Virus record (IMG/VR): IMGVR_UViG_3300025154_000144
Location: 1-48,653 of that record
Strand: one strand, 5' to 3'
Length of the DNA: 48,653 bases
Origin: a virus
Part shown: positions 1 through 48,653 of the stretch, in pieces
Numbering within the stretch: position 1 is the stretch's first letter
How the letters are laid out: every line of letters begins with the position of its first letter
The notes under the pieces: generated by a model
The model's input: the letters and a program-made list of their open reading frames with translations, nothing else
Database searches by the model: none
What the model was told of the DNA's origin: nothing
Made by a program: the position numbers and the translations under genes

Positions 1-1146
1 ATTTTTTTCATCAGGATACATTCGCGCAGAGACAATCTCCCTGAAAAAAATTCTACGAGAACTTCTATCCACAGCAATTGTTTGTACAGAAGTTTCAGCA
101 CTCTGAATCTTCACAGTCTTGGCCGGATCAACTATGGTTACATGAAGAAGATTTTTAGTTTTAATCTCGATCCTTTTCTCTTCATTCTCACCAACAGTTT
201 TCTCATAAACTACAAGTTTATCTTTCTGATCTTCAAAGTATCTAAAGTAAGATTGCTTAAAAATTGCATCTTCGAGAGCAATAGGAATATTCATCCTCTC
301 CATATAAAAGGAATCAAGAGTTCCTAATCGTCTATGCTCTTCAACTTCCTCCAGTACCTCAGCATCAGTCATGTAGTTCTGATCTAATGACTTGTAATTT
401 TGGTCACATATGGACAGCTGAACTGAAGCCCAGTCAGGAGAATCAAGTAAATCTACTAGAAGGGAATCTTCATGCTTAATTGTATCTATATAAATAAAGA
501 TACATCCATCTCCGTAACGATCCTCTGTCTTCATCAAATCAGACCAGAACCATTCCTTAAGTTTCTTCCTATTCTCCGCTGACTGAATTTCATTCTTATC
601 TTCCAAGTCATCAATGATTACTAACCCTGGACGATTATTGGCCCAGTTTAAACCCCTCACCTGTTGGCCAGCACCTCGAGGTAATACAAAAGTGGAACCG
701 TAAGCAGTCCAAGCTTTCTTGGAAAATGACTCATCCATTGCATCTTCGGTGTCAATAGAATCTTTAATATTTCCAAACAACTGTCTTACCATCTTATTAG
801 TAATTAAATCCCTCTTCATATTCTCAGTCTGCATTTCAGCTGAAGTTGCTGAATTACTGAGATAAACTATGAAGTTGCACAACCTGTATAGAATTGACCT
901 GTTAGCAATTGTTCTAGCAACACTTGTCTTACCAATACCCCTTGGAGCAGCAATAGCAATTTTCTTCTTACCTTGGGCAATCATACTGAATGATTGATCT
1001 ACCAGATCAAATATCTGTTGATGCAAGATACTGAACGGTGCATAGAAGATATCAGGAAATATCACTCCACAACATGTCTTAATATTAATTAGACATTGAG
1101 CCAATATATTATCCAGTTCTTCTTTATTTAAGTTAGGATCTAACAT
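1..1146 (-). CDS. terL: Terminase large subunit, N-terminal ATPase part (cut by the window edge)
   Basis: Packaging motor ATPase of the phage head. Read from ATG at 1146 down to base 1, it shows a Walker A motif APRGIGKT (about residues 67-74), a Walker B-like run VIIDDLED (about 172-180), and the start of the RNase H-like nuclease domain VTIVDPAKT with a candidate metal-binding Asp near residue 340. The frame is open at the window edge and continues in the gene piece at 48058-48653; closing the genome at the 126-bp repeat gives about 536 aa, normal for the family. The last two codons before base 1 differ from the right-hand copy, probably an end artefact. No clear Shine-Dalgarno is seen; a 25-bp palindrome ends 11 bases before the start codon. 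Confidence 0.93.
   Translation of the reverse strand, partial: MLDPNLNKEELDNILAQCLINIKTCCGVIFPDIFYAPFSILHQQIFDLVDQSFSMIAQGKKKIAIAAPRGIGKTSVARTIANRSILYRLCNFIVYLSNSATSAEMQTENMKRDLITNKMVRQLFGNIKDSIDTEDAMDESFSKKAWTAYGSTFVLPRGAGQQVRGLNWANNRPGLVIIDDLEDKNEIQSAENRKKLKEWFWSDLMKTEDRYGDGCIFIYIDTIKHEDSLLVDLLDSPDWASVQLSICDQNYKSLDQNYMTDAEVLEEVEEHRRLGTLDSFYMERMNIPIALEDAIFKQSYFRYFEDQKDKLVVYEKTVGENEEKRIEIKTKNLLHVTIVDPAKTVKIQSAETSVQTIAVDRSSRRIFFREIVSARMYPDEKN
6..131. repeat. Left copy of 126-bp terminal redundancy
   Basis: These bases are identical to 48528-48653 (offset 48522). The repeat lies inside the large terminase gene, and joining the two copies restores an uninterrupted frame. The first five bases do not match the right-hand copy, which suggests an untrimmed contig edge. 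It is most simply an assembly overlap of a circular or circularly permuted genome; a true short direct terminal repeat is possible but would lie oddly inside a gene. Confidence 0.9.
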
Positions 1147-1157
1147 AAGAGTTGTTT

Positions 1158-1182
1158 GCTATGTTTAATAATTTAACACAGG
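1158..1182. repeat. 25-bp palindromic element, copy 1
   Basis: Matches the dispersed half-site SCTRYRTTNAAT facing its reverse complement around one central W base. It lies 2 bases after the stop of the 94-aa membrane protein and 11 bases before the large terminase start on the minus strand. Confidence 0.85.
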
Positions 1183-1184
1183 AA

Positions 1185-1469
1185 TTATTTTTTATCTTCA
1201 GGCTGATGTAAATTATAGTTCTTATTTTCATTAGCAAGACGTTCAAGATTAAGTATCCTATCTTTAAGTCCTGCAACTTCAACGCTTATAGTTTGTACTC
1301 TATAAGTACTAAGAGCAACTTCTGCTTTCATACCTATAAGAACATTTAGATTTATAATTAATAAGGCTACTGCAACACCTGATAAAAATACTAAAATATT
1401 TGTTTTAAGATCAAGACCTGAATGTGCTGTACATACAAGATGTGGAGAATCAGGTTGTTTCTTATCCAT
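1185..1469 (-). CDS. Small membrane protein with one TM segment and coiled coil (possible lysis accessory)
   Basis: 94 aa. A short polar N-terminus is followed by one hydrophobic segment (about residues 25-46) and then a heptad-like stretch ending in a charged tail (about 60-94). That layout fits an inner-membrane protein with an exposed coiled coil, as in i-spanins or XhlA-like proteins, but no family signature is recognised. It starts directly after the holin candidate (2-base gap), so the two are probably co-translated. Function in lysis is inferred from topology and neighbour only. Confidence 0.65.
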   Translation of the reverse strand: MDKKQPDSPHLVCTAHSGLDLKTNILVFLSGVAVALLIINLNVLIGMKAEVALSTYRVQTISVEVAGLKDRILNLERLANENKNYNLHQPEDKK

Positions 1470-1471
1470 GA

Positions 1472-1723
1472 TTAAAACTCCTTTTTAGTGGTAGCTCTAT
1501 TAAAATACAGATTAACTATAGCAAGAATAGTACCTATTATTTCTGCTACATATTCTGTAACTCCAGCTGGAATAATAATAGTAGGATATTTCCATCTAAC
1601 AATTAACACAATAGCAGCTAAAACAATCCCAACTAAATTAATTGTTTCAACTCTATTCTTCCACTTAGCAGGATCTTTTAATTCCTCACCAGCTTTCACA
1701 GCTTTAATCATTTCAGTAATCAT
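1472..1723 (-). CDS. Holin candidate
   Basis: 83 aa with two hydrophobic segments (about residues 28-45 and 56-74) separated by a short turn containing proline and glycine, and a charged C-terminus. The N-terminal motif ELKDPAKWKNR recalls small phage holin-like proteins. Holins form the inner-membrane lesions that time lysis. Its start codon overlaps the stop of the tiny 32-aa frame upstream (ATGA), and a membrane coiled-coil gene follows. No endolysin is recognisable beside it, so the call rests on size, topology and the motif. Confidence 0.55.
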   Translation of the reverse strand: MITEMIKAVKAGEELKDPAKWKNRVETINLVGIVLAAIVLIVRWKYPTIIIPAGVTEYVAEIIGTILAIVNLYFNRATTKKEF

Positions 1724-1818
1724 AATTTACTCCTTAGCCATTTGAAGAATTTTTTAATTTCAGAAAATTTAACTGTAAGAATGATTCCTCTTAAATTCTC
1801 TATAGGACGTATATTCAT
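1720..1818 (-). CDS. Possible 32-aa cationic amphipathic peptide
   Basis: A short frame starting at ATG 1818-1816 and ending TGA at 1720. It overlaps the stop of the 703-aa gene (TAATG) and the start of the holin candidate (ATGA), so it could be translated by coupling. The second half (VKFSEIKKFFKWLRSKL) is strongly basic with alternating hydrophobic residues, like a membrane-active helix. Cationic lysis peptides such as disruptins are known in some phages. There is no good Shine-Dalgarno, and the coupling geometry could be chance in a 94-base gap. Confidence 0.4.
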   Translation of the reverse strand: MNIRPIENLRGIILTVKFSEIKKFFKWLRSKL

Positions 1819-3929
1819 TACTGTACCATTCTTACAGAAGTTCCAGAAGCTCTTACACCTATTTGCATACCAGTTGAATTAGTTTTACTGTATTTGGTAG
1901 TAATAAATTGGGCTAATACAGGCCCATTAATAGTTACAGCATTAGGTCCTTCATTAGTACCTAAATACCATCCATGATCTACAATCTCACCAACAGTGAT
2001 TGTACCAACATGCGTTCCAGGCTCAGTTAGATTAATACCTGAAATTGAACTGGTTACAATCAGCTGTCCTACGTTATCAGGCAAAATATTAATGGCCCAC
2101 ACCATAGTAGCATTATCTAGTATTCCCATAGGCCAATGAATCTCCTGACCATTAGCAAGATAAGTGCCATGTTCAGCAGCAGTGACAGTAGAATACGTTA
2201 ACCACCCTGCCGGAGTGCCTGTGTAAGGAGCAGCTAGATTTGTCTGAGTTACGATGTTCGGTCCAAACGAAGGCTCAGGAATTGTTCTTGAGTATCCCCT
2301 CCAGTAGTATATAGTTTTATCTGTAGTTCCTGCTGCATTGGCTGCATTGACTTCTTCCAAAGTATTACATAAATGCCAGTTTTCTTGTGAACATTCTTCA
2401 TCACAAACTACCGTTCCGCAGGAGACTAGATTATCAGGACACCAGTAATGACCAGTGGGCCACGCGGCAAGGCAAGTTGCTTCCGTAAGGCACAAGTCGT
2501 CCAGGGTATCGCAAGTATCAGTTGCTGCCGCCGTAGTGTAACTGAACGTTCTTTGAGTGACCAGGTTATTGCCTGCGACATCCTCCAAAGCAGTTGACAC
2601 CGTGACAGTGTAAAGCGTACTGTACGCTTGTCCTGAAGTGTTCAAGACGATTTCATTGCCGGCACAAGTAGAGTCGTCCACCCCTGGATTAATCGTCACA
2701 GCACTTTTTGTTGTGCAATTTAAGTTCTCATTAGCAAAAACTCTGAATGGCGTATTGGGCACAACCCCTACAGCTCCGTCAAGCGGGTTAGTTGTTTCGA
2801 TTGCTGGTGGTTCCTCGTCGGCAGCACTTGCCCCAAAAGTAATTTGTCGCCCTGGGGAGGCTTCGCCAAGAGAGTTAATTGCAATCAAATATGCCGATTG
2901 TCCACCACCAAACGACCCTCGATTGACCTGAACGGTTATACTATTCAATCCCCATATGATAGGGGATTGAATGGTACAATTAGTAGCTGCAAAGTAATCA
3001 GATGAATTACATATCTCAACCCTTGCCCTTGCGTTTGGACCCCACGCGGTATAGAAGTCATCTACCAAAGGGAAAGAAGGGGTAGGAGTATCGCGTACTC
3101 CGTATCCAGGAACAACTACACCTTTAACCCCTCCACCCTCTGCTGCAGTAGCCATATTTCGAACATTAAGTTTTGATGCATTCTTGGCCCCCGTAGAGTC
3201 GATCAACCTCATTACTACATCACCATCCGCCGTTGTCCCATTTGTTGACCCTTTTATCCAAGCGTCAATACGTTGCCAGCGCCCTTTTACCATCCAGCCG
3301 TTTATGTAAAAATTAGAGTTTGTTTCGGAAGGTAGTCTGAGCCAAGCGGCATGACTGTTACCCGTTACATACTGCGACCAATCACCAAAAACGGTAGGTA
3401 GACAGTAATCTGTGTTTGGAAAATTATCCCCACCATTAAGAAGCCCATGAACCCATACGGTTTTAAAATTTGAAGTTACACTACCATTTTTGTTTTGACC
3501 AGGCCAGTTATTATTGCTGGCCAAATAAGCTTGTCTGGACACAAATAGATGTCTCGACATTGGAAATTCAACCTTTCGGTTATAACCATACGCTGTACTT
3601 GTGGTAAAATCTCCTTGGAATGATTTTGACCCACTAAATGCTACCGACGAATACCTAGTAGAATCTGCTAAAGTAGGATTAAGGTTAACCCACTGCCCCA
3701 CTTTAGCTGAATTATCTCCGTATAAAATAGGTTGACCCACTGTTCCCAGCTCAAAATCATCAAAAAAGAACCCGCCACCAGATAACGGGCTATTGCCTGG
3801 ATTGGACACTGAGAATGTAATATTCTGCCCATCCACAATAGAACCTGTAGGAGCCCCTGGTTGTCCGGGAGCGGCAGCAAATGATGTTGTTGCACACAGC
3901 AGCAGAAATAAACAATACAATATTCTCAT
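1818..3929 (-). CDS. Exported multidomain surface protein (signal peptide, lectin-like, Ig-like, Cys-rich)
   Basis: 703 aa. The first 19 residues form a signal peptide with an AxA-type end. About residues 30-340 are rich in aromatic and Gly/Asn residues and resemble a jelly-roll/concanavalin-like carbohydrate-binding or lyase fold (inference). About 375-470 match the SbsA-like bacterial Ig fold (PPAIETTNPLDGAVGV, then LEDVAGNNL). About 470-530 hold roughly a dozen cysteines, suggesting disulfides and folding outside the cytoplasm. A beta-rich C-terminal region follows. It is the last and largest of four neighbouring signal-peptide genes. A receptor-binding or cell-surface role is plausible; no catalytic motif is identified. 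Base composition is more GC-rich than the flanks, which hints at acquisition. Confidence 0.7.
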   Translation of the reverse strand: MRILYCLFLLLCATTSFAAAPGQPGAPTGSIVDGQNITFSVSNPGNSPLSGGGFFFDDFELGTVGQPILYGDNSAKVGQWVNLNPTLADSTRYSSVAFSGSKSFQGDFTTSTAYGYNRKVEFPMSRHLFVSRQAYLASNNNWPGQNKNGSVTSNFKTVWVHGLLNGGDNFPNTDYCLPTVFGDWSQYVTGNSHAAWLRLPSETNSNFYINGWMVKGRWQRIDAWIKGSTNGTTADGDVVMRLIDSTGAKNASKLNVRNMATAAEGGGVKGVVVPGYGVRDTPTPSFPLVDDFYTAWGPNARARVEICNSSDYFAATNCTIQSPIIWGLNSITVQVNRGSFGGGQSAYLIAINSLGEASPGRQITFGASAADEEPPAIETTNPLDGAVGVVPNTPFRVFANENLNCTTKSAVTINPGVDDSTCAGNEIVLNTSGQAYSTLYTVTVSTALEDVAGNNLVTQRTFSYTTAAATDTCDTLDDLCLTEATCLAAWPTGHYWCPDNLVSCGTVVCDEECSQENWHLCNTLEEVNAANAAGTTDKTIYYWRGYSRTIPEPSFGPNIVTQTNLAAPYTGTPAGWLTYSTVTAAEHGTYLANGQEIHWPMGILDNATMVWAINILPDNVGQLIVTSSISGINLTEPGTHVGTITVGEIVDHGWYLGTNEGPNAVTINGPVLAQFITTKYSKTNSTGMQIGVRASGTSVRMVQ

Positions 3930-3931
3930 AC

Positions 3932-4648
3932 TTAATTGCCTCCGGTTAAATAGCTGAATCTCGAAGGTAGGCCAGATGGTGAGAGTGAAAATAAACCGAT
4001 ATAATCACCACTATCAACAGGATTAAGGGGATTGTCAGTAAAAGTGTAAGTAGGCTCACCCGCAGTAGAGGGCCCCGACCCTGTCCAATACACCCAAATT
4101 TTCATAACTGAGGCATCACCTGTTCCAGAAACTTGAGCCATTATCGAAACGTCATCAGTATCATCAGCTGGAATACTGAGCGCGTCTGACTGGACTGTTT
4201 CCACATATGCTGTGCCGTTATAAACATCCCATGAAACTATCGCAGCAGGAGCCGCACCAGAGTATTTCAGCTTAACAACGTATCGCAAGCCAGTTGCCCC
4301 GCTTGCCCGCAAAACTAACCCTATCGCGTCAGAGTCATCAAAATAAACGATTTCCTGCGTAGCCCCCCATTGGCATGAGGCAGGGATTGTTGTGTTTGAC
4401 CGGAGCAGACGGCTTGTCCCTGACACAGTACTCTGGTAAGCAGAACCAGACCCTATTAACCAAGTGCCACTATCCTGAGTGAACCCTGATAGATCGACGT
4501 TGAAACTATCGGAAAAAGTTAAAGTACTGTCTCCGCACACCACAGGCTCAGAAGGAATATTAGAAATAAATAAACTTGGTGCATTACTTCCCCACCCAAA
4601 ACATTGTACATGAATAAGACAAAGAAAAAATGTGATAAGATATCTCAT
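3932..4648 (-). CDS. Exported lectin-like protein
   Basis: 238 aa with an N-terminal signal peptide (about residues 1-18). The remainder is beta-rich: a start like TLTFSDSFNVDLSGF, a middle with YVVKLKYSG, and an end with GDYIGLFSLSPSG. This is the pattern of LamG/concanavalin-like carbohydrate-binding modules. There are two cysteines after the signal. It sits 2 bases upstream of the 703-aa gene and directly after the 152-aa gene, so all three are probably one translational unit. A glycan-binding role is inferred from fold-like patterns only. Confidence 0.6.
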   Translation of the reverse strand: MRYLITFFLCLIHVQCFGWGSNAPSLFISNIPSEPVVCGDSTLTFSDSFNVDLSGFTQDSGTWLIGSGSAYQSTVSGTSRLLRSNTTIPASCQWGATQEIVYFDDSDAIGLVLRASGATGLRYVVKLKYSGAAPAAIVSWDVYNGTAYVETVQSDALSIPADDTDDVSIMAQVSGTGDASVMKIWVYWTGSGPSTAGEPTYTFTDNPLNPVDSGDYIGLFSLSPSGLPSRFSYLTGGN

Positions 4649-5106
4649 TATTCTAGCCTCGCTCTTGCCTGATATGCAGCTATAACACTAGCAGGAAAAA
4701 AGTTTTGTGCCTCAGATAACGTAAATGTACCCTTAAGTAACAGACCTTTTATTAGCCAATAAAGATTTTCATCCATTGCCTGAGCTGTTCTTTCATCAAG
4801 TTCAGTAGTAGTTAAGTTACGAACAGTCCACGTTTTTGTTATCTGATTATTAAAAAGTATCCATACCTCAGCATTAGTAACTTGATTAACTCCCACTGTT
4901 GGAGAATTTATTGTCAACTCATACCAACCTTGACTATGTGCAATAGATTGAGTTTTAACTGGAAAGTTATCTATCAAAATAAATCCCTTAGAATCACTTT
5001 GACAAGACGCTCCTTTAGATAATGCTGCATCCCAATAGCACCAAGTTCCAGCAAAAGAAGAAGTAGTAAAAAAGACTATTATTATTGTTAGAATTAATTT
5101 TTTCAT
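4648..5106 (-). CDS. Exported protein of unknown function
   Basis: 152 aa starting with a typical signal peptide (MKKLILTIIIVFFTTSSFA, cleavage near residue 19). The mature part begins with a small Cys pair (CYWD ... ASCQ), is beta-rich to about residue 100, and ends in a helical region. Its start overlaps the stop of the upstream exported fibre-like protein by one base, and its stop overlaps the next start. I do not recognise the family; position suggests a partner or chaperone of the neighbouring surface proteins. Confidence 0.6.
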   Translation of the reverse strand: MKKLILTIIIVFFTTSSFAGTWCYWDAALSKGASCQSDSKGFILIDNFPVKTQSIAHSQGWYELTINSPTVGVNQVTNAEVWILFNNQITKTWTVRNLTTTELDERTAQAMDENLYWLIKGLLLKGTFTLSEAQNFFPASVIAAYQARARLE

Positions 5107-5861
5107 TACTCAGCCCATGCCCCATAAGTTGAAATATACCAATCATCTGAGTCAACCGTATAATAGCAGACTCTATCTCCTAAAGCCCCACCTGATTTTA
5201 TAGACGTTGCAACAGTTCCTCTGGATCCCCTGTATGATATATAATCTCCAGAAGCCGGAAGCAACTGAATAATTGCAGTTACACCTTGGCCAGTTTCTAT
5301 ACATCCAGATAATCCTGCAGATGCAGAAGGAAGAGTATAGATACCAGCACCTGTGGCAACAACTGTGCCCCCGTGATACTCATCATAAGTTAATGTGTGG
5401 GCGTCTGCGTCAGTTGATGTATAGATTTTTGCTGTAATAATTGTACCAGTTGCATCAACAGTTGTAGCAGCCGGAACACGCATCTCTTTATTAATAAAAT
5501 GTAAAGGATTATCTTGAGTAGGTTCTTCTATAGTTGGTATAACTTGAAATTCATCAACTGTAGCACCCTCCCACATGATTGGCCCCATAGTAAGAGAGTT
5601 AGCCCCCGACAGATCTACATCACCTGTAGGAGTATAATCAGAAGAATTTAAAATATCACTAAAATTACTTAATGTTACAGAAGATTCTAAAAATGGAAAG
5701 GTGGAAAATGAAGCACGCTTCAAGACGTTGCCGGCTTCAGAATCCATCATCAAGATAAAATCTCCTGATACAGGAGTTTCCTTTATAGGGTAACTACTTG
5801 CCCCAGCACCTAAACAACTACTGTAAATAAGAATAAGTAGGGGTGTTAAGTATTTATACAT
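5106..5861 (-). CDS. Fibre-like protein with signal peptide
   Basis: 251 aa from ATG at 5861, preceded by AAGGTG six bases upstream; a GTG nine bases earlier is in frame but less well placed. The first 20 or so residues are hydrophobic, like a signal peptide. The segment SGDFILMMDSEAGNVLKRAS resembles tail-fibre N-terminal repeats (a value followed by LKRASF), and the C-terminal half is beta-rich with features of a trimeric fibre tip (GYTLPSASAG-like, YISYRGSRGT). A secretion signal on a fibre-like protein is unusual, because virion fibres assemble in the cytoplasm. Confidence 0.6.
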   Translation of the reverse strand: MYKYLTPLLILIYSSCLGAGASSYPIKETPVSGDFILMMDSEAGNVLKRASFSTFPFLESSVTLSNFSDILNSSDYTPTGDVDLSGANSLTMGPIMWEGATVDEFQVIPTIEEPTQDNPLHFINKEMRVPAATTVDATGTIITAKIYTSTDADAHTLTYDEYHGGTVVATGAGIYTLPSASAGLSGCIETGQGVTAIIQLLPASGDYISYRGSRGTVATSIKSGGALGDRVCYYTVDSDDWYISTYGAWAE

Positions 5862-5875
5862 ATTCTGCACCTTAA

Positions 5876-7171
5876 TTAGTTAAACGTTTTTACAAAATTT
5901 ATAGATAAAGTATCCCATACTAAACCATTTACAAAGTAGTCGTCATAGAGAATTAAATAGAAATAATATACGTCAGGAGTTACATCTACTGAACTTAAGT
6001 TAAGAATTAACTCACCATTTCCTCTTGACCAATCAAACATAGAAGGATTAAGAAGTGATGTTATTTCTAGATTATTCACATTACTGATGAGAGATATATT
6101 TTTCACACTATACAAATTCACAGGAAGATCGTTACTCAATAACTGTAACAATACTGAGTTATCCCTGTTAAGAAATACAACTTCTTCCACATCTTTAACT
6201 TGGTTGGTGGTTATACTTTTAATAGAGTAGATTCCGTTAAGTGGAAGAGTAGTATTATCTGCTGAAGCCCTTACCTGAGTTACTGTACCAGGAGATGTAA
6301 AAAGATCAGAAACATTTTCATATGAAGTTAAAATTCCTGCATTTACATCAGTAGAGGTATTACCTGAAATGGATAAGGTATCTCGTAATTCAAGAGCTGA
6401 TAAGATTCCAGATTTTCTTCTAACTGTACCAAGTGAAGAGTAGGTATCTCTAAGAGGTTCAACACTTGCCAAAGTCCCTGAGTTAATTGTATTAGTGCCA
6501 GAACTTAGAAAAGTGTCAGAAGAGGTTTCAGTAACTTCTAATGTACCTACCCAAGTAATCTCTACAGTTCCCTCAGATTCCCATAAATCAGCAGATTCAG
6601 TAACTTCTAAAATTGCTGAAGATGCATAAGCAGTTCCGGTGAATGCAAGAACATCTAAATCAGTTTCAGTAACTTCTAATGTACCAGAAGCATTTGCAGT
6701 ATCTTCATTACTTAAGAAAACATCAAGAGAATCTGTAGCAGCAAGACTACCAGTGTTAACAGTAACACTTCCTAATATCTCACAAATGTCAGAAGATTCT
6801 AATGCTGCAAATGTTGAATGTGAAGTATAGTTAAGTCCAGTAATGTAACAGAAATCTTTTGCACCTTCAACTGATGCAAGAAAATTAGAACTTAAATTTA
6901 CTCCACCTATACAGATAAAAGTATCCTTAACAGAACTCTCAACAGCAGATAGAGAGCCTGAGTTTGTACCTCCAAATGAGTTAAAAGTGTCAGGAGTTGT
7001 TAACTCCTGAGCACCCATAGGACCTATAGAAGTAACCCATCCGTCATAGATGTACTCACCATTTTCATCAAGGATGAATTCTCCTGTAGAATCACGCAGA
7101 ATTCCGTCTGTGTAGAAAGCATAGAAAGAATCCCGTGAGGATTCTACAATGGAGAAATTTCCTGAAGCCAT
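5876..7171 (-). CDS. Structural repeat protein (tail or capsid surface)
   Basis: 431 aa. Residues about 60-300 consist of roughly ten degenerate units of 20-25 residues built around a pattern like GTLEVTETxxDxFxxSGT (for example LEVTETDLDVLAFTGTA and LEVTESADLWESEGTV). Such Thr/Ser/Glu-rich beta repeats occur in phage tail or head surface proteins. About residues 310-431 form a separate C-terminal domain. It lies between the 122-aa structural protein and the exported fibre-like gene. No enzymatic motif is seen, and the precise location in the virion is unknown. Confidence 0.65.
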   Translation of the reverse strand: MASGNFSIVESSRDSFYAFYTDGILRDSTGEFILDENGEYIYDGWVTSIGPMGAQELTTPDTFNSFGGTNSGSLSAVESSVKDTFICIGGVNLSSNFLASVEGAKDFCYITGLNYTSHSTFAALESSDICEILGSVTVNTGSLAATDSLDVFLSNEDTANASGTLEVTETDLDVLAFTGTAYASSAILEVTESADLWESEGTVEITWVGTLEVTETSSDTFLSSGTNTINSGTLASVEPLRDTYSSLGTVRRKSGILSALELRDTLSISGNTSTDVNAGILTSYENVSDLFTSPGTVTQVRASADNTTLPLNGIYSIKSITTNQVKDVEEVVFLNRDNSVLLQLLSNDLPVNLYSVKNISLISNVNNLEITSLLNPSMFDWSRGNGELILNLSSVDVTPDVYYFYLILYDDYFVNGLVWDTLSINFVKTFN

Positions 7172-7192
7172 AACAAATCTCAGTCCCAGTTA

Positions 7193-7561
7193 TTATGCGT
7201 GAGTAATGGTAGCGGCAGTTAAGGTAATAAGTTCACCTGTTGTAATTGTAACAGAGTCTAAGTTAATATCTGAAGCTGAAGTTCCAACAGTAAGACCTGT
7301 GACTATATCAGTACCTCCAGTAGCTGTCCTAATACGTGCGGCTGCAGCAGTTCCTGTACCATCAGCAATGTCACTTTTAGGAAAACCACTTAAAGTAAGA
7401 ACTCCTCCAGAGGCTGTTCCTGCAGAAGCATTTAATGTGATGGTGGCTAAGATTGCAGCCATACCTGAGGTTCCAATCTCAATGACACCAGTTGAACCAA
7501 TTGCTGTGACTACTGCATCAAGACGTGCATTTTTAACTGTGGTTGTATAAGTTACGGCCAT
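7193..7561 (-). CDS. Small beta-rich virion protein
   Basis: 122 aa, rich in Thr, Ala and Gly, with almost no charged residues after the N-terminus. The pattern MAVTYTTTVKNARLDAVVTAIG at the start and a TVGTSASDINLDSVTITTGE-type end resemble a common family of small phage structural proteins that I know only as hypothetical or decoration-like. A good Shine-Dalgarno (AAGGAGA) precedes the start, and a 25-bp palindromic element lies just upstream. The role (head decoration or fibre part) is inferred. Confidence 0.6.
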   Translation of the reverse strand: MAVTYTTTVKNARLDAVVTAIGSTGVIEIGTSGMAAILATITLNASAGTASGGVLTLSGFPKSDIADGTGTAAAARIRTATGGTDIVTGLTVGTSASDINLDSVTITTGELITLTAATITHA

Positions 7562-7590
7562 TTGAAATTCTCCTTAAGAAATTTTGATTT

Positions 7591-7615
7591 GCTATGTTCA
7601 TTAATTTAATACAGG
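7591..7615. repeat. 25-bp palindromic element, copy 2
   Basis: All invariant positions of the family are present. It lies 2 bases after the terminase small subunit stop and 29 bases before the next start on the minus strand, with that gene's Shine-Dalgarno in between. Confidence 0.85.
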
Positions 7616-7617
7616 AA

Positions 7618-8202
7618 TTACTCTTCAACTACATGCCCATTACACTGGGCTAACTCTATTGCTTTGTCCTTGATTCGTTGAAGGTCATCAGATGTAAAGT
7701 GAGCATGAAGGTTGCGGGTGTTGATGGTCTGTGCAGCCTTTCCCATGTGACGATCCAAAACTCCGTTACACTCTTTGAGAATGGAGTTAGCTGAAGCAGT
7801 TTGTCCGTGGACAGTTCCGTCTTCAAGAACCTCACGAATACGTTTCAGAGCAATTGGAGCTAAGTCCATAATGTCCTTAGCCAAATCAATACAGCCGACG
7901 TCACGAGCAGCACCCATGAGAGAAAGACGTTCCTTAACGACTGGTGAGTTGCGGACATTACTGACTTGCATCACCGATAGGGACATTGAGTCAGCAATAT
8001 CTTTATTGGTCTCACCAAGCAGGATTCGCCTTGCGATCTCATGATGACTCTCCCACATCTCCGAGACTTGCCAACCCTTCTTTTTCCCAGAAGAATTAAA
8101 CCCTTTGGATTTGCGTCCATCAGTCCTATCTGGTTGAGAATACCTGTCACCATAGTCATAAGTAACATGTTCCCCAGCTGAGTTAATTGTATTAGTTTCC
8201 AC
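7618..8202 (-). CDS. terS: Terminase small subunit
   Basis: DNA-recognition subunit that hands genome DNA to the large terminase. A helix-turn-helix is visible (ILLGETNKDIADSMSLSVMQ, followed by VSNVRNSPVVKERL), then a helical oligomerisation region (LKRIREVLEDG). I prefer the GTG at 8202, which has AAGGAG seven bases upstream; an in-frame ATG at 8235 adds 11 residues but lacks a ribosome site. It is the first gene behind a strong minus-strand promoter, so it heads the late block. Separation from the large subunit by about 6 kb of fibre and lysis genes is unusual. Confidence 0.8.
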   Translation of the reverse strand: METNTINSAGEHVTYDYGDRYSQPDRTDGRKSKGFNSSGKKKGWQVSEMWESHHEIARRILLGETNKDIADSMSLSVMQVSNVRNSPVVKERLSLMGAARDVGCIDLAKDIMDLAPIALKRIREVLEDGTVHGQTASANSILKECNGVLDRHMGKAAQTINTRNLHAHFTSDDLQRIKDKAIELAQCNGHVVEE

Positions 8203-8250
8203 CCTGAACTCCTTCTTATTATCATTATGCAACATGTGTAGAGAGTGTTC

Positions 8251-8280
8251 AGATTCGCCTCACGCCCTACGGTCGTGCAA
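8251..8280. repeat. Dyad repeat CACG-N9-CGTG, copy 1
   Basis: A 30-base segment matching 8423-8452 at 23 of 30 positions. Both copies keep the inverted arms CACG and CGTG nine bases apart while the centre varies, as expected for a regulator binding site or RNA stem. This copy falls in the 5' leader of the predicted late transcript. Confidence 0.55.
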
Positions 8281-8301
8281 GATTCTCCTATCATTCCACA
8301 C

Positions 8302-8330
8302 ATATTAACATATGATGAGGGGTGTGTCAA
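8302..8330 (-). promoter_or_regulatory. Strong sigma70-type late promoter (leftward)
   Basis: On the minus strand a perfect -35 box TTGACA (8330-8325) is followed after exactly 17 bases by TAATAT (8307-8302). Transcription would start near 8295, ahead of the small terminase gene and the whole leftward late block. It is one of the closest matches to the bacterial consensus that I found in the window. Confidence 0.75.
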
Positions 8331-8367
8331 TGTGAAGTTTGGTGTAAGTAATCGACCTTAAGTCAGA

Positions 8368-8396
8368 CTTCTATACATATGACTCATACATATAAT
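8368..8396 (+). promoter_or_regulatory. Possible second early promoter (perfect -10, weak -35)
   Basis: A perfect TATAAT lies at 8391-8396 on the plus strand, but the hexamer 17 bases upstream (CTTCTA) is poor. A second dyad repeat starts 26 bases downstream. It could be an activator-dependent promoter; in such AT-rich DNA a lone TATAAT may also be chance. Confidence 0.3.
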
Positions 8397-8422
8397 TCTC
8401 ATAAGAATGGTAGGACTTGTGG

Positions 8423-8452
8423 AGATTTGCCCCACGTACTGCGTCCGTGCAA
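8423..8452. repeat. Dyad repeat CACG-N9-CGTG, copy 2
   Basis: Second copy of the 30-base repeat at 8251-8280, in the same orientation (23 of 30 identical). The CACG and CGTG arms and the trailing CAA are kept, and seven mostly central positions differ. Confidence 0.55.
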
Positions 8453-8508
8453 CTAAGAAGTGTCAGAGCCTCAGCTCCCTAACAGAGCCAATAGTCATAT
8501 GATTTGTT

Positions 8509-8533
8509 GCTATATTAAATTAATGAATACAGC
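8509..8533. repeat. 25-bp palindromic element, copy 3
   Basis: This copy sits in the divergent control region, far from any stop codon, between the late and early promoters. All invariant positions of the family are kept. Confidence 0.85.
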
Positions 8534-8552
8534 AAATAATTATACAGTGAAT

Positions 8553-8570
8553 GTGAATTCACCAATTGGT
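8553..8570. promoter_or_regulatory. Overlapping palindromes upstream of the early promoter
   Basis: Two perfect 10-bp palindromes, GTGAATTCAC (8553-8562) and ACCAATTGGT (8561-8570), overlap by two bases about 105 bases upstream of the early -35 box. They are candidate binding sites for a regulator or host factor; there is no direct evidence of function. The rest of 8571-8675 shows no gene. Confidence 0.35.
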
Positions 8571-8675
8571 ACATATAACAAAACATACCCACAGCATATC
8601 TGATCCGGTAGAGGTATGGGCCACTGGTCAATCCCCCATTACCCCACCCTGTTCCAGGGCAACGGATGATTTATA

Positions 8676-8704
8676 TTGCAATGTCCATTCATGTGTGTTA
8701 CAAT
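8676..8704 (+). promoter_or_regulatory. Early sigma70-type promoter (rightward)
   Basis: TTGCAA (8676-8681), a 17-base spacer, then TACAAT (8699-8704). The start would be near 8711, about 50 bases before the first early gene. Together with the leftward promoter at 8302-8330 it defines a divergent control region. Confidence 0.65.
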
Positions 8705-8763
8705 TCATTTAATAATTGAGGACATACCCAACAACGGGTGAACATTTAACATGGGGGAATAAC

Positions 8764-8943
8764 ATGAAAGAATTAAACGAAGAGCATCCGTGTACCACAG
8801 TCGGAGAATTGAAAAAGTTGATTCAGGACCTGCCTGATGATTGGATATTAGTTGTTCCTAATATGGAAGCCGATGCAAGGAGTATTACACATATTAATTC
8901 ATATTGGCATGGTGCATTAACATTTGAATGGGATAGGGATTAA
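8764..8943 (+). CDS. Small early protein, unknown
   Basis: 59 aa from ATG 8764, chosen because GGGGGAA lies just upstream; a longer frame from a TTG at 8716 has no ribosome site. The sequence TVGELKKLIQDLPDDWILVV is a pattern seen in many small phage early proteins (a helix followed by a beta strand), without assigned function. It is the first gene behind the rightward promoter and therefore probably expressed at once after infection. Confidence 0.65.
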   Translation: MKELNEEHPCTTVGELKKLIQDLPDDWILVVPNMEADARSITHINSYWHGALTFEWDRD

Positions 8944-8960
8944 TTAGCGTGTAAGGATTT

Positions 8961-8985
8961 GATGCACCCCGATATGAGGTGCATC
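8961..8985 (+). other. Intergenic hairpin
   Basis: GATGCACC and GGTGCATC form a perfect 8-bp stem around a 9-base loop. There is no U-run after it, so it is not a canonical terminator. It may stabilise or process the early mRNA upstream of the next gene. Confidence 0.5.
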
Positions 8986-9016
8986 ATAACGAACATTAAA
9001 TTCAGGAGATACTGCC

Positions 9017-9391
9017 ATGAACAACAATACAATCACAGTTGAATTTAAAACATCAATGAATGAAGATGCGAAGAAAGCCGGCGACATCAAAACAGTGAAG
9101 TTTATCGTCATGTTTGAAGGTGTATCAGATGACATTATCAGGAAAGCTGCCATTAAGAATCAAATCATTGGATGGCAATCACAAATACGTACACATTGGG
9201 ATGAATTTAGCAAAGGTGAGTTACCTGAAGTGGTTACATTTGGGCAACCCCTATTTGCCTCTACATCCAGGCGAACAGTTACACGGCCACCGACAGATGC
9301 TGAGATTCAGACTCAAGCCGTGAATATGTTTAAGGGGAAGTCACCGGAACAGATTATGTATTTTGTGCAGAATGGGAAGTTTGAGGAATAA
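9017..9391 (+). CDS. Early protein, unknown
   Basis: 124 aa, start supported by AGGAGAT upstream. It begins with a beta-strand-like segment (NTITVEFKTS), continues with a conserved-looking region FEGVSDDIIRKAAIKNQIIG, and ends with a helical tail. No known family or motif is recognised. It is the second gene of the early block. Confidence 0.6.
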   Translation: MNNNTITVEFKTSMNEDAKKAGDIKTVKFIVMFEGVSDDIIRKAAIKNQIIGWQSQIRTHWDEFSKGELPEVVTFGQPLFASTSRRTVTRPPTDAEIQTQAVNMFKGKSPEQIMYFVQNGKFEE

Positions 9392-9407
9392 CATCTGAAT
9401 AAGCCCT

Positions 9408-9431
9408 GGACAGGATGAAATACTCCTGTCC
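9408..9431 (+). other. Intergenic hairpin
   Basis: GGACAGGA pairs perfectly with TCCTGTCC around an 8-base loop, just upstream of the AGGAGAG ribosome site of the next gene. No U-run follows, so it is more likely an mRNA stability or translation element than a terminator. Confidence 0.5.
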
Positions 9432-9448
9432 TTCATTAGGAGAGAGTT

Positions 9449-9670
9449 ATGTCTAACACAATGATTGTTGAGTTTGCTCACCGACGTATTCATGAATTGC
9501 ATGAGGAAATAAGAGATATGGAGAACATCATTAAGGAATACACTCCTCATGAAGATGATGTTATAAGTATCAGAGAAAGGCACGTAGTGCCTGTGAATGG
9601 AATTGGATGGAAAAATGGTGTGTGTATCATTTTGTTGCCGTGGGACAATATGTCATGCTCTCTCCCGTAA
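9449..9670 (+). CDS. Small early protein, unknown
   Basis: 73 aa with a good ribosome site (AGGAGAG). The first half is a charged helix (AHRRIHELHEEIRDMENIIK) suited to a coiled coil; the second half has Val, Trp and Cys residues with no recognised pattern. It lies before a long AT-rich non-coding stretch. Confidence 0.5.
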   Translation: MSNTMIVEFAHRRIHELHEEIRDMENIIKEYTPHEDDVISIRERHVVPVNGIGWKNGVCIILLPWDNMSCSLP

Positions 9671-10090
9671 TTGTAAATGGATAAATTCATTAAATATAAT
9701 AATACAATAATTATATAAATAATATATATTAAAAATATAAAAAAAATTGATATATGAGATCCTACAGTATTATTTCATTAATTGTATTTATGTATTCATT
9801 ATTATGGGAGAGCGTAAACAATGAATGATCCAATGCCCACAAATCAATACACACAACACACAACACACTACGTGTTTGTATTCGTTTCCATTCACAGTCA
9901 GCTACACTGACATCTATGTTGAATTATTTAATTGTGAATTTTTGGATGTGATTGGCATGAAAATTGATTTGCAAATTGGCATGAATATTAAATTTGACAA
10001 AATCCCTCCCCCATGATAATATAACACAATAACAATTCAATTCCATTTATCCAAACACACACTACGTGTGACACCTTAAGGAGAAACATC
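9671..10090 (+). other. AT-rich non-coding stretch with two small hairpin repeats (possible origin)
   Basis: About 420 bases without a convincing gene. Bases 9671-9800 are almost pure A/T. A weak promoter-like pair TTGATA and TATTAT lies near 9748-9774 with a 15-base spacer. A 13-base repeat ACACACTACGTGT occurs at 9863-9875 and 10057-10069; each can fold into an ACAC/GTGT stem. A frame from 9821 (28 aa) or 9825 (63 aa) follows GGGAGAG, but its codons look unselected and it ends before the next gene's ribosome site. The composition would suit a replication origin or melting region; this is inference. Confidence 0.4.
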
Positions 10091-10615
10091 ATGGCTGGGG
10101 AGTTATTAGGGGTTAAGACAGGAAGAAGGATGTTAGAACAGGCAGATAATTTTCTTCTACGATATTTAGAAAAATATGGAGAAGTGGAAAATATTCCTGA
10201 ACATCTTCTTAAAGCAGTTGAAGATTTACGTATTAAAGGTAATATTCAAATTGAGAAGTTTACAAAAGAGCAAACTGTACAGCAGGAGAAGGAGAAAAAG
10301 ATAATTATTCAATCTAATTCAACTCCTTCAACAACTTCTTCAACTCCTAAAAAAGAATTAAATAACTGTGTGAAATTTCATCTTAAACCTTTCTTCAAGA
10401 GTAAGAAAAGATTGGCCAGGATTGCTGAAGATTCTTCAGGTGTTTGGTGGACTAATGAAGCACGAGATTTGAGAGATGTAGGAGGTTGGAAGATAATAGG
10501 TAGTTATGATGAACTTCTTCAATATAAGAAAGATGCTGAAGATATTACTGATATCAAACTTAAATTTGTAGGTGTTAATAGATTTGGTTTGGAAACTAAT
10601 GAGGAAATAGTATAA
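10091..10615 (+). CDS. Early protein, unknown, two domains
   Basis: 174 aa with AAGGAG upstream. Residues 1-60 look helical, about 60-90 form a Lys/Glu then Ser/Thr/Pro-rich linker, and the C-terminal 80 residues contain a compact region with VWWTNEARDLRDVGGWK. The stop overlaps the start of the next gene (TAATG), implying coupled translation. Codon use is strongly AT-ended compared with later replication genes. No family recognised. Confidence 0.6.
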   Translation: MAGELLGVKTGRRMLEQADNFLLRYLEKYGEVENIPEHLLKAVEDLRIKGNIQIEKFTKEQTVQQEKEKKIIIQSNSTPSTTSSTPKKELNNCVKFHLKPFFKSKKRLARIAEDSSGVWWTNEARDLRDVGGWKIIGSYDELLQYKKDAEDITDIKLKFVGVNRFGLETNEEIV

Positions 10616-10974
10616 TGACAGAACGTGTTAGAAGTAAAGCAAGTAAGAACAAAGCAAAGTTAAGAAGATTAGTTAAACGAGAACAAAAGTTTAAGGAAAA
10701 GATGCAAGATGAACCAGAACAAAATCATAATGTAACATGGTTTGTTATAGATAATCAAACTAAGGAAATTATAGGAATTGTAGCCTTTTTGATTTATGAT
10801 GGAAGTTTTTGGTTTAACAAGAAATTAACAAATGCATTAACAGGAGATAGGAAATTTCACTATAATAATAATAATAATGGGTGGAAAAAAGTTGCTGGAG
10901 GTATGCCTATATTAATGCAGCAGGCTGTACAGTTTAATTTTGATCTTCAAATTATTAAAGGAGAATTCAAATGA
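10615..10974 (+). CDS. Early protein, unknown, basic N-terminus
   Basis: 119 aa. The first 35 residues are very basic and helical (RSKASKNKAKLRRLVKREQK), which could bind nucleic acid. A beta-like region follows. A run of five Asn residues is encoded by an AAT microsatellite near 10861-10880, a potential slippage site. The gene overlaps both neighbours by a few bases. No family is recognised. Confidence 0.55.
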   Translation: MTERVRSKASKNKAKLRRLVKREQKFKEKMQDEPEQNHNVTWFVIDNQTKEIIGIVAFLIYDGSFWFNKKLTNALTGDRKFHYNNNNNGWKKVAGGMPILMQQAVQFNFDLQIIKGEFK

Positions 10975-11207
10975 ATAACCCCAACTACACCAATGCCCTA
11001 AACAAACTAGTCACCAAAGGTGACACTGGTGGACCACAAGTCAACACCATCAAAGAAATTCTTAAGTTGTGGGCAGCCCTAACTGTAATTGCCGTGGTTA
11101 TCCTCACCTGTATTTACTCCCTCCTGATTGAAATAAGTGAACCAGGCACCACTGGACGCACCCTGAAGGTAGTATTGGTAACTGGGTGGGAATGGTTGCT
11201 GCATTAA
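10971..11207 (+). CDS. Small single-pass membrane protein
   Basis: 78 aa. A hydrophilic N-terminus (about 1-30) is followed by one transmembrane segment (about residues 32-55, LWAALTVIAVVILTCIYSLL) and a short C-terminal part. Its start overlaps the previous gene's end (ATGA). Early single-pass phage proteins sometimes alter the host membrane or exclude other phages, but nothing specific is visible here. Its stop codon lies inside a copy of the 25-bp palindrome. Confidence 0.55.
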   Translation: MNNPNYTNALNKLVTKGDTGGPQVNTIKEILKLWAALTVIAVVILTCIYSLLIEISEPGTTGRTLKVVLVTGWEWLLH

Positions 11208-11222
11208 TTAATTTAATGTAGC
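11198..11222. repeat. 25-bp palindromic element, copy 4
   Basis: Overlaps the last two codons and the stop (TAA) of the single-pass membrane protein gene. All invariant positions of the family are present. Confidence 0.85.
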
Positions 11223-11230
11223 AAATTCTC

Positions 11231-11245
11231 GTCAGCAAAGCTGAC
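11231..11245 (+). other. Small intergenic hairpin
   Basis: GTCAGC and GCTGAC form a 6-bp stem around AAA, nine bases after palindromic element copy 4. There is no U-run. It may be an mRNA processing or stability element. Confidence 0.35.
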
Positions 11246-11307
11246 TCACGATGCAGTTTGAGTAGACTGATTCACCCTTATCAACAAGTAACTTAATGAG
11301 GTGTAGT

Positions 11308-11514
11308 ATGACTTATGTATCTCCGAATTTTAAGACAAAAAAAGCTCTGAAGGAAGCTCTCACGAATGGACAAGAGGTCAGTGTATTCAATCCAGGTCTT
11401 GGCACCATTCCTATCAACGGAACTGTATATCTTGAAGGACCCCATTATCCTCAACCACACAAGTGGTATGCACAAGGCATTATGAAGGATGGAAAATTGG
11501 TGAAGGTGAAGTAG
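11308..11514 (+). CDS. Conserved small phage protein, unknown
   Basis: 68 aa from ATG 11308, preceded by GAGGTG. The pattern YVSPNFKTKKALKEAL, then VFNPGLG and EGPHYPQPHKWYA, is one I recognise as a widespread small early phage protein with no assigned function. The upstream in-frame ATG at 11296 would put the ribosome site inside the gene, so I reject it. Confidence 0.7.
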   Translation: MTYVSPNFKTKKALKEALTNGQEVSVFNPGLGTIPINGTVYLEGPHYPQPHKWYAQGIMKDGKLVKVK

Positions 11515-11562
11515 ATGAACCTTACAGCATAAGCTGCCCACATTCAACTAAAGGTAATCAGG

Positions 11563-11775
11563 ATGTGTTTGAACCCAAAGAAACTAAAAATAAGCCCTAA
11601 GCGACTCACCAGTATACTGAAGTCTCAGGAAGAATTCTCACATCGTCTCCGCCAATCCAATTGGTCTTCACCCACTGCTGATGTGATGTTCAGATTGGCA
11701 GCACTGGCTGCATTCACCGTGGAGAGGTCTGATCGTCAGATATTCAACTTGGCTAAACTTAACGAGGGGAGATAA
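11563..11775 (+). CDS. Small early protein, unknown
   Basis: 70 aa, weak ribosome site (AAGGTAAT). Basic, with a helical middle (SQEEFSHRLRQSNW) and a second helix rich in Ala (VMFRLAALAAFTVERSDRQI). The stop is two bases before the next start. No family recognised. Confidence 0.5.
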   Translation: MCLNPKKLKISPKRLTSILKSQEEFSHRLRQSNWSSPTADVMFRLAALAAFTVERSDRQIFNLAKLNEGR

Positions 11776-11777
11776 CA

Positions 11778-12128
11778 ATGTCTTTTATATTTACCAGCAA
11801 ACATACGATTAAGCAACCTTATGAACCGAAAGAATCAAATAATAAGTTTGTAAGACAATTAGCCAAAACAATTCTCAGAGCTATGACTATTAAAGAGGAA
11901 AGTTTTAATCATGAAGCAGCTAAATTAGAAACTGAATCAATTAATAGACGGGGCGAATTTTATGTCGATTATCAAGAATTCTATGAACTCAATGACTTAC
12001 AATCAATCCAGTTAGCCTGCAAAGAAACTGAATTGCCTGAAGAATTTGCTTATCCAATTTATCTTTCCTTCCGCTGGGGGAATGACGTAGCTGAGTGGGC
12101 TAAAGATATGTTAGGAAAAGAAGAATAA
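11778..12128 (+). CDS. Early protein, unknown
   Basis: 116 aa with a GAGGGGAGA-type ribosome site in the end of the previous gene. Charged and mixed helix/strand; the C-terminal part (PIYLSFRWGNDVAEWAKDML) has several aromatic residues. No motif recognised. It is followed by a 180-base gap holding a long hairpin. Confidence 0.55.
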   Translation: MSFIFTSKHTIKQPYEPKESNNKFVRQLAKTILRAMTIKEESFNHEAAKLETESINRRGEFYVDYQEFYELNDLQSIQLACKETELPEEFAYPIYLSFRWGNDVAEWAKDMLGKEE

Positions 12129-12208
12129 TTTCTCCCTGCTCCTCAGCAACTCAACTCACCCTACGGGTGTTCGGGTGCTTGGTTGGGTTGTTGTAGAGTG
12201 TGGAGAAA

Positions 12209-12275
12209 GGCAATCCCTAAGGGACAATTTAATACTGCCGGGAATCATTATTACATAACGCCCTTGGGGATTGCC
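12209..12275 (+). other. Long structured leader hairpin
   Basis: Bases 12209-12223 (GGCAATCCCTAAGGG) pair with 12261-12275 (CCCTTGGGGATTGCC) in 14 of 15 positions plus one G-U pair, around a 37-base loop. It ends about 30 bases before the start of the next gene. It is too open-looped for a terminator and has no U-run; a cis-regulatory or processing structure is likely. Confidence 0.6.
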
Positions 12276-12307
12276 AACTATACTTTACTTAAAAGGAGGA
12301 GAACATT

Positions 12308-12508
12308 ATGAAAAGTTGTTTATATTGTACTCATCATAAAATGCTTGATACTGGTAGGATAGGTGATATTCAATGTTGTAATCCTGAAGGAAAACCAAAA
12401 ATCAGAATTACAATAACCAGAGAAAAAATTGACTTAAACCGTTTTAATATTAAAGATTTAGAAAAAGAAGTCTGTAATGTTTATCAACCTCTCAACAATA
12501 AGGAATAG
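12308..12508 (+). CDS. Small Cys-rich (zinc-binding?) protein
   Basis: 66 aa behind a near-perfect AAGGAGGAG ribosome site. The arrangement SCLYCTHH, then QCCNPEG, then VCNVY gives five Cys and two His, suitable for one zinc. The family is common among small phage proteins without a clear role. The strong ribosome site and the long hairpin upstream suggest regulated, high expression. Confidence 0.6.
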   Translation: MKSCLYCTHHKMLDTGRIGDIQCCNPEGKPKIRITITREKIDLNRFNIKDLEKEVCNVYQPLNNKE

Positions 12509-12516
12509 GTATAATT

Positions 12517-13053
12517 ATGTCAAAACTGGAACAAATGAAAACGCGTGAAGCAACTCACGCACTCTCTACGAGAGTCGATGCTCGTTATCTTGCTACATTA
12601 ATGTTGTTCTGGCGTGACCAGCAATGTCTCCCCACCTCCATATCTGAACTTACCCGCCTCAGTTTGGAGTCCTTTGCTGAATTCCTCGTCTCTAACGAAA
12701 TGGTAGAATTCGTCGAAACTCACGAAGCTGCCCTTGAAATAATGGAAGGTCTAGGAATGAATCCTAAACGTGTCAATCCTAAGTATTTAGCCCAAGCCAT
12801 TCTTAAATCCTCCACTAATGTCAATCTGTCCTTCCTGAATAGTCCTGCTGTAGATCATAAACATAAACTTACAGTGCAGGAGACTGCGGGTGTCTCTTCC
12901 ATCGACGTCAGTAGGGTAATCTCGGCCATGCAGGAATCTGAAACCATATCTGCCTCAGATAGGGTACGAATGGCGCAGGAGCGTGCTGAAGAATTCACTC
13001 GAAGTCTTGGGGAAATTCCTACAGAAATCAAACCTGTTGATGAGGAGGAATAA
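12517..13053 (+). CDS. Early protein with ribbon-helix-helix-like start
   Basis: 178 aa. Residues about 18-60 (STRVDARYLATLMLFWRD, then ISELTRLSLESFAEFLV) have the strand-helix-helix look of ribbon-helix-helix DNA-binding proteins. The centre is helical (LEIMEGLGMNPKRV), and the C-terminus is acidic. If it binds DNA, it is a candidate regulator for the palindromes in this genome; that link is speculation. More GC-rich codon use than its neighbours. Confidence 0.5.
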   Translation: MSKLEQMKTREATHALSTRVDARYLATLMLFWRDQQCLPTSISELTRLSLESFAEFLVSNEMVEFVETHEAALEIMEGLGMNPKRVNPKYLAQAILKSSTNVNLSFLNSPAVDHKHKLTVQETAGVSSIDVSRVISAMQESETISASDRVRMAQERAEEFTRSLGEIPTEIKPVDEEE

Positions 13054-13057
13054 CCTT

Positions 13058-13294
13058 ATGAACATCTTTGAAAGTATTAAAAACTTCCTATCTTCTATAC
13101 TCTGTCCTCCTGAGATTAAAATTGGCTCTAAGTATATTTTAGATCCACATTTTGATCCATTTTATCCTTATCCTTTAATAGTAACAGTTTTAGACATCAA
13201 AGAAGGATGGATTTCATACAATTTTGAAGGGTGTTATGGAAGACCTGAAAGTGCTCCTATTAAAGATTTCTTATCAATCTATAAGGAATTATAA
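13058..13294 (+). CDS. Small protein, unknown
   Basis: 78 aa from ATG 13058, supported by GAGGAGGAA upstream; an earlier in-frame start inside the previous gene is unlikely. Begins with an amphipathic helix (FESIKNFLSSIL), then a beta-rich SH3-like pattern (IGSKYILDPHF, YPLIVTVLDIKEGWI). Function unknown. Confidence 0.6.
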   Translation: MNIFESIKNFLSSILCPPEIKIGSKYILDPHFDPFYPYPLIVTVLDIKEGWISYNFEGCYGRPESAPIKDFLSIYKEL

Positions 13295-13297
13295 TTC

Positions 13298-13453
13298 ATG
13301 GATATACTAAAAAAACTTCTAAGTAATAAAAATGCTGACAAACCTCATAATCCTGATAAATTGGTTAGGGAACCTACTAAGGCTCTCTGGACCTCTAAAG
13401 ACTTCTCTGATATTGGAGATAAGGTAAAGAAAATACTAAAAGGAGATAAGTAA
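13298..13453 (+). CDS. 51-aa protein, unknown
   Basis: A short open frame from ATG 13298 to TAA 13453, filling the gap between two genes with minimal spacing. It is Lys-rich (MDILKKLLSNKNADKP at the start, DKVKKILKGDK at the end). The ribosome site is weak (AAGGAAT). Support comes from tight packing and continued AT-ended codon bias. Confidence 0.5.
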   Translation: MDILKKLLSNKNADKPHNPDKLVREPTKALWTSKDFSDIGDKVKKILKGDK

Positions 13454-13454
13454 A

Positions 13455-13574
13455 ATGACTGAACAAGAAATTAGAAATGAAATTCTCAAAGACCTCTTAG
13501 AACTAGAACACCTATGTTCTACTTACATTTTACCTATAGCATTTATATGCTTAATTCTTCTACTCATTATTTAA
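13455..13574 (+). CDS. 39-aa membrane peptide
   Basis: Open frame from ATG 13455 to TAA 13574 with AAGGAGAT ten bases upstream. A charged N-terminal helix (TEQEIRNEILKDLLELEH) is followed by a single hydrophobic segment (YILPIAFICLILLLII). Placed one base after the previous stop. Probably a real single-pass membrane microprotein; role unknown. Confidence 0.5.
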   Translation: MTEQEIRNEILKDLLELEHLCSTYILPIAFICLILLLII

Positions 13575-13584
13575 AGGTGCTGAA

Positions 13585-13770
13585 ATGAAACTGTGCAAAA
13601 ATTGTCTATATTTATCCAAGTTGAAAAACTGTAACTACTTCACCCTGTACAAAGTTTTAGAACCTGTCAACGGTATACAAATCTCTGTCCCTCTCCATCC
13701 TTCAAACTCTAGGGGAAACGAAAGTTACTGCGGCGCTCGTGGACGTTGGTTTGCTTCGTTGAATAAATGA
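13585..13770 (+). CDS. Small Cys-rich protein
   Basis: 61 aa, AAGGTG ribosome site. A CxxC pair at the start (LCKNCLYL), then NCNYF and YCGARGRWF give four Cys that may hold a zinc ion; similar small phage proteins read NESYCGxxGRWFE. Its stop codon lies inside palindromic element copy 5. Confidence 0.6.
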   Translation: MKLCKNCLYLSKLKNCNYFTLYKVLEPVNGIQISVPLHPSNSRGNESYCGARGRWFASLNK

Positions 13771-13777
13771 ACATAGC
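13753..13777. repeat. 25-bp palindromic element, copy 5
   Basis: Overlaps the last six codons of the 61-aa gene and its stop. Position 4 is T rather than a purine, the only such exception; all other invariant positions are kept. Confidence 0.75.
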
Positions 13778-13812
13778 AACCCATTATTACTTAAATCTTA
13801 AAGGAGAAACAA

Positions 13813-14481
13813 ATGAATGATTTTAGAACTATGACGGAAGAACAATTACTAGCTTTGGACTATGATGAGAAACAGTTAATAGTTGACTTAGAATGTGCTC
13901 AGCAAGGACTACCTCTATTGCCTGAAAATCCAGGACCGAAACCGGAGGTTACCGCAGTAAAAGAGGACTCCTATGTGTATGAAGTTGCAGGAGTTGCAGT
14001 ACTGACTGTAGAAGAGGCCCACGAAATCCTTGCTTTTTTGGCTAAGTTCCCATTAGTGCAAAGACAATATTCTGGACCGAGCTATTATATAAACCCTTTG
14101 GAAAGCGATAGTTATAGTTATCCAAAGGTCACCAAAATCCCAACCTTCACCAAAGCCTTTCTCGAGCAGTCAAAGGACTTGATGAAACGCAATACTCAGA
14201 TATTAGCGGAGTGGGAGAAGAGGGAAAAGGAATACAAAAATGCCTTAGCTGACCGCAAGAGTATTATCTCCGAGCTGGAAGATCTTATTGAATCCGCCAG
14301 AGATAGCTACTACAAGCGGGAACAACTCCGCGACAAATTCCAGCGCTACCTCTCCTTGGCCAAGGGGGATCGGGAAGTTGCACTAAATTTCTTAAAAGCT
14401 GTTGAGTCTCTTTATGATTTTCCTGAACTGGAAGAAGAATTTCTTAATAACCAGGAGGTTTCAAATGAGTCCGCAAAATAA
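13813..14481 (+). CDS. Coiled-coil protein, unknown
   Basis: 222 aa behind AAAGGAGAAA. Residues about 110-190 form a long charged coiled coil (LMKRNTQILAEWEKREKEYK, then ALADRKSIISELEDLIESAR). The N-terminal 100 residues are mixed with a Tyr/Pro-rich patch. Its 3' end overlaps the next gene. I do not recognise the family. Confidence 0.6.
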   Translation: MNDFRTMTEEQLLALDYDEKQLIVDLECAQQGLPLLPENPGPKPEVTAVKEDSYVYEVAGVAVLTVEEAHEILAFLAKFPLVQRQYSGPSYYINPLESDSYSYPKVTKIPTFTKAFLEQSKDLMKRNTQILAEWEKREKEYKNALADRKSIISELEDLIESARDSYYKREQLRDKFQRYLSLAKGDREVALNFLKAVESLYDFPELEEEFLNNQEVSNESAK

Positions 14482-14824
14482 TTTCTGGACCCTTGACCCT
14501 ATAACTCACATAGTCATAACCCTACAACCTCAACTCCTATTAAATGCTCGTATTGCTGAACTAACTCGAGAGATATCTGAAAAAGAAATAGAGTTGATTA
14601 GGGCCAAGAATCTCCTACATTCCCTTAAATCACATTCTAGGGAGTCCCAAAAGTGCCAATTCATTGCTGAAGGCAGGGTGAAACACATCAGGAGAGGTCA
14701 TGAAGTAGTAGAAAACTCTCATCCAATCACAACTAAACCAACATGCAACAAGATTGTGAAGTACTTGGAAAACATGAGTGAAGTAGAACGTCTGAATTTC
14801 TTCAAAGACTCTGGCCTCCTATGA
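14465..14824 (+). CDS. Helical protein, unknown
   Basis: 119 aa from ATG 14465, which has a perfect AGGAGG eight bases upstream; this overlaps the end of the previous gene by 17 bases. Mostly helical (LLLNARIAELTREISEKEIE), with a basic middle and a C-terminal KYLENMSEVERLNFFKDSG motif. It ends in an ATGA overlap with the next gene. Confidence 0.55.
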   Translation: MSPQNNFWTLDPITHIVITLQPQLLLNARIAELTREISEKEIELIRAKNLLHSLKSHSRESQKCQFIAEGRVKHIRRGHEVVENSHPITTKPTCNKIVKYLENMSEVERLNFFKDSGLL

Positions 14825-15075
14825 GACCTTTCAATCCTTTCTGCCCGCACTGTGGCACGTTCCGAAATCTACAAAACACTTCAGTGGTGAAGAAGTATGC
14901 TAAGTCTGGAGAAGTCTATGATTGCTTATATTATATTTGTAAAAGTTGTCAAACTAAGCGAACTATTGAACAACGTAATAAGAAGAAATCAGTTGCTGAA
15001 CTCACCGATATGTACAATTGGCACTTAAAAATGTCTGAATTGTATCGTAAGGAAATTCTGCATAGGAGAGAATAA
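14821..15075 (+). CDS. Zinc-ribbon protein
   Basis: 84 aa. A clear zinc-ribbon pair, FCPHCGTF near residue 9 and YICKSCQTKR near residue 41, followed by a basic helix. Such proteins may bind nucleic acid or act as small adaptors. Start overlaps the previous stop (ATGA), so translation is probably coupled. Confidence 0.65.
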   Translation: MRPFNPFCPHCGTFRNLQNTSVVKKYAKSGEVYDCLYYICKSCQTKRTIEQRNKKKSVAELTDMYNWHLKMSELYRKEILHRRE

Positions 15076-15076
15076 A

Positions 15077-15337
15077 ATGCCAACATTTGAAGATATTGAA
15101 ATTACTACTTCAGTATCTATAGATTTTGAAGTATTTTGTGGTACTTGTGGTGGAGGTTTATGTAATCAATCTGATACAAGACATTCTAGAAGTAGAAGTT
15201 ATGCTCAAGTAGTTGTAACAGTCTGTGAAGATTGTGTAGAAGCTGCAAGACAGGAAATTCGAGATGATCTTGAAAATCAAATACAAGAACTACAAGATAA
15301 AATACTAGAACTATCTGAATTAAAGGGTGAAAAATAA
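15077..15337 (+). CDS. Conserved phage zinc-binding coiled-coil protein
   Basis: 86 aa. FEVFCGTCGGGLCNQ and VCEDCVEAA give five Cys that could form a zinc knuckle; the last 30 residues are a coiled coil (IQELQDKILELSEL). I recognise the general pattern as a frequent small phage early protein of unknown function. It ends just before the strong promoter at 15352. Confidence 0.65.
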   Translation: MPTFEDIEITTSVSIDFEVFCGTCGGGLCNQSDTRHSRSRSYAQVVVTVCEDCVEAARQEIRDDLENQIQELQDKILELSELKGEK

Positions 15338-15351
15338 ATTTCACCTCCTTA

Positions 15352-15380
15352 TTGACAACCCAATTTACATGTGGTATATT
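15352..15380 (+). promoter_or_regulatory. Consensus sigma70 promoter
   Basis: TTGACA at 15352-15357, exactly 17 bases, then TATATT at 15375-15380. This is a near-perfect bacterial promoter inside the early block, with transcription expected from about 15387, just before two palindromes. Confidence 0.85.
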
Positions 15381-15395
15381 GTCAAAATCAACAAT

Positions 15396-15426
15396 GGGGA
15401 ACAGTTCCCCGGCTCCCATAATGGGA
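15396..15426 (+). promoter_or_regulatory. Two tandem operator-like palindromes in the leader
   Basis: GGGGAACAGTTCCCC (15396-15410) and TCCCATAATGGGA (15414-15426) are both perfect inverted repeats around a central A, three bases apart, within about 40 bases of the predicted start site. As DNA they look like repressor operators placed to block the promoter; as RNA their one-base loops are poor hairpins, so DNA-level action is favoured. Confidence 0.6.
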
Positions 15427-15461
15427 ATATTAAGAACAACCTTAATTTGAGGAATAATATC

Positions 15462-15875
15462 ATGGCAAAAGAACTCGTAGTCGCTCGCTTCCAATTGAAA
15501 GATGAAAACAACAATGCTATCCTGGACGAAGAAGGAAAAGCAACTTGGCAAGAAGCCTCTGTGGAATATGACTTTGGGGACAATCTGGATATGGCCGTAG
15601 AAGCCTGTGGTGCTGATACCGTTTTCTCTAATTTCAAAGCTAATGCTCGTGTAGCTCTGCAATCCATCGTCCGTACCCACCTCAAGGCTGGTGCCGCCCC
15701 TGAGAAAATCCAGGAAGTTGTCAACGGATGGAAACCTGGTGTGGTTGCTGAGAAAGTCACTGTTGATCCGAAGGCTGCCTTCATGGCTGCATTTGCTTCT
15801 TATCCGCTTGAGAAAAAATTAGAACTGCTCAAACAGTTTGGTGTTCCTGAGGAAGCTCTGGCCTCAATGATGTAA
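15462..15875 (+). CDS. Independently controlled early protein, unknown
   Basis: 137 aa from ATG 15462, with GAGGAA nine bases upstream. The gene stands alone between a consensus promoter with tandem palindromes and a strong terminator, so it is probably an abundant, switchable product. The protein starts with beta strands (LVVARFQLKDENNNAIL), has an acidic middle (VEYDFGDNLDMAVEACGA), then helices (VALQSIVRTHLKAGAAPEKI). It resembles a family of phage early proteins I know only as hypothetical. Codons are clearly more GC-ended than those of the preceding small genes. Confidence 0.7.
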   Translation: MAKELVVARFQLKDENNNAILDEEGKATWQEASVEYDFGDNLDMAVEACGADTVFSNFKANARVALQSIVRTHLKAGAAPEKIQEVVNGWKPGVVAEKVTVDPKAAFMAAFASYPLEKKLELLKQFGVPEEALASMM

Positions 15876-15888
15876 GATAAGGGTAAGT

Positions 15889-15925
15889 TCCCTGGCGGAC
15901 TTGTTGTCCGCTGGGGATTTTTATT
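15889..15925 (+). terminator. Rho-independent terminator
   Basis: A 12-bp stem (TCCCTGGCGGAC with GTCCGCTGGGGA, including G-U pairs) closes a 5-base loop and is followed by TTTTTATT. It ends the 137-aa gene's transcript. It is the only textbook intrinsic terminator I found in the window. Confidence 0.85.
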
Positions 15926-15934
15926 TAACTAAGT

Positions 15935-15959
15935 GAAGCACCAAATAATTCAAATAAGC
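15935..15959. repeat. Possible decayed 25-bp palindromic element
   Basis: The centre and right arm (AATAATTCAA and a terminal AGC) match the element family, but the left arm has lost CT and TT. It sits in the expected position, between a gene end and the next start. Confidence 0.3.
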
Positions 15960-15972
15960 TAAGGAGTCCACC

Positions 15973-16182
15973 ATGACTACAACACAAATCTACTGGAACA
16001 CAAAACTCAATTGTTGCATGACACGTCTTTGGTATGAAGAAAAAACTGAGAATGAGAAGGGTGAACTGGTTGGGAAGATAGTTCAGAAAATGAAAGAAAT
16101 TCCTACACCTGAAGAAGCTGCAGATAAATTCATGTCTTCCAGATACTGCACAGTTCCAATAACTCCTGAGGTGAAGAAATGA
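15973..16182 (+). CDS. Small protein, unknown
   Basis: 69 aa, TAAGGAG ribosome site. Two adjacent Cys (NCCMTRLWYEE) and a charged helical end. It overlaps the ligase start by four bases (ATGA), so may be co-translated with it; no function recognised. Confidence 0.55.
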   Translation: MTTTQIYWNTKLNCCMTRLWYEEKTENEKGELVGKIVQKMKEIPTPEEAADKFMSSRYCTVPITPEVKK

Positions 16183-17063
16183 GTCTCCTCAAACGTAAAG
16201 ACATAATGCTGGCCACTCCATTCTCTGAGTCCCGCCTCCTAAACCAAGGCCACTACAGAACTTCGTGGACACCCCCTTACATCATTCAACCTAAACTCAA
16301 TGGTGAACGTTGTAGAGCATTAGTTGGCCCTTCATCTAATTCATCAGTATGCCTACTCCTCAGCAGTACTGACAGCATCATCTCAACTGTTCCTCACATC
16401 AATCAGGCAATGTTAAGTTTACCTCCTGGTGAGTATGACGGTGAACTGTATGTCCACGGTTGGACTTTCTCTGAAATACACTCAGTTGTCTCAACAACTG
16501 TTGGAATTCATCCTAAGGCCGGAATGATGGAATATCATATCTTTGACATAATCACTGATGAACCTCAACTCTACAGGTGTCAAAATCTTAGTGCAAATTT
16601 TGCCCTAAACTGTAGTAAAATTCCCAGTTGCATCAAAAAGGTTCCATTCTACCCTGTTATGACACATGCAGATATTATGTCTCACTATGACAGTTTCATC
16701 GACGACGGCTACGAGGGCTTTATCCTCAGAGAAATCTCCTCACCTTACATCCGTAAGCGTAGTCAACAGATGATGAAATTTAAGCCAAAGGCCACAGACA
16801 TTTACCCAATTCTTACACCCCTTGAGGCAATTTCTGAGTCTGGAACACCCCTCAAAATGATCGGAGCTTTCATGTGTATAGATGAAATGGGAACCAGTTT
16901 TAAGGTAGGTGCTGGTAAGTTGTCTCACGCACAACGTGCGGAGTATTGGCAAATGTGGCTTGACACACCCTTCTCCAAATGGAAACTCCGCGTCGAGTAT
17001 CAAGTCCTTAGTGACAAAAACAACGTACCCTTATTCAGTAGGGCTGTAGAAGTAATAATATGA
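16179..17063 (+). CDS. ATP-dependent DNA ligase
   Basis: 294 aa, a minimal ligase. The nucleotidyltransferase signature is PKLNGERCRA, with the adenylated Lys near residue 38. Further motifs are EYDGELYVHG (III), EYHIFDII (IIIa), GYEGFILRE near residue 177 (IV) and QMMKFKPK near 198 (V). The C-terminal part (FKVGAGKLSHAQRAEYW) fits the OB-fold domain. It would seal nicks during phage replication and repair. A 25-bp palindrome begins two bases after its stop. Confidence 0.92.
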   Translation: MSLLKRKDIMLATPFSESRLLNQGHYRTSWTPPYIIQPKLNGERCRALVGPSSNSSVCLLLSSTDSIISTVPHINQAMLSLPPGEYDGELYVHGWTFSEIHSVVSTTVGIHPKAGMMEYHIFDIITDEPQLYRCQNLSANFALNCSKIPSCIKKVPFYPVMTHADIMSHYDSFIDDGYEGFILREISSPYIRKRSQQMMKFKPKATDIYPILTPLEAISESGTPLKMIGAFMCIDEMGTSFKVGAGKLSHAQRAEYWQMWLDTPFSKWKLRVEYQVLSDKNNVPLFSRAVEVII

Positions 17064-17065
17064 TT

Positions 17066-17090
17066 GCTACATTAAATAATTAAACACAGC
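17066..17090. repeat. 25-bp palindromic element, copy 6
   Basis: Two bases after the ligase stop and 39 bases before the next start. Flanking TTG and CAA extend its inverted repeat by a few bases. Confidence 0.88.
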
Positions 17091-17129
17091 AATCTCAAAT
17101 AATCTAAATAAGGCCAAAGAGGTAATATC

Positions 17130-17426
17130 ATGAGAAATTTTCCTAGAATAACAATTTCTATTCAACTTGATGAATATGATTTAAGTAAAGATAAAACAAT
17201 AGTAATTCCTATATCTGCATATCTAATTAGAGAATCAATGCAACCTATTGATTTTCCTGATTCAGTCCCAGATGGATTTACACGTATGTTATGTACTAAT
17301 CCTAACACAATTTCCAAAACTCTAAAAAATAGAAAAGAATTTGCTAATATGATTGCTAAAGAAGTTACTGAATTAATATTAGCTGAATTCTCTTCTAATG
17401 ATACTAAGATAGGGTATAAGTTATGA
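17130..17426 (+). CDS. Small protein, unknown
   Basis: 98 aa with AGAGGTAAT upstream. Beta-rich start (RITISIQLDEYDLS) and helical end (EFANMIAKEVTELILAEF). AT-ended codons. The stop overlaps the next start (ATGA). No family recognised. Confidence 0.55.
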   Translation: MRNFPRITISIQLDEYDLSKDKTIVIPISAYLIRESMQPIDFPDSVPDGFTRMLCTNPNTISKTLKNRKEFANMIAKEVTELILAEFSSNDTKIGYKL

Positions 17427-17767
17427 AACCTCAACCTAAAGTATATCTCCCAAATCCAGGCTGCCACGATTTCACAGCAGCCCATAAATACGGAGAACTC
17501 ATTCATCTCACCACCGGACGTCTTAAACTCACCGGTACTGGCAATATCTACCGCCAAATGTACAATATCCTTAAGGACTCCAGTCCTGACGACCACCTCC
17601 TAATCTGTGGCCCAACCATAGCTAACGTAATAGCGACCTCGATCCTTATCTCACTACATGGACGGGTAAATACTCTCATCTTCTGTAGTGATGCTAAGAC
17701 TGGTCAAGGACGCTACTTCTTAAGAACCATAAACGTAAACTCTAATGAGGAGAATCCCAATGCCTGA
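17423..17767 (+). CDS. Conserved phage protein, unknown
   Basis: 114 aa. The pattern LPNPGCHDFTAAHKYGEL, then YRQMYNIL and DDHLLICG, then ISLHGRVNTLIF, matches a family I have seen in many phage replication regions without assigned function. It lies between two overlapping genes, in a GC-richer codon style than the preceding gene. Confidence 0.65.
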   Translation: MKPQPKVYLPNPGCHDFTAAHKYGELIHLTTGRLKLTGTGNIYRQMYNILKDSSPDDHLLICGPTIANVIATSILISLHGRVNTLIFCSDAKTGQGRYFLRTINVNSNEENPNA

Positions 17768-18029
17768 ACTCAAATCTGTATACTTCGCACCTGACGGCAA
17801 ATACTTCGGCACCGAGGGGGAGTGTGTCCGTTATGAAGAAATCCAGGAACTCTCTAAACTCATAATTCAAACTTCAAACAAACTCAATCAAAATGAGTCT
17901 TACATTCTTGCTGAGAAACTCCACTCTCAGTACAACCTGTTAGCTAAAGAAGTTTATGGCCAAATAGATGAATTCACTCTAAGTCTTTATAAGAAAGATC
18001 CAACTGTAACGGAAGAGGTAAAAAAATGA
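17760..18029 (+). CDS. Small protein, unknown
   Basis: 89 aa from ATG 17760, with GAGGAG seven bases upstream; it overlaps the previous stop by eight bases. The start (MPELKSVYFAPDGKYFGTE) resembles a short beta hairpin, followed by helices. It overlaps the nuclease gene start by four bases, suggesting co-translation with it. Confidence 0.55.
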   Translation: MPELKSVYFAPDGKYFGTEGECVRYEEIQELSKLIIQTSNKLNQNESYILAEKLHSQYNLLAKEVYGQIDEFTLSLYKKDPTVTEEVKK

Positions 18030-18994
18030 TAGTCCCAAACCTTCCTGTTCCCTCACATCCTTCCCATGAAATCATGGACTCAACAAAGTTGAAGGAGTAT
18101 ATGGAATGTCCACGTAAGTTCTTCTACAAATACATTCTTGGCTGGAACTCCTCACGACCCTCCAACCACTTGGTCTTCGGAAGTGCTGTCCATCTGGCCA
18201 TGGAACATCTGATCCTCAACGGCTATCACGCCAATGCTGTAGTAGATGCTATGGAACTCTTTAACTCACACTACCGTGAGCAGTTCCCTCAGGAAACAGA
18301 TTTCCTGTATGAACCCAAAACTCCTATGCGTTTCTTTGGCCTCCTCTTAGAGTATATTAAGGAATATGCCTCTGACCATCATGACTTCGAGGTCTACAAA
18401 ACGGAAATCGGCGGAACCATTCCCCTCAGCTCTAACCCTAACCACGTGTTGGCTTGGAAGATGGACACAATCCTCTTCAACCGTCACACTCAGATGTACT
18501 TCTCATTGGAGCACAAGACAAAGCAAGGTAACTCCATTAATAAGTCTTATGAGATAGATTTCAAAATGGGTCCTCAGGTCGGCACCTACACACATGTCCT
18601 CAATAGTCTGTTCAATCCTATGGACGTTGAAGGAATTATAATTAATTGTATGTGCATGAAGAAAACCAAGCAACCTGAATACATTCTCAAACGCATTCCT
18701 ATCCACATGAATAACACCAACATGCTGGTATGGCTCGAGATGTGTAAATCTTGGCTGGACACAATTCACCTAGATTACTTAGCTCTAAGTGAAGCCAGTG
18801 ACCATGATGACGTCTTGAAACCCTTCAAAATGAACCCTGGCTCATGTAGTAACTGGGGAGCAACCTGCCAATACTGTGACCTTTGCCAGAGTTGGCCCAA
18901 TCCTCTCCAACATCTGAATCAAATGCCTCTAGACATGGAGCGGAGGTTCTGGAATCCTTTGGAGGAAGATTTGAGGGAGAAGATGATATTATGA
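18026..18994 (+). CDS. Cas4/RecB-like PD-(D/E)xK nuclease with iron-sulfur cysteines
   Basis: 322 aa. The N-terminal box STKLKEYMECPRKFFYKY holds the first Cys, followed by FGSAVHLAMEHLI (the HxxxE-type helix), a metal-binding pair with SLEHKTK near residue 160, and QVGTYTHVL (the QxxxY box). Three more Cys lie near 274-288 (GSCSNWGATCQYCDLC), giving the four-Cys 4Fe-4S arrangement of Cas4/AddB nucleases. Close linkage to the Sak4-like ATPase and an SSB candidate suggests a phage recombination or end-processing set. No CRISPR array is present. Confidence 0.88.
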   Translation: MIVPNLPVPSHPSHEIMDSTKLKEYMECPRKFFYKYILGWNSSRPSNHLVFGSAVHLAMEHLILNGYHANAVVDAMELFNSHYREQFPQETDFLYEPKTPMRFFGLLLEYIKEYASDHHDFEVYKTEIGGTIPLSSNPNHVLAWKMDTILFNRHTQMYFSLEHKTKQGNSINKSYEIDFKMGPQVGTYTHVLNSLFNPMDVEGIIINCMCMKKTKQPEYILKRIPIHMNNTNMLVWLEMCKSWLDTIHLDYLALSEASDHDDVLKPFKMNPGSCSNWGATCQYCDLCQSWPNPLQHLNQMPLDMERRFWNPLEEDLREKMIL

Positions 18995-19185
18995 TAACTG
19001 AAGAATCCCAACATGACAGGGACCTCCGGGCTGAACGCACCTTACTCTCAATCACCCTCAACATGAATGAAAAAGAACTGTTGAATTTTCTTAATGAGTA
19101 TGGTATTGAGATCTTTGAATACAACCTCATACTATCTAAACACAGTAGGATAATTGAAAGGTTGAAAGAAGAAACTAAAAAATAG
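18991..19185 (+). CDS. Small helical protein, unknown
   Basis: 64 aa from ATG 18991, overlapping the nuclease stop (ATGA) and preceded by GAGGGAGA. All-helical, acidic N-terminus and basic C-terminus. A longer frame beginning inside the nuclease gene is rejected for lack of a ribosome site. Function unknown. Confidence 0.5.
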   Translation: MITEESQHDRDLRAERTLLSITLNMNEKELLNFLNEYGIEIFEYNLILSKHSRIIERLKEETKK

Positions 19186-19194
19186 GAGTAACCC

Positions 19195-19440
19195 ATGTAC
19201 AAGTCTGAAATAACTAATAAAGTAGCAGAAAAAAAGTTCCTTACTAAACGTACCAAAACGGCTGTTGATCTACACAAAATGGAAACAACTATAGCTACCA
19301 TTCTTGACTCAGATTTAATCTCAGCAGGGGATAAGTTCAAGTTAAAAGTGGCAAGACAAAACATTGACGAAATTATCCTTAACTGGGATGATGACTACAC
19401 TAATAAATTAATTCAGAAATTAACCAATGAGGTTAAATAA
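19195..19440 (+). CDS. Small basic helical protein, unknown
   Basis: 81 aa, start after TAGGAGTAAC. Lys-rich N-terminal helix (VAEKKFLTKRTKTAVDLHK) and an acidic end. Its stop overlaps the ATPase start (TAATG). It may work with the ATPase, by position only. Confidence 0.5.
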   Translation: MYKSEITNKVAEKKFLTKRTKTAVDLHKMETTIATILDSDLISAGDKFKLKVARQNIDEIILNWDDDYTNKLIQKLTNEVK

Positions 19441-20189
19441 TGACAACTGAAATAAATATAACATCTGCAACGGCTGCTGAGGACATTTACAGGGGAATGA
19501 AGTCCCCTCTCATCCTCATTATTGGCAAGTCTGGCCGAGGCAAGTCCACCGCCATGAGGGGTCTCGATCCTACCAAAACTTGCGTGATCAACATCCTGGG
19601 AAAACCCTTTCCTTTCCCTCGTGGAGTGCAATATAGGGAAAAGGAAAACATGCTAATAAGCTCTGATCCTGGCCAAATCCTCAAATACATGAAGTACGTC
19701 TCTGAGGACCCCAAGATGTCTCACGTCACCAATCTTATCATCGACGACGGACATTATGAGATGGTCACAGAGTTTATGAATAAGTCATTGGAAAAAGGCT
19801 ATGATAAATTTACTTCCATGGCCAAGAATATCTTCAACATTCTCATCATGGGAACTAAACTTCGCTCCAACCTTAAGGTTTTCTTTCTCTGTCACGAAGA
19901 AGATACCGGCTACGAACGTAAGATTAAGACCCTAGGCAAACTGTTGGACGAGAAGGTCACCTTGGAAGGTCTCAGCACCATAGTGCTCTTTGCCGAGTTG
20001 GAAGTAGAGAATGACAAACGAATATACTACTTCGCTACTCAATCCAACGGACAGACCACCGCTAAATCGCCATACGATATGTTTCCCATCAGGATCCCCA
20101 ATGACCTTAAACTTGTGAGTGATCGGATAGATGAGTATTATCAGGAAATTCCACTGTCCAATTCTAAGTTGGACTTCACCCTGAAGTAA
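19440..20189 (+). CDS. Sak4-like AAA/RecA-fold recombination ATPase
   Basis: 249 aa. Walker A GKSGRGKST near residues 28-36, Walker B NLIIDDGH near 97, and a later NILIMGTKLRSNLKVFFLCHE strand-sensor region typical of the phage AAA_24/Sak4 family. These proteins act in ssDNA annealing or recombination. Neighbours fit: Cas4-like nuclease upstream and a DUF669-like ssDNA-binding candidate downstream. I am confident of the P-loop fold, less so of the exact subfamily. Confidence 0.85.
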   Translation: MTTEINITSATAAEDIYRGMKSPLILIIGKSGRGKSTAMRGLDPTKTCVINILGKPFPFPRGVQYREKENMLISSDPGQILKYMKYVSEDPKMSHVTNLIIDDGHYEMVTEFMNKSLEKGYDKFTSMAKNIFNILIMGTKLRSNLKVFFLCHEEDTGYERKIKTLGKLLDEKVTLEGLSTIVLFAELEVENDKRIYYFATQSNGQTTAKSPYDMFPIRIPNDLKLVSDRIDEYYQEIPLSNSKLDFTLK

Positions 20190-20217
20190 GATTAACCTTA
20201 ATTTTTGGAGAATTAAA

Positions 20218-20511
20218 ATGTCTAAAAAATCTGTATTAACTTGTTCGTCTGAGAAAGTAGCTCCTGTAGGAAGTAAAGTTTTAAATTACGTTGTAGAATT
20301 AAGAAATTTGTCAGAACAACTTATATGCACAGTTAATGATAAATTAAGTTGTATTAGCAATGCTGTTCCACCAAGCACCTCATCATTGTGTAGTATTGAA
20401 GTGCCTGATAATAATTACCCTCCTTATTTTTCAGAGTTGAATTATCAATTGCAACAAATTAATGAAAATTTAACTCAAATTTTTGATGCTATAAAAAGAG
20501 TAGAACTTTAA
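20218..20511 (+). CDS. Tandem paralogue 1, unknown
   Basis: 97 aa. Its C-terminal half (VNDKLSCISNAVPP, then NNYPPYFSELNYQLQQIN and RVEL at the end) is nearly repeated in the next gene. The first 40 residues are unique. The protein looks like a short helical oligomerisation module with a Pro/Tyr linker. The ribosome site TTGGAG is present. Strongly AT-ended codons. Confidence 0.6.
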   Translation: MSKKSVLTCSSEKVAPVGSKVLNYVVELRNLSEQLICTVNDKLSCISNAVPPSTSSLCSIEVPDNNYPPYFSELNYQLQQINENLTQIFDAIKRVEL

Positions 20512-20531
20512 CCTCAACCCAGGAGTAATTA

Positions 20532-20759
20532 ATGTCTGAACTAATCTCAAAAAAGTATGTAAAATCTGATCAGGTAGTAATTAAAGTTAATGATAAATTA
20601 AGTTGTATTAGTGATTCAGTTCCTCCAGCTCCTGCTGAAAATGCTAAAGCTTATAGTAATAATTACCCTCCTTATTTTTCAGAGTTGAATTTTCAACTTG
20701 CAATAATTAACTCTAATTTAAATAAAATTCTTAATAATATATATCGAGTAGAACTTTAA
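20532..20759 (+). CDS. Tandem paralogue 2, mosaic of its neighbours
   Basis: 75 aa. The first 12 residues (MSELISKKYVKS) equal those of paralogue 3, while the rest (VNDKLSCISDSVPP, NNYPPYFSELNFQL, RVEL) matches paralogue 1. The upstream leader (AGGAGTAATTA) is also shared with paralogue 3. This is a chimera produced by unequal exchange or slippage. Function unknown. Confidence 0.6.
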   Translation: MSELISKKYVKSDQVVIKVNDKLSCISDSVPPAPAENAKAYSNNYPPYFSELNFQLAIINSNLNKILNNIYRVEL

Positions 20760-20779
20760 CCTTAACCAAGGAGTAATTA

Positions 20780-21073
20780 ATGTCTGAATTAATTTCAAAG
20801 AAGTATGTAAAATCTACACCCTCAGGTGCAACGCCGGGTACTGCTCATGTTGAAGCAATCTTAGCTGCACCTACAACCATAACCTCAACTACAACTGAAG
20901 TTGTGAAGGAGAAACCCTCAACAGTAACAGATACCCTTGAACTAAGTATTCAAAGCATCACCGATGTTATCACCCTTCTAGACTCCTTACCTCGTGTGGG
21001 AGGGAAACTTCCTGATAAGGTCATCTTGGCCCTTGGCAAACTCCACGGCGCTCTGAATCTTCTCAGAAAATAA
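20780..21073 (+). CDS. Tandem paralogue 3, unknown
   Basis: 97 aa. Shares leader and first 12 residues with paralogue 2, then diverges into an Ala/Thr-rich stretch and a C-terminal helix pair (LELSIQSITDVITLLDSL, then ILALGKLHGALNLLRK). Codon use becomes GC-richer after residue 40, as if the shared 5' end were spliced onto an unrelated gene. Confidence 0.55.
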   Translation: MSELISKKYVKSTPSGATPGTAHVEAILAAPTTITSTTTEVVKEKPSTVTDTLELSIQSITDVITLLDSLPRVGGKLPDKVILALGKLHGALNLLRK

Positions 21074-21128
21074 GAATTGCACAATCACTGTGCACAATAA
21101 CAAACATTAACTTAAATTGGAGAAACAC

Positions 21129-21587
21129 ATGTCTGACTACGATCCTACTGCTGATTACGAAACTGGTGGAGAAATAATCATAGACGTTGATACTTCAGAT
21201 GCCGTCGAGCCGTCTGTTGTTGAAGACGGAGAGTACAAGATTCGTATTACCGGTTTCAATAAGGACAATGGAAAGATTATTCGCATTGACAAAAACGGTG
21301 GAAAGTATTTCCTAACTGTCTTTGACATTCCTAACGAACCAGCCTCAAAATCTTTCTCAAAATTCTTCTCAATCCCTGACGAGACGATGATGGATAAGAA
21401 GAAACTCAACAGTTCTAAATGGGAGCTGGAGCTGTTCAAAAGGGCCTTTGGCTTGTCTGAACTCAACTTCTCCACAATGGTAGGAGCTGAGGGTTGGGCT
21501 ATGTTAGGAACACAAGTAGACGAACAGTATGGGGACAAGAACTATGTGAAGAAGTTTATCACTGGCCCGGATGAAAATGCATTCTAA
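21129..21587 (+). CDS. DUF669-like ssDNA-binding protein candidate
   Basis: 152 aa from ATG 21129, after TTGGAGAAA. Layout fits the DUF669/phage SSB pattern: acidic start, VEDGEYKIRITGF, a central region with GKYFLTVFDIPNEPASKSFSKFF, and a helical end (KWELELFKRAFGLSEL). Such proteins occur beside Sak4-type ATPases and are thought to bind ssDNA. The link rests on pattern and neighbourhood. Confidence 0.65.
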   Translation: MSDYDPTADYETGGEIIIDVDTSDAVEPSVVEDGEYKIRITGFNKDNGKIIRIDKNGGKYFLTVFDIPNEPASKSFSKFFSIPDETMMDKKKLNSSKWELELFKRAFGLSELNFSTMVGAEGWAMLGTQVDEQYGDKNYVKKFITGPDENAF

Positions 21588-21597
21588 ATTCTTTATT

Positions 21598-21622
21598 GCT
21601 GTGTTAAATAAATAAACGTAGC
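21598..21622. repeat. 25-bp palindromic element, copy 7
   Basis: Lies 10 bases after the SSB-like gene and 20 bases before the interrupted tRNA. All invariant positions are present. Confidence 0.87.
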
Positions 21623-21642
21623 AATCAACATTAACTGTAATG

Positions 21643-21864
21643 ATGAGAGTGGCGGAATTGGTAGACGCAACAACTCATGTGAAGTAAATGACGATGATAA
21701 TCGGAATATGGTAACATATTCGAAACGTAAATGCGGATTATCGGGAACTCAACAAACGAGCAGAGATAGCCCAATGCACGTCAAATGAGAAAAGTCAGAC
21801 GGCTCGATTAAGTTTAGTTCTGACCATAAACTGCTTCTTGCAGGTTCGAATCCTGCCTCTCATC
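21643..21864 (+). tRNA. Interrupted tRNA-like gene (Leu-type D arm; candidate intron)
   Basis: The 5' part has acceptor strand ATGAGAG (21643-21649) and a D arm GCG..CGC with GAATTGGTAGA, typical of tRNA-Leu. The 3' part has a T arm GCAGG-TTCGAAT-CCTGC (21840-21856) and the matching acceptor strand CTCTCAT (21857-21863). About 220 bases separate the ends, roughly 130 more than a tRNA. The insert has hairpins CGAT-GATA-ATCG (21692-21703) and GAATATG-GTAA-CATATTC with a GNRA loop (21704-21721), and a 6-bp pair GTCAGA/TCTGAC (21794-21799/21819-21824). A reduced group I intron is possible, but the core is smaller than usual and I cannot fix the splice sites or anticodon. CCA is not encoded. Confidence 0.5.
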
Positions 21865-21890
21865 ATTAACAATCTTTGGAGTACTTAATT

Positions 21891-22100
21891 ATGAATAATC
21901 AATTACAAGATTTTGCACGTGCAGAACTTAAAGCAGGTTTAGCACAATTACCTGAATCAAATCATATGATTTTTAAGCATATGTACTCTCACAAAAATTT
22001 AGATTTACCAATAGATGAAGTTGTAGATAAAATGCCCGAAGAACAACTTGACTGGGCTATGCAACAAGTTCAAAATTCTATTGCTAAATTAACTAAATAA
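21891..22100 (+). CDS. Small protein, unknown
   Basis: 69 aa from ATG 21891, with TTGGAG upstream. Contains FARAELKAGLAQLPESNHMIFKHMY split by short loops, a pattern (LPE..Q..F..MYS, then MP..QLDWAM.QV) that I know from small phage proteins of unknown function. It directly follows the tRNA-like gene. Confidence 0.6.
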   Translation: MNNQLQDFARAELKAGLAQLPESNHMIFKHMYSHKNLDLPIDEVVDKMPEEQLDWAMQQVQNSIAKLTK

Positions 22101-22112
22101 GGATCTGAAACT

Positions 22113-22421
22113 ATGTCACTTCCATCTTTAGATAATGACTTTCGCCCCAGGTTCTCCGGTGAAATCACCCCTGCACAGGCCCAAATCCTGTCACAAATCC
22201 TCCCTCATGGAATGAAGAAACATCTCGTCCAGGTCTTTGTTAACGGAGTCATTGATCTCCACGCTCGTGGTGGACAAACCGCTCTTGGTGCCATAGTTTC
22301 AGAATTTATCTCAATCAACCAACTCCTCCTCATTGGCCTCAGAGTAAGTCGTGAGAGGAAGATTAAGGAGTTAGAAAAGAAATTGGAGGAACTGAGAAAT
22401 GTACAAAGTAACAATACATAA
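22113..22421 (+). CDS. Helical protein, unknown
   Basis: 102 aa. Begins SLPSLDNDFRPRFSGEITPA, then helical segments, ending in a coiled coil (RERKIKELEKKLEELRNV). It overlaps the DUF4326 gene by 23 bases. Function unknown. Confidence 0.55.
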   Translation: MSLPSLDNDFRPRFSGEITPAQAQILSQILPHGMKKHLVQVFVNGVIDLHARGGQTALGAIVSEFISINQLLLIGLRVSRERKIKELEKKLEELRNVQSNNT

Positions 22422-22725
22422 CCTAAAAGGTGCAGTATTACCTTCTAAATCTTATGATTTTCGTAGTGATAGGAAATCACCATTAGGTAATCCTTTCTTT
22501 ATGAAAGGTGAGTATGAACGTCATATAGTATGTGACAAATACGAAGAATACTTTAATAAGAAAGCTTTATATAATCAGAGTGTTAAAGTATATCTTAACA
22601 AAATCTTAACAGAATTAAAAACTAATGGAAAAGTAAGACTTTTCTGTTGGTGTGCACCTAAAAGATGTCACTGTGAAACAATTAAGAAATGGTTATTAGA
22701 AGAGGTGCAAGATGGCAACACTTGA
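22399..22725 (+). CDS. DUF4326-family protein
   Basis: 108 aa. The family marks SPLGNPFFM near the N-terminus and CWCAPKRCHCETIKKWL near the C-terminus are clear. DUF4326 proteins are widespread in phages; the Cys/His cluster probably binds a metal, but no activity is established. GGAGGAA lies upstream inside the previous gene. Confidence 0.8.
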   Translation: MYKVTIHNLKGAVLPSKSYDFRSDRKSPLGNPFFMKGEYERHIVCDKYEEYFNKKALYNQSVKVYLNKILTELKTNGKVRLFCWCAPKRCHCETIKKWLLEEVQDGNT

Positions 22726-22978
22726 CATGTTGTCAACCTCAATAACAAAACGCCCCTACCAGGACTTGGTCACTCTATTCACCACAATCCGGGCACAACG
22801 CCGTAAGCGTCCTGAGCCTAAGGAACGTAAGGTCACTGCGAAGTCTACTCGTAATGTAAGTAAGAAGAATCCTAAACAACAAGATCTATTTGCCCTAGCC
22901 AGTTCTATGTCTCAGAAAGATAAGGACGTAATGGCTGCAACCCTACTCAGTATGATGAATGAAGGAGGTAAGTTATGA
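22712..22978 (+). CDS. Basic protein, unknown
   Basis: 88 aa with a very basic middle (IRAQRRKRPEPKERKVTAK), possibly nucleic-acid binding, and a helical C-terminus (DKDVMAATLLSMMNEGG). Overlaps both neighbours by a few bases. No family recognised. Confidence 0.5.
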   Translation: MATLDMLSTSITKRPYQDLVTLFTTIRAQRRKRPEPKERKVTAKSTRNVSKKNPKQQDLFALASSMSQKDKDVMAATLLSMMNEGGKL

Positions 22979-23331
22979 TATTTAAACTAAGCCCCAAAGG
23001 TGTGAAGTTGGCTGAGGAGTTTGAACAGTTGTTTGGTGACAAATACTGCACATGTCCTGATGAATCAGATGATAAAATCTGTGATTTCTGTCTTCATCCT
23101 GGACATCCTATGAATATTCAGGAAGACGACTCTAACATTACCAACATCTTAATCTCAAAACAGGACGTGTTCGAATCTCCTAAATGCTCTCATGTGTGGG
23201 GTTATACTAATAACCCACTCAGATTAATAACATCTCAGGAACAATTTAAATCTGTACCTGATCTTGAAAATATAATCCCTTTTAATTACTGCCCTTACTG
23301 TGGTATAAAACTTCCTAAGGTATCTGTATGA
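22975..23331 (+). CDS. Zinc-binding protein, unknown
   Basis: 118 aa with several Cys pairs: KYCTCPDE, ICDFCLHPGH, and a later CSHVWGY ... FNYCPYCGIKL. The last pair resembles a zinc ribbon found in many small phage proteins. The stop overlaps the next start (ATGA). Confidence 0.6.
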   Translation: MIFKLSPKGVKLAEEFEQLFGDKYCTCPDESDDKICDFCLHPGHPMNIQEDDSNITNILISKQDVFESPKCSHVWGYTNNPLRLITSQEQFKSVPDLENIIPFNYCPYCGIKLPKVSV

Positions 23332-23507
23332 AACTTAAACCTAAACTCAAAACTAAATTCTGCTGGCAATGTGGAAAGAAGTTGCACGGTAAACATGTTA
23401 AAAAACTTTTCTATATTCCTAATAAAGCAGAAGTAAATCTTCACGTATGTTGTGCTACAAGATTACTTAAAGATGAAAGTACAAATTTTACAGAGGTTAG
23501 TTTATGA
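23328..23507 (+). CDS. 59-aa zinc-ribbon-like protein
   Basis: A short frame from ATG 23328 to TGA 23507 that overlaps both neighbours by four bases (ATGA at each end), strong evidence for translational coupling. It has FCWQCGKKLHGKH, then HVCCATRLL, giving a CxxC plus a CC pair. Probably binds zinc. Function unknown. Confidence 0.55.
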   Translation: MKLKPKLKTKFCWQCGKKLHGKHVKKLFYIPNKAEVNLHVCCATRLLKDESTNFTEVSL

Positions 23508-24847
23508 AACTAGAAACTCCTGAAATTCCCCTATCCTCAATTGAACTTGGTTCACGTTATCGTGATGACTATGGGGATATTCCTCAATTAATTCACAGTA
23601 TTAAAAAGAACGGTCTCATCACACCTATCGCCGTAGGTGTAGCTGACAAGATCAATATCCCCCGTACTACTGACCTTCCTTACATCCTCCTTGCTGGTGG
23701 GCGTAGGATAAAGGCCCTCACAGAGATGGGTTGGACTATGATCCCTGTCCGAATCTACGACCAACCTATTTCCATCCTTGACCTCCGCAGTATTGAATTG
23801 GCTGAGAATTTTGATCGTAAGGAAATGACCTACCCTGAACAACTTGCTCTGATGAAAGAGATAGATGATCTCCAAATGGCTATCCACGGCCCTAAGATTG
23901 CACGTAGTGCAAATGCCTCTGGTTGGAGCCAAGCTGACACTGCCAAACTTCTTAAAAAATCTCCTGCTTCCGTAACTATAGATCTTCAGTTGGCCCGTGC
24001 AATCGAAGATCATCCTGAACTTCAACTGGATAAATGTAAGAATAAAGCCGAAGCTTTGAAGCGTCTTAAGAATGTCACCAAGATTGTCACCAACTCTCTT
24101 CAGGCTCAAACCTACACCAAATCTGTAAATGGCACAGGCTCCTCCGACCAACTGTTCCGCAAGCTCTGCTCCAACTACATCATTGCTGACTGTCGTGACG
24201 TAATGAAGGGTATGCCTTCCAACTCACTCAACTTTATTGAAATAGATCCTCCTTATGCAATTGACCTACCTTCTGTCAAATCAGATAACGAATGTATCGG
24301 ATACAATGAGGTGAAGGTTAAGGATTATGCCCCTCTTATGACTCATGTCCTCAGGGAATCCTATCGTCTATTGAAGGACGGCTCATGGATGATTGTATGG
24401 TTCGCCGCAGACCCTTGGTTCCAACCAATGTCTGAGTGGATCAGAGATGTGGGCTTCAAGATGAACCTCCTCCCTGGAATTTGGACTAAACCTCAAGGTC
24501 AAACGGCACAGCCGGAGACATATTTAGGAAACTCTTATGAAATGTTCTTCTACGCTCGTAAGGGTAAGGCACGTCTACAAAAGCCCGGACGCTCCAACAT
24601 CTTTGACTTTAAACCTGTGAATCCTACCCTCAAATATCACCCGACACAACGTCCCTTAGACCTCATGAAGGAAGTCTACTCTACCTTCGCCTCCCCCAAC
24701 TCCAACGGCTACATTCCTTTTCTTGGTTCTGGAGTAGGCCTCCTAACTGCACATGACCTTAGTATGAATATGATAGGCACCGACCTTACGCAAACCTTTA
24801 AGGACGGGTACATCTTAGAAATTAAAAAGTTAACTGGAGCAAACTGA
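23504..24847 (+). CDS. ParB-domain and DNA N6-methyltransferase fusion
   Basis: 447 aa. Residues about 5-105 form a ParB/Srx-like domain (SSIELGSRYRDD, then LLAGGRRIKAL and ELAENFDRKEMTYPEQL). About 140-170 hold a helix-turn-helix (SQADTAKLLKKSPASVTIDL). From about 215 a methyltransferase follows, with catalytic DPPY near 248, HPTQRPLDLM, and a cofactor-binding FLGSGVGLLTAH near 405. It probably methylates adenine in phage or host DNA, perhaps against restriction; no partner endonuclease is seen. Similar fusions are known in phages. Confidence 0.87.
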   Translation: MKLETPEIPLSSIELGSRYRDDYGDIPQLIHSIKKNGLITPIAVGVADKINIPRTTDLPYILLAGGRRIKALTEMGWTMIPVRIYDQPISILDLRSIELAENFDRKEMTYPEQLALMKEIDDLQMAIHGPKIARSANASGWSQADTAKLLKKSPASVTIDLQLARAIEDHPELQLDKCKNKAEALKRLKNVTKIVTNSLQAQTYTKSVNGTGSSDQLFRKLCSNYIIADCRDVMKGMPSNSLNFIEIDPPYAIDLPSVKSDNECIGYNEVKVKDYAPLMTHVLRESYRLLKDGSWMIVWFAADPWFQPMSEWIRDVGFKMNLLPGIWTKPQGQTAQPETYLGNSYEMFFYARKGKARLQKPGRSNIFDFKPVNPTLKYHPTQRPLDLMKEVYSTFASPNSNGYIPFLGSGVGLLTAHDLSMNMIGTDLTQTFKDGYILEIKKLTGAN

Positions 24848-24848
24848 A

Positions 24849-25460
24849 ATGACAAACATTCTCTTTTTCGACACGGAAACCACTGGCCTTCCCAATTTCA
24901 AATCTCCCTCAGCAGACCCATCTCAACCTTCCGTTTTGCAACTTGGAGCAATCCTTTGTACAACCTCAGGATTGGAGCTTGAGTGTTGGGAAACCCTGAT
25001 CAAAATTGGAGATAAACCAATCCATCCTATGGCCCTAGCTGCTCACAACATCTCAGCTGACAAGGCAAATTCTGGAGGCATAGATAAAACAGAAGCCTTC
25101 AATACTTTCTATGAACTCTCTCGTAAAGCAGAATCTCTTTGCTGCCACAACTTCAACTTTGACATTCGTCTTATTAAAATTATGGCTGCACAGTGTGGAG
25201 AAGATACAGGTGAAGTAGAAAATTATGATTTATGTTTATCAGAAATCCTCGACCTCCCATACTTCTGCACAATGCTAAGCACAATTAAATACTGTGCACT
25301 CCCATTCCCTTCAGGTCGTAAGGGTAATAAATTCCCTAAACTCTCCGAACTCTATCAAATCCTGTTCGATGAAGAATTCATCGGTGCTCACGATGCACTC
25401 ACAGATGTAAGAGGAACTGTCCGATGCTTCTTTGAACTTCGTAAACGAGGCATCTTATAA
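24849..25460 (+). CDS. DnaQ-like DEDDh 3'-5' exonuclease
   Basis: 203 aa. Exo I FFDTETTGLP near residues 6-15, Exo II CHNFNFDIRL near 98-107, and Exo III GAHDALTDVRGT near 177-188, with His four residues before the final Asp. It could proofread, or trim ends in recombination; the polymerase downstream carries its own exonuclease, so this is a second one. Start two bases after the methyltransferase stop. Confidence 0.88.
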   Translation: MTNILFFDTETTGLPNFKSPSADPSQPSVLQLGAILCTTSGLELECWETLIKIGDKPIHPMALAAHNISADKANSGGIDKTEAFNTFYELSRKAESLCCHNFNFDIRLIKIMAAQCGEDTGEVENYDLCLSEILDLPYFCTMLSTIKYCALPFPSGRKGNKFPKLSELYQILFDEEFIGAHDALTDVRGTVRCFFELRKRGIL

Positions 25461-25708
25461 TGACCTTAATTATTGCTCAGTTAGGCATCACCATCTTTGG
25501 TCTCACTGGCTTTCTCATGGTAACTCGTGAGACATATAAGTCACAAGTGCTGGGTGTAATCTGTGGCCTCCTGGCCAATCCCTTCTGGTGGATGATGGTG
25601 ATAACTACTGAGCAATACATCTCAATCCCTGTACACCTATGCTACACCTACGGATGGATTCGTAAGGCTGTAGTACTTTATAAAAATAGACCTGGAGCAT
25701 TGTTATGA
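25460..25708 (+). CDS. Small membrane protein, unknown
   Basis: 82 aa with about three hydrophobic segments (ITIFGLTGFLMVT, LGVICGLLANPFWWMMV, IPVHLCYTYGWIRK). A family of this type, with the ANPFWW motif, recurs in phage replication regions, role unknown. Overlaps both neighbours by one to four bases. Confidence 0.6.
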   Translation: MTLIIAQLGITIFGLTGFLMVTRETYKSQVLGVICGLLANPFWWMMVITTEQYISIPVHLCYTYGWIRKAVVLYKNRPGALL

Positions 25709-25968
25709 AAAACTTATCCTTACGTGGTAGAGATTGGAGAGACTTTGCAATTGAAGTGGGTCATCATATAGATAATTATACAGTACATCAGTATGGAGAT
25801 AAGGGTTCTGACCAATGCACAGACTTCACCATCCAAGACTTCCTTACTCAAATCAAAAAGTACTGTAACCGTTGTGGGAAGAATGCCCGACTGGGGCAAG
25901 ACAAGTTGGATATGATGAAGATTGCGCATTACGCGCAAATGGCATATGATAAACTTGATAAGGAATAA
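25705..25968 (+). CDS. Conserved small phage protein, unknown
   Basis: 87 aa. HIDNYTVHQYGDKGSDQ, then FTIQDFLTQIKKYCNR and MKIAHYAQMAYDKL, fit a common phage family with no assigned function. Start overlaps the previous stop (ATGA). Confidence 0.7.
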   Translation: MKNLSLRGRDWRDFAIEVGHHIDNYTVHQYGDKGSDQCTDFTIQDFLTQIKKYCNRCGKNARLGQDKLDMMKIAHYAQMAYDKLDKE

Positions 25969-25974
25969 TGTATT

Positions 25975-25999
25975 CCTACGTTTAATAATTCAACACAGC
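25975..25999. repeat. 25-bp palindromic element, copy 8
   Basis: Six bases after a stop and 27 bases before the next start. Its left end is CCT rather than GCT, one of the two allowed end bases. Confidence 0.85.
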
Positions 26000-26026
26000 A
26001 ATCACCCAATGCGGGAGAGGTAAGTT

Positions 26027-26296
26027 ATGAAAGATAAAGATTTTTTATTCTGGATTCATCAACGTTTATTAATAGTTCATCATGAAAATCCTTCTATGGA
26101 TTATATGCATAAATTACGAGCTATAATTGAAATAACTCCTGATACACAGGAAACTCCTAATACTATTTGTACTATGCAATTTCATGTTAAGGATAATATT
26201 ACTTTTTCAAAATGTTCTATATGTGGCGAACCTCAATTTCATACACCCTCAGGTGTTACTTGTCTCAACGGGCATGGTGGTGCAAATGCTGCATAA
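26027..26296 (+). CDS. Conserved small phage protein with zinc-ribbon-like end
   Basis: 89 aa. FLFWIHQRLLIVHHENPSMD followed by YMHKLRAII is a pattern I recognise from many phages (function unknown). The C-terminus has CSICGEPQF and TCLNGHGG, a possible zinc ribbon. GAGAGG ribosome site. Its end overlaps the polymerase start by 11 bases. Confidence 0.7.
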   Translation: MKDKDFLFWIHQRLLIVHHENPSMDYMHKLRAIIEITPDTQETPNTICTMQFHVKDNITFSKCSICGEPQFHTPSGVTCLNGHGGANAA

Positions 26297-28835
26297 AACA
26301 AAAGCAACCTATGTTCATCCTTCAGGCAACCCTCTCACAGCCAAATACATTATTGTGGGAACTCAGCCGGACAAACTGGACATAATCAAAGGTAAACCGT
26401 TCTCTGGCTACGACGGAACTGAATTGACTGAGGACCTTCACAAGGCAGGAATCAGCAGAAGTGATTGCTACATGACCTACGTAATTAAGGATGCTGATCG
26501 TCCCCTGGCCTTCTACATAAAACCTCAGTTTAGAAACAAAACCATAACTGGCTACACCATCACTGAGGAGGGTCAGAAATATGTAAACCTCCTCGCAACT
26601 GAACTGACCAAATGTACCTCCTCTAATGTCATAATTGCCCTGGGTGATGTACCCCTGTTTATATTGGGGGACAGACAGGGAATTATGAAGTGGAGGGGCT
26701 CCGTTATAAGACCTACTCTGATGGATGGAAAGAATCTTATTGGTGCAGTTGACCCTAAAACTATCACTGGTGAGTGGGGAAATTATGGCAACTTTAAAAA
26801 TCGAAGATTGCTCATCATCGACCTTATTAGAGCTAAGAAAGTGGCTCTTGGAGAGTGGAACTGTATACCACGTTCCATCACTATTAGACCAAGTTTCAAT
26901 CAATGCCTACTCTTCCTCAGGGCCTGTGAACAGTATGGACTCCTCGGTAACATCATCTTCTACGACATTGAAGTGGATATGTTTAACGGAGAAATGACTT
27001 GTATCTCCTTGGCTTTCACTTCCTCCGACGTAATTTCCATCCCGTTCACTCATGAGCATGGAGATTACTTCACACTCCCTCAGGAGATTGAAATCCTTCA
27101 GTTCATCGCAAGAATTTTGGAGAATCCTGATATTGAAATAGGAGGACAAAACCTAAGCTTCGACTCTAATTATCTCATGAGAAAGTATGGCATATGTGTT
27201 ACCTCGATGCATGATACGATGGTGGCACAGAAGACACTCCTTCCAGACTACCCTGTAGGCCTTCACTTCATCTGCTCCACCTACACCGACATTCCTTACT
27301 ATAAGGACGATGGGAAGTATTGGATCAAGGGACAGGTGGGGACTTATGAAATGTTCTGGAAATATAATGCAATGGATTCAGTGGTGTGTGCTGATGCATT
27401 TCCAAAACAACTGGAGGCCTTGAAGAAGCAGGGTAACTACTCAACATACTTGAGGAAGGTACGTAGTATTCCGGCCTACGTATACATCATGGAGCATGGG
27501 ATTAAGATTAATCTGGATACAATGGTTGCAACTTATGACAAACTCAATAGAAATGCTGAAGCTGTTTTGGCCGAACTTACAGCCATGGCAGGAACGCTTC
27601 TTAACCCAAATTCTCCAAAACAAATTGCATCATACTTCTATGATACTAAACGTCTTCCCGCCTACAAATCAAAGTCGGGTGGCCGAAGCACAGATGAGAA
27701 AGCTCTTAAAAGAATTTCACGAAAGGGTTACAAGGAAGCCAAGCTCATACTTAAATACAGACATCTGGTTAAAACTGCCTCGACCTTCCTTAACCCTGCC
27801 AAAGTTGATACTGATGGACGAATGCGATGTTCCTATAACCCTGTTGGAACCCGCTATGCACGTGCATCCTCAAGTGAGAATATTTTCGGCACAGGAAATA
27901 ATCTCCAGAATCAACCACACGAAGTACTTACCCACTTCGAAGCAGATGAGAACTATGTATTTTATGGCCTCGACCTCAGTCAAGCCGAGAATAGAATCGT
28001 CGCTATGGTCGGACGTATCTCACAGATGATTGAGTGTTTTGAAACCAAGAAGGACGTCCACAGTTTGGTTGCCACCATTATGGCCAACCTGTACTATGGA
28101 GGCAAACTACCTATGGGTTTTGATCCCAAGAAGACATTGGCCCCTATTGGTGACGGGACTAAGTGTTGGCGTGACTGGGGCAAAAAAACTGGTCATGCTG
28201 CTAACTATAACATCACCTACAAGACACTGTCCTTGTACAACGAGATCCCTGAACGTGACGGTAAAACAATTCTAGAAATCTACCACAAAGCTTTTCCAGG
28301 AGTACGAGGAGGCTACCATGCTTACATCCAACAATGCATCAATAAGAACCGAACCCTCAGAAACCTCATGGGACGGATTACTCTTTTCACTGATAAACTC
28401 GACGACTCCCTTTACACTGAAGCTTATGCCTGCATACCGCAGGGTACCGTTGGAGACATTATTGATGAGCGAGGGCTCAATTTCATTTACTATAACACAA
28501 ATCCCTTATTCAAATTTGTGGAGTTGTTAATTCAGGTACATGATCAGATAGGATTTCAGATTCCTACACCATATCATCCCACTCGTCCGGTGCCATGGGA
28601 AGATCATAACACCATTCTACAGTTAGTCAAAGGTTCATTGGAGACTCCACTGTACACTCATTACAAATACAAATTTGTTATTCCAGTTGACATTACGATG
28701 GGGATATCATTGAATAAAGATCTAGGGAGAGACCTTAAGAACTTTGACCACAGAACTTTGGAAAGTTGTTACGAAGATTTGTTTTACACAAAAATGGAAA
28801 ATTCTCATTACTTAATTGAGGAGGCTAAGGGCTGA
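26286..28835 (+). CDS. Uracil-glycosylase-like domain fused to family A DNA polymerase
   Basis: 849 aa from ATG 26286 (GGTGGTG just upstream); ATG 26274 and a longer start at 26184 lie further inside the previous gene and are less likely. Residues about 1-190 resemble family 4/5 uracil-DNA glycosylases (GKPFSGYDGTELTEDL, AGISRSDCYMTYVIKD, IIALGDVPLFILGD), but the usual GExPG and catalytic HP motifs read GTQPD and AVDP, so activity may be lost. About 220-400 form a 3'-5' exonuclease (FYDIEVD, GQNLSFDSNYL, YNAMDSVV). The polymerase follows: motif A LDLSQAENRIVA near 560, motif B KKTGHAANYNITY near 633, motif C VHDQIGF near 752 (VHDE in most relatives). This is the likely phage replicase. Confidence 0.9.
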   Translation: MLHKTKATYVHPSGNPLTAKYIIVGTQPDKLDIIKGKPFSGYDGTELTEDLHKAGISRSDCYMTYVIKDADRPLAFYIKPQFRNKTITGYTITEEGQKYVNLLATELTKCTSSNVIIALGDVPLFILGDRQGIMKWRGSVIRPTLMDGKNLIGAVDPKTITGEWGNYGNFKNRRLLIIDLIRAKKVALGEWNCIPRSITIRPSFNQCLLFLRACEQYGLLGNIIFYDIEVDMFNGEMTCISLAFTSSDVISIPFTHEHGDYFTLPQEIEILQFIARILENPDIEIGGQNLSFDSNYLMRKYGICVTSMHDTMVAQKTLLPDYPVGLHFICSTYTDIPYYKDDGKYWIKGQVGTYEMFWKYNAMDSVVCADAFPKQLEALKKQGNYSTYLRKVRSIPAYVYIMEHGIKINLDTMVATYDKLNRNAEAVLAELTAMAGTLLNPNSPKQIASYFYDTKRLPAYKSKSGGRSTDEKALKRISRKGYKEAKLILKYRHLVKTASTFLNPAKVDTDGRMRCSYNPVGTRYARASSSENIFGTGNNLQNQPHEVLTHFEADENYVFYGLDLSQAENRIVAMVGRISQMIECFETKKDVHSLVATIMANLYYGGKLPMGFDPKKTLAPIGDGTKCWRDWGKKTGHAANYNITYKTLSLYNEIPERDGKTILEIYHKAFPGVRGGYHAYIQQCINKNRTLRNLMGRITLFTDKLDDSLYTEAYACIPQGTVGDIIDERGLNFIYYNTNPLFKFVELLIQVHDQIGFQIPTPYHPTRPVPWEDHNTILQLVKGSLETPLYTHYKYKFVIPVDITMGISLNKDLGRDLKNFDHRTLESCYEDLFYTKMENSHYLIEEAKG

Positions 28836-28838
28836 AAT

Positions 28839-28863
28839 GCTACATTCAATAATTCAACACAGC
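28839..28863. repeat. 25-bp palindromic element, copy 9
   Basis: Three bases after the DNA polymerase stop and 14 bases before the next start; the next gene's ribosome site (GGAG) follows four bases after it. Confidence 0.87.
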
Positions 28864-28877
28864 ACACGGAGTTACTT

Positions 28878-29063
28878 ATGGAATTAAAACCTTGCCCTTT
28901 TTGTGGAAATACAAAAGTAGAAATAGTAATAAGACCTTATTTTAACATAGGCACAATAGCTGTAGAATGTAAGGAGTGTAGAACTAGGGGGCCTGAGTAT
29001 GAGTATAAAGAAACTGATAAATATAATTCATTACATATCTTATGGTGGAATACAAGGATATAA
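28878..29063 (+). CDS. Lar-like zinc finger protein
   Basis: 61 aa. LKPCPFCGNTKVEI and VECKECRTRGPEYEY plus a Trp near the end (LWWNTR) match the Lar-type restriction alleviation family, whose founding member modulates type I restriction. In phages most members are uncharacterised, so the role here is only suggested. Confidence 0.75.
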   Translation: MELKPCPFCGNTKVEIVIRPYFNIGTIAVECKECRTRGPEYEYKETDKYNSLHILWWNTRI

Positions 29064-29065
29064 TT

Positions 29066-30289
29066 ATGGCTGATCGCAAACTCTCCAACTGGCTCGACGC
29101 CTACCTTGACTACACCTACGAGTCCGAACCTCCTGAAATCTTCCACATCTGGACAGGCATCTCCACTGTTGCCTCAGCCCTCCAACGAAAGTGTGTCCTA
29201 AATTGGGGGCCTCTACAATTCTACCCCAACTTATACATTGTCCTGGTGGCCCCCTCAGGTAAGGCTCGCAAAGGTACTGCCATGGCCTATGGAAAGAATC
29301 TGATGGCCAAACTTGGTATTAAAATGGCTGCGGAATCCATCACCCGGGAAGCCCTGGTCAGGGAAATCGAACAAGCTTACGACACTATTATAGATGATGA
29401 GACGGGCTCCATGACTTTCCACTCCTCTCTCACTGTCTGTGCTCCAGAACTTGTAGTATTCCTCGGCTATAACCAACAACAGTTGATGATGGACCTGACG
29501 GACTGGTTCGATTGTGGCCATGGTCCTGAAGGTCGATGGACTTATCGCACCAAGACTCAGGGCTCAGATGAACTCATTGGAGTTTGGGTTAACTTAATTG
29601 GTGCAACTACACCTGACCTCCTCAGGTCCACCCTCAGTATGGATGCCATAGGTGGTGGCCTCACCTCTCGTATCATTTTCGTCTATGCTGCTGACAAAGG
29701 CAAGTCATGCCCCACACCTTTCATTTCTCCAGTGAAGGCTGAACTAGCTGAGGATATCTACTACGACTTGGAACAAATCCGTCTCATGAAGGGAGAGTTC
29801 AAATACACTAAGGAATTCATAAGTTTATGGACCGACTGGTATACTGCTCAGGAAGGAAAAGAAATCTTCAAAGAACATTCTCTCCAACCCTACTGTGAAC
29901 GGCGCCCTGTACACATTATGAAACTCAGTATGGTAATGTCTGCTTGTCGTAACTCCAAGATGATCGTTAACGAGGCCGACCTAAGTAAAGCCATAACCCT
30001 CCTTGAACACACTGAACGCTTCATGCCTAGAGTGTTCTCCGGCATAGGTAAGTCCCCTCATGCCGAAGTTATATCTAAAATCATGACAGAGATAGGTCTG
30101 CAGGGTAAGGTGGCTAAGTCTGCTCTTATGGCAAAATTCTACAACGACGCAGACGATAGGGCCCTGAACCTCATGATAGAGACCTTGAAGACCATGAAGT
30201 TCCTCAACGTCATCTATGACGCTATGGGTAACGAGATTCTCGTCCACTGTAAGACAGGTCCAGGAGGTCAAAATGAAAGCTTTAGTTGA
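29066..30289 (+). CDS. DUF3987-like RecA-fold protein (replicative helicase candidate)
   Basis: 407 aa from ATG 29066, with AAGGAT upstream. A P-loop-like VAPSGKARKGTAM near residues 62-74 departs from the classical GKS/T form but is typical of phage proteins in this group. Later LTVCAPELVVFLG and LIGATTPDLLRSTLSMDAIG, GGLTSRIIFVYA are family-like Walker B and sensor regions. No separate helicase or primase is recognisable in the early block, so this is the best candidate for replicative helicase, adjacent to the polymerase. Activity is unproven. Confidence 0.65.
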   Translation: MADRKLSNWLDAYLDYTYESEPPEIFHIWTGISTVASALQRKCVLNWGPLQFYPNLYIVLVAPSGKARKGTAMAYGKNLMAKLGIKMAAESITREALVREIEQAYDTIIDDETGSMTFHSSLTVCAPELVVFLGYNQQQLMMDLTDWFDCGHGPEGRWTYRTKTQGSDELIGVWVNLIGATTPDLLRSTLSMDAIGGGLTSRIIFVYAADKGKSCPTPFISPVKAELAEDIYYDLEQIRLMKGEFKYTKEFISLWTDWYTAQEGKEIFKEHSLQPYCERRPVHIMKLSMVMSACRNSKMIVNEADLSKAITLLEHTERFMPRVFSGIGKSPHAEVISKIMTEIGLQGKVAKSALMAKFYNDADDRALNLMIETLKTMKFLNVIYDAMGNEILVHCKTGPGGQNESFS

Positions 30290-30593
30290 TCTCCTGCACA
30301 TTCTCCTATGCCAACAAGAACACACCTATGATGTTATGAAAATTACTACTAGACATTCCAACGACTGCTATTGTTACTTCTACATCGAGAATGATATATC
30401 AGGTGGAGAACTTATGCCTGATCACCTGCAGTGGAAAGAAATATCTCTAAAATTCAAAACCTCCTTATCCCTAAAGTCAGATGAGGAGGCTATAAATTTT
30501 CTAAGAGATTTAATCAAGTTGAGTCAGGACAGTAAGAAACTGTCAGGTGGGAACATTAACAGATTACAATTCATCCAGTCAATTTTATCTTAA
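30273..30593 (+). CDS. Early protein, unknown
   Basis: 106 aa from ATG 30273, with CAGGAGGT upstream, overlapping the helicase candidate by 17 bases. Two adjacent Cys near YCYFYIEND and a helical C-terminus. No family recognised. It is co-translated with the helicase candidate. Confidence 0.55.
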   Translation: MKALVDLLHILLCQQEHTYDVMKITTRHSNDCYCYFYIENDISGGELMPDHLQWKEISLKFKTSLSLKSDEEAINFLRDLIKLSQDSKKLSGGNINRLQFIQSILS

Positions 30594-30604
30594 GGAGATT
30601 AATT

Positions 30605-30790
30605 ATGCAAGATTGGCAAGTACCTTTATATATTCAAGCTCAATCTATTATGTGTTCTGTAGAAGCTATGAAAGTAGCTAATAAAGAATGTGAACTAACA
30701 AACATACCTTTAAAATATACAGAAAAATATTTTGCTTTATATGCTAAGTTATTAGCTAAATTAGTAAGTACTATGAAAGATTACATATAA
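30605..30790 (+). CDS. Conserved small phage protein, unknown
   Basis: 61 aa, AAGGAG ribosome site. WQVPLYIQAQSIMCSVEAMK and YTEKYFALYAKLLAKL recall a small phage protein that often closes early blocks. Last rightward gene; its stop codon touches the stop of the leftward 1387-aa gene. Confidence 0.6.
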   Translation: MQDWQVPLYIQAQSIMCSVEAMKVANKECELTNIPLKYTEKYFALYAKLLAKLVSTMKDYI

Positions 30791-33700
30791 TTAAAACCCC
30801 TCAGTACTAAGCCCTCCTTCTAGTCTTCCATCTAACTGTGGTGGCCTAGGAGGAGCAGTCTTTCCTGCCTTAACGTATACACCATAAAGAACTTCAAACC
30901 AATCTCCACCATTTGAACTTGCCCTAATACTCTTCACAATCTGATTAGTCATAGGAATACCTAACATAGTCCCTATTACTTTTCCTGTTTCCAATTTAAC
31001 TTTCAACTTCTCCTTATCAGTCATATTATACCAATCTAAACTCTGTGCCTGAACTCCTAACGATTCTAGTGTCCAGCCTAATGTATAATTCACACCTCCC
31101 ATTGCATCAGGTAAGGCCGCCAGAAATTCTGCCATAGGTCCAGCCAAATTAGATTGATACTTAAGTGATCCACCTAACTCAGGAAGTACTTCTGCAAATT
31201 CTCTTGAAGCTGCAATAGTTGCATCCCCTATAGCACTACCGTCACTTCTTTCTTCATTAAACGTTTCAAACGGAGATGGAAATGGTGTAGGAAGTCCAGC
31301 CATCTGTGCCAATGTATTAACTAAAGCACCAGCAAAAAAGTACTTAGCAACTCTTCTTACTTGATAAAAGTTTCCTATATCAGGATTCTTAATCTTAAGT
31401 ATATCATGTGCTAAATAATTAAAATCATTAATCTGAAATGTCTGAAACATAGTCATAAACTTAAATGCAGCTGTAGCTTGAATAGGTGCAACAGCTCCCT
31501 TAACACCTATACCCTGTGTGCGTGTAATTAGATCCTCTGCATATCTAAATGCCTTAGCATCATCATATTTAAGTTTACGTTTAGCAAAAGAATACCCTGC
31601 GTTCCAGCCAGCTTCAGCAGTCAGACCATCCAATATCTGCATAGGCCATGCAGCTATCATTGCTGCTGCATCTCTTTTACTTTTCAACCCTTTAGATGTA
31701 ACATTCTTAGCTAATTCATCTAAAGCTATATCCATCTTACGAATTTCCAATACGTTTGATTTACTACTAATACCAACTTCCCTTAAACTTCTTTCCTTAG
31801 TAGTTTTAAGAATCCCTGCTAACGTATCATATGTTGTAGTATCAGCCCAAATTCCTCTTAATGCCAACGGTTGCTTCATAAATGTTCCTGCATTACCAAA
31901 CAGTGTAGCAACTACTATGTTATGCATAAGCCCATTATACACCTTCATGACACCAGGAAACTTGCCGTTAATCATTTCACTAATTCTATCTACCCCATTA
32001 ATTTCATCTGACCATTCCACTAAAAATTTATACATAGCAGGATTATGTTGAGCTAATCCTACAGAACTATTTTTCTTACCTACTTTAAGATCTGCTAATT
32101 CCTTAGCTAATGCTGCAATAGGTGCGGTATGCAGTTCTGATAATCCTCTCTCAACATACTTAAGATAATTATCAAATATATCTAACTCAATAGGTATAGC
32201 CTTAAGACTTCTAGGTTTAGCAAAAGGAAAATTAGTACCATTAAACTTACTTGAATGCGCTTGCATTTGAGTTAACTTAACAGTATTAAGATTACGATCA
32301 ATCCCTGCTTCCTTAAGTGCATTCTCCTTTCTTATCCACGTATAGTAATTTTCTCTATAAGGTATCGACCTTTGTCCTGTACGTACACGGTTATAGTTAT
32401 GCCTATCATACAGAGAATCTTGAAGTTCTCTCATACGTTGAAGTTTACTTTCTAATTTACTTGTAAGAGTTGGAATATGTGTAATACCATCAGCAGCTAA
32501 TACCTCTATCCCCCCCTCTTCTCGAGCATGTGCAACTATAGATAAATCACTTCTCTCCTGAGAACTTAAATCTTTAGTCAACTCCTGAATCAATTTCTTC
32601 TGACTCTTTAATTCTCTTGAAGCATCAGCTTTCTTTACTTCCCATTTATCATATAGTAATTCCTTAACTCCTAACCTCTGAGCAGTTCTCATTCTAATTT
32701 CATTTGCAGCTAGATATTTCTTACCCCAATTTGTAGGAATTAATTCCTTCTTTTGCCCCCAAACTGTTTTAAATGCATCTGAAGTTATGGCTGGAAAGGT
32801 AGATGTTTCAGCTCCCTGTGTTCCTTTCTTTTTATAATGCTTAATTTTCTGACTAATTACTTTATCTTTCTCAGGATGAAATATCTCATACAATATAGGA
32901 TCAGCCTTCCTAACCTCATCCTGCATCTGAGGCAACCTTACCATCTGCTCCATAATCTTCTTAGCAGTCTCTGGCTCTATCCCAATCATATCCAGCATTT
33001 CTTCTACAGATTTCCCCAGAGACTTCGCCTTCTCCTCAATCCGTTTAAGCTTATCTGCAGCAATTTTCAGATCAGTAACATTTACAGAACCTCTCTCATT
33101 ATTAAACACATCCCACAGATTCCTAGTACCAGTATCACTAAGTTCCCAATAAGGAAAATCTTCATCAGTAAGGCGTTCTGTGCTTCGATCTCTCTTACCA
33201 CCTTCTCCAACTTCTTCCAATGCGTCCCAGGCATAATCTTCTAGCTCCTTAAACTTCGGCTCTATATACCATCGCTTCGTCAACGGATCTTGTGTAGGTC
33301 TACCAAGAGTTCCAGTTTCTGCAGCGTACTCAACCAACTCATCATAGGTTTTAAAAGTTGCAAACTTATCATCTACAACGGCGAGATCTGATTCCTTCAT
33401 AGGAGTCTTAGTTTGCTGTGTTAAATTATTCAACGCAGCATCCTCATTTAACTTCTCCACCTTCTTAGTCTTCCACTGAGAATATATTTGCTGAAGATCC
33501 TGAGCTGTACGTTGTTTAACTTCAGGCACCTCAGGAACTTTTGTCTCTTCTGCCAACTTCTCAGCAGCTTTCCTCTCCTCCAACTTCTGCTTAAGATCAC
33601 TCCTAATTTGACGTAGGTCTTGTTCCTTCACAAAGTTCAGAGGAAGTACTGGAGCCTCAACTGTAGGTAGACCCTTAGGCTCTAACATCTCAGGTGCTGA

Positions 33701-34954
33701 AGTTTTAGCATATTTAGCTGCTACTTCTTCTTTACTCAATACAGGTTCCTTAAGGGCAGAAGTAATCTTATCAAATTTAGTTTTAACCTCCAACGGATCT
33801 GTAGTCAGGGTTTGAAAGTTCCCCTTAGTCTCACCATCTCGCCATTCATGAACAGTGATTTCTCCAATCTTATTTGGACCTAAGTATTCCATCTGAGGAG
33901 AAATTTCCTTACCTATCTCCTCCGGAGTTTTAATTTGCTCAACTGGTTTAAGTCCTTCTTGAACTTCCTCAACAGGTAGAATCTCTGAAGGTTTATTAAC
34001 TTGATTAACATCCTGTAATATAGGAGCCTGAGCATCACGTTCCTCCCTGAGTTTTTGAACTAACTTCCTCACCTTTCCTTCGGCCTTAGATATCTTACCC
34101 ATATCCAGAGTTCCAATATCTTCACCATGGTCCCTAACAATGTCCAGGGCCTTTTGATAAGAAGCTCTCCGAGGACCTGAACGTTTGTCTACTTCCTTCT
34201 GTAACCCATCCAAGATGAATTGATTTTCAGGAAACTTCGCTACAGGAACTTCACCCTTTTTAACTTCTGGCTTAATTTTCCCCACCTGACTCAACACATC
34301 TGTAAGTATATCAGGTTTAACTTCAGGAGTTACAACCTTAACTTCTTCAATTTCTTTCTGAGTAAGTTTCTCACCTTTCTTAATCTTCTTCGCTATATGA
34401 GGCAAACCTACTAATGCAGAATCAAACATAAACTGTCCTGCCTTCACCTGTTCATCTGATCCCCCTAGGGTCTTAACCCCAGTCTCAATTCCTTCATGTG
34501 CAACTGTGAATGGACTAGCTGCAACTTCAGCCACAGTCTGACCAAATCTACTTTTAGGTTTAAACGAGAAGGATTCCATAAACTCATCCATCCCCTCTTT
34601 CGCTGCAGCTAAACCAGCCATAGGTTTACCTGCTAACACTCCTCCCAACACAGTTGGAGCTTGACTCAGGACTGCAGGAATAAAACTCGCGGCACCACTT
34701 ATAACTGCACCTGGACCCTCTACCAATCCCTGAGCAACATCACCAGCTTCCCTCATAAAGGTCTGTCCAGCTCCCTTTAACATCGGAACTAAATCTCTTG
34801 TCTGGGGGACGTCGACAGAGGATTCAGTAGATGTTAATTGAGGAGTAGGTTGCTGGACAGACTCATCTATTCTGCTCTCCGTAGGAGCACTATACTTTTG
34901 CCAAGGACTTCCACCTTCACTTCCTTTATCATACTTCTCCCACGGATTACTCAT
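30791..34954 (-). CDS. Large virion protein, probably ejected (internal virion protein)
   Basis: 1387 aa, the largest gene. Two NPWEKY/SPWQKY-type motifs open it, as in podovirus ejection proteins. Residues about 55-160 are hydrophobic and Gly/Ala-rich. About 250-900 are charged and helical with long coiled coils. The last 450 residues include more hydrophobic segments (ATLFGNAGTFMKQPL, VAKYFFAGALVNTLAQM). No lytic transglycosylase or peptidase motif is recognised. A copy of the 25-bp palindrome is read in frame near residue 508 (DAALNNLTQQ). Position at the end of the late block fits a DNA-ejection or inner-membrane-crossing role. Confidence 0.7.
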   Translation of the reverse strand: MSNPWEKYDKGSEGGSPWQKYSAPTESRIDESVQQPTPQLTSTESSVDVPQTRDLVPMLKGAGQTFMREAGDVAQGLVEGPGAVISGAASFIPAVLSQAPTVLGGVLAGKPMAGLAAAKEGMDEFMESFSFKPKSRFGQTVAEVAASPFTVAHEGIETGVKTLGGSDEQVKAGQFMFDSALVGLPHIAKKIKKGEKLTQKEIEEVKVVTPEVKPDILTDVLSQVGKIKPEVKKGEVPVAKFPENQFILDGLQKEVDKRSGPRRASYQKALDIVRDHGEDIGTLDMGKISKAEGKVRKLVQKLREERDAQAPILQDVNQVNKPSEILPVEEVQEGLKPVEQIKTPEEIGKEISPQMEYLGPNKIGEITVHEWRDGETKGNFQTLTTDPLEVKTKFDKITSALKEPVLSKEEVAAKYAKTSAPEMLEPKGLPTVEAPVLPLNFVKEQDLRQIRSDLKQKLEERKAAEKLAEETKVPEVPEVKQRTAQDLQQIYSQWKTKKVEKLNEDAALNNLTQQTKTPMKESDLAVVDDKFATFKTYDELVEYAAETGTLGRPTQDPLTKRWYIEPKFKELEDYAWDALEEVGEGGKRDRSTERLTDEDFPYWELSDTGTRNLWDVFNNERGSVNVTDLKIAADKLKRIEEKAKSLGKSVEEMLDMIGIEPETAKKIMEQMVRLPQMQDEVRKADPILYEIFHPEKDKVISQKIKHYKKKGTQGAETSTFPAITSDAFKTVWGQKKELIPTNWGKKYLAANEIRMRTAQRLGVKELLYDKWEVKKADASRELKSQKKLIQELTKDLSSQERSDLSIVAHAREEGGIEVLAADGITHIPTLTSKLESKLQRMRELQDSLYDRHNYNRVRTGQRSIPYRENYYTWIRKENALKEAGIDRNLNTVKLTQMQAHSSKFNGTNFPFAKPRSLKAIPIELDIFDNYLKYVERGLSELHTAPIAALAKELADLKVGKKNSSVGLAQHNPAMYKFLVEWSDEINGVDRISEMINGKFPGVMKVYNGLMHNIVVATLFGNAGTFMKQPLALRGIWADTTTYDTLAGILKTTKERSLREVGISSKSNVLEIRKMDIALDELAKNVTSKGLKSKRDAAAMIAAWPMQILDGLTAEAGWNAGYSFAKRKLKYDDAKAFRYAEDLITRTQGIGVKGAVAPIQATAAFKFMTMFQTFQINDFNYLAHDILKIKNPDIGNFYQVRRVAKYFFAGALVNTLAQMAGLPTPFPSPFETFNEERSDGSAIGDATIAASREFAEVLPELGGSLKYQSNLAGPMAEFLAALPDAMGGVNYTLGWTLESLGVQAQSLDWYNMTDKEKLKVKLETGKVIGTMLGIPMTNQIVKSIRASSNGGDWFEVLYGVYVKAGKTAPPRPPQLDGRLEGGLSTEGF
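33415..33439. repeat. 25-bp palindromic element, copy 10 (inside a gene)
   Basis: The only copy within coding sequence. On the minus strand it encodes an in-frame peptide near residue 508 of the 1387-aa virion protein. All invariant positions are kept, so it is not just codon coincidence; the length of 25 is not a multiple of three. Confidence 0.87.
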
Positions 34955-35709
34955 TACATTTTCTCCCAGTTGTTTGGATCAGCAGGGTTGCCACCCTTAA
35001 ATTTATAACCGCTATCAACAGTACCTACAGGAGGGGCTCCTCCAGGATCACCTTGACTTTCAGCAGAAGTCTTCGGAACTTTAATTAACTCCTTATTAGG
35101 TGCAAGAAACTTAAGAGGCCAGCCAAAAAAAGGAACTTTTTTAGGCGTAACCTGCTCAACAAATTCATTTTCAGGATTCTGCTTGTTGTACAAATCCTTA
35201 TATACATTCAAGGTCTCAGGATCAACTTCCCTCCCACCAACCTTACCAGTTTGTAGTACTGTCTCATACCCAGCCAACTTACTATCCCTAGCATTCAACT
35301 TATCACCAACAAGTATATCTCTCAGGGCAGCAGTCGTAGGATCCTCCACTGCTCCCCATCCTGCAGGTGGGGGATTACTACCAGTGAAATATCTTACCTG
35401 CCCATCAGCACTTTGGAACCACCTACCTCCTGGATCAGCAGCACCACTCTCATTAGGTGGAGCTAAGACCTGTCCAACTACTTCACCGTTAACTATCCTG
35501 TCCTTAACTAACTTCCCATCCTTCATATACGTAGCACTGAGAGTTGTTGTAGGTCGTTGTGCTGCAGCCTCAGGTCTAGTCATTAATTCTAACAACCTTA
35601 GTTGTCTATCCTTCTCCTGATCCAACTCCCTACCTTTCAATGCCCTAAGGTCAGTAGCTCCTCCTAATAACATACTTAAACTCTTCGCATCTAGCCCTCT
35701 CAGGTCCAT
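34954..35709 (-). CDS. Virion-associated protein, unknown
   Basis: 251 aa. Helical N-terminus (LRGLDAKSLSMLLGGATDLR), then mixed with Gly/Pro-rich parts (GRWFQSADGQVRYFTGSNPP), and a Gly-rich end. Its stop overlaps the start of the large virion protein by one base. Probably an internal or ejection protein, by location. Confidence 0.55.
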   Translation of the reverse strand: MDLRGLDAKSLSMLLGGATDLRALKGRELDQEKDRQLRLLELMTRPEAAAQRPTTTLSATYMKDGKLVKDRIVNGEVVGQVLAPPNESGAADPGGRWFQSADGQVRYFTGSNPPPAGWGAVEDPTTAALRDILVGDKLNARDSKLAGYETVLQTGKVGGREVDPETLNVYKDLYNKQNPENEFVEQVTPKKVPFFGWPLKFLAPNKELIKVPKTSAESQGDPGGAPPVGTVDSGYKFKGGNPADPNNWEKM

Positions 35710-35726
35710 CCCACCATCAGATGGAG

Positions 35727-36242
35727 CTACCCCAAAAGGGCTTTGAGAAAAGGGACGGAGTGACCTCCTGTTTGTGTGGAGTTTGTTTGCATCTCAGCAG
35801 GTTGATTAGTTCCAAACTTCTGCTGGTTTGGACTATTCTTAATGGTGGTGGTAGTTCCAGTCGGACTGACAGATGTGGTAAGTCCATCAATTCCATCTTG
35901 ACCCACCGGAGTTACACCTTTAAAAGTGTCCATGATATTCTGGAGTCCTGGATTAGAACCCTGTTGCTGCTGATAAGGTTGAGCATTTTGTTGAGGAACT
36001 GCCCCGCCCAAAGTCTGCTGTAAATTCACAGGCATCTGAGTACTTGCAGCATTCTGAGGATTACCTCCACCTAACAATTGACGTAGAAGTTGATCAGTAG
36101 AATTCTGTCCCTGAACATTCTGTATAGTCTGTGAAGGATCTAATGCTTCCCCAACTGCCCCACCCCTACCTAACGTACTTCCTGCTTGACCCAACAACTG
36201 TAAAAAATTAGGATTCTGTAACAACTCTGCCAATCCAGCCAT
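35727..36242 (-). CDS. Gln/Asn/Gly-rich low-complexity virion protein
   Basis: 171 aa. Begins with a helix (MAGLAELLQNPNFLQLLGQA), then becomes strongly Gln, Asn, Gly and Thr-rich (QQNAQPYQQQQGSNPG). Such disordered proteins occur among podovirus ejection genes. The ribosome site AGGGAG begins at the edge of palindromic element copy 11, only nine bases from the start codon. Confidence 0.55.
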   Translation of the reverse strand: MAGLAELLQNPNFLQLLGQAGSTLGRGGAVGEALDPSQTIQNVQGQNSTDQLLRQLLGGGNPQNAASTQMPVNLQQTLGGAVPQQNAQPYQQQQGSNPGLQNIMDTFKGVTPVGQDGIDGLTTSVSPTGTTTTIKNSPNQQKFGTNQPAEMQTNSTQTGGHSVPFLKALLG

Positions 36243-36251
36243 AATTTACTC

Positions 36252-36276
36252 CCTGTGTTAAATAATTAAACGTAGC
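36252..36276. repeat. 25-bp palindromic element, copy 11
   Basis: Nine bases upstream of the 171-aa gene on the minus strand; the element's end (CAGG) contributes to that gene's Shine-Dalgarno. Seven bases after the preceding stop. Confidence 0.87.
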
Positions 36277-36283
36277 ATTTATA

Positions 36284-37168
36284 TTATAAGAAAGCCCCAG
36301 CTATACCACCAACTACTAATCCTATAGCAGCACCCCAAGGTCCACCACCACTACCATATGAGGCTCCTATCATTGCACCTGAAGCAGCCCCACTTACAGC
36401 CCCTCCTACAGCCTTTATAGCTGTACTCGGACCTCCTTCACCTGCAACAGTTTCAGAAGTAGTAGCAGTTTGTAGTGCTCCAAGTGCAGCTCTCTCGTGA
36501 TCCAGCACGGTGAATGGCCAGAGAGAATTCTTTGCATATAAGGCATACTTCTGCTCATTTATATCAAGAGTAGATGCTACATATTGCTGAACAGATTGTG
36601 CATACATTTGAACAATCTGCCTATTCCATTCTAACTGTGTTCTCCATCTATCAATTGCTACAGGAACCAATGTAAACTTAAGTCCTGCACTAAACTTTTC
36701 CAGCGACTTAAGTCGGGCAATTTCAATGTTAGACTTACCTATAACAAACGTACTACTCATCACAGCATTAAGATCCCTGGCACCTGTCATCAGACGGGGA
36801 TAAGAGTTAACCTCAATCTCCTCATCCATCAACTTACCCTCAGCTACTACCAATGCCTTAACCTCAGGAGAATTAACAGTATTAGTAAAAATATCTGAGT
36901 ACAACTTATCTACATTCACATCCTGCATGTAGGTCTTATGCTTACCAAACATAGACCCGTACGCAGCTATAGACATTCCAGCTCCGAGAAAAATACTATT
37001 AATATCTAAGGGTGTGAATACTCTGAATGGAGAATTTCCTATAATAACATTTCTATGTGCAACTACTAAATCCAAAAATGCTGTATGTTTAGCTTCAACA
37101 TAAGGAGCATATCGTAATGTAGTAGTCTGATTTCCACTACTACTCCCCCCTCCACCACTACTACCCAT
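36284..37168 (-). CDS. Internal virion protein candidate with glycine-zipper end
   Basis: 294 aa. Starts with a Ser/Gly-rich tail, has a long helical middle with basic and acidic pairs, and ends with Gly/Ala repeats (GGAVSGAASGAMIGASYG, then AAIGLVVGGIAGAFL) typical of membrane-inserting glycine zippers. Together with its neighbours it fits a DNA-ejection set. Function inferred. Confidence 0.6.
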   Translation of the reverse strand: MGSSGGGGSSSGNQTTTLRYAPYVEAKHTAFLDLVVAHRNVIIGNSPFRVFTPLDINSIFLGAGMSIAAYGSMFGKHKTYMQDVNVDKLYSDIFTNTVNSPEVKALVVAEGKLMDEEIEVNSYPRLMTGARDLNAVMSSTFVIGKSNIEIARLKSLEKFSAGLKFTLVPVAIDRWRTQLEWNRQIVQMYAQSVQQYVASTLDINEQKYALYAKNSLWPFTVLDHERAALGALQTATTSETVAGEGGPSTAIKAVGGAVSGAASGAMIGASYGSGGGPWGAAIGLVVGGIAGAFL

Positions 37169-37178
37169 AACAATCTCC

Positions 37179-37607
37179 TTATATGTTCACAGAATAATTC
37201 TTACTTCTCTCGCTCATCCCGTAACGTTCTGCCAGTTGTACAATCCTTGGATTCATTGTAGTCATACAAATCTCTGTACAATTCATCTTCTTTGCATATT
37301 GATAGACGGCTGTTGACTCTCTGACCCAACTCTCTTCTGTACCCAACACAAATGAGTACATAGTCCTGAACACCATCTTCTTAACTTTACTTATAATATC
37401 ATACATGAAGGAGACAATAAGGATCCTCAATATCTTTCCATCCTCTATACTCATAATACATTGAGCTTTATCATTCAGCAGGTCCATCAACAAGTTAACA
37501 CTATACTCTGGTACATCCTTCTCCTGTACCATATCTGCCTTCACAGCTGAGAACTTAATACTTTCCCAATGATCTTTAATTTGCGTAGAAGCTAACTTAA
37601 CTATCAT
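37179..37607 (-). CDS. GNAT-like protein
   Basis: 142 aa. The order strand-helix with IMSIEDGKILRILIVSF, then YQYAKKMNCTEICMTTMNPRIVQL, and the final ERYGMSERSKNY, follows a GNAT acetyltransferase fold; similar genes sit beside ejection proteins in several podoviruses. The acetyl-CoA pyrophosphate loop is weak, so activity is uncertain. Confidence 0.55.
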   Translation of the reverse strand: MIVKLASTQIKDHWESIKFSAVKADMVQEKDVPEYSVNLLMDLLNDKAQCIMSIEDGKILRILIVSFMYDIISKVKKMVFRTMYSFVLGTEESWVRESTAVYQYAKKMNCTEICMTTMNPRIVQLAERYGMSERSKNYSVNI

Positions 37608-37619
37608 CCCATACCCCTA

Positions 37620-38831
37620 TTACTTAATAGTTATAGTATCTAAGAAACTAAATCCATGTACTACACCATTAATAGTTATGGATTCTATCTTCTGAATCTC
37701 ACCTTTGAATTTAAATCTAAACTCTCTACCAAAACACGGGAGGTGCACAACCCCGAATGGATTAACATACTTCCAAGGTGTAGATACAAATTGATCCTTA
37801 ACCTTAATCCTGTAATCAATTGCAGCTTGAAGTTCTGTAGGATCATCTACCTCAACAATCAACTCAAATATTGTCTTTTCCTTCGGAGTTCCCATGTCAT
37901 AGACATCTGTAATAATACTGAAATCAGGAATTACTATCTCTCCTGGAGCCACAACAAACATAGTATGATCTTGCCATTTAATCCCTGTGACATTATTAGG
38001 TCCGACTCCAAAACTGTCAGAATCCTCAGAGTATACAAATCCCTTAACACCATTACAGATATATATTAACTTGTTATAACTGTCATAAGACATTACTATA
38101 TCATCTACATCTAGAAGAAATTCAGAATATCCCAACTTAGTTACAATATTATCCAGAGAAATTTTATAAAGACTATTATTGTTGGCTACAAAATAATGTG
38201 CATCTCCAGTATTCACCAGGGCATGTTTACTTTTAATTCCAATATTAGCAACCCTCTTACTTCCCCAATACACACCGCTGGCACTCAGCCTGACAATCCC
38301 ATTAGCACCATATACGTAGACAATTTCTGAATTCCCTAATCTCTCAATAGCATAAACATAGCCATTAAAATCTATAGGCATCTTACCTGCAACATTATCC
38401 TTACCAATATTGAAGTCAAGTGCCCCTATGTTTGACCAGGCTACAGAGTTCTCATCTGGATGCTCCAACGTATAAAAAGCCTGAGCTTTAAACCCCTGTC
38501 TATTGGGACCTCTTGCAATAATTAAAGGATTGATGAATTTAGAATAACTACCAAATCCTAATCCCGAATAAAGAGTTGTTCCAAATTCATCAAAGTTACC
38601 ATAGGCACCTATACCAATTCCAGGAACATACTTATCTGCTTCAAATCTTAAATCGATAAGTATATCTAGGTCTGGAATCCTAAACTTAGTATGATAAGAA
38701 CTAAAAACTGCATGACCTCGGAGAATCATTACAGAAGTACTTCTGGAAATATTAGCCTGAACTTCAGCAGTATAAACTCCTAACTTTTGATCCCCGAGTG
38801 TATAACTTCCTAGAAGAATATTTCCAAGCAT
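37620..38831 (-). CDS. Tail protein, beta-propeller-like
   Basis: 403 aa, almost entirely beta strands with regular short repeats (VYVYGANGIVRLSASG, AHYFVANNNSLYKIS, YNKLIYICNGVKGFVY) suggesting a propeller, and a C-terminal domain (FELIVEVDDPTELQAAIDY ... CFGREFRFKFKG). Comparable to tail nozzle or stabilisation proteins of podoviruses. No enzymatic motif. Confidence 0.6.
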   Translation of the reverse strand: MLGNILLGSYTLGDQKLGVYTAEVQANISRSTSVMILRGHAVFSSYHTKFRIPDLDILIDLRFEADKYVPGIGIGAYGNFDEFGTTLYSGLGFGSYSKFINPLIIARGPNRQGFKAQAFYTLEHPDENSVAWSNIGALDFNIGKDNVAGKMPIDFNGYVYAIERLGNSEIVYVYGANGIVRLSASGVYWGSKRVANIGIKSKHALVNTGDAHYFVANNNSLYKISLDNIVTKLGYSEFLLDVDDIVMSYDSYNKLIYICNGVKGFVYSEDSDSFGVGPNNVTGIKWQDHTMFVVAPGEIVIPDFSIITDVYDMGTPKEKTIFELIVEVDDPTELQAAIDYRIKVKDQFVSTPWKYVNPFGVVHLPCFGREFRFKFKGEIQKIESITINGVVHGFSFLDTITIK

Positions 38832-38837
38832 GATTTC

Positions 38838-39191
38838 TTATCCATTAATAAGTTTACTGTTATGAGCCTGAGTCATAAGACAAATCATATGCTGAAGCAT
38901 CTTATCAGGTTTGGGTTCAACCTTTCCATCATTAACTTCACACAAACCATTTCTGAGACTCTCAGTAGCTTGCTGATTTCCTTCAAGGAATCTTAACATT
39001 TTCAAACTAATGTCATATGACAGTAGGTCCATACAAGCTTTCACAACTAAAGGTTCATGTCCATCAGGAGTATCATACAACTGTTCTAGCCAAGCCGTAC
39101 ACCCTTCCTCTCCGTCCCAACACTTCTGAGGGCACCCTGACTTTCTGAACTTATAAATATTCCTAATACACGGAGGCTTAATCTTAGTCAT
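38838..39191 (-). CDS. Cys-rich virion-region protein, unknown
   Basis: 117 aa. The N-terminus has CIRNIYKFRKSGCPQKCWDGEEGC interrupted by loops: four or more Cys suited to a metal site. C-terminal part helical. Overlaps the start of the downstream region by eight bases. No family recognised. Confidence 0.55.
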   Translation of the reverse strand: MTKIKPPCIRNIYKFRKSGCPQKCWDGEEGCTAWLEQLYDTPDGHEPLVVKACMDLLSYDISLKMLRFLEGNQQATESLRNGLCEVNDGKVEPKPDKMLQHMICLMTQAHNSKLING

Positions 39192-39690
39192 TATTCACCC
39201 CTATGAATCCTGGCAACGATTTAATATACTCATAGGCACAAGCAGCAGGATTACTCCTGCCTAACATAGTAGACTTTTCAAAATATTTTCGATAAGTATT
39301 AAGTCTCTTAGCCTCTTCCATAAGATCAAAGTCCTGCTTTTGTACAGACCCTTCATAGTTTTGCATAGATTTCTGATATTCCATCAGGGCATTCTCATAA
39401 GCATTAATCTCTGGCTGAGGAGTTGAAGGTGTCCACATTGGAACTAATTTCTCTCTCTCCTTACACAACTCTGGATATATAGGAATGGGAATTTCTTTCT
39501 TATGCCCCTCTATATATTTCCTAATCTCACCTTCTTCAGTAATAACAAAAGTTACATCATTGAATATAGGTGATCCATCTTTCTTATCAAACGTACTGAG
39601 AACAAAAGATACTATTTTATTCTCTACATCAACCTGAAGATTAGTGATCTTAGAATAAAAATCTTTCTGAATAAATCCTTGAAGTGCCAT
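39184..39690 (-). CDS. Probable tail-fibre partner protein, unknown
   Basis: 168 aa. A beta-rich start (SFVLSTFDKKDGSPIF, then VTFVITEEGEIRKY) and a helical second half with coiled coil. It follows the collar-domain fibre gene at 13 bases, the place where fibre chaperones or connectors are usual. Inference only. Confidence 0.5.
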   Translation of the reverse strand: MALQGFIQKDFYSKITNLQVDVENKIVSFVLSTFDKKDGSPIFNDVTFVITEEGEIRKYIEGHKKEIPIPIYPELCKEREKLVPMWTPSTPQPEINAYENALMEYQKSMQNYEGSVQKQDFDLMEEAKRLNTYRKYFEKSTMLGRSNPAACAYEYIKSLPGFIGVNND

Positions 39691-39702
39691 ATCTAAACTC
39701 CT

Positions 39703-40848
39703 TTATGCGTTTTTAGTACACCTGATTACAGTCATGTATCTAGGTGAATAAGTTGATTGCCCAACTGAGTGTGTTGTAGGTCCACCATATCCTGTGTTGC
39801 CTGTTCCTGCAGCACCCGAAGAAGCTGTATGATCGTGAGGATAGTTACTGCCTGTATAAGAAGTTCCTTGTACAATATTACTTCTATATTCATCAGCTGC
39901 AAATAATCTATTAGGAACATCAGCTCCAGTATAAGTAACAACATTATGATTATGATAAGCAAGTTCAGCAACACTTAAAACATGCCCATTAACTATAACA
40001 GCATGACTATGATTTGGCCCACTATGTAAATGCGTAGTATGTGCTGCAACTGTAATTCCTGTAGTAAAAGTCACAGCATCTGCTGTACCACCAGTACCAT
40101 AAGAATTCCCTATAATTATACTCCTAGGAGTACTCCAACTACTATCAAGAGTCCATCCAGTTGGGGCAGTTGCTTGAGGAAATAACAGAGCTGTCCCTGC
40201 TGGAAATGCCTCAGGAATAAACACTTTGTTGGTTGCCAGTAACCACCCCCCTCCACCACTATCCAACGAACTATCATAAAAGACTGTACTATAAAGTCCT
40301 GCTGTTATATCTCCTGATACACATGCACTATAAATTCCTTGAGAGTATTTAAACACCTTCTTACTTGCTAAAGCATTAACTCCTAATACACATGCTCCAG
40401 TACTGGCATTAACAAACTTAATATTAAAAGCCATTCCAGTAGCATATTCAGTTACTGCGGGATCAAGTGTGGCTGTGTAAGTATTAGTGCCTGTAGCAAT
40501 TCCAAAACAAAGTAAGTTGTTCTGTGACAACACCTCAATCTCATTAACCTTCCCGGCAGTAAGAACTGCTGCTATATTATCCCCAGCTAACCAAGCTTTA
40601 GCAGTAGTCCCCTCTTGCGCCCTAGCAATACTAAAAGTATCTCCTGAAGTTAAAGTTACTTTAACTAACTCCCTATCAGGATCCAGCGCAGGAGCAGGAA
40701 ATGCAGATCCCCACAAAGCACACATGAAGTAACCTGTAGCAGGAAACTTAGTTCCTTCAGCAGAAGTTACAACTAATGAAGTGTCAGATGAATTAATCCC
40801 ATCATTCAGGAGTGAAGAAGCAAAATTCTTATTTTTTAAAATAGCCAT
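39703..40848 (-). CDS. Tail collar / short tail-fibre protein
   Basis: 381 aa. Starts MAILKNKNFASSLLNDGI, a frequent fibre N-terminus with SGDTFSIARAQEGTTA. From about residue 215 it has the collar-domain motif AGTALLFPQATAPTGWT. The C-terminus has many His pairs (HTTHLHSGPNHSH, AYHNHNV, HDHTASSG), like the metal-binding HxH rows of short tail fibres. Likely a receptor-contact protein. Confidence 0.75.
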   Translation of the reverse strand: MAILKNKNFASSLLNDGINSSDTSLVVTSAEGTKFPATGYFMCALWGSAFPAPALDPDRELVKVTLTSGDTFSIARAQEGTTAKAWLAGDNIAAVLTAGKVNEIEVLSQNNLLCFGIATGTNTYTATLDPAVTEYATGMAFNIKFVNASTGACVLGVNALASKKVFKYSQGIYSACVSGDITAGLYSTVFYDSSLDSGGGGWLLATNKVFIPEAFPAGTALLFPQATAPTGWTLDSSWSTPRSIIIGNSYGTGGTADAVTFTTGITVAAHTTHLHSGPNHSHAVIVNGHVLSVAELAYHNHNVVTYTGADVPNRLFAADEYRSNIVQGTSYTGSNYPHDHTASSGAAGTGNTGYGGPTTHSVGQSTYSPRYMTVIRCTKNA

Positions 40849-40866
40849 AATAATTTAGCTCCTTAG

Positions 40867-41322
40867 TTAACTAGTAACTATGTCCTCACCAGTCAGCATT
40901 ATATTACTAACTGTGAGAGCTGCTCCGTCAGCTACAGTTTGAGTACCATTAGCATCAAGCCAAGTAATAACTGCATCTGTGAAATCATCCCCGGCTGTAC
41001 TGTCTGTGGAATCATCATAAATGATTGCACCCACAGTTGCCAACGCTCCACCTGAAGCCGTCCACTGAGCATTAAGAAACGTAACCTCTGCACGGTCCTC
41101 AGTATTATCTGTGGTAACTGCATCCAATGTTAGAGTAATTCCTCCTGCAGTATATCCGTTTCCTGTAGGCAATTCATACGAACTTACATCCGTATACGCC
41201 TTATGATTATCCTTGTCAAAAACAAATCCTTGATCCATCAAGATCATTTTAAAAGTATCTGTCAATGCATTAATCTGCCCTTTCCACAACATACTTTTGG
41301 CACTATTAGCAATTTGATTCAT
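40867..41322 (-). CDS. Beta-rich virion protein, conserved in phages
   Basis: 151 aa. DTFKMILMDQGFVFD, then KAYTDVSSYELPTGNGYTAG, then AVTTDNTEDRAEVTF and AIIYDDST is a pattern I recognise from many phage structural blocks, with no firmly assigned place. The gene is late and between fibre and adaptor genes. Confidence 0.65.
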   Translation of the reverse strand: MNQIANSAKSMLWKGQINALTDTFKMILMDQGFVFDKDNHKAYTDVSSYELPTGNGYTAGGITLTLDAVTTDNTEDRAEVTFLNAQWTASGGALATVGAIIYDDSTDSTAGDDFTDAVITWLDANGTQTVADGAALTVSNIMLTGEDIVTS

Positions 41323-41325
41323 CTA

Positions 41326-41814
41326 TCAATCTCCCAAGTTATACCCTGCATTTGGAGCACCTATAAGAATTTGCCCGTTGTAATTACATATAGCCATAGC
41401 CGTAGGCACATCTACTTCTGAATATTGTTTAGTAATAGGATCTCTCACCACCGATACTGCCCCATTACTCATATAAACAAAGTCATGACTGGAGATAAGA
41501 CTCCAGGTACTTCCACCCACAACTGAATGTTTAAGAATTAACTCGCCTCCCTGCACTTCATACACATAGTATTTGGTACATACTATGATAACATTAGTCT
41601 CTACAAATATCTGAGGATACGGAAACTCTGCATCAAGTTCATAAGTTCTAACTAACTCACTAAGTCTTTGAAGCACTCCTTCCATTCCAACTGCACCATT
41701 ACATTCTATAAGAGAATGTTCGTTTACTAAGTTAGTCTTAAGTTTCCTCAGTCCCATCTTAAGATCAGTATTTCTAATAGGCAGGGAGAACTTACCATTA
41801 CGTAAGATTTCCAT
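41326..41814 (-). CDS. Tail/adaptor-region protein
   Basis: 162 aa, beta-rich: ECNGAVGMEGVLQRLSEL, FPYPQIFVETNVIIVCTKY, HDFVYMSNGAVSVVRD. It resembles the first blades of tail nozzle proteins and may assemble with the 403-aa propeller-like protein. Function inferred from location. Confidence 0.5.
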   Translation of the reverse strand: MEILRNGKFSLPIRNTDLKMGLRKLKTNLVNEHSLIECNGAVGMEGVLQRLSELVRTYELDAEFPYPQIFVETNVIIVCTKYYVYEVQGGELILKHSVVGGSTWSLISSHDFVYMSNGAVSVVRDPITKQYSEVDVPTAMAICNYNGQILIGAPNAGYNLGD

Positions 41815-41816
41815 AA

Positions 41817-42203
41817 TTACAATACTCCAAAACTATCATCTTCCATGTTGATACTAAGATCAACATTCTTTCTATCCGACTTAATCCCTGTCAGATTAAC
41901 CTCTGACTTCACCTTAATCTGCTCACGAATTCTAGGCACAGCTTCAGCTAATACCTTATCTAAATCTTGCCCCAACTCCTTCCCTTCTTCTCCAGCAATC
42001 ACAGCTGTGACTACATCTGCATGATCCTTAAACTCTGGATATTTAGTATAAAATTCCTTCCTCACTGTATTATTCGTAGCCTGTTGTGACATAAGATTTC
42101 CAATAACTTCAGGCATCAAATTAAGAACTTTCTCAATTACCTGTAAGACAATTCTATCTTCCTGAGCTTTACTCAACTGTAAATACTGTTGTCCATCAGT
42201 CAT
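41817..42203 (-). CDS. Virion-region protein, unknown
   Basis: 128 aa, helical: QYLQLSKAQEDRIVLQVIEK then EFYTKYPEFKDHADVVTAVI. The YPEFKDH motif resembles a conserved part of the scaffold-like 295-aa protein (RHPHLSKIKNYV), suggesting a shared small domain. Role unknown. Confidence 0.5.
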   Translation of the reverse strand: MTDGQQYLQLSKAQEDRIVLQVIEKVLNLMPEVIGNLMSQQATNNTVRKEFYTKYPEFKDHADVVTAVIAGEEGKELGQDLDKVLAEAVPRIREQIKVKSEVNLTGIKSDRKNVDLSINMEDDSFGVL

Positions 42204-42207
42204 CTTA

Positions 42208-42591
42208 TCACCCGTTAGTTTGAGTTACACCATTACTTTCTTCTGTTGCTAAGTCCATATCAATCAGAATAGCGTCATCTGTAATTGTCTTAAGCCAAGT
42301 TTTAGAATTCTCAGTCCCCCTACTAAACGTCTCCAACTTATACAGTGTGGCCCTCATAAGAAGATCAGCTTCATGTGTAAGCCAAAAGTTAGAATCTGCA
42401 TCAGTGATTAGAATCATAGGATAATTTATTCTGGCCTTAGAACTTGGCAGGGTTATTAGACGATCTAACATCTTAACCGCCCCATTGATGTAGAAGTTAG
42501 CTCCGTTATCTACATAATCCACAGCATCCAGCACCAAATCATAACGGCCTGACAATTTGACAAATTGTGTTCTGAAGTCCTTAAGATTCAT
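42208..42591 (-). CDS. Head-tail adaptor candidate
   Basis: 127 aa. LKDFRTQFVKLSGRYDLVLD then NGANFYINGAVKMLDRL, followed by helical segments, is a pattern found in adaptor-type proteins placed after the capsid gene of podovirus-like genomes. It would link the portal to the tail. Seven bases upstream lies palindromic element copy 12, which overlaps its ribosome site. Confidence 0.65.
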   Translation of the reverse strand: MNLKDFRTQFVKLSGRYDLVLDAVDYVDNGANFYINGAVKMLDRLITLPSSKARINYPMILITDADSNFWLTHEADLLMRATLYKLETFSRGTENSKTWLKTITDDAILIDMDLATEESNGVTQTNG

Positions 42592-42598
42592 ATCAATC

Positions 42599-42623
42599 CC
42601 TGCGTTGAATTATTGAACACAGG
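42599..42623. repeat. 25-bp palindromic element, copy 12
   Basis: Both ends here are CCT/AGG rather than GCT/AGC. Its AGGGA end also serves as the Shine-Dalgarno of the adaptor gene. Flanking bases extend the inverted repeat to 33 bases. Confidence 0.87.
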
Positions 42624-42645
42624 GATTATCCTTTCAGATAATCCC
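42622..42645 (-). other. Hairpin between the capsid and adaptor genes
   Basis: GGGATTATC and GATAATCCC pair perfectly over nine bases with a 6-base loop, adjoining palindromic element copy 12. No U-run follows on the minus strand, so it is a weak terminator candidate at best; it may protect the abundant capsid mRNA from 3' decay. Confidence 0.5.
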
Positions 42646-42669
42646 CATGTAGATTAGGATCACCTCCTA

Positions 42670-43974
42670 TTAAAGAGCATTATCCGTGTTGAACCCACTC
42701 AAATAGCCCCATCCATTAGGATGATGATATTCCAGGCCACACTCAGTTAGGAACTCTTCCTTGATACCATCTCTGGAGGTGTAGCCACCTTCCTTATAAG
42801 TAGTATCTTTCTTAAACATCGTATCCTGAATATATTTATACTTGATATCCTTAGGCTCAAAGATAATCATAGCATTACGAGTCGTTACTTCATTTGTCAA
42901 CAGTGGGTGGCGCATAAGATTAATAACCCCGAAAGCTGTAACCCATTTAGTAACTTTAATCCCGTAAGACTCCGTGGCATTGGTGTAGTCAAAGTTTCCA
43001 CCATTTTTGATAATCCTATTAATTCCCAGGATTGCACCGGATCCTGCAAATGCCAACTTCTCCTGTGAACCATAACGGAAGATAACTTCCAGCTGTTGAT
43101 CCAACCACTCTTCACCACCCTGCAACCAGGTCTTACCTGCAAAACTTGTGTTAGTAGCAAAATTGTTTACAGTACCAGTTGCAGTCCCTGAACCTGTATA
43201 GCCACCACGAATAGCAGGAACAATTCCCAACGTAGTTCGTTCCGGCTTACCATTGGTCCCAGTGAGTTCAGAACTCACACCGTAGATAAATGCCTTCTCC
43301 ATTTCATTTGAGTGAAGTTCAAGTGCTTCCCGCTTGGCCTCTTTATACTGCTCATTAGTGCGCAGACGTGTCTGCATAGCAGTACGAGTCATCTCAAGAG
43401 AAGTCTTGAAGATTTGAGTATAATTGTACCACTTCTCAGGATCATACGCAATAGCATCAGTCATCGCTGAACCTTCAGCATTTGCATTACCAATGATCAA
43501 AGCGGTATCACAATCACTCAAGTCGCCTGCCGAGGAGTTATCATCAGCTTCAAGCAAATATACTTGAATATATGAAGATGCTCCATTATCTACACGTGCA
43601 GTAACTTTACCCACACAGTCAACAGTGAGATCTGATGCATCCCGCAGAAGAGCCACATGTCCTAAGCGCCACTGTCCTATATCTGCCGAAGACATTTTAA
43701 CAAATACTGAATCTCCAGACACTCCACCACTTACATACGCAACACTGAGTGCTGCATCTGTATACACTCCTGTAACCGTTGCCCGCTGAGTTGCCAGAGA
43801 TTTTGTCCACCAGTTGAATTCTGGATCAGTTGTTCGCTCACTTGCCATCTTACTCAAGATTGCCGTAAGAGGTGCATCACCATTAGGGTACCGAAATAAG
43901 ATTGCCTCTCTCCAAGATTTCGGCCGCTGATCAGCTACCCAGTCACCATTACCGCGCATACCAAGAAATGCCAT
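42670..43974 (-). CDS. Major capsid protein
   Basis: 434 aa. APLTAILSKMASERTTDPEFNWWTK near the N-terminus (given in part), KWYNYTQIFKTSLEMTRTA in the middle and HSNEMEKAFIYG fit the DUF5309/SU10-like major capsid family of HK97 fold. Gene order (scaffold upstream, adaptor downstream), a good ribosome site and the protective hairpin support a highly expressed shell protein. No sign of an N-terminal protease domain. Confidence 0.85.
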   Translation of the reverse strand: MAFLGMRGNGDWVADQRPKSWREAILFRYPNGDAPLTAILSKMASERTTDPEFNWWTKSLATQRATVTGVYTDAALSVAYVSGGVSGDSVFVKMSSADIGQWRLGHVALLRDASDLTVDCVGKVTARVDNGASSYIQVYLLEADDNSSAGDLSDCDTALIIGNANAEGSAMTDAIAYDPEKWYNYTQIFKTSLEMTRTAMQTRLRTNEQYKEAKREALELHSNEMEKAFIYGVSSELTGTNGKPERTTLGIVPAIRGGYTGSGTATGTVNNFATNTSFAGKTWLQGGEEWLDQQLEVIFRYGSQEKLAFAGSGAILGINRIIKNGGNFDYTNATESYGIKVTKWVTAFGVINLMRHPLLTNEVTTRNAMIIFEPKDIKYKYIQDTMFKKDTTYKEGGYTSRDGIKEEFLTECGLEYHHPNGWGYLSGFNTDNAL

Positions 43975-44007
43975 TTTTGTTCTCCTTAAAATTTACTCTT
44001 AAATTAA

Positions 44008-44277
44008 TTAAGCCTGAGTAACTGCTGTAAATGCACAAGCAGCCGCAGTACCTTTATTACAATACAGACCGGTAGTGCCTGTAGCAACATCTGTGTCAAT
44101 AAACAGACAACCTTTTGCATACAGAGCTCCACCATCTGAAGGTACTGTTGTACCTGTACACCACAAAGCATTGTTGCTACTATCCCGCAACAAACACGTA
44201 ACACCTGTAGCTATAGTGCTACCATCTAATGTAAGTGCAGGTAAGTTCACACTAGATATTTTTCCACCTAAACTCAT
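44008..44277 (-). CDS. Small capsid-associated protein
   Basis: 89 aa, Ala/Gly/Thr-rich with four Cys. The motif GGALYAKGCLFIDTD followed by GLYCNKGTAAAC occurs in small proteins encoded next to capsid genes in podovirus-like genomes, thought to be decoration or minor capsid proteins. Confidence 0.6.
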   Translation of the reverse strand: MSLGGKISSVNLPALTLDGSTIATGVTCLLRDSSNNALWCTGTTVPSDGGALYAKGCLFIDTDVATGTTGLYCNKGTAAACAFTAVTQA

Positions 44278-44294
44278 TCCCTACCTCCCATTAG

Positions 44295-44864
44295 TTAAAC
44301 AGCTGCACTAAAACATGTAGCAGTATTTGAGCCTGCAGGACAAGATACTACACCTGTACAGAACCATAGGTCAGTACCTATATCTTGAAGTTCAAGCCAA
44401 TCACCTTTAAGACCTCCAGTAGAAGTAGCATTAAGGGTTATAGTATCTGCATTAGCTGGAGCAGGGTAAGTAATAGCAGCAATCGTGCCTACTAAATCTG
44501 CATCCTGATTAATTACATTACCACAGAAATTTGCATTAGTAGTATCAGCTACAACTATTGTATATCCAGATGTATTAGGTACACTAACAATAAATTTAAA
44601 CTTAACTCCTGAACCAGTAGCTTCAGGAAGTGTAACAGCTAATGCAGCATCTCCCCCAACTTCGCCAAGCAGCATAGTTCTATCACCATGTTTAGCAATG
44701 GTGAGAGAAGTAGCAGATGTTAAAGTTACTACGCGTCCTGTTAGATCACAAACTCTTGCAATCTCTTCAGGAGTTACAATAGCCCCACCTTTCTCTTTAA
44801 TACCTGCAGGAAACTGTCCTACACCATTCATCAACTGATTAAAAAATTCGCCTTCACCACTCAT
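44295..44864 (-). CDS. Capsid decoration / head-fibre-like protein
   Basis: 189 aa. A helical start (GEGEFFNQLMNGVGQFPAG) and a beta-rich body (VVTLTSATSLTIAKHGDRT, then VSVPNTSGYTIVVADTTN) resemble head-fibre or decoration proteins. It lies between scaffold and capsid genes. Location on the capsid is inferred. Confidence 0.55.
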   Translation of the reverse strand: MSGEGEFFNQLMNGVGQFPAGIKEKGGAIVTPEEIARVCDLTGRVVTLTSATSLTIAKHGDRTMLLGEVGGDAALAVTLPEATGSGVKFKFIVSVPNTSGYTIVVADTTNANFCGNVINQDADLVGTIAAITYPAPANADTITLNATSTGGLKGDWLELQDIGTDLWFCTGVVSCPAGSNTATCFSAAV

Positions 44865-44875
44865 AATTAACTCCC

Positions 44876-45763
44876 TTAATCACTGATAAGATCATTGATC
44901 TCATCGGCTAATGTATTAGTAGGAGCTGGTTTAGTCCGAACTCCTCCTGTTGCCCCCGGTAAAACTGGTTCCGATTTTCTTCCAAGTGTTTTACTTCTAA
45001 ATTCCTCAACTGTCCCCTGTACAGATTTAAATCCTATAACTTCATTCACTTCAGTAGCTGTTAGTTCAAGAATTTCAGCTAACGTCTTATCCTGATTTCG
45101 TGCCTGAACTTCCACCGCCACATTACTAACATAATTCTTAATTTTGCTTAGATGAGGATGCCTTGAGTAAAACTCATTAGCAATTTCCCTCTGTGAATTG
45201 TATGTACTAACAACTGGTGAAACAAGTTGTGGAATCTCAGACAAAACACTCTTACGTGTAAGAGACGCCTGAGCATTAAGAACATCTCCCATGAACTTCA
45301 GGAAACCTTCCTTACTATCCATCACCTCTGTTAAGTCTACATCTTTGTACATATCTAACAGATTCAAAACTGTTTGATCCTGTACTGGAGGACTCTGCAC
45401 TTGTTGAGGATCAGCTACAGAACCCCCTATAGGTTTTGGTTCTGAGGTCTTATCTAATGCAGAAGTAAGTCTTTCAATCGTAGCTTTAAGTTGTTCAACT
45501 TCAGATAATTCAGTAGGCTTCTCCACTACAGGAACTACAGGTACAGCAACAGGTTCTACAACTGGATCAACAATTACTGACTCAATCACAGATTCAACAA
45601 TTGTAGGTTCAACTACAACTGGTTCTTCAACAGACTCTTCAACTACAGGCATGTCATTAAGAAGGTCAGCCAAATCTGTTTCCAAATTAGGATCAACCCA
45701 ATCCAAATTCTGCTCAACTATTGGAGCCTCTTCAATAGATTCAGTATTATTCATCTCGTTCAT
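44876..45763 (-). CDS. Scaffolding protein candidate
   Basis: 295 aa, very acidic. Residues about 30-90 are a Val/Glu/Pro repeat (VEESVEEPVVVEPTIVE...), followed by a coiled coil (LSEVEQLKATIERLTSALD) and a helical C-terminus. Position between portal and capsid, size and composition fit an internal scaffold. No protease motif is visible. Confidence 0.7.
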   Translation of the reverse strand: MNEMNNTESIEEAPIVEQNLDWVDPNLETDLADLLNDMPVVEESVEEPVVVEPTIVESVIESVIVDPVVEPVAVPVVPVVEKPTELSEVEQLKATIERLTSALDKTSEPKPIGGSVADPQQVQSPPVQDQTVLNLLDMYKDVDLTEVMDSKEGFLKFMGDVLNAQASLTRKSVLSEIPQLVSPVVSTYNSQREIANEFYSRHPHLSKIKNYVSNVAVEVQARNQDKTLAEILELTATEVNEVIGFKSVQGTVEEFRSKTLGRKSEPVLPGATGGVRTKPAPTNTLADEINDLISD

Positions 45764-46052
45764 TTTCTAACTCCTCATGTTTAAGATCACTTTCTTTATT
45801 ACTTAGCATATTCTCAAAAATGTTCAGTACCAATTCTAAAGATATAACGCCCCCTTGTGTACGTAAGAAATCTTCTTTATCACTGTTAACTGCAACATCG
45901 CCATAAGTATCCTTGATAGAGAGAATACGCGCCACAACTTCATTCCTAAAATCCAGATGCAACTCACTTCCTATAAAATCCCTCATTCGACTAATATCTG
46001 TTTGAGGTTTGTAGTCCTTAATCTGATGTAAAAGATCTTCTGATTTTTGCAT
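45747..46052 (-). CDS. Small head-region protein, unknown
   Basis: 101 aa, helical and charged (EDLLHQIKDYKPQTDISRMR). It follows the portal gene by three bases and overlaps the scaffold start by 17 bases. Probably involved in head assembly, by position only. Confidence 0.55.
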   Translation of the reverse strand: MQKSEDLLHQIKDYKPQTDISRMRDFIGSELHLDFRNEVVARILSIKDTYGDVAVNSDKEDFLRTQGGVISLELVLNIFENMLSNKESDLKHEELENERDE

Positions 46053-46055
46053 AAC

Positions 46056-48011
46056 TTACATCCCCACAGGTATGAGATTACCAGCTTGCACACCTTGCTG
46101 AACTTCCTGATCTGGCATTATCTTCGGCTGAATTGCCCCACCTTTACGTACAAAATCGTTGACATTCTTAGCACCTAAGTTCCTAGCAATATGCATAAAG
46201 ATTCTGACTACATCAAAATGCTGAGCTAACTCAGGTGAACTGCCCAAAATTTGAAACAACTGTGTCCACGCTTGTGAGTAGTTACCTCCAGGAACAGAAC
46301 CATCTCTAACCTGCACTCTATAATTAATATCCAGGTCCATAGGGTCTACTTTAATTCTACCCCGATTTACCTGTTGACCATATTCAGCTTGCAACACTTC
46401 TTCCCAATCTCCAGCAATCTTGACAAATTCTGGTGAAGACATTAACTGACGATTATGTACAGCAAAGAATGTTCCTATATCTTGCATTCCTTGCATACCC
46501 ATAACCCTGACCAATCTCTCCAAACGAGTTATACCACCAGCCCGGGTGCCCTGAAACTCAGCACCTGTAAGACGTTCGGGCCCTCCCTGACGCAACGATC
46601 CCTGCATGGATTGATCTACACCAGAGATTCTCTCCATCCACTGCACGATGAATCCCGAGTCAGCAACATTACCTCTGGTTACATCGGTCACTCCCAGCTG
46701 CTGTACAATCTTATCCACACCTTTTCCCCATGCAGGACGACGAGTCCTAACCAAGCCACCAGCACCACGATTCTGCAAGTCATGACTATTAACTAAGTAG
46801 GGGTCATAAATAAGCACATCATTCAATGCCTTACGCACATTCAGAACGTGAGAGTTAAACATGAAGTCTAACACACCCTGCATACCGTACAGCATCTCAA
46901 TTCGTGAGACAGGGTACATGGAATAACCATCAAAGTCAGGTGCCATAACATTGACAGGGAACTTGTTATGGTCAAGACCTGCTGGCCGTGCCTGAATAAG
47001 TATCTCATCCTGAGCTAGTTCAAAATACCACTTCTCGGGATAAGTATTAGATCCAAGTCCCCAGTCATTAGGAATGATATCAATGAACATTTTCAACTGA
47101 TCAATGGTTTGAGATGTACGATTAGTTGCACCATCCTCAGTACTCACACCACTCCTAGTATTTCTACCACTAGCATCCGAAGGATAAATTGCAGAAGTCC
47201 TACCTAACAAAGCCTTCAGATAACGTACATTAAAAATCTGTGTAGGATTACCCTTCTCAGCACTCAACAGTTTAAGATAATTAGTCCTATTCAACCATCC
47301 TACATATTCTCCTTTCTGGGGTTTAAACACAGGCACAGAAGTATCAGGAAGATATAAATAAGGATCAATATTATCAAGAGCATTACCTTCAAATAACAAG
47401 TGATCCTTAATATAACGGTGTTCCGTAGTTCCACCAAATCCCAGGAACCCTCCAACCTTCTCCTTAACCACTTTCGTACCATACTCTGTCACCCATGTAG
47501 GTGTTGATACTCCGAAGCCGTAAGCAAAGGAGTCTCTAGCTTGGGTATGTAAGTTAAGACCTACTTTGTTTTTAGCACACTGAATGTCAATTATCTTTTC
47601 CAACAATATAGAACCTACTACTGAATCAGGGTCAGTACCCTCGTATCTGAAGTAAGGTTCCTGGAGGAAAGCTCCTACGAAGTATGATAGAAGAGTTTCC
47701 AACACAGTGTAGGAGTTAGGAAATACTATGCTCACTGGCTTTCTAGCATCCCTCTCCTTAAGCAATTTCTCTTCCTCATCCACCTCAATATATGCAGTGA
47801 GGGTGTGATCTATTTTAACCCAATCTTTATGTCTATTAGACATAGTGCGTGAACTGTCGTAGGCTCTCTCAAGTAGCATATCCCTAAGCTTGTTATGTAG
47901 AGGATTTCCTGGGGTTAAGTCAATCCCATCAGGATAATCATAACTCAAATCCTTCTCAGGTTTGAATGTAGTTCTTTTAAAATTCTTATCTCCAATTGAA
48001 ATGGCTGGCAT
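46056..48011 (-). CDS. Portal protein
   Basis: 651 aa, the size of podovirus portals. SLLEKIIDIQCAKNKVG-type helix, DPYLYLPDTSVPVFKPQKGE, and RLTGAEFQGTRAGGITRLER are portal-like; the last is the conserved region near the tunnel. Twelve copies would form the ring at one capsid vertex through which DNA passes. A palindromic element and AAGGGAA ribosome site lie just upstream. Confidence 0.85.
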   Translation of the reverse strand: MPAISIGDKNFKRTTFKPEKDLSYDYPDGIDLTPGNPLHNKLRDMLLERAYDSSRTMSNRHKDWVKIDHTLTAYIEVDEEEKLLKERDARKPVSIVFPNSYTVLETLLSYFVGAFLQEPYFRYEGTDPDSVVGSILLEKIIDIQCAKNKVGLNLHTQARDSFAYGFGVSTPTWVTEYGTKVVKEKVGGFLGFGGTTEHRYIKDHLLFEGNALDNIDPYLYLPDTSVPVFKPQKGEYVGWLNRTNYLKLLSAEKGNPTQIFNVRYLKALLGRTSAIYPSDASGRNTRSGVSTEDGATNRTSQTIDQLKMFIDIIPNDWGLGSNTYPEKWYFELAQDEILIQARPAGLDHNKFPVNVMAPDFDGYSMYPVSRIEMLYGMQGVLDFMFNSHVLNVRKALNDVLIYDPYLVNSHDLQNRGAGGLVRTRRPAWGKGVDKIVQQLGVTDVTRGNVADSGFIVQWMERISGVDQSMQGSLRQGGPERLTGAEFQGTRAGGITRLERLVRVMGMQGMQDIGTFFAVHNRQLMSSPEFVKIAGDWEEVLQAEYGQQVNRGRIKVDPMDLDINYRVQVRDGSVPGGNYSQAWTQLFQILGSSPELAQHFDVVRIFMHIARNLGAKNVNDFVRKGGAIQPKIMPDQEVQQGVQAGNLIPVGM

Positions 48012-48030
48012 TTTAAGTTTCCCTTATTTT

Positions 48031-48055
48031 GCTATGTTTAATAATTCAATGCAGC
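48031..48055. repeat. 25-bp palindromic element, copy 13
   Basis: Two bases after the large terminase stop and 19 bases before the portal start on the minus strand. All invariant positions present. Confidence 0.87.
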
Positions 48056-48057
48056 AA

Positions 48058-48653
48058 TTAAATTAAAAGACCCATTCTATCACTAGTCATGAATCCATCT
48101 TCATCATCATACAACTCAGAATACTCATCTTCTTCCAACTCATTTTTATACGTCTCAGGATCATCAGTTGGATCAAAGTGAACAGACTGACTATCCATAA
48201 TGTGAGTAATGTAAGCAGCTCCATCCATCACATCCCAGAGTTTACTACGTGGGAATCCCAAGAGTTGCATCTCAAGTGGACCGCAATTACTTTTATTATG
48301 ATACATGTAACCCAGACGATATAGTGGTGCTAGAGTTTTAATCCTCTCAATCTTACCCTTCTCATTCTGTCCTTTCTTAGCCTGCAACTGAAGGAGGAGA
48401 GGAAAGATTCCTCTAACCCTACACTCACTCTCGATAGGCTGAATGATAAACTCATTGAGACCAGTAACCTCGTAGCCTAAGATAAATGACTTAAACTCCA
48501 ACACTTGTCTAAACATCTCGTTGTAAATTTCATCAGGATACATTCGCGCAGAGACAATCTCCCTGAAAAAAATTCTACGAGAACTTCTATCCACAGCAAT
48601 TGTTTGTACAGAAGTTTCAGCACTCTGAATCTTCACAGTCTTGGCCGGATCAA
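48058..48653 (-). CDS. terL: Terminase large subunit, C-terminal nuclease part (cut by the window edge)
   Basis: The 3' part of the gene begun at 1146. It contains QTIAVDRSSRRIFFREI (second half of the nuclease sheet) and a C-terminal region with HIMDSQSVHFDPTDD. The apparent start at 48636 is an internal GTG, not a real start: the frame is open to the window end and matches bases 6-131 codon for codon. The stop lies two bases before palindromic element copy 13. Confidence 0.92.
   Translation of the reverse strand, partial: DPAKTVKIQSAETSVQTIAVDRSSRRIFFREIVSARMYPDEIYNEMFRQVLEFKSFILGYEVTGLNEFIIQPIESECRVRGIFPLLLQLQAKKGQNEKGKIERIKTLAPLYRLGYMYHNKSNCGPLEMQLLGFPRSKLWDVMDGAAYITHIMDSQSVHFDPTDDPETYKNELEEDEYSELYDDEDGFMTSDRMGLLI
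48528..48653. repeat. Right copy of 126-bp terminal redundancy
   Basis: Identical to bases 6-131. Shows the contig closes on itself to about 48,522 bp. The next five bases outward differ from the left edge (only one of five agrees), marking where the left end of the assembly becomes unreliable. Confidence 0.9.

Follow-up and report, generated by a model that had tools for sequence, protein, structure and literature searches.

The four consecutive late genes D, C, B, and A of a podovirus-like phage may encode an exported host-recognition module derived from virion appendages, a proposal which we regard as evenly balanced. The genes lie in a window of 48,653 bases that makes up a whole IMG/VR virus record. 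Two parts of this reading, judged from the sequence, are well supported, namely the predicted export of the proteins and their fibre ancestry. Taken separately, export of A to D is very probably real, and the four proteins are probably fibre- or spike-derived and host- or glycan-binding; that the exported proteins dock on virions is a more tentative suggestion. The sequence-only reading had left a list of roles open (coating or remodelling the host surface, blocking superinfection, acting on extracellular glycans at lysis, or attaching to released virions). The evidence narrows this list towards fibre- or spike-derived host-facing proteins, and superinfection exclusion received no specific support.

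The terL gene is split over the two ends of the record, its N-terminal part of 380 aa and C-terminal part of 197 aa together spanning one relative of 536 aa and having about 40 aa in common. As the record ends thus overlap within terL, the window genome is probably complete. The early genes are on the plus strand. The late genes, all on the minus strand, run in the order TerS, F, E, D, C, B, A, holin-like, Rz-like, TerL, portal, capsid protein, and tail genes. The left border of the cassette is TerS, the small terminase subunit (7618–8235), assigned from a weak PHROG match and from homologues that occupy this position in relatives. It is followed by gene F (7193–7561; 122 aa), a virion structural protein (phrog_3758), and gene E (5876–7171; 431 aa), which has repeats and a C-terminal beta domain (aa 332–428); both are without a signal. 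Beyond gene A come a holin-like gene (1472–1723; weak phrog_4237 match), an Rz-like gene (1185–1469), whose one N-terminal membrane segment suggests an inner-membrane spanin, and the large terminase, TerL (1–1146, continuing at 48058–48651), as the right border. Promoter-like sites were near chance (34 found, 26.9 expected). Among named phages, the closest is Desulfofustis phage LS06-2018-MD01, hereafter LS06 (TerL, 49%; capsid, 48%); named phages farther away, at about 24–26%, include the Pseudomonas PaP2 group (Fredfastierviridae).

The four ORFs were found where the sequence-only reading had placed them, on the minus strand: D (5106–5861), C (4648–5106; 152 aa), B (3932–4648; 238 aa), and A (1818–3929; 703 aa). 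As had also been noted, they overlap or abut, the D/C and C/B overlaps having the form TAATG. When the arrangement was checked against that of lysogenic-conversion morons, the overlapping or abutting genes were seen to lie between late genes.

N-termini were scored with a home-made rule for the n-, h-, and c-regions (positive n-region, uncharged h-region, small residues at −3/−1). The hydrophobic, signal-like starts claimed for the four proteins gave the four best scores (C, 16.3; A, 16.1; D, 13.9; B, 13.4), and none of them was scored as a non-signal; all other window ORFs reached 10.9 or less. N-terminal hydrophobicity was also highest in A to D among all window ORFs, and no second membrane segment was found in any of the four. 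On this home-made scale all four have the features of a type I Sec signal, i.e., a positive n-region, an uncharged hydrophobic h-region of about 7–15 aa, and small residues at −3/−1, the cleavage site being least clear in B. The predicted signal peptides are MRILYCLFLLLCATTSFAA for A, MRYLITFFLCLIHVQCFG for B (cut before W), and MKKLILTIIIVFFTTSSFA for C (cut before G). In D the signal occupies approximately 5799–5861, and the protein reads MYKYLTPLLILIYSSCLGAGA up to the predicted cut and SSYPI after it. AxA-type sites stand directly after the h-region (SFA/GT, AGA/SS, and FAA, the slash marking the cut). The best-scored cut site of B is unusual, and the h-region of D is the weakest of the four. 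The ribosome sites are sensible for the chosen starts: the ATG of D at 5861 has AAGG before it (an alternative start is the GTG at 5870), and a GGAGG site lies 5′ of the ATG of A.

Signal-bearing genes are concentrated between terS and terL. In the window, 4 of the 7 ORFs in this interval were above the signal threshold, compared with 0 of 55 elsewhere. Relatives in IMG/VR were found via TerL, the major capsid protein, and small alignments, the TerL and capsid scans giving dozens. In these, 46 of 189 ORFs in the interval passed the threshold, compared with 11 of 535 elsewhere (Fisher p = 2e-19, uncorrected for kinship), a count that takes in relatives without the cassette too. When N-termini of the cassette signal-peptide proteins were shuffled, 66 of 920 (7%) passed. 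Many relatives with a TerL 60–75% identical carry one to four signal-bearing genes upstream of TerL, and two contigs of about 50 kb that were read whole (G011 and G014) have four above-threshold genes each, every one of them situated between TerS and TerL. G001, G002, G010, and LS06, all of the same lineage, have no cassette; the one clear signal match of LS06 is a lipoprotein-like gene elsewhere. Hence, the cassette appears to be optional or replaceable and is not essential in every member.

The signal is kept in diverged homologues, nine of D as well as those of A in L039, L057, L098, L099, L102, L106, L108, and L109. In the terS–terL interval of relatives it occurs in Sec type I form, as a lipoprotein signal (L070), and once in a Tat-like form (L106). 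That independent relatives keep signals in three forms strongly supports the predicted export, as the sequence-only reading had proposed.

By Pfam, A contains a Big_5 Ig-like domain (aa 371–466; E 2e-11). Its N-terminal domain is common to other signal-peptide proteins, and its C-terminal region is conserved. Apart from Big_5 and a weak match to an unknown PHROG in A, Pfam and PHROG searches revealed no fibre- or spike-type domain in A, B, C, or D. B is predicted to be beta-rich, and C is accessory. The proteins had been described as beta-rich, lectin-like, or Cys-rich; Big_5 and the 13 Cys after residue 22 bear this out for A, whereas D, C, and B have 2 Cys each and the lectin nature of B is unproven. 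No match to A to D was obtained by tblastn in 50,697 phage records, nor to A and C, the two used alone in direct scans of IMG/VR. A PDB sequence search returned none for A or B, and A to D had no solved homologue. The AlphaFold models of A (pLDDT 36) and B (pLDDT 43) were unusable, and Foldseek with the latter gave no match at E ≤ 0.001. No clear lipobox was seen in A to D, nor an outer-membrane barrel or lipoprotein of the Lom/Llp type.

In D, the signal peptide is followed by a fibre-anchor motif, SSYPIKETPVSGDFILMMDS, and then by a variable C-terminus. Homologues of D have in common the signal and SSYPxKxxPVxxDxxLxxDS, and then diverge. Pairwise identity among nine of them was 42% for the signal versus 70% for the adjoining anchor; their signals always have a positive n-region and zero acidic residues, as in real signals. 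In signal-bearing forms the motif starts 1–6 residues past the predicted cut, or 16 in the lipoprotein form (L070, with the lipobox LTAC). Two proteins open with the motif and are without a signal. One, L062:5989–6648, begins with it at Met, reading MPKQSSYPTKATPVAGDKVLITDS; it sits among head–tail and tail genes, and its C-terminal part matches a phage ‘endosialidase’. The other, UOF83034.1 (MW202897), has a looser motif and lies between the major capsid and connector genes. In these structural genes of unrelated phages, the motif starts at Met where a signal would be cut. Most simply, D can be read as a structural anchor that has acquired a signal. A scan of genome contigs returned only a Mycolicibacterium contig, in which a tail gene without a signal has a partial motif, and thus gave no host assignment. 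The C-terminal domain of E (about 108 aa) occurs as a separate signal-less ORF directly upstream of D in L037–L042 and L064, and is also found in LS06. E, itself without a signal, is a candidate for a cytoplasmic adaptor and docking partner of D.

Comparison with the relative L057 revealed mosaic evolution. Identity of the two genomes is 90% over the stretch that begins at TerS, takes in D, and ends 13 codons into C; in L057 these 13 shared codons begin the B homologue. As the 90% identity stops 13 codons past D, the junction lies inside the signal sequence. Beyond codon 13 the genomes are unrelated except for the signal region of B, and similarity returns at window position 2403, inside A. 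L057 has no C, its B is 37% identical to that of the window, and strong similarity between the two A proteins (60%) is limited to the C-terminal part. Host-range genes typically show such rapid exchange.

Signal-bearing proteins of several other relatives resemble spikes or fibres. In L033, L034, L043, L044, and L114–L117, the signal peptide is followed by NVGTDWTNT and then by long beta proteins. In L034, PF12708 and the tail-spike families phrog_2234/7458 were matched on a signal-peptide protein. A profile of this family reaches alginate-epimerase beta-helices, the PDB match being short. Upstream of the signal-bearing spikes of L033, L043, and L044 is a signal-less 145-aa protein, whose N-terminus weakly matches that of a signal-less, possibly fused 656-aa protein of LS06 (29%, E 3e-4). 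L102 has five consecutive signal-peptide genes, the first matching tail-fibre phrog_863 (E 6e-21). L098 is a different podovirus-like phage (portal, phrog_332; major head protein, phrog_212) with three signal-peptide genes between portal and major head protein, the third being an A homologue. In the run of L106, the Tat-like signal MNRREFIKK is on the protein just before the relative of A, and this protein has a sub-threshold Laminin_G_3 match. A B-like domain fused to D was suspected by eye in L076; pairwise BLAST did not support it.

We infer the following course of events. Export signals would have been added N-terminally to virion appendage proteins, which contributed the fibre anchor and the Ig-like and lectin- or spike-like beta domains. 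Late in infection, A to D would cross the inner membrane via Sec and lose their signals to signal peptidase, so that mature D would begin with the fibre-anchor motif, and the exported proteins would fold in the periplasm. Capsids and tails would meanwhile assemble in the cytoplasm, as would adaptors without a signal, such as E. Both sets would mix at lysis, when, most likely, exported fibres would dock on adaptors of released virions; alternatively, or in addition, the exported proteins may bind or cut surface glycans on host debris. P22 tail spikes and T4 fibres classically attach in vitro to finished particles, which makes late docking feasible; to our knowledge, docking at lysis is not known as a normal step for tailed phages. 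Extended beyond this phage, it is conceivable, though we would put it rather below an even chance, that several tailed-phage lineages use two separate lines for building virions. One, in the cytoplasm, would supply capsid, tail, and adaptors; on the other, Sec- or Tat-exported receptor-binding fibres and spikes would mature in the periplasm and join the particle at or after lysis, signal cleavage exposing the anchor and the signals acting as swap junctions for host-range modules.

It must be considered that A to D may be exported and never become virion parts. They could be late lectins or glycan-active enzymes, either released or bound to the surface, that loosen extracellular polysaccharide at lysis, cover receptors on the dying cell and its debris, or exclude other phages. 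Export does take A to D out of the compartment of tail assembly, and the lipoprotein signal on the D homologue of L070 fits such a role. The same holds for the exported-type GH123-like protein of L076 (above the Pfam cut-off for PF19543) and the signal-bearing right-handed Beta_helix protein of L109 (3e-21). Moreover, the side-by-side signal-peptide proteins, as many as five in L102, exceed the apparent need of one fibre position. However, the predicted mature N-terminus of D is an anchor motif common to signal-less structural genes, the signal-bearing spikes look like virion tail spikes, and those genes of L098 lie within a structural operon. We consider this alternative possible, at perhaps one chance in three. 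It is improbable that the hydrophobic segments are uncleaved membrane or virion anchors, with the proteins staying cytoplasmic or inner-membrane bound and assembling there. The score is simple, cleavage is a prediction, and B and D have the atypical features described above. Against this, AxA-type sites stand right behind the h-region, the conserved anchor residues begin at the predicted cut or no more than a few residues from it, signal-less homologues start at the cut point, and lipobox and Tat-like versions occur.

Secreted endolysins with true signal peptides are known in tailed phages (Lys44 of fOg44; PMC6116005), the cassette adjoins the holin- and Rz-like genes, and the rest of the window yielded no recognisable endolysin, with no lysozyme, amidase, or peptidase in Pfam scans that covered twenty window ORFs. 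That C or A is such an endolysin, the others being accessory, is nevertheless very unlikely: no muralytic domain was found in A to D by Pfam, PHROGs, or NCBIfam, L057 has no C, and the interval of several relatives has small genes, by eye soluble M15-type or amidase endolysins, separate from the signal-peptide genes. Lastly, phage membrane proteins commonly have hydrophobic N-termini, and for D two start codons, GTG and ATG, are available. That the N-termini are hydrophobic by chance, or the starts wrong, is hardly credible, however, given the excess of signals in the interval of relatives, the low pass rate of shuffled N-termini, the conservation of signals across divergent homologues, and the agreement of ribosome sites with the starts.

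Known tail fibres and spikes lack a signal peptide, and both their synthesis and their assembly are cytoplasmic. Compared with those of Caudoviricetes (pectate-lyase-like beta-helix depolymerases and PHROG tail-fibre/tail-spike families), the cassette is alike in its spike- or fibre-like domains (clear in the relatives L034, L102, and L109), structural-operon place (L098), modular hypervariable C-termini, and a putative anchor motif as in signal-less structural proteins; it differs in carrying export signals. Phage DGR target proteins, too, have no signal peptides (PMC6199706). Lys44 and SAR endolysins are likewise late proteins of tailed phages that pass through Sec before lysis (PMC6116005), but A to D are glycan-facing beta proteins, without a muralytic domain, from several genes together. 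Lom of lambda, encoded between the genes for tail spike and tail fibre (PMC12309495), and superinfection-exclusion lipoproteins are also phage-encoded envelope proteins with a signal peptide. Unlike these, A to D matched neither beta-barrel nor membrane proteins, most of them are large and modular, and together they form a coupled late run, the lipoprotein form being confined to one D homologue. General signal counts exist for Bacteroides phages (PMC5723332), and the open-licence full texts searched gave no account of signal-bearing fibre or spike clusters.

If the proposed reading is true, the cytoplasmic-only rule for receptor-binding proteins of tailed phages would be broken in whole environmental phage groups, and host range would depend also on export machinery and periplasmic folding. 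Infected cells would show phage adhesins before or at lysis, and genes of this kind would be wrongly classed as bacterial secreted proteins by gene callers and host-range predictors. The cultured Bdellovibrio phage phi1422 (NC_019525) offers a first test case. Its 614-aa gp68 had no match in PHROG or in other phage records. This phage, which differs in having a contractile tail and one signal-peptide gene, is comparable in that its signal-less tail fibre gene gp67 is directly followed by gp68, which has the strong signal MKFMIAFIIALFSVTMATA, cut before QI.

About 40 codons of the large terminase gene, terL, were common to both ends of the record (window 1-1146 and 48058-48651), and because of this overlap the genome is probably complete. 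Among those ORFs of the window that were scanned, no endolysin was identified. Three short genes lie in succession at 20218-21073; the start MSELISKKYVKS is common to at least two of these, and the three look like recent duplicates.

Gene E (5876-7171, minus strand), the signal-less candidate cytoplasmic adaptor of 431 aa, is composed of inexact copies of a repeat centred on (L/S)xxxESxxD(x)F. Relatives encode its C-terminal domain as a separate gene.

In three related contigs, a gene stands between D, one of the four adjoining genes with signal-peptide-like N-termini, and the next signal-peptide gene (L064:6731-7507; L075:2014-2790; in L037, after the D homologue). By eye, its start resembled that of an HNH/NUMOD homing endonuclease. 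Within a signal-peptide gene run of L106, a different IMG/VR contig, the protein encoded at 4619-5395 carries a Tat-like signal at its N-terminus (MNRREFIKKTYQIGGLAALYSLGLSHSDILAQ) and is lectin-like, with a sub-threshold match to Laminin_G_3. The signal-peptide protein that closes the exported-gene run of L076 (9673-10131) resembles, by eye, a secreted thermonuclease (VVRVIDGDTIKV...YGIDSPE). A strong signal peptide was also predicted for gp68 (614 aa; L120:5917-7761) of Bdellovibrio phage phi1422 (NC_019525), directly preceded by the tail fibre gp67; gp68 had no homologue among the other phage records.
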